19,255 nt of DNA from Bacteroidales bacterium (GTDB lineage Bacteria; Bacteroidota; Bacteroidia; Bacteroidales; ML635J-15). Each line of letters starts with the position of its first letter. Position 1 is the first letter of the stretch. Shown here in pieces: positions 1-19,255 of this stretch. A program made the position numbers and the translations under genes. The stretch lies in assembly GCA_028697515.1 (NCBI GenBank), contig JAQVEY010000002.1, forward strand, positions 1 through 19,255, read 5' to 3'. The notes under the pieces were generated by a model. The model did not search any database. It saw nothing but the letters and a program-made list of their open reading frames with translations, and was not told the DNA's origin.

Positions 1-1
1 T

Positions 2-871
2 GATGATTATTACGCAAGCGTTAACGGCTATGTTGGACAATCTAACGTTCTTAATGTTTTCGATAATGACTTATTAAACGGAAATCCAGTTAATCCAGTG
101 GAAGTAATACTTACCGAGACAGTTCCTGAGCCCAATGGATATCTGATACTAAATCCTAACGGAAGTGTTGATGTTATTGCTGGAATTCCAGCAGGAACCT
201 ACAGCCTTACCTATATGATATGCGAGGTTCTAAATCCAACAAATTGTGATGATGCAATCGTTACAGTTCGTGTTGAGCCTCCACAAATCATTGCGGTTGA
301 AGATAATGCTACTGGTGTAAATGGATTTGCTGGTGAAACAGACGTTCTTAATGTGTTTGACAATGACTTGTTAAATGGTGCTCCAGTTGATCCTTTTGAG
401 GTCACTCTCGAAGAAACAGTTCCAGAACCTAATGGCTATCTTGTATTAAATCCTGATGGTTCGGTTGACGTTCTTCCTGGAACGCCTGCTGGAACATACT
501 CTTTAATTTATGAAATATGTGAAATTTTAAATCCTACTAACTGTTCTGATGCTCCAGTATTTATTACTGTTCTGGCAGCTGTTATAGCAGCAAATGATGA
601 TGATTTTAGCGCTGGCGCTGTTGATTGCGAGACTGGCGGTGTTGCAGGCAATGTCCTTTTAAACGACTTTCTTGATGGAGTTGCAGTAAATTCAGGCGAC
701 GTAATTATTACACTAGTTGACGATGGTGGAATTACAGGTGCTTCGATTGACGCAGCAGGTAACCTTACCGTTCCGGCTGGAGTTGCAGTGGGAAGTTATT
801 TGCTTGAGTATAGCATTTGCGAAACAATAAACCCAACAAACTGTGATTACGCATTTATTACTGTGGTGATT
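2..871 (+). repeat. Three tandem Ig/cadherin-like protein repeats (99-codon period)
   Basis: Copy 1 (2-298) and copy 2 (299-595) align without gaps over 99 codons. They share NVFDNDLLNG, ETVPEPNGYL, NPNGSVDV/NPDGSVDV, PAGTYSL and a conserved LNPTNC near the end. The third copy (about 596-871) is diverged but keeps a LLNDFLDG motif and INPTNC. Further copies probably lie upstream of the window. Confidence 0.85.
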
Positions 872-3800
872 GAAGATACAGAATTGCCAGTTATCAATTG
901 TCCTGCTGATGTAAATGTTAATAGTGATCCAAGTTCGTGTGAAGCTACAAACGTTGTTATCGGAACTCCAACTGTTAATGATAATTGTGGAGTGAACACT
1001 GTAACTGGTGTTAGAGATGATATGTTGGCTTTAACAGATCCTTATCCTCTTGGAACTACAACTATAACTTGGACTGTTACAGATTTTGGCGGCAATTCAG
1101 CAACTTGTGACCAACTTGTTGTCGTAACTGATATCGAACTTCCAACAATAGTATGTCCTGCTCCAGTAGCAGTAAACACTGATGCTGATGAATGTACTGC
1201 AAGCGGTGTAGTTCTTGGCACACCAACAGTTGACGATAATTGCTCAATTCTTTCTGTAACAAATGATGCTCCTGCAGTATTCCCAATCGGAACAACAACC
1301 GTAACTTGGACTGTAACCGATGGTAGCGGAAACATTGCAACTTGTGAACAAATCGTAACAGTAACAGATATTGAACTACCAACAATAGTATGTCCTTCTC
1401 CAGTAGCAGTAAACACTGATGCTGATGAATGTACTGCAAGTGGTGTAGTTCTCGGCACACCAACAGTTGACGATAATTGTTCAATTCTTTCTGTAACCAA
1501 CGATGCTCCAGCAGTATTCCCAATCGGAACAACAACCGTAACTTGGACTGTAACCGATGGTAGCGGAAACATTGCAACTTGTGAGCAAATCGTAACAGTA
1601 ACAGATATTGAACTACCAACAATAGTATGTCCTGCTCCAGTAGCAGTAAACACAGATGCTGATGAATGTACTGCAAGCGGTGTTGTTCTTGGAACTCCAA
1701 CAGTTGACGATAATTGCTCAATTCTTTCTGTAACAAATGATGCTCCTGCAGTATTCCCAATCGGAACAACAACCGTAACTTGGACTGTAACCGATGGCAG
1801 CGGAAACATTGCAACTTGCGAACAAATCGTAACCGTAACTGATATTGAACTTCCAACAATAGTTTGTCCTGCTCCAGTAGCAGTTAACACTGATGCTGAT
1901 GAATGTACTGCAAGTGGTGTAGTTCTTGGCACACCAACAGTCGACGATAATTGTTCAATTCTTTCTGTAACAAATGATGCTCCTGCAGTATTCCCAATCG
2001 GAACAACAACCGTAACTTGGACTGTAACCGATGGTAGCGGAAACATTGCAACTTGTGAACAAATCGTAACTGTAACCGACATCGAACTTCCAACAATAGT
2101 TTGTCCTGAGGATATTGTTTCTTGTTCAAATGTAATTGAACTTGTTGAGCCACTGGTTTCAGACAATTGCGGGATTGACCAAATTTCTAATAATGCTCCT
2201 GTTATATTCCCAGCTGGAACAACAGCTGTAAACTGGATTGTAACTGATGTTAATGGAAATATCTCATCTTGCGAGCAACTTGTTCACGTTTCCTTAATGA
2301 ATGTAGATGTAGAGGCTTCATCTCAAGTAAGCTGTACTGATGCAAGCGATGCTGTAATAAGTGTTACCGTTGAGGGAGCATTTGGAGAAGTAACTTATTC
2401 TCTAAATGGAGGAACTCCACAAGCGTCAAACATTTTTGAAGGCTTATCTGCTGGAGAATACACAGTTCTTGTTGAAGACGAGAATGGATGTTCTGTTTTA
2501 ACAGAGGAAATTACTATTACTAATCCAACTCAAATTGAAGCTGAAATTATCGTATCTTCTCAAGTCTCTTGTTTCGATGGCAATGATGCTTCTATAGAGG
2601 TTTTGGCCACTGGTGGAACAGGTCAGTTTACATATTCTATAAATGGTGGAGCTCCTCAAACATCAAATATATTTGAAAACCTTGCTGCCGGAACTCATAC
2701 AGTTGTGGTTGAGGACGAGAACTTATGTTCAACAACTTTAACTGATATAGTAATTGAAAATCCAGAAGCGTTACAAGTATCCTATACTGTACAAGACGAA
2801 ATATCTTGCTTTGGTTCAGAAGACGGAACAATTGAGGTTTTCGTTAGCGGTGGAAGTGGAGTTTACACAGTTGTATTAACAAATACAACAAACGGTCAAG
2901 AAAATAGTCTGAACAGTTCATTCATATTCGATAATTTAGTTGCTGGAAGTTATACAATAAGAGTTACTGACTCTAATGGATGTTCAGAACTAATAAATGC
3001 AACTTTACAAACTCCAGAAGCGTTAGAATTAAGCTATTCACCATTCTGTGAAGCAGGAATTGTTGGAATAGAACTAAATGCAAACGGAGGTCTAGGAACG
3101 CCAATGTTCTCAATTGACGGTGGACAAAGTTGGACAGAATCCAGTAGTTTTACCAATTTGGTAAATGGCACAACTCTCTCTCTTATCGCAACAGATGCAA
3201 ATGGATGTTTGACAGGAATAGTCAATGTGCCAGTAGAAAGCTTAAACACTCTCAACGCTAGTGCAGAAGTTGTTTCAGAGAATGCATGTTATGGTGTTGC
3301 CGATGCTGCTATACAAATAAATATTGTTGGTGGTGTGGCTCCTTATACATTTACAGTAAACGGAACCGATGTGCATTACTCTGACTTAATTGCCAGCTTA
3401 AATGCAGGTGATTATGTTATTCAAATTCGTGACGCTAACGAGTGTCCGGCTGTAACAGAAATTTCAATCGAAAGCAGCGAAGAAATAGAAATTGATTTAG
3501 TTTCAAAGACTAATGCAGATTGTAATGGAAACAGCGATGGAACTGCTGAGATTGATGTTTCTGGTGGATTTGGAGAATTTGATTACAATTGGACAAATGG
3601 TTCTACAGGTAGAATTGTTGCGGACCTAAATGCTGGGACTCACACTGTTACTGTTACCGATCTAAGAGGCTGTGAAGTTACATACGATGTAATTATAGAA
3701 TCAGATGTAATTGGTGTTGAATTGGTAATGAATACTGTCTTTACACCAAACAACGATGGTATTAACGACCACTTTGTAATTTCTAATCTGGAAATGTATC

Positions 3801-3976
3801 CAGAAAACGAACTAGTTGTTATTAACCGATGGGGTAACGAAGTTTATAGTAAAAAATCTTACGACAACTCATGGGATGGTAGCAATCTAACCGAAGGGAC
3901 ATATTTTTATGTGCTGAAAGTTAAAATGTGTGATGAATATAAAACCTTAAATGGATATATAACAATTCTTGAGTAA
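2..3976 (+). CDS. Giant T9SS-exported repeat adhesin with HYR, SprB-type repeats and CHU_C sorting domain (5' end outside window)
   Basis: The frame is open from base 2 with no stop upstream. Its first visible residues already match a repeat that recurs at 299, so the gene starts before the window; the GTG at 98 is internal. 1324 residues are visible. Domains in order: three Ig/cadherin-like repeats with a DNDLLNG-type motif (residues 1-290), six HYR domains (about 291-765; motif PxIxCP...DNC...G.TTVTWTVTD.SGN...C), about six SprB-type repeats (about 766-1240; motifs such as SCFDGNDA, GTHTVTVTD..GC), and a CHU_C gliding-motility C-terminal domain (about 1243-1324; VFTPNNDGIND, NRWGNEVY, W.G...EGTYFYVL). 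CHU_C is the type B T9SS signal, so the product is inferred to be cell-surface or secreted and to act in adhesion or gliding. HYR and SprB repeats support adhesion, but the ligand is unknown. PorP/SprF and PorE-like genes follow directly, the usual context for such cargo. Confidence 0.93.
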   Translation, partial: DDYYASVNGYVGQSNVLNVFDNDLLNGNPVNPVEVILTETVPEPNGYLILNPNGSVDVIAGIPAGTYSLTYMICEVLNPTNCDDAIVTVRVEPPQIIAVEDNATGVNGFAGETDVLNVFDNDLLNGAPVDPFEVTLEETVPEPNGYLVLNPDGSVDVLPGTPAGTYSLIYEICEILNPTNCSDAPVFITVLAAVIAANDDDFSAGAVDCETGGVAGNVLLNDFLDGVAVNSGDVIITLVDDGGITGASIDAAGNLTVPAGVAVGSYLLEYSICETINPTNCDYAFITVVIEDTELPVINCPADVNVNSDPSSCEATNVVIGTPTVNDNCGVNTVTGVRDDMLALTDPYPLGTTTITWTVTDFGGNSATCDQLVVVTDIELPTIVCPAPVAVNTDADECTASGVVLGTPTVDDNCSILSVTNDAPAVFPIGTTTVTWTVTDGSGNIATCEQIVTVTDIELPTIVCPSPVAVNTDADECTASGVVLGTPTVDDNCSILSVTNDAPAVFPIGTTTVTWTVTDGSGNIATCEQIVTVTDIELPTIVCPAPVAVNTDADECTASGVVLGTPTVDDNCSILSVTNDAPAVFPIGTTTVTWTVTDGSGNIATCEQIVTVTDIELPTIVCPAPVAVNTDADECTASGVVLGTPTVDDNCSILSVTNDAPAVFPIGTTTVTWTVTDGSGNIATCEQIVTVTDIELPTIVCPEDIVSCSNVIELVEPLVSDNCGIDQISNNAPVIFPAGTTAVNWIVTDVNGNISSCEQLVHVSLMNVDVEASSQVSCTDASDAVISVTVEGAFGEVTYSLNGGTPQASNIFEGLSAGEYTVLVEDENGCSVLTEEITITNPTQIEAEIIVSSQVSCFDGNDASIEVLATGGTGQFTYSINGGAPQTSNIFENLAAGTHTVVVEDENLCSTTLTDIVIENPEALQVSYTVQDEISCFGSEDGTIEVFVSGGSGVYTVVLTNTTNGQENSLNSSFIFDNLVAGSYTIRVTDSNGCSELINATLQTPEALELSYSPFCEAGIVGIELNANGGLGTPMFSIDGGQSWTESSSFTNLVNGTTLSLIATDANGCLTGIVNVPVESLNTLNASAEVVSENACYGVADAAIQINIVGGVAPYTFTVNGTDVHYSDLIASLNAGDYVIQIRDANECPAVTEISIESSEEIEIDLVSKTNADCNGNSDGTAEIDVSGGFGEFDYNWTNGSTGRIVADLNAGTHTVTVTDLRGCEVTYDVIIESDVIGVELVMNTVFTPNNDGINDHFVISNLEMYPENELVVINRWGNEVYSKKSYDNSWDGSNLTEGTYFYVLKVKMCDEYKTLNGYITILE
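1130..2077 (+). repeat. Four near-identical 237-bp HYR-domain repeats
   Basis: The units start at 1130, 1367, 1604 and 1841, each exactly 237 bp (79 codons). At protein level they are identical except for one Ala-to-Ser change after the first CP motif in the second unit. Each holds four cysteines. At DNA level they differ at scattered synonymous sites; for example the unit at 1604 uses GTT..GGA-ACT where others use GTA..GGC-ACA. Diverged HYR domains flank the array (872-1129 and from 2078). Confidence 0.95.
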
Positions 3977-4025
3977 ATCTGTTAAATTAGAAACAGTCAA
4001 AATAAAATAAATGAATATAAATATG

Positions 4026-4125
4026 CAAATAGAACACAAAATTTGGTCAGGGTCTGATAGCTTTACAAGAAACTGTAAATGCGTGGATCTAATATTTTGC
4101 GGACTAAATAATTGTGTTCTATTTG
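4026..4125. repeat. 100-nt inverted-repeat/long-hairpin element between adhesin and porP
   Basis: A perfect 14-bp inverted repeat pairs 4026-4039 with 4112-4125. After a small internal loop the pairing continues for 8 bp (4041-4048 with 4102-4109, one G.U). An apical 6-bp hairpin (4062-4067 with 4074-4079, loop AGAAAC) lies inside, extended by two G/C pairs across a bulged T at 4080. The distal arm ends 16 nt before the porP start codon. No T-tract follows, so it is not a standard intrinsic terminator. It could be a structured 5' leader of porP, a small RNA, or a REP/MITE-like element. I do not recognise the family. Confidence 0.7.
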
Positions 4126-4141
4126 AAAAACAATAATAATT

Positions 4142-5095
4142 ATGAAAAAGACATATACTATATTAATCGCTTTACTGTTTGGTACAAGTTTGTTCGCGCA
4201 GCAAAACTTTATAACAAATCAGTATATTTTTAATCCTATGACTATTAATCCCGCTTACGCTGGGACAAAGCAATGGACAAGTATTAACATGCTGTATTCT
4301 GCCCCCTGGTCAGGTTTGGAAGGGGCTCCAAACACACAATCGTTTAGTATTGAGGGTTCTCCAATATCAACAATGGGATTGGGCTTACAGTTAATTAATG
4401 ATAGGATAGGTGCGGAATCAAGACAGTCTTTATGGGCTAATTACTCATATATCTTAAAATTAAATAAGAAATTGAATCTTTCTATGGGCTTAGCTGCAGG
4501 AGTATCTTATTTTAGCTTAGATGGTCGTAAACTTATTTCCGAATCGATTGATGATCCTTCTGTACCACTAAATCGAGTTAATTCGATTCGCTTTGACCCA
4601 AAAATGGGTATTTTCCTTTATTCTGAAAGATTCTATACAGGACTCTCAGTTACTGATATGCTAGGAAATTTGATTGAATCTCCGGATGGATTTGTTTCAA
4701 AACAAGAAAGACATTATTATTTAACTGCCGGGTATGTGTTTGATTTAGGCGAAGATGTAAAGGCGAAACCTAGTATTTTAATTAGAGAAGATTTTAAAGC
4801 ACCAACTAATATTGATGTGACGACACATTTCTTAATTAAAAAAACATTTTGGATTGGTGCGACATATCGTTTTGGGGCTAACTTTTTTACTAGTCAAAGC
4901 TTAGATAACACTTTACGTAAACGTGATGCATTAATTGTAATGACTCAATTTAATATTAATCCATCATGGGTAATAGGGTATTCATATACTCACTCTCTTA
5001 CTGCTTTAAGCAGTTTTGCTGGGCATGAAATAATGCTTGATTATACTTTGCCTAGAAAAGTTGAAACAAGGATGAAAACGCCTAGATATTTCTAA
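4142..5095 (+). CDS. PorP/SprF family type IX secretion system membrane protein
   Basis: A 317-residue outer-membrane beta-barrel protein. A signal peptide (MKKTYTILIALLFGTSLFAQ, cleaved near residue 20) is followed by the family hallmark NQYIFNPMTINPAYAG (residues 26-41) and a conserved W-S-G-L-E-G-A-P segment near residue 60. The rest alternates amphipathic strands rich in aromatic residues and glycines (LSMGLAAGVSYF, FYTGLSVTDMLGN, WIGATYRFGANFF). Family knowledge: PorP/SprF proteins are outer-membrane partners of the T9SS, and paralogues encoded beside type B (CHU_C) cargo assist export or attachment of that cargo. That fits the adhesin directly upstream and the PorE-like gene 44 bp downstream. 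The length is typical. The start ATG is preceded by an A-rich stretch and by the inverted-repeat element. Confidence 0.93.
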   Translation: MKKTYTILIALLFGTSLFAQQNFITNQYIFNPMTINPAYAGTKQWTSINMLYSAPWSGLEGAPNTQSFSIEGSPISTMGLGLQLINDRIGAESRQSLWANYSYILKLNKKLNLSMGLAAGVSYFSLDGRKLISESIDDPSVPLNRVNSIRFDPKMGIFLYSERFYTGLSVTDMLGNLIESPDGFVSKQERHYYLTAGYVFDLGEDVKAKPSILIREDFKAPTNIDVTTHFLIKKTFWIGATYRFGANFFTSQSLDNTLRKRDALIVMTQFNINPSWVIGYSYTHSLTALSSFAGHEIMLDYTLPRKVETRMKTPRYF

Positions 5096-5139
5096 GTACA
5101 ATATTGAAATTAAAGAGAAAAACTTAAAAAATTGAAATT

Positions 5140-7158
5140 ATGAAAACAAAATATACCATATTAACTCTAATTCAAATCTTATTATTTGCAGGTTTTACAT
5201 TTGCTCAAACAAGTTTACCAGTTGCTGAACAACAAATGCAAAAGTTTGATTATGTAAAGGCAATAGATATGTATCTTAATCATTTTATAATAAACAAGCC
5301 TAACGATACAGATATCAGAAATATGTCATATTGTTACATTAAGATTAATGACACGAAAAATGCAGAAATCTGGCTGTCAAAAGTAATTCAATCAGGGTCG
5401 GCAACATCAGAAGACATTATTATCTATGCTGATTTGCTAAAATCAGAAGGAAGGTACATTGATGCCATAGTATATTATCAAAAACTTAAAGAAGAAGACC
5501 CGTCTAAATCAAAATTTGCTGATGAAAATATTAAGATTTGTGAAGAGGTTTTGGTTTGGTTAGAATCAGAACCAGATTTTGTTGTAAAAAATGAAGAGAA
5601 ATTGAATTCAGTAAATTCAGATTTTGGGATTGTTAATTTTGGTGAAAGCTTTATTTTTACTTCGGATCGCATTCCCCCAGTTTCTGGATCATCACAGAAT
5701 ATGGTTTATGGATGGACTGGTAATCCGTACTTAAAGCTATATGAAGTTAATATGAACAAATCTGATAGCATCAGAGATATTTCTATTATGTCCGAATTAA
5801 ATAACGATTATCATAATGGACCAGGATACTTTGATGTAAAAACGAATACTTTTTATTTTACACGAACAAAACTTGTTAAACAAAATAGCAAGACTCAGAA
5901 TCCTGACCCAACAGCTTGGTTTAAAGAGAAAACAGATATTTACACAAACAGACTTGAGATATACAAATCTGAGATAGTTGATGGAAAATGGCAAGAAATT
6001 ATCGAATTCGAGCATAATAATGCGGAGGCTTATTCTATTGGACATCCAGTATTGTCACCTGATGGAAATATATTATATTTTGTGTCGGATATGTCTGGAG
6101 GATTTGGAGAGACTGATATTTATTACAGTGAAAAGCTTCTCTCAGGAAAATGGAGCAATCCACAAAATATTGGAGGCGAACTAAATACAGCAGGAAAGGA
6201 ACTCTTCCCATCATTTGACGCTGACGGGAAATTATATTTCGCGAGTGATGGGCATATTGGAATGGGTGGTTTGGACATATTTAAATCTACAGGAAGTAAA
6301 ACTAGCTGGACAAGTCCCGAAAATCTTAAATATCCATTAAACTCTCCAAAAGATGATTTTGCAATAATTTTCACAGAACCAGATAATATGGGTTATCTTG
6401 CCTCTAATAGATATGGTGGAATAGGCAGTGATGACATTTATAGTTTTGTTTATTCACCGCCTCCTCCACCGATTCCTACTGAACTTATTTTAGCTGTTAC
6501 CACATTCGAAACACTTGACGATGGAACCATACAGCCTTTGGAAAATGTTGATTTGCATTACCATAAGAATGGAGATGGTTCGAAAGTTTCGCTAATTCCT
6601 ATTTATCCAGGAATGTATCAGGCAGTAATTGATTGTGATAGCGATTATATTGTAAACGGAGAAATTTCAGGTTATTTTACTCAAACCACAACAATAAAGA
6701 CTAAATGCGAGACTATGAACGATACGGTTTTTGTTCAACTGATGTTTGAAAGAATTGTCATTAACAAACCAATAGTAATTGAGAATATTTATTATGATTA
6801 TGATAAATGGGATATTCGTCCAGATGCAGCATTGGAATTAGATAAAATAGTTACTCTGCTTATCGAGAATCCAACAATTATTATTGAGTTAGGATCGCAT
6901 ACCGACTCACGTGGTAGTGATAAATACAATGAAACTTTGTCTCAAAAACGTGCCGAATCTGCAGTTCAATATATTGTGGAGCATGGAATTGTTGCTGATA
7001 GAATTACTGCCAAAGGCTATGGTGAGTACAAACTAGTTAATAAATGCTCAAACGGTGTAAAGTGTAGCGAAGAAGAACATCAGCTAAACCGCCGTACCGA
7101 ATTTAAAGTTACTGGTTTCAGTAAAGAACAGCCTATAATATATAGTACTGTGGAATAA
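5140..7158 (+). CDS. PorE-like OmpA family protein (TPR, beta-propeller, CRD, OmpA)
   Basis: A 672-residue exported envelope protein. Signal peptide 1-22 (ends FTFAQ). TPR-like helices run about 25-125. A PD40/WD40-like beta-propeller spans about 150-437, with blades such as GHPVLSPDGNILYFVSD, ELFPSFDADGKLYFASD and SNRYGGIGSDDIYSF. A proline linker (439-446) leads to a carboxypeptidase-regulatory-like beta domain (about 447-535) and a C-terminal OmpA peptidoglycan-binding domain (about 545-660; YYDYDKWDIRPDA, GSHTDSRGSD.YN..LS..RA, NRRTEF). This order is that of Porphyromonas gingivalis PorE, which binds peptidoglycan and associates with PorP of the T9SS. By inference it anchors the upstream PorP/SprF and adhesin complex to the cell wall. 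The OmpA Asp and Arg positions that contact diaminopimelate look intact. It is the last gene of the + strand module before a terminator. Confidence 0.9.
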   Translation: MKTKYTILTLIQILLFAGFTFAQTSLPVAEQQMQKFDYVKAIDMYLNHFIINKPNDTDIRNMSYCYIKINDTKNAEIWLSKVIQSGSATSEDIIIYADLLKSEGRYIDAIVYYQKLKEEDPSKSKFADENIKICEEVLVWLESEPDFVVKNEEKLNSVNSDFGIVNFGESFIFTSDRIPPVSGSSQNMVYGWTGNPYLKLYEVNMNKSDSIRDISIMSELNNDYHNGPGYFDVKTNTFYFTRTKLVKQNSKTQNPDPTAWFKEKTDIYTNRLEIYKSEIVDGKWQEIIEFEHNNAEAYSIGHPVLSPDGNILYFVSDMSGGFGETDIYYSEKLLSGKWSNPQNIGGELNTAGKELFPSFDADGKLYFASDGHIGMGGLDIFKSTGSKTSWTSPENLKYPLNSPKDDFAIIFTEPDNMGYLASNRYGGIGSDDIYSFVYSPPPPPIPTELILAVTTFETLDDGTIQPLENVDLHYHKNGDGSKVSLIPIYPGMYQAVIDCDSDYIVNGEISGYFTQTTTIKTKCETMNDTVFVQLMFERIVINKPIVIENIYYDYDKWDIRPDAALELDKIVTLLIENPTIIIELGSHTDSRGSDKYNETLSQKRAESAVQYIVEHGIVADRITAKGYGEYKLVNKCSNGVKCSEEEHQLNRRTEFKVTGFSKEQPIIYSTVE

Positions 7159-7188
7159 TTTAAAAGTGCTGTTTTTGTTTTTACGAAA

Positions 7189-7221
7189 AGGATCGGGGAG
7201 TTTTCCGGTCCTATTTTTTTT
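7189..7221 (+). terminator. Rho-independent terminator after the PorE-like gene
   Basis: An 8-bp stem pairs AGGATCGG (7189-7196) with CCGGTCCT (7205-7212), one T.G pair, loop GGAGTTTT. It is followed by A and a run of eight T (7214-7221). It lies 30 bp past the stop of the PorE-like gene and closes the adhesin module. Confidence 0.88.
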
Positions 7222-7270
7222 ATTAGAATCTTCTTTTGGAGAGATTTTTTTAATTATTTTTCCTTTACCT

Positions 7271-7296
7271 GTAACTTTTGCTTAATATTGTTCGTC
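7271..7296 (+). promoter_or_regulatory. Probable ECF-sigma autoregulated promoter (GTAAC-N17-CGTC)
   Basis: GTAAC at 7271-7275 and CGTC at 7293-7296 are separated by 17 nt, the layout of ECF sigma promoters (AAC-containing -35, CGTC-type -10). The site sits directly before the ECF sigma gene. A start about 6-8 nt past CGTC would leave a leader of only a few bases before the ATG at 7309. I did not see the same pair before any other gene in the window. Confidence 0.6.
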
Positions 7297-7308
7297 AGAT
7301 AGGCGATT

Positions 7309-7800
7309 ATGAAAACGAAAGAATACAATATCACAGTAGAAAAACATGCCGACGGGCTGTACAGATTCATTCTCGGAAATATAAGAGATGAATTTAAAGC
7401 TCAGGATATTGTTCAAGATAGCTTTGAAAGATTATGGATAAATCATGACTCTGTTGAATTTGACAAAGCAAAATCTTTTCTTTTCAAAATCGCTTATAAC
7501 AGAATGATTGATATTATTCGCCATGATAAAAGAATTAATAGTCAAAGTGAAATTTTTGAGCGAGTTGACGATATTACCGACTTCCGTCAGGCAGAGCTTA
7601 GAGAAATAATAAATAATGCTTTGACTAAACTGAGCGAGATCCAGCGTTCGGTAGTTTTATTACGTGATTATGAAGGCTATACTTATGAGGAAATTGCTCA
7701 GATAACCGATCTTAGTGAAGCTCAAGTGAAAGTTTATATCTTCAGAGCAAGACAACACATGAAAAATTACTTAGGAAAATTTGAGGAGGTAATAAAATGA
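7309..7800 (+). CDS. ECF-type RNA polymerase sigma factor (sigma-70 family)
   Basis: A 163-residue protein with the two-domain layout of extracytoplasmic-function sigma factors. Sigma region 2 covers about residues 10-75 (AQDIVQDSFERLW; KSFLFKIAYNRMIDIIRHDKR, -10 recognition helix). Region 4 covers about 100-155 (LSEIQRSVVLLRDYEGYTYEEIAQI, then the recognition helix LSEAQVKVYIFRARQHMKNY). There is no region 1 or 3. The stop overlaps the anti-sigma gene as ATGA, so translation is coupled. A GTAAC-N17-CGTC promoter directly upstream suggests autoregulation. Targets probably include its own operon with the barrel protein. The inducing signal is unknown. Confidence 0.95.
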   Translation: MKTKEYNITVEKHADGLYRFILGNIRDEFKAQDIVQDSFERLWINHDSVEFDKAKSFLFKIAYNRMIDIIRHDKRINSQSEIFERVDDITDFRQAELREIINNALTKLSEIQRSVVLLRDYEGYTYEEIAQITDLSEAQVKVYIFRARQHMKNYLGKFEEVIK

Positions 7801-8741
7801 ATGAAAAAATCAATATAAAGAATTATGAAGCATGGTGGGTTGACTACCTCGACGGGAAATTAAGCGTTTCTGATGAGGAGAGATTATTCGCGTTTCTTGA
7901 ATTGAATCCTAAAATTTCTCAAAATCTTATTGATGCGAATGATTTTACAATACCTAGTATAGAAGTGAAGTTTTCACAAAAAGAATCACTTAAATCAGAG
8001 AATCAATTAGAATATCTACTTATTGCAAAAGTAGAAAATGTAATTAGTGAAGAAGACGATTTGTTTATTACAGAAAAGATTAAAAACGAATCAGAAATTG
8101 CTGAGAATTATAAATTGTATCAAAATGCGTTTGCAAAACCAGACAATAATATCGTATTTGAAGGAAAGAAATATCTAAAGAAAAAAGAAGTTATTCCTTT
8201 ATATAAGTATTCAGCTATAGCTGCAGTATTTGCATTTGTGTTTGTTGTAGGGTATCTTCTTACTAGCAACGTTCCGGAATATGACCAAGGACAACCCGCT
8301 CAGATATCATTTTTTAAAATACCAAATATTGTTTTTGATAGCATAAATCAAAAAGATGAATTCTATAATAATCAGATAGATAATTCAGAAAAGACGATTT
8401 ATGCTTCGACAGAGAAAAATGAAGAACCGGAAATGAACTCTGAATTTAATAATATGATAGAGGTCCCTAAAAGACTTCCTTTATCAAAAATAGAGAATGT
8501 TGGTAATTATTATTCAAACAACGAAAAACAATTATTGGCATATCAGGCTAATCAACCACAACAAGAAGATGTTGCTTTTGAATATGAATTACAATATGTG
8601 AAATCCCCAAACGAAAAAGACAACAAGTTTAAATCAACATTAAGTAAAGTGTATGATTTCGGAAAAGAAATAGATATCGCAGGCTCATTTGATAGGTTAA
8701 AAATGGCAAAAGAGGACTTGTTTATAACAATGAATGAATAG
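7797..8741 (+). CDS. Single-pass transmembrane anti-sigma factor
   Basis: A 314-residue protein overlapping the sigma gene by 4 bp (ATGA). The cytoplasmic N-terminus has the opening common in Bacteroidota anti-sigma proteins, NYEAWWVDYLDGKLSVSDEERLFAFLELNP (given here as residues 9-38), and a second related helical segment at about 71-105. One hydrophobic segment lies at residues 139-157 (IAAVFAFVFVVGYLL), preceded by lysines (KKYLKKKE), which predicts a cytoplasmic N-terminus. The roughly 155-residue periplasmic tail is rich in Asn, Gln and Glu with no recognisable domain. No ZAS zinc motif (HxxxCxxC) is visible. By inference it binds the cognate sigma factor through its N-terminus and senses the envelope through its tail. 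Confidence 0.85.
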   Translation: MNEKINIKNYEAWWVDYLDGKLSVSDEERLFAFLELNPKISQNLIDANDFTIPSIEVKFSQKESLKSENQLEYLLIAKVENVISEEDDLFITEKIKNESEIAENYKLYQNAFAKPDNNIVFEGKKYLKKKEVIPLYKYSAIAAVFAFVFVVGYLLTSNVPEYDQGQPAQISFFKIPNIVFDSINQKDEFYNNQIDNSEKTIYASTEKNEEPEMNSEFNNMIEVPKRLPLSKIENVGNYYSNNEKQLLAYQANQPQQEDVAFEYELQYVKSPNEKDNKFKSTLSKVYDFGKEIDIAGSFDRLKMAKEDLFITMNE

Positions 8742-8791
8742 TAAAATAATAAATAACAAATAATAAAAATAATAATTTAAAAATAACAATT

Positions 8792-9796
8792 ATGAAAACA
8801 ACTAAATTTTTATCAGCAGTAATCGGGATGATTTTATTATCAGCTGTAATAACGGCCAACGATTACAGAGAGTATGGTGATGATACTATTAGAATTAAGA
8901 CCAAGGATAATTCGGAGATGATTTTAATAATAAATGAATTTGATGATTTTAACGGATTGTCACTCGAAGTTGAATCGGTTATGAATAGTCTTGAAGATGT
9001 TTTGTTTGAGTTGGAATCAGAACTCGAAAATCTTGATTCAGTAATTAATGTAAATGTTAAAAATATTGATAATGAAATTGTAATCGATATAAAAGGCGTT
9101 TCAGATAACGAAGACAAGATTATTAATTTGAATTATGACATGAATGATGAACCGAGAAAAGAAAGAACATTACATGGTTTTATGACTTATGATTTTGGAT
9201 TTAATAATTATCTCGAAAATGGAAAATTTCCGAATGATGTAAATGCTCAATATGCTGCAAAACCTTGGGGTTCGTGGAATTTTGCAATTGGTGGTGGGTT
9301 ACGTTGGTACTTCACTAAACCTGTATCAATTGATATCGCAGCAGATTTCTCATGGTATAATTTTAAATATCAGGACAGGAGTACAAGAGTTAACAAGACC
9401 GATGACGATATCGTTTTTAGTACAGATGCTTTAGGAGCAGAATATATTAAAAGTAAAACATCAGTTCCATATCTTAATGTAAGTCTTATTCCGATGGTTC
9501 ATTTTGGCGCTCACAATAGTGGTGTTAATCATCGTGATTTTAGATTGGGGCTTGGCGTTTATGCAGGATATCGTTTGGGCGGAAGTGTTAAATATGTTTA
9601 TGAAGTGGATAATGTGAAAATGAAATACCATAATACCGGAGATTATTTTCTCAACACATACAGATACGGTGTAAAAGCAGTTTTAGGATATGCAGACGTA
9701 AATGTCTTTGCTTCTTACGATTTAAGTACATTATATGCAGAAGGAAAAGGCCCAGCACTTAACCCAATTTGTTTTGGTCTTAATTTTACATTTTAG
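8792..9796 (+). CDS. Exported outer-membrane beta-barrel protein of the ECF sigma cassette
   Basis: A 334-residue protein. Signal peptide about 1-22 (MKTTKFLSAVIGMILLSAV, then ITAND). An acidic region without aromatic strands follows (residues 24-125), including a Glu/Leu-rich stretch (VESVMNSLEDVLFELESELENL) that may form a helix or short coiled coil, with isoleucine/valine-rich strands either side. From about residue 127 the sequence is barrel-like: FMTYDFGFNNYL, WNFAIGGGLRWYF, VSIDIAADFSWYNF, GLGVYAGYRLGGSVKYVYE, AVLGYADVNVFASYDL, ending LNFTF. The terminal Phe is typical of BAM substrates. It lies 50 bp after the anti-sigma gene and before a terminator, so it is the third gene of the operon and a probable target or sensor of the circuit. 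No specific function is recognised. Confidence 0.8.
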   Translation: MKTTKFLSAVIGMILLSAVITANDYREYGDDTIRIKTKDNSEMILIINEFDDFNGLSLEVESVMNSLEDVLFELESELENLDSVINVNVKNIDNEIVIDIKGVSDNEDKIINLNYDMNDEPRKERTLHGFMTYDFGFNNYLENGKFPNDVNAQYAAKPWGSWNFAIGGGLRWYFTKPVSIDIAADFSWYNFKYQDRSTRVNKTDDDIVFSTDALGAEYIKSKTSVPYLNVSLIPMVHFGAHNSGVNHRDFRLGLGVYAGYRLGGSVKYVYEVDNVKMKYHNTGDYFLNTYRYGVKAVLGYADVNVFASYDLSTLYAEGKGPALNPICFGLNFTF

Positions 9797-9817
9797 AGTT
9801 TATCAATGCATGTAAGC

Positions 9818-9849
9818 AAAAGCCACTCTTTTTAGGAGTGGCTTTTTTT
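9818..9849 (+). terminator. Strong Rho-independent terminator after the barrel gene
   Basis: A perfect 11-bp stem pairs AAAAGCCACTC (9818-9828) with GAGTGGCTTTT (9836-9846), loop TTTTTAG, within a T run to 9849. It lies between convergent genes. Read on the minus strand only four T follow the stem, so it would be weaker for the lipoprotein operon ending at 9918. Confidence 0.92.
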
Positions 9850-9917
9850 GTATTTGCTGATGGTACAAGGACTTAGCCAATATGATACATTAGCCATACT
9901 GGTATATTTATTATTTT

Positions 9918-10706
9918 TTACAATTCTTCCAGAAGCCCTGCAGAACTACTATTGTAAAGATTCCAATAAGTCTTATTATTGTATTTAATAAACAAAGTGT
10001 CTCCTTCAGGATAAATTCCTACAAGAGTGTCAGCAGGGTATGAGAAACCATTATTAAAATCGATATTGAATTTATAATTATTAAATGAGGGTAATCCCTG
10101 ATATAGACTTGGGTTATCCCATATTCCATCAATATTTACATGCTGATCGTCACGAGTTGACCAAACTTCAATTTGTTTGCTTTCGCTTCCATCGTAGCTA
10201 TAACCATACAGAAAAATTGTAGCAGTGTTATCACTAGACCAAAAAGTGAATTTTAAAGACTCGGTGCAAATTACAGGATAAGACTCAATAATAACATTAT
10301 TTCCGGCGGTAATTACGATTTCGTCTCCTGTTGGGTCAACTTTTATTCTTTTTGCTTCTGCATCAGTATGATTACCAACATAAACTATACCTGTAGCACG
10401 TGCATATTGGTATTTGATTTTTCCATCGACATATTCTCCAGCACTTGTCGTTAGCTCTAATTCGAAACCGGTTGGATCTGCATCTGTAGTTATTTTAATT
10501 GTAATTTTCCCATCAACGGCATCTTCTGGGGCTACTTGCAAATCATATTGTAAACTCTCAAAACCAGGATATAATGAGGTTAAATTAGTATTACTGTTGG
10601 TTAGCACAAGGATAGGAGTTTCGATACTTTGTTCGTCTTTTTTACATGAACTGAAAATCGCGGCAATTGCCACTGTTAATAAAAATAAAGTTGTAATTTT
10701 TTTCAT
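9918..10706 (-). CDS. Putative surface lipoprotein, unknown function
   Basis: A 262-residue protein with an N-terminal lipoprotein signal: basic start MKKITTLF, hydrophobic core, then FSSC with the lipidated cysteine at residue 21. The residues after it, KKDEQ, resemble the Lys-plus-acidic lipoprotein export signal that directs Bacteroidota lipoproteins to the cell surface, so surface exposure is plausible (inference). The mature part is beta-strand rich (GKITIKITTDAD, GFELELTTSAG, DTLFIKYNNKTYW) and low in lysine-rich helices, consistent with one or two beta-sandwich domains. I recognise no family. It is the last gene of a minus-strand set, 16 bp after the 480-residue exported protein, so the two are probably co-transcribed. 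Confidence 0.8.
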   Translation of the reverse strand: MKKITTLFLLTVAIAAIFSSCKKDEQSIETPILVLTNSNTNLTSLYPGFESLQYDLQVAPEDAVDGKITIKITTDADPTGFELELTTSAGEYVDGKIKYQYARATGIVYVGNHTDAEAKRIKVDPTGDEIVITAGNNVIIESYPVICTESLKFTFWSSDNTATIFLYGYSYDGSESKQIEVWSTRDDQHVNIDGIWDNPSLYQGLPSFNNYKFNIDFNNGFSYPADTLVGIYPEGDTLFIKYNNKTYWNLYNSSSAGLLEEL

Positions 10707-10722
10707 AAATAGATAGATTAAA

Positions 10723-12165
10723 TTAATAAATATTAGTTGCGTTTAATACTTTGTACTGCGGTTTTACGTCTTCCACAAACATTACTACATTTTTTGATGT
10801 AATATTTTCCGTATGATTCCACTTTGGATTGTAGAGTGGGTAAAAACTGTTTTCATAATATCCTTTATCGTAGGTAACTTCGACTTTTCGTTTTACATAA
10901 ACTTTTACATTTGTGTAAACATACTGACTGAGAATTGTTTTTCCAATAGATTCTGCAACATCCCAGAAACCACCGCTAGTACCACGTTCGTTTTCAATAA
11001 TTAAGTAATAATTCATACGATGATCACGAATTTCGAATTTCCCTTGTGCATATCCGTTTTTACCTTCTTGAAGCACTGTATAAGCTTGTCCTGTTATATA
11101 TTTCTCATATTCGGGTTGGGTTAAAATTTTGTAAATTACCTGGTCTTCAATTTTAGGAATAAAAGATCCAATAGCTTGACCAGCTAATTCACTCAAACCT
11201 GTAAATCCTGTTATAACCTGAACGCCATCGCTTACAACTACAGTCGTTTCATTTCCAGTCTGAGTGCCAATATCCCCCGAAATGCCTGCTATGGCGTTTG
11301 CGGTTGAAGCTTTATCAAAAACCTCATAAGTCTTTTTAGTTTTAGAAATAGCTCCTGTGGCATCTGCAGTTCCAGACATTGCCTTTCCCACACCAGCATC
11401 AATTGCCATTGTTGCAATCTGTCCAACTTTTTTCTGTAAGGCTTTATAAACTTCATCCCCTACAGAAATTGTAAACCCCCATTCAATTGATTTTGAGATT
11501 TTATAATCTGTAAGAATTTCTTGTGGCATTACAATTGGAATTACAAATTTATTATCTATTCTAAGTGCGTATGCAATATCCATAAATATTTGATCCTCAG
11601 TATATTGAGGGGTTCTCTGTTGTTTTATCTGAGGAGTGGAAACTCGCATATAGTCGTAAATTACCGAATCTGCTTGATAAGAATGAACAGTATCAGGAAC
11701 CTGTACCATTACTGCTTTTCTCTCTACAAAATCACCAGTTCCATTTTCATTGTCACAATGAACAGTAAGTTCAGCTGTAAACTTTTTCATACCCCCACGT
11801 TGAATAACAAGAGTATAAATACCATCAGAAGGCACAGTTATTTTAAAGTTAAATTCTCCAACATCATTCTTGTCTATTATGTGCTGAAAAGCCTCGTCGG
11901 CATTCTGCCTATATAGCTTCACATTTTTAATTGTGTGAATTGTTCCTTTATTTTCATTTTTCATTTCTGGACTAATGTTTATCCATAGTTCTTCTCCGCG
12001 ATAGGCTCTAAAATAAAAAGTCTCGTCATTGATTTCTTTGTTTTCACTGTAAATGACTCGAACATTTTTCTGTGCTGCCATTGTTAATGATGAAACAATA
12101 AAGCTAAAAAACAATAAGCCAATTAAAGGCATTTTTATGATAGTCTTTAATTTATAATTTACCAT
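10723..12165 (-). CDS. Exported protein of unknown function, distant paralogue of the upstream gene
   Basis: 480 residues. The N-terminus MVNYKLKTIIKMPLIGLLFF.. is a signal peptide, probably cleaved near residue 31; Met12 is an alternative start. Residues about 35-137 form a beta-sandwich-like region (FYFRAYRGEELWINIS, NVKLYRQ, FNFKITVPSDGIYTLVIQR). A middle block (about 155-235) includes IPIVMPQEILTDYKISKSI and WGFTISVG. Residues about 240-335 are rich in Ala, Gly, Thr and Ile with few aromatics and may be helical and membrane-seeking. The C-terminal part (about 336-480) has strand-like segments (DQVIYKILTQPEYEKYI, MNYYLIIENERG, YTNVKVYVKRKVEV). The order and several motifs match the 380-residue protein encoded 19 bp upstream, so a duplication is inferred. 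No enzymatic motif is visible and no known family is recognised. Confidence 0.75.
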   Translation of the reverse strand: MVNYKLKTIIKMPLIGLLFFSFIVSSLTMAAQKNVRVIYSENKEINDETFYFRAYRGEELWINISPEMKNENKGTIHTIKNVKLYRQNADEAFQHIIDKNDVGEFNFKITVPSDGIYTLVIQRGGMKKFTAELTVHCDNENGTGDFVERKAVMVQVPDTVHSYQADSVIYDYMRVSTPQIKQQRTPQYTEDQIFMDIAYALRIDNKFVIPIVMPQEILTDYKISKSIEWGFTISVGDEVYKALQKKVGQIATMAIDAGVGKAMSGTADATGAISKTKKTYEVFDKASTANAIAGISGDIGTQTGNETTVVVSDGVQVITGFTGLSELAGQAIGSFIPKIEDQVIYKILTQPEYEKYITGQAYTVLQEGKNGYAQGKFEIRDHRMNYYLIIENERGTSGGFWDVAESIGKTILSQYVYTNVKVYVKRKVEVTYDKGYYENSFYPLYNPKWNHTENITSKNVVMFVEDVKPQYKVLNATNIY

Positions 12166-12184
12166 TTATAATTTGTTATTTGAG

Positions 12185-13327
12185 TTATTTTTGAAAAACA
12201 TATTTTTTTTCATTCTTAATTACCTCCATCGACATTGGAATTTTTTCAACCACTGGTTTTATTGTAACAATGTCCTGACTTATCTGAGACCATGTTGTTG
12301 TTTGATAAACTGCATAAGTAGCGACACTTATTTTTATCTCGGCGAGGATGTTTAGATTTTGTAATCCAATATAAATCACATCCATAGGAGACCAGTTTCC
12401 TGAGTATCCTGTAGCCAGACCAGATTCGTAAACCATTGGGTTTGTGTTGTTATCATTGTCCATAAACTTGTCAAGCTCGGTTTTGTCAGCCATTATAAGA
12501 TAATAAACAGGTTCCCCACCTTCTTGAGGAGCTACCATAGAAAACATCGTTTCTACACCTAATCCAATAGCAGCACCACCTGGAACAAACAGGCTTAATG
12601 CTAAACATCCTACATCCATACCTGTGCTTATTGCATTCCACATTGACTCCGCACCTGCCTCCGAAGTTATAAGAATCTGATAACCGACCAAAACCATTTG
12701 TTTATTATCGGATAAAATTGTATCCTGAGGTTTGGTAATTGTTGCATAGTTTTTCTGTCCACCCTTTAGTGTGTATTTTTTTGCAGATATTTGGGTGCTT
12801 TCATAGTCAACATCTGTAATTATTTTGAAGTATGACGGTTCTCGAAATTCTTTATAATCAACAACTTGATTTATTTCATATTGATGGATAACTGTATCAT
12901 AGTTCTTAGTGAGTTCAATTGCTGTATTAAAATATCTTCCACCAATATATTCTGCTTTTCGCATAAGTCGCAACTCTATATCTTGACTAAAAGATCTAAT
13001 CGAAAATGTAAACTCTACAACTCCGGTTTCAACAATATTAATTTCGATTTGTCTGGTTGGGTCGTAGTCTTTTTCTGAAAAAAGCACTTTAGAGTTTTGC
13101 GTAATGGTAATCTGATCAATAGTTTTGTCCTTTTTTGTGGCTAAGTTTAAATAAAGTACATCTCCTTCATGAAATGTATAGTCCAAAATAGCGGGTGAAT
13201 TTTTGCTGATATTTATATCTCTCATAGCAACCAAGTAGGTGTCGTAAGACAAATCTATTTCTTGTGCGTTGAGAAATGCTGCTGACAAAAGACTAATAAT
13301 CAGCAAATACTTTTTAATTTTATTCAT
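12185..13327 (-). CDS. Exported protein of unknown function with a hydrophobic Gly-rich segment
   Basis: 380 residues. Signal peptide MNKIKKYLLIISLLSAAFLNA, cleaved about residue 21. N-terminal beta-sandwich-like region (about 25-123; YTFHEGDVLYLNL, ITITQNSKVLF, VVEFTFSIRSF, IELRLMRK). Middle block (about 143-222) contains DTVIHQYEI, KPQDTILSDNKQMVLVGYQILI. A hydrophobic, glycine-rich stretch at about 226-270 (CLALSLFVPGGAAIGLG core) could insert into or pack against a membrane. C-terminal strands (VYYLIMADKTELDKFM, MDVIYIGLQN, AEIKISVATYAVYQ) correspond in order to the 480-residue neighbour. It heads the minus-strand three-gene run (gaps 19 and 16 bp). A roughly 460-bp intergenic region with inverted repeats and a possible microprotein precedes it. 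Function unknown. Confidence 0.75.
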   Translation of the reverse strand: MNKIKKYLLIISLLSAAFLNAQEIDLSYDTYLVAMRDINISKNSPAILDYTFHEGDVLYLNLATKKDKTIDQITITQNSKVLFSEKDYDPTRQIEINIVETGVVEFTFSIRSFSQDIELRLMRKAEYIGGRYFNTAIELTKNYDTVIHQYEINQVVDYKEFREPSYFKIITDVDYESTQISAKKYTLKGGQKNYATITKPQDTILSDNKQMVLVGYQILITSEAGAESMWNAISTGMDVGCLALSLFVPGGAAIGLGVETMFSMVAPQEGGEPVYYLIMADKTELDKFMDNDNNTNPMVYESGLATGYSGNWSPMDVIYIGLQNLNILAEIKISVATYAVYQTTTWSQISQDIVTIKPVVEKIPMSMEVIKNEKKYVFQK

Positions 13328-13372
13328 TATTTGTAAATATTTTATTCAACAATAATTTTCTAAACAGTTTTG

Positions 13373-13435
13373 CTATCCAGCTAAAATTGATGCAACTAAT
13401 AGCGTTGCTAAAATTAAAATCATAGTATTATTCAT
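13373..13435 (-). CDS. Possible 20-residue hydrophobic membrane microprotein
   Basis: The minus-strand ATG at 13435 opens a 20-codon frame ending in TAG at 13373. The peptide begins MNNTM and continues ILILATLLVASILAG, so about three quarters is aliphatic or small, enough for one membrane span. Its start is preceded by an A-rich stretch like those before other genes here. It lies 45 bp before the 380-residue exported protein on the same strand, so it could be the first gene of that operon, a leader peptide, or chance. AT-rich DNA yields short ORFs often, so the case rests on composition and position only. Confidence 0.35.
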   Translation of the reverse strand: MNNTMILILATLLVASILAG

Positions 13436-13514
13436 TTTATAAGACTTTTTATAATTAGTAAATATCTGTTTTGCTTATTTTCTGAAAATTGCACAGCTCA
13501 CAAATAAAATTCAT

Positions 13515-13551
13515 TCACTATACTAAAAACCATACTATTTTTAGTTAGTGA
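13515..13551. repeat. Bulged 13-bp inverted repeat upstream of the exported-protein cassette
   Basis: CACTA-t-ACTAAAAA (13516-13529) pairs with TTTTTAGTTAGTG (13538-13550) with one bulged T, plus a closing T-A pair. The loop is CCATACTA. It is 80 bp upstream of the microORF start and next to a weak TTTATTTG box (13501-13508, minus strand), so it could be an operator. No T-tract suits a terminator. Confidence 0.55.
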
Positions 13552-13649
13552 TAAAAAAAGTCAATTAACCATAATTTTTCAAGCACGCAGAATCCATTTT
13601 TCTGAAACATGGCTACAAAAAAATAAAATAAAACAAAACAAAAACCTGA

Positions 13650-13672
13650 TTTTTGTTAGCTGGTAACAAAAA
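13650..13672. repeat. 9-bp perfect inverted repeat (TTTTTGTTA / TAACAAAAA)
   Basis: The arms 13650-13658 and 13664-13672 are perfect complements around GCTGG. On the minus strand the hairpin is followed, after a 5-nt gap, by a long T-rich stretch, so it may be a weak terminator for the peptidase gene ending at 13790. The AT-rich stem makes an operator equally possible. Confidence 0.45.
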
Positions 13673-13789
13673 GAAGTAAAAATAGTACTTAAAGACAGTA
13701 TTTTTATCTTACTTTCTTATGGGAAAAATGGTAAGTTTTTCAGGATTAGAATTTTAAAATTAGGCTCCTATAAAAAGTACATAATGATA

Positions 13790-15061
13790 TCAATTTTCCA
13801 CATCCTTAACTTCAATCGGAATGTCTGTACATAAATCCAAAGGTTTATAACCAACCAAAATATCATTTTCTAGCCTGATACCGAAACCTTCATCAACAAT
13901 GTAAATAGCCGGTTCACAGCTTAGAATCATTCCTGGAAGAAGTATTGTGTCTTTTGTCCCTACATCATGCACATCAAGTCCTATGAAATGAGAAAGCCCA
14001 TGCATAAAATATTTTTTTAATACAGGGTTCTCAGAATCTTGTAATAGGATATCCTTTTTTGTTAATAATTTTAATTTTATAAGTTCTTCCTGTATCAGTA
14101 ATTCACATTCTTCATTTAATTTACGGATTGTTGTTCCTGGTATCATTTTGCTTTTCATGTGTTTCATGACACTTAGCACAGAATTGTAAACTTCTTTCTG
14201 TCGGGAAGTAAATTTGCCCGATACGGGGATTGTACGGCTAAGGTCGGCTGCATAATAATCTACTTCAGCTCCAAAATCCAGCAATAATAAATCTCCAGCC
14301 TTACAACGGTTATGGTTTGTGTTGTAGTGCAAAACACAATTATTCGAACCAGATGCGCAAATCGGCAAATATGCGTGACCTTCAGCTCCAGCAGATAAAA
14401 ACGAACGAGTAAGTTCAGCTTCAATTTCATATTCCCAGCAGCCCGGTTTAACAAAATTACGTATTTTATCAAAAGCTTCTCCTGTAATATTAATTGCCAT
14501 TTGAGTTGCAGCAATCTCTTGTTTGGTTTTTTGCAGTCTTAAGTTAATAGAAATCGGATCGAGATCGTTAAAGAATAAATTTTGACAGGACTTTTCTATA
14601 TTTTGTTTCCACTCACGAATAGCAGGGTTTTGATAATCTGAACCACGAATATTGGATTTATATGAATAATATATTGTCGTGGTTTTACTTAAAAAAGAAT
14701 TCATTATTTCATCAAACTTATTGATGTACTCAATATTAAAAATACCAGAAATATCTGAGGCTTCTTGTTTAGAATATTTATGCCCAATCCATGTAAGCAT
14801 TTTTTCGTCGGGTTCTATAATAAAAGCATATTCTTCAACACGCTTATTTGTAGTATCGTTAAAGAGTACAATTATTGTTTTTTCCTGTGTAAGACCGCTA
14901 AAATAATAGGTGTCCGAATTTTGTCTATATTTATAAAACTGGTCTCCATTGCGGGGAAACTGTTCGGCTGAGAATAATACCACTACTGAGTTTTGTAATA
15001 ATTGTGTGTAGAGTCTTTTGCGGTTAGCGACAAAAAACGATTTGTCAAAATGTTTTTCCAT
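13790..15061 (-). CDS. pepP: Xaa-Pro aminopeptidase (aminopeptidase P, M24B family)
   Basis: A 423-residue cytosolic metallopeptidase that removes the N-terminal residue when proline is second. The N-terminal aminopeptidase P domain spans about 1-135 (FVANRKRLYTQLLQ...RNGDQFYKYRQNSDTYYFSGL). The pita-bread catalytic domain spans about 175-415. All five expected metal ligands are present: Asp262 (LLLDFGAE), Asp273 (AADLSRT), His358 (HGLSHFIGLDVHD), Glu383 (SCEPAIY) and Glu398 (GIRLEND). His354 and His365 of the HGLSH..GLDVHD motif match substrate-binding histidines of E. coli PepP. Length is close to the family norm. No signal peptide. It is divergent from the DUF2141 gene with a 70-bp shared promoter region. 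The gene symbol follows the family and is not a proven orthology. Confidence 0.93.
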   Translation of the reverse strand: MEKHFDKSFFVANRKRLYTQLLQNSVVVLFSAEQFPRNGDQFYKYRQNSDTYYFSGLTQEKTIIVLFNDTTNKRVEEYAFIIEPDEKMLTWIGHKYSKQEASDISGIFNIEYINKFDEIMNSFLSKTTTIYYSYKSNIRGSDYQNPAIREWKQNIEKSCQNLFFNDLDPISINLRLQKTKQEIAATQMAINITGEAFDKIRNFVKPGCWEYEIEAELTRSFLSAGAEGHAYLPICASGSNNCVLHYNTNHNRCKAGDLLLLDFGAEVDYYAADLSRTIPVSGKFTSRQKEVYNSVLSVMKHMKSKMIPGTTIRKLNEECELLIQEELIKLKLLTKKDILLQDSENPVLKKYFMHGLSHFIGLDVHDVGTKDTILLPGMILSCEPAIYIVDEGFGIRLENDILVGYKPLDLCTDIPIEVKDVEN

Positions 15062-15081
15062 GTTAAAAAAATCTTATTGTA

Positions 15082-15089
15082 CAAATTTA
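15082..15089 (-). promoter_or_regulatory. Putative -7 box for the peptidase gene
   Basis: The minus strand reads TAAATTTG, a perfect match to the Bacteroidota TAnnTTTG box, 20 bp upstream of the peptidase start codon. No TTG-type -33 box is at the usual 17-23 nt distance, so the call rests on one box. Confidence 0.4.
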
Positions 15090-15107
15090 ATGAAATAGAT
15101 TTAATGT

Positions 15108-15115
15108 TAGCTTTG
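15108..15115 (+). promoter_or_regulatory. Putative -7 box for the DUF2141 gene
   Basis: TAGCTTTG matches the Bacteroidota TAnnTTTG box, 16 bp before the ATG at 15132. The nearest upstream TTG (15077-15079) is 28 nt away, longer than usual. It sits 18 bp from the opposing peptidase box, so the two divergent promoters would interfere or share control. Confidence 0.4.
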
Positions 15116-15131
15116 TTACAAATATTAAAAT

Positions 15132-15560
15132 ATGAAGATACATTGTTTCATCTTAATGTTGATTTTATTTTCAAAAATCGGTTTATGCCAAAATGATAGT
15201 TTTGAAATAACAATTACGAATATTAGAAACTCAACTGGAACGATAAAATGGGCGGTATTTAAAAACGAATCTCAGTTTAAAACAAATACCCAATATGTAG
15301 ATGCCGGCTCAGTTCAAGCAACAACAGGTTGTGTTAAAATAATCACAAAGAATATTGCTGATGGTAACTATGCAATCTCTGTTTATCATGACGAAAACAA
15401 TAATTCTGAAATAGACTTTAATTTTTTTGGCTTGCCAATAGAAGGATTTGGATTCTCTAATGATCCAGTAATATATTTTGGACCTCCGTCGTTTAAAGAA
15501 TGTGTTATTGAAAAAAACGGAAAAACGAGCAAAAGCATTAAGATTAAGTACTATTTGTAA
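15132..15560 (+). CDS. Small exported DUF2141 domain protein
   Basis: 142 residues. Signal peptide at 1-19 or 20 (MKIHCFILMLILFSKIGLC/Q). A cysteine ends the signal region, but the residue before it is Leu, which argues against a lipobox. The mature protein matches the DUF2141 pattern: an opening strand FEITITNIRNSTGTIKWAVF, YAISVYHDENNNSEIDFNFFGLPIEGFGFSNDP (residues 76-108), then FGPPSF. The HDENNNSEIDFN segment has many acidic and Asn side chains and could bind calcium (inference). The family is a compact exported beta-sandwich common in Bacteroidota and Proteobacteria, without an assigned reaction. It is divergent from the peptidase. 192 bp separate it from the next gene. Confidence 0.88.
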   Translation: MKIHCFILMLILFSKIGLCQNDSFEITITNIRNSTGTIKWAVFKNESQFKTNTQYVDAGSVQATTGCVKIITKNIADGNYAISVYHDENNNSEIDFNFFGLPIEGFGFSNDPVIYFGPPSFKECVIEKNGKTSKSIKIKYYL

Positions 15561-15752
15561 GATATTTGAAAATTGTTTTTTACAGAAATTCAAAATCACA
15601 GTAAATTTTGACAGCTTTTGCAGTAATGGTATTAAAACGGTAGTCGTTATTAACGGTTAATTTTATAACTTGTTATTTAATCTTGAGATATTGAATTTTA
15701 TAAAACTGGTGAAGAAGATTATTTTTATTACCTTTACTTCAATTATTATTAC

Positions 15753-16607
15753 ATGTTAGATTCTCATATAAATAATCCAAAGTCACCAAAATACCATGTG
15801 AAGCGTTGGCTTGATTCTCATTCAGCAGAGCTTTTAGGTAAGAAGGCTGTTGATTTACCAGCCGGGAACGGAGTAAGTTCGGAAATACTAAAAAATCATG
15901 GCGTTGAAGTTTATGCTTTCGATTTGTTCCCCGAATATTTCAGAGCAAAAGATATCGAATGTCGGCGTGCGGATATTATGAGAGGAATTCCTCTAGAAGA
16001 CAAAATGGCCGACCTTGCAATTTGTCAAGAAGGGATAGAACATTTTAGCGATCAACTAAAAGCATTGAAGGAATTTAACAGGATTCTTGTAAGTAATGGA
16101 AAACTTTTAATCACAACACCATCTTATTCAAATCTGTCAGCACGTTTGAGTTATTTGCTTTTCGAAAGTGAAACCAATAAACAAATGCCTCCCAACGAAA
16201 TTGATGATATTTGGATGGTTGACAAAGCCGTTTCTAAGGAAATTTATCATGGACACATTTTTCTTATCGGACTGCAGAAGTTAAGAATTCTTGCCAAACT
16301 GGCTGGGTTTAAAATTATAGAAATCAAATATTTAAGAATCAGCAAAGGATCTTTATTTTTGTTACCATTTCTTTATCCTTTGATTATTATAAGTTCATAT
16401 TGCCGTTATCAGAGAAATATGAGAAGACTTAAAGATGTTTCAAAAGAACAAAAGAAAGCGGTATATCTCGAACAATTAAAAATCAATATTTCGATTAGAA
16501 ATTTAGTTAATCATCATTCTTTTGTTGTATTCGAAAAAGAAAATGAAATTGATCAGATAGAGTTTGGCTTTGGAAAACCAAAAGTAGATTTTCAATCAGA
16601 AACCTAG
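15753..16607 (+). CDS. Class I SAM-dependent methyltransferase
   Basis: 284 residues. The Rossmann-type domain spans about 15-195. SAM-binding motif I is VDLPAGNG (residues 33-40), a variant of DxGxGxG. Motif II acidic position is in YAFDLFP (54-60). ADLAICQEGIEHF (86-98) and the EFNRILVSNGKLLITTPSY segment (107-125) match Methyltransf_11/23 proteins. The C-terminal part carries a hydrophobic run (about 200-217, LFLLPFLYPLIIISSY) followed by basic residues, so it may sit at the membrane. Small-molecule, lipid or glycan substrates are all possible, and the sequence does not decide. It ends tail-to-tail with the HelD-like gene, only 5 bp between the stops. The start ATG was chosen as the first in frame, and it lies well before motif I. 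Confidence 0.88.
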   Translation: MLDSHINNPKSPKYHVKRWLDSHSAELLGKKAVDLPAGNGVSSEILKNHGVEVYAFDLFPEYFRAKDIECRRADIMRGIPLEDKMADLAICQEGIEHFSDQLKALKEFNRILVSNGKLLITTPSYSNLSARLSYLLFESETNKQMPPNEIDDIWMVDKAVSKEIYHGHIFLIGLQKLRILAKLAGFKIIEIKYLRISKGSLFLLPFLYPLIIISSYCRYQRNMRRLKDVSKEQKKAVYLEQLKINISIRNLVNHHSFVVFEKENEIDQIEFGFGKPKVDFQSET

Positions 16608-16612
16608 TTTTC

Positions 16613-18676
16613 TTAAAGTACTATATTTTCGACAAAAGTTGAAATTTTTCCAGAATATGTAAGGACTAATTTGTGCATTGTTCTTGTGCAAGCAATATAC
16701 AAGAGATTACGCTCAAGTTCTTGATTATAGTTTGCATTTGTCGTTTCGGGAACTATTACCATATCAAATTCTAAACCTTTAGCCAAATTTATCGGACAAA
16801 CAATAACCCCGTGAGCATAGACAGCGCTATCTTCGTTTAGAAGAGAAGCAACAATTTTTTTCTTTATTAATATGCCATACAAATTATTCGCTTGTTTTTG
16901 TGTTTTACAGAGTATCCCCAGCGATTGATATCCTGTATTCCGAAACGAATCAATGAGCTCACAAAGCTTTTTTATTTCTTTGTCAACATTTTCAAATGAG
17001 AGAATTACAGGTTTTTCACCACGCCTTTTAATAGCAACCATATCTTTAGCAGGAAGTATATTTTGCGAGAATTCCATTATTTCGTATGTTGACCTATAGC
17101 TTTTTGTAAGTTTAACATACTCAGCATCAGGGAATACTTTTCTAATATCTGCCGCACTAGACGAACTGAATGGATTAACAGACTGTGCATAGTCTCCTAA
17201 AATTGTTTTTTTGCAAGAAAAGATATTTGCTATAACAGTATATTGTATAAAGTTGTAATCCTGCATTTCATCTATCAATAGGTGTTTTACTTTATCGTAT
17301 TTTTTATATCCTTCCAATTTCGATTTCATATAAATTAATGGAAACACATCAGAATATTCAAGTTTTTGTCCTGATATAGTTTTGAAAAGATGAGGCATTT
17401 CAAGCCAGTCATAAAAGGAAATGTAATAGTCGCGTAAAGTTCTAAGCTTTAGCATATTCTTAAGACGCATTCTTATAACATTTCGTTCTTCAGTAGAAAT
17501 GTCGTATAGGTAAAATATTTTGATGTTTTCTTCAATATCTTTTACAATTTGAGGAATTCGGTTTTGAATAGTAAGACGATGAAGAGATTTAAACCTTTCT
17601 TCTATGAACCATGCTGGGACAAAACATTTTTTTATCCAGATGTCTTCGGCATTAAAGAAAGAATTTTCAACGAAAACCAGATATTCATTCATTTTACTAA
17701 GAAAAGCTGCATTAGATTTATATGAAATTCTTTCACGATAATCCTCATCAGAATCTTCGAGTAGTTTTTGCACTTGCTGATAAAATGTTTGAAATTTGAA
17801 TTTTTTATCCAGTAACTCTTCAGCAAGGGTGTCCATTCCGATTTCAGGAATATTTTCTTCTCCCAATTCTGGCAAAACACCTGAAATATAATCTGCAAAT
17901 ACTTTATTGGGTGAAATAATCAGAATTTCGTCGGCTCTGATATTTTCTTTAAACCGATATAGCAAAAAGGCAATACGATGCAATGCTACTGATGTTTTTC
18001 CTGAGCCTGCAACTCCTTGTATAATCAGAGCTTCAGCCTTTTCGTTACGAATGATTGCATTTTGATCGCGCTGAATTGTGGCGACTATATTTTTCATTCT
18101 CTCGTCTGAAGACAGGCTTAGTTCTTTTTGTAAAATTTCATCATGAATGTTTAGTGCAGTGTCTAGCATAAACTCCAGATTGCCGTTGACAATTCGATAT
18201 TGCCTCTTTAGGTTTATTTCTCCATTAATTCTACCTGAAGGTGAGCGATACCAAGCCTTGCCTAGTTCAAAATCATAAAACATTGAGGATATAGGAGCAC
18301 GCCAGTCATATATAATATTTTTGCGTGATACAACGTCCATAAATGCTTGTATGCCTATGTAAATCTGTTTTACTTTTTGTTTTTTAGCTTCTGTAAAATC
18401 AATTCTGCCAAAGAAAGGTGACAGTAATAGTTTGTTTAGCCTTTTTTTTAATTCTACAGCATTTTCACCGCTTATAGCACCACGCGCAATAGCCATCCGC
18501 ATGCCGTAGCTCTCGAACTTATCCATTTCGGATTTGTTTTCATAAAAGAACTCCTTGTTTTCTCTAAGTTGTTCAGCGTAAGACTGTATATTTTCATCAA
18601 TTTTTTCAATATTTATCCTCAACTTATCTTTAACCAGCTCTATGAAGATTCGTTCCTCTTGTTCGGTAATGTTCAT
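16613..18676 (-). CDS. HelD-like UvrD/Rep-family ATPase (RNA polymerase recycling motor family)
   Basis: 687 residues with superfamily 1 motifs in order: Walker A GVAGSGKTS (221-229), Walker B LLIDEMQD (466-473), motif III LGDYAQSVNP (493-502), motif IV SYRST (526-530), motif V GLEFDMVIV (634-642), motif VI LLYIACTRT (658-666). HelD-type hallmarks are DWRAPISSMFYDFELG (124-139), GEINLKRQY (152-160) and MKNIVATIQRDQNAIIR (194-210) before Walker A. The N-terminus (1-60) is a charged helical stretch that may be the arm entering the RNA polymerase secondary channel. In Bacillus subtilis HelD uses ATP to release stalled RNA polymerase. This protein is shorter than the roughly 775-residue Bacillus form, with the arm apparently reduced. 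Recycling of RNA polymerase is inferred; DNA helicase activity is an alternative. It is divergent from the YifB gene. Confidence 0.88.
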   Translation of the reverse strand: MNITEQEERIFIELVKDKLRINIEKIDENIQSYAEQLRENKEFFYENKSEMDKFESYGMRMAIARGAISGENAVELKKRLNKLLLSPFFGRIDFTEAKKQKVKQIYIGIQAFMDVVSRKNIIYDWRAPISSMFYDFELGKAWYRSPSGRINGEINLKRQYRIVNGNLEFMLDTALNIHDEILQKELSLSSDERMKNIVATIQRDQNAIIRNEKAEALIIQGVAGSGKTSVALHRIAFLLYRFKENIRADEILIISPNKVFADYISGVLPELGEENIPEIGMDTLAEELLDKKFKFQTFYQQVQKLLEDSDEDYRERISYKSNAAFLSKMNEYLVFVENSFFNAEDIWIKKCFVPAWFIEERFKSLHRLTIQNRIPQIVKDIEENIKIFYLYDISTEERNVIRMRLKNMLKLRTLRDYYISFYDWLEMPHLFKTISGQKLEYSDVFPLIYMKSKLEGYKKYDKVKHLLIDEMQDYNFIQYTVIANIFSCKKTILGDYAQSVNPFSSSSAADIRKVFPDAEYVKLTKSYRSTYEIMEFSQNILPAKDMVAIKRRGEKPVILSFENVDKEIKKLCELIDSFRNTGYQSLGILCKTQKQANNLYGILIKKKIVASLLNEDSAVYAHGVIVCPINLAKGLEFDMVIVPETTNANYNQELERNLLYIACTRTMHKLVLTYSGKISTFVENIVL

Positions 18677-18699
18677 TTTAATCTAAGATTTGATGTCAG

Positions 18700-18707
18700 C
18701 AAAGATA
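18700..18707 (-). promoter_or_regulatory. Putative -7 box for the HelD-like gene
   Basis: The minus strand reads TATCTTTG, matching TAnnTTTG, 23 bp upstream of the start codon. No clear -33 box is visible at 17-23 nt. Confidence 0.4.
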
Positions 18708-18803
18708 AAAAAAATCTAAGAATAGCCTAAGTCTGCTATTAAACGTATTGACTGTACTGATCGCCATAATCAACACTTCCCATTTCTCATTTTAATATTT
18801 TGT

Positions 18804-18834
18804 TTTGTAATATTATTAAGTTTATCTACTTTTA
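18804..18834 (+). promoter_or_regulatory. Putative Bacteroidota-type promoter of the YifB-like gene
   Basis: TTTG at 18804-18807 (-33) and TACTTTTA at 18827-18834 (-7, one mismatch to TAnnTTTG) are 19 nt apart, the expected spacing. The -7 box ends 22 bp before the ATG at 18857. Confidence 0.5.
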
Positions 18835-18856
18835 CTTTTCGGAAAGATAAAAAAAC

Positions 18857-19255
18857 ATGTTAGTAAAAACCTTCGGATCGGCTGTAAATGGTATAAATGC
18901 AAACACTATTACTATAGAAGTTAATATTTCACAAGGAATAAATTTTTATTTGGTTGGTTTGGCAGATTCTGCTGTTAAAGAAAGTCAGCAAAGAATAATT
19001 AGTGCAATGACGACTAACGGATATAAATGGCCCGGGAAAAAGATTGTTATTAATATGGCTCCTGCGGATGTTAGGAAAGAAGGTTCTGCTTACGATTTAC
19101 CTATTGCTATTGGAGTACTGGCAGGATCGGAGCAAATTAGTGATAAGTTGCTGGAAGATTATATTATGATGGGAGAACTTTCTTTGGATGGAGATGTAAA
19201 ACCTGTGAAAGGAGCCTTGCCAATAGCCATTGAGGCAAGAAATGCAGGATTCAAA
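18857..19255 (+). CDS. YifB/ComM family Mg-chelatase-like AAA ATPase (3' end outside window)
   Basis: The first 133 codons of a gene that runs off the window. The start ATG gives MLVKTFGSAVNGINA, the classic beginning of YifB/ComM proteins. It is followed by VEVNISQG-like IEVNISQGINFYLVGLADSAVKES (20-43, the VGL-D-AVKESR region), KKIVINMAPADVRKEGSAYDLPIAIGVL (61-88) and MGELSLDGDVKPVKGALP (104-121). The Walker motifs lie beyond the window. ComM is a branch-migration helicase that aids homologous recombination and natural transformation in Gammaproteobacteria; in Bacteroidota the role is less settled. No signal peptide, so it acts in the cytosol. Confidence 0.93.
   Translation, partial: MLVKTFGSAVNGINANTITIEVNISQGINFYLVGLADSAVKESQQRIISAMTTNGYKWPGKKIVINMAPADVRKEGSAYDLPIAIGVLAGSEQISDKLLEDYIMMGELSLDGDVKPVKGALPIAIEARNAGFK

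Follow-up and report, generated by a model that had tools for sequence, protein, structure and literature searches.

In the window, as we call the whole stretch of 19,255 nucleotides analysed here, three neighbouring genes (A, B and C) encode exported proteins outside the families recognised in the libraries searched. The explanation that we favour, tentatively and at somewhat less than even probability, is that they form an accessory cassette of Bacteroidales genomes that is gained or lost as a whole and makes up a single envelope assembly. Several features favour this explanation: (i) the gene order is preserved and the genes share contigs, (ii) A and B co-vary and each forms a single clade, (iii) the two have a predicted fold in common, with conserved inserts and, in A, a hydrophobic segment, (iv) C carries a surface-export motif in nearly all family members, and (v) a related genome has an empty site. 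The low hydropathy of B and of most distant relatives and a C gene in a genome with no B match count against it, as does the fact that the distant relatives work without partners.

The ORF coordinates on the minus strand confirm the preliminary description of three large same-strand genes, with gaps of 19 bp between A and B and 16 bp between B and C (Table 1). The export signals described there were likewise found when the translations were read by eye: signal sequences open A and B, and C has a lipobox reading SSC followed by KKDE. Upstream of A, on the strand of the trio, lies a gene for an M24 aminopeptidase P-type protein (13790-15061, Pfam scan). The intervening gap presumably holds the cassette promoter; no conserved motif was found in it, and promoter-like sites in 9700-13900 show no excess over shuffled sequences (16 versus 20.7). 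A microprotein had been proposed in this gap; the 20-codon ORF is real, but the proposal is not supported, since none of three relatives (L006, L007 and L008) has a matching ORF ahead of A. Nor do we retain the weight once placed on the inverted repeats of this region, as the 16 repeats of the raw count in 13300-13820 are short (10-21 nt), A+T-rich and, in 14 cases, imperfect. On the other side, the trio converges with an OMP-like gene (8792-9796), which has no Pfam match and is named by its look. The terminator said to bound the set exists as a hairpin; however, it reads on the plus strand and belongs to this convergent gene. Terminator-like sites in 9700-13900 number 6, against 1.6 in shuffles. 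The Pfam scan also identified a sigma factor gene (7309-7800) and a CHU_C domain in the protein encoded at 98-3976, and a search of the window for Rfam families and tRNA genes gave no match.

Table 1. Positions of the cassette genes, predicted protein segments and flanking features in the window.
Feature	Position	Strand	Description
Gene A	13327..12185	-	380 aa, signal peptide; predicted GOLD-like sandwich, long strands and second sandwich with 50-residue hydrophobic helical insert
Gene B	12165..10723	-	480 aa, paralogue of A; same predicted architecture, 106-residue insert
Gene C	10706..9918	-	262 aa lipoprotein
A residues 34-125	12953..13228	-	Predicted GOLD-type beta-sandwich
A residues 223-272	12512..12661	-	Insert of second sandwich; Pro-Gly turn flanked by two hydrophobic stretches; pLDDT <50 at 236-269
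B residues 35-139	11749..12063	-	Predicted GOLD-type beta-sandwich
B residues 236-341	11143..11460	-	Gly/Ala-rich helical insert; pLDDT <50 at 238-338
C residues 21-25, CKKDE	10632..10646	-	Lipidated Cys, then C-X-K-(D/E)2 surface-export motif
Terminator-like hairpin	9818..9846	+	71 bp past the stop of C; end of convergent OMP-like gene
Upstream gap	13328..13789		462 bp; putative location of the cassette promoter
20-codon ORF	13435..13373	-	Proposed microprotein; present as ORF, not supported
Stretch without counterpart in congener G018	9805..13788		Similarity stops at 9804 and restarts at 13789

A, B and C are all conserved genes, with 25, 35 and 17 database proteins, respectively, below a threshold of E<=1e-3; these counts include the entry of the window itself or one nearly identical to it. 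The few legible names among these homologues are all 'hypothetical protein', and those named by organism come from Bacteroidales metagenome-assembled genomes. The earlier statement that the proteins belong to no recognised family holds: Pfam, NCBIfam, PADLOC and PHROGs contain no family matching A, B or C at a meaningful E-value (the lowest is 0.015), and the PDB sequence search returned no relative of any of them. The anti-phage models of PADLOC gave zero families for the three proteins at E<=1, and the C-terminal T9SS signal domain of Pfam is absent from all three at the same threshold. A faint NCBIfam match of C to the BSAP-5i immunity protein (E 0.07) was dropped, as were its four other faint NCBIfam matches, since the alignments start at the signal peptide. 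Family scans of relatives yielded weak GOLD matches and scattered matches of one or two members. The portions of open-access literature retrieved for the GOLD domain in Bacteroidetes/Bacteroidota, for p24 combined with bacterial, and for a GOLD-like periplasmic jelly roll do not describe the A/B family. The fold is known already; the family and the cassette are without description in the sources searched.

The two exported proteins had been called paralogues, and rightly so, although pairwise BLASTP misses the relationship (E 0.19, no alignment) and profiles and intermediate sequences are needed to see it. Comparison of the A and B profiles by hhalign gave a probability of 95.9 and an E-value of 5.8e-9 over 208 columns, covering A residues 3-222. 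Distant relatives fit both profiles, among them those at L004 and L013 (1.5e-35 and 1.2e-17 with A1; 5.5e-9 and 1.5e-8 with A2). The alignments leave out three of the 25 A proteins (P0007, P0009 and P0025) and three of the 35 B proteins (P0031, P0059 and P0060) that are shortened or partial or, in the case of P0009, nearly identical to P0008 (366 of 381 positions equal). In a tree of 67 proteins, which omits the members at L076, L120, L123, L125 and L126, A forms one clade (100/99) and B another (100/100), which suggests that A and B separated once and long ago; the tool cautions that the long branches linking A, B and the remaining proteins may be wrongly placed.

The GOLD fold is best known from cargo receptors of the eukaryotic secretory pathway. 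Structure prediction assigns a GOLD beta-sandwich to the N-terminal domains of A and B, and Foldseek aligns B with p24 GOLD domains at target TM-scores of 0.70-0.76. Neither A nor B matches PF01105 (GOLD) by sequence at E<=1, and the Pfam gathering score was not reached; the best E-values among relatives are 0.0073 and 0.002, from one member each. Identity to p24/TMED sequences of this family (EMP24_GP25L) is 8-14%. Unlike p24/TMED proteins, which end in a single transmembrane helix with a short tail, A and B are bacterial and exported, contain a second, interrupted sandwich, lack a C-terminal hydrophobic helix and are predicted to end in a long strand. SIDT1/SIDT2/SID-1 and DeCLIC also have tandem beta-sandwich ectodomains; however, each domain of A and B fits these just on its own (when two domains are aligned together, the overall rmsd is about 49-62 A), and their sandwiches are not followed by a channel or transporter domain in the membrane. 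Compared with pre-peptidase C-terminal (PPC) domains and the C-terminal domain of Tk-SP, there is no protease here, and the second sandwich is split by the insert of 106 residues. Whole-chain Foldseek matches to pentameric channels, capsid proteins, CUB domains and viral proteins were set aside, as their query TM-scores were 0.08-0.22 and rmsd exceeded 40 A for most.

The inserts of the second sandwich are steady in length (44-56 residues in A and 106-112 in B) and better conserved on average than the rest of the protein (0.74 versus 0.62 in A; 0.69 versus 0.64 in B). Leaving the signal peptide aside, the highest hydropathy over 19 residues amounts to 1.55-1.92 in 21 of 22 A proteins, and in 20 of those 21 the peak lies within the insert (segments read). 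The best value for B is at most 1.44. Among 15 distant relatives, nine stay below 1.4, and two of the other six peak outside the insert. Because most of the insert residues have pLDDT below 50 and the whole-model pTM is just 0.43 and 0.40 for the two paralogues, it is on hydropathy that the proposed membrane contact rests.

In the C family, CKK is invariant after the cleavage site, and 17 of 18 family rows carry C-X-K-(D/E)2, which is optimal for surface export in Capnocytophaga according to passages of PMC5080379. C shares this Bacteroidetes lipoprotein export signal through C-K-K-D-E and is probably displayed on the cell surface. In contrast to known surface lipoproteins, it belongs to no known family, and none of the 14 ORFs scanned in the window encodes a SusC/TonB-dependent transporter. 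C might look like a widespread family, with matches in 41 of 393 order genomes, but 37 of these are N-terminal parts, mostly signal peptide and lipobox, that reach residue 164 of 262 at most (E 1.5e-8 to 9.7e-4), and we leave them out of the family; the borderline cases are G276 (residues 5-164), G354 (1-126), G072 (1-114) and G417 (1-113). Near-full-length C occurs in G000, G292, G200 and G203.

The surface-display motif of C agrees with a rather unlikely alternative, a structural or adhesive surface assembly such as a stalk or filament, in which the GOLD/PPC-like sandwiches and strands of 45 residues would make up an elongated surface structure, C would be the tether and the inserts would be assembly joints. 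The very long strands predicted in both paralogues (142-187 and 331-373 in A; 151-184 and 415-463 in B) also speak for it, as do the further lipoprotein-like genes that flank the cassette in L007 and L018.

The order A-B-C is kept in all four inspectable genomes. The genes are contiguous in the window, L006 and L007, and in G200 the cassette is split across two contig ends (L018/L019), with one extra lipoprotein-like ORF between B and C; contigs L008/L009 and L010, which repeat L018/L019 and L007, were not recounted. Among sequence clusters, equal-sized longest contigs are common to A and B in ten cases, to A and C in six, to B and C in six and to all three in four; co-location is inferred from equal size, and some of these contigs are just 3.3-3.9 kb. 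An equal-sized partner is missing for 15 of the 25 A clusters and 25 of the 35 B clusters, 8 and 10 of them, respectively, on contigs above 10 kb; since just the longest contig per cluster is covered, these clusters neither show nor exclude A and B apart. The distance matrices of A and B correlate at r 0.90 (Mantel p 1e-4) over 11 pairs, namely ten on equal-sized contigs and one that combines A of the window with a protein nearly identical to the window's B. Over five triplets, the distances correlate at r 0.98 for A-C and 0.91 for B-C. Such co-variation is also expected from plain vertical co-inheritance, which counts against reading it as a complex. As for the undescribed three-gene unit proposed earlier, the gene order, the A/B correlation and the empty site described below support it.

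The three genes could instead be independent envelope genes under one promoter: A and B would serve as a pair of periplasmic sensors or chaperones, the lipoprotein would be unrelated to them, and no complex would unite the three. We consider this unlikely, as the order is kept in every inspectable genome, the genes are co-located on several short contigs, and A and B are never apart in the four genomes read. The frequency of lipoprotein-like genes near the cassette of L007 and of L018 is in its favour, and so is G203, where a near-full-length C has no B match in the genome and its 9.4-kb contig (L093) carries no A or B.

The wider family also speaks for this alternative. A profile built from five distant relatives matched 16 of 395 class genomes, counting the window, and 15 of 197 genera. 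The neighbourhoods in the 15 other genomes (6.5-17 kb) have little in common and contain no B or C gene. The preliminary description named homologues that usually stand alone as a refuting observation; this pattern holds in the wider family (15/15), whereas A and B proper do not show it in the four genomes read, and C occurs once without a B match. G576 and G482, of the same genus, are the exception. In G576, an open frame for a 506-aa relative has the Pvc16_N gene on one side and the eCIS_core gene on the other, and a sheath gene is close by (named by Pfam); in G482, an intact 523-aa relative occupies the matching place, as judged by similarity. In these two genomes the relative is encoded inside extracellular contractile injection system (eCIS) loci, whereas the window cassette lies outside any such locus. 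Dependence of this cassette on an eCIS was rejected, as no sheath gene was matched in G000, G292 or G200; G002, which also has the cassette, does have a sheath match, but on contig C92, whereas its cassette is on C66.

The cassette is rare. B was found in 2 of 26 genus genomes and in 4 of 393 sampled order genomes, the match in G036 being a distant relative, and A in four of 100 relatives, two of these being distant. In the congener G018, the M24 and OMP-like genes adjoin, and their stop codons are 75 bp apart; the 3,984 bp with the cassette are missing, and neither A nor B was found in this genome (88% complete). In G002, the other cassette-bearing congener, the M24 gene is located on C5 and the OMP-like gene on C19, apart from the cassette contig. 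This rarity and the empty site in G018 argue for an accessory unit. Gain in the window lineage would be the simpler reading, loss in G018 being the alternative, and the cassette may move between genomes. Pfam detected no integrase or transposase among the 14 window ORFs scanned, B was not found in plasmids or viral contigs nor A in phages, and the short-repeat check revealed no target-site duplications of 8-14 bp at the cassette ends.

A two-component membrane-active (pore-forming or permeabilising) system, in which A and B would be released or displayed, the GOLD heads would recognise a target surface, the inserts would unfold into the target membrane and C would anchor them or protect the producer, is quite improbable in our judgement. 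It agrees with the hydrophobic hairpin, which turns at Pro-Gly and is better conserved than the rest of an otherwise soluble beta-protein, with two unequal paralogous subunits, with the patchy accessory distribution and with the eCIS-linked relatives of G576 and G482. Known pore-formers were not prominent in the structural re-alignment, which covered just the chains that Foldseek ranked high.

In the favoured explanation of one envelope assembly, A and B would be exported paralogues in which a GOLD-type sandwich is joined by long beta-strands to the insert-bearing second sandwich, and they would most likely pair as a two-subunit complex. The inserts would dock on or enter a membrane, chiefly by way of A's hydrophobic hairpin, the GOLD heads would bind a partner or cargo, and C would most likely anchor or display the complex on the outer membrane. 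The job may be a niche-specific surface interaction or competition, which would suit an accessory cassette. Sequence and prediction show the gene structure, the export and lipoprotein signals, the paralogy, the preserved order, the empty site and the predicted fold of the N-terminal domains; that there is a complex, that it touches a membrane, that this organism displays it at the surface and what purpose it has are what we infer.

What emerges is a family of exported bacterial proteins, patchy in distribution and without a name in the libraries searched, whose predicted head is GOLD-like. Its three-gene version is specific to one lineage and is gained or lost as a whole at a site that we mapped. 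The relative encoded within contractile injection loci offers a concrete handle on function. A far-reaching proposal, and one that we rate as very doubtful, is that A and B are the first of a new class, bacterial GOLD-fold proteins that insert into membranes as two subunits. They would be carried, together with a surface lipoprotein as their anchor, on a cassette that moves horizontally, would be related to a protein of some contractile injection loci and would constitute a new membrane-active or docking module in Bacteroidia. If the inserts do enter membranes, the cassette would encode a new kind of two-subunit membrane-active system.

The genes that adjoin the cassette of A and B (exported paralogues, predicted GOLD-like) and C (a lipoprotein) were read in several loci of relatives (Table). 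At L006, the cassette is adjoined by a TPR-CHAT protein (CHAT E-value 1.8e-66) and by two small genes that are oriented towards it; by eye, these resemble a sigma/anti-sigma pair, and no meaningful Pfam family match was obtained for either. A series of small lipoprotein-like genes adjoins the cassette in two related genomes, and relatives of these genes also occur close to a lone C gene in G203, a genome in which no B gene is detectable.

Among distant members of the wider A/B family, those at L117 and L122 have common neighbours, namely a 620-aa conserved protein, a small conserved ORF, and a response-regulator-like gene, whose family is present in 5 of the 24 compared loci. The distant member of G1077 appears as two adjacent open pieces of 64 and 265 aa instead of a single frame. 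In G576, an A/B relative lies inside an extracellular contractile injection locus, in which sheath, Pvc16_N and eCIS_core were named by Pfam; a relative in G482 is likewise placed within such a locus, on the basis of gene order matching that of G576.

The window itself carries an ordinary type IX-linked gene set: it begins with a surface protein that has HYR/SprB repeats as well as a CHU_C type IX signal, and PorP/SprF and an OmpA-PD40 protein come after it.

Table. Coordinates of the features described
Feature	Locus	Positions	Strand	Genome	State
TPR-CHAT protein and two small genes adjoining cassette	L006	3971-8604
Small lipoprotein-like gene run adjoining cassette	L007	1981-8831
Small lipoprotein-like gene run adjoining cassette	L018	2386-5550
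C relative	L093	3130-3906		G203	near full-length
Common neighbourhood of distant members	L117	3205-7577
Common neighbourhood of distant members	L122	11506-15977
Distant member	L123	7242-8385		G1077	two pieces
A/B relative	L076	6592-8112	(-)	G576	intact
A/B relative	L120	8088-9659	(-)	G482	intact
Type IX-linked gene set	window	98-7158
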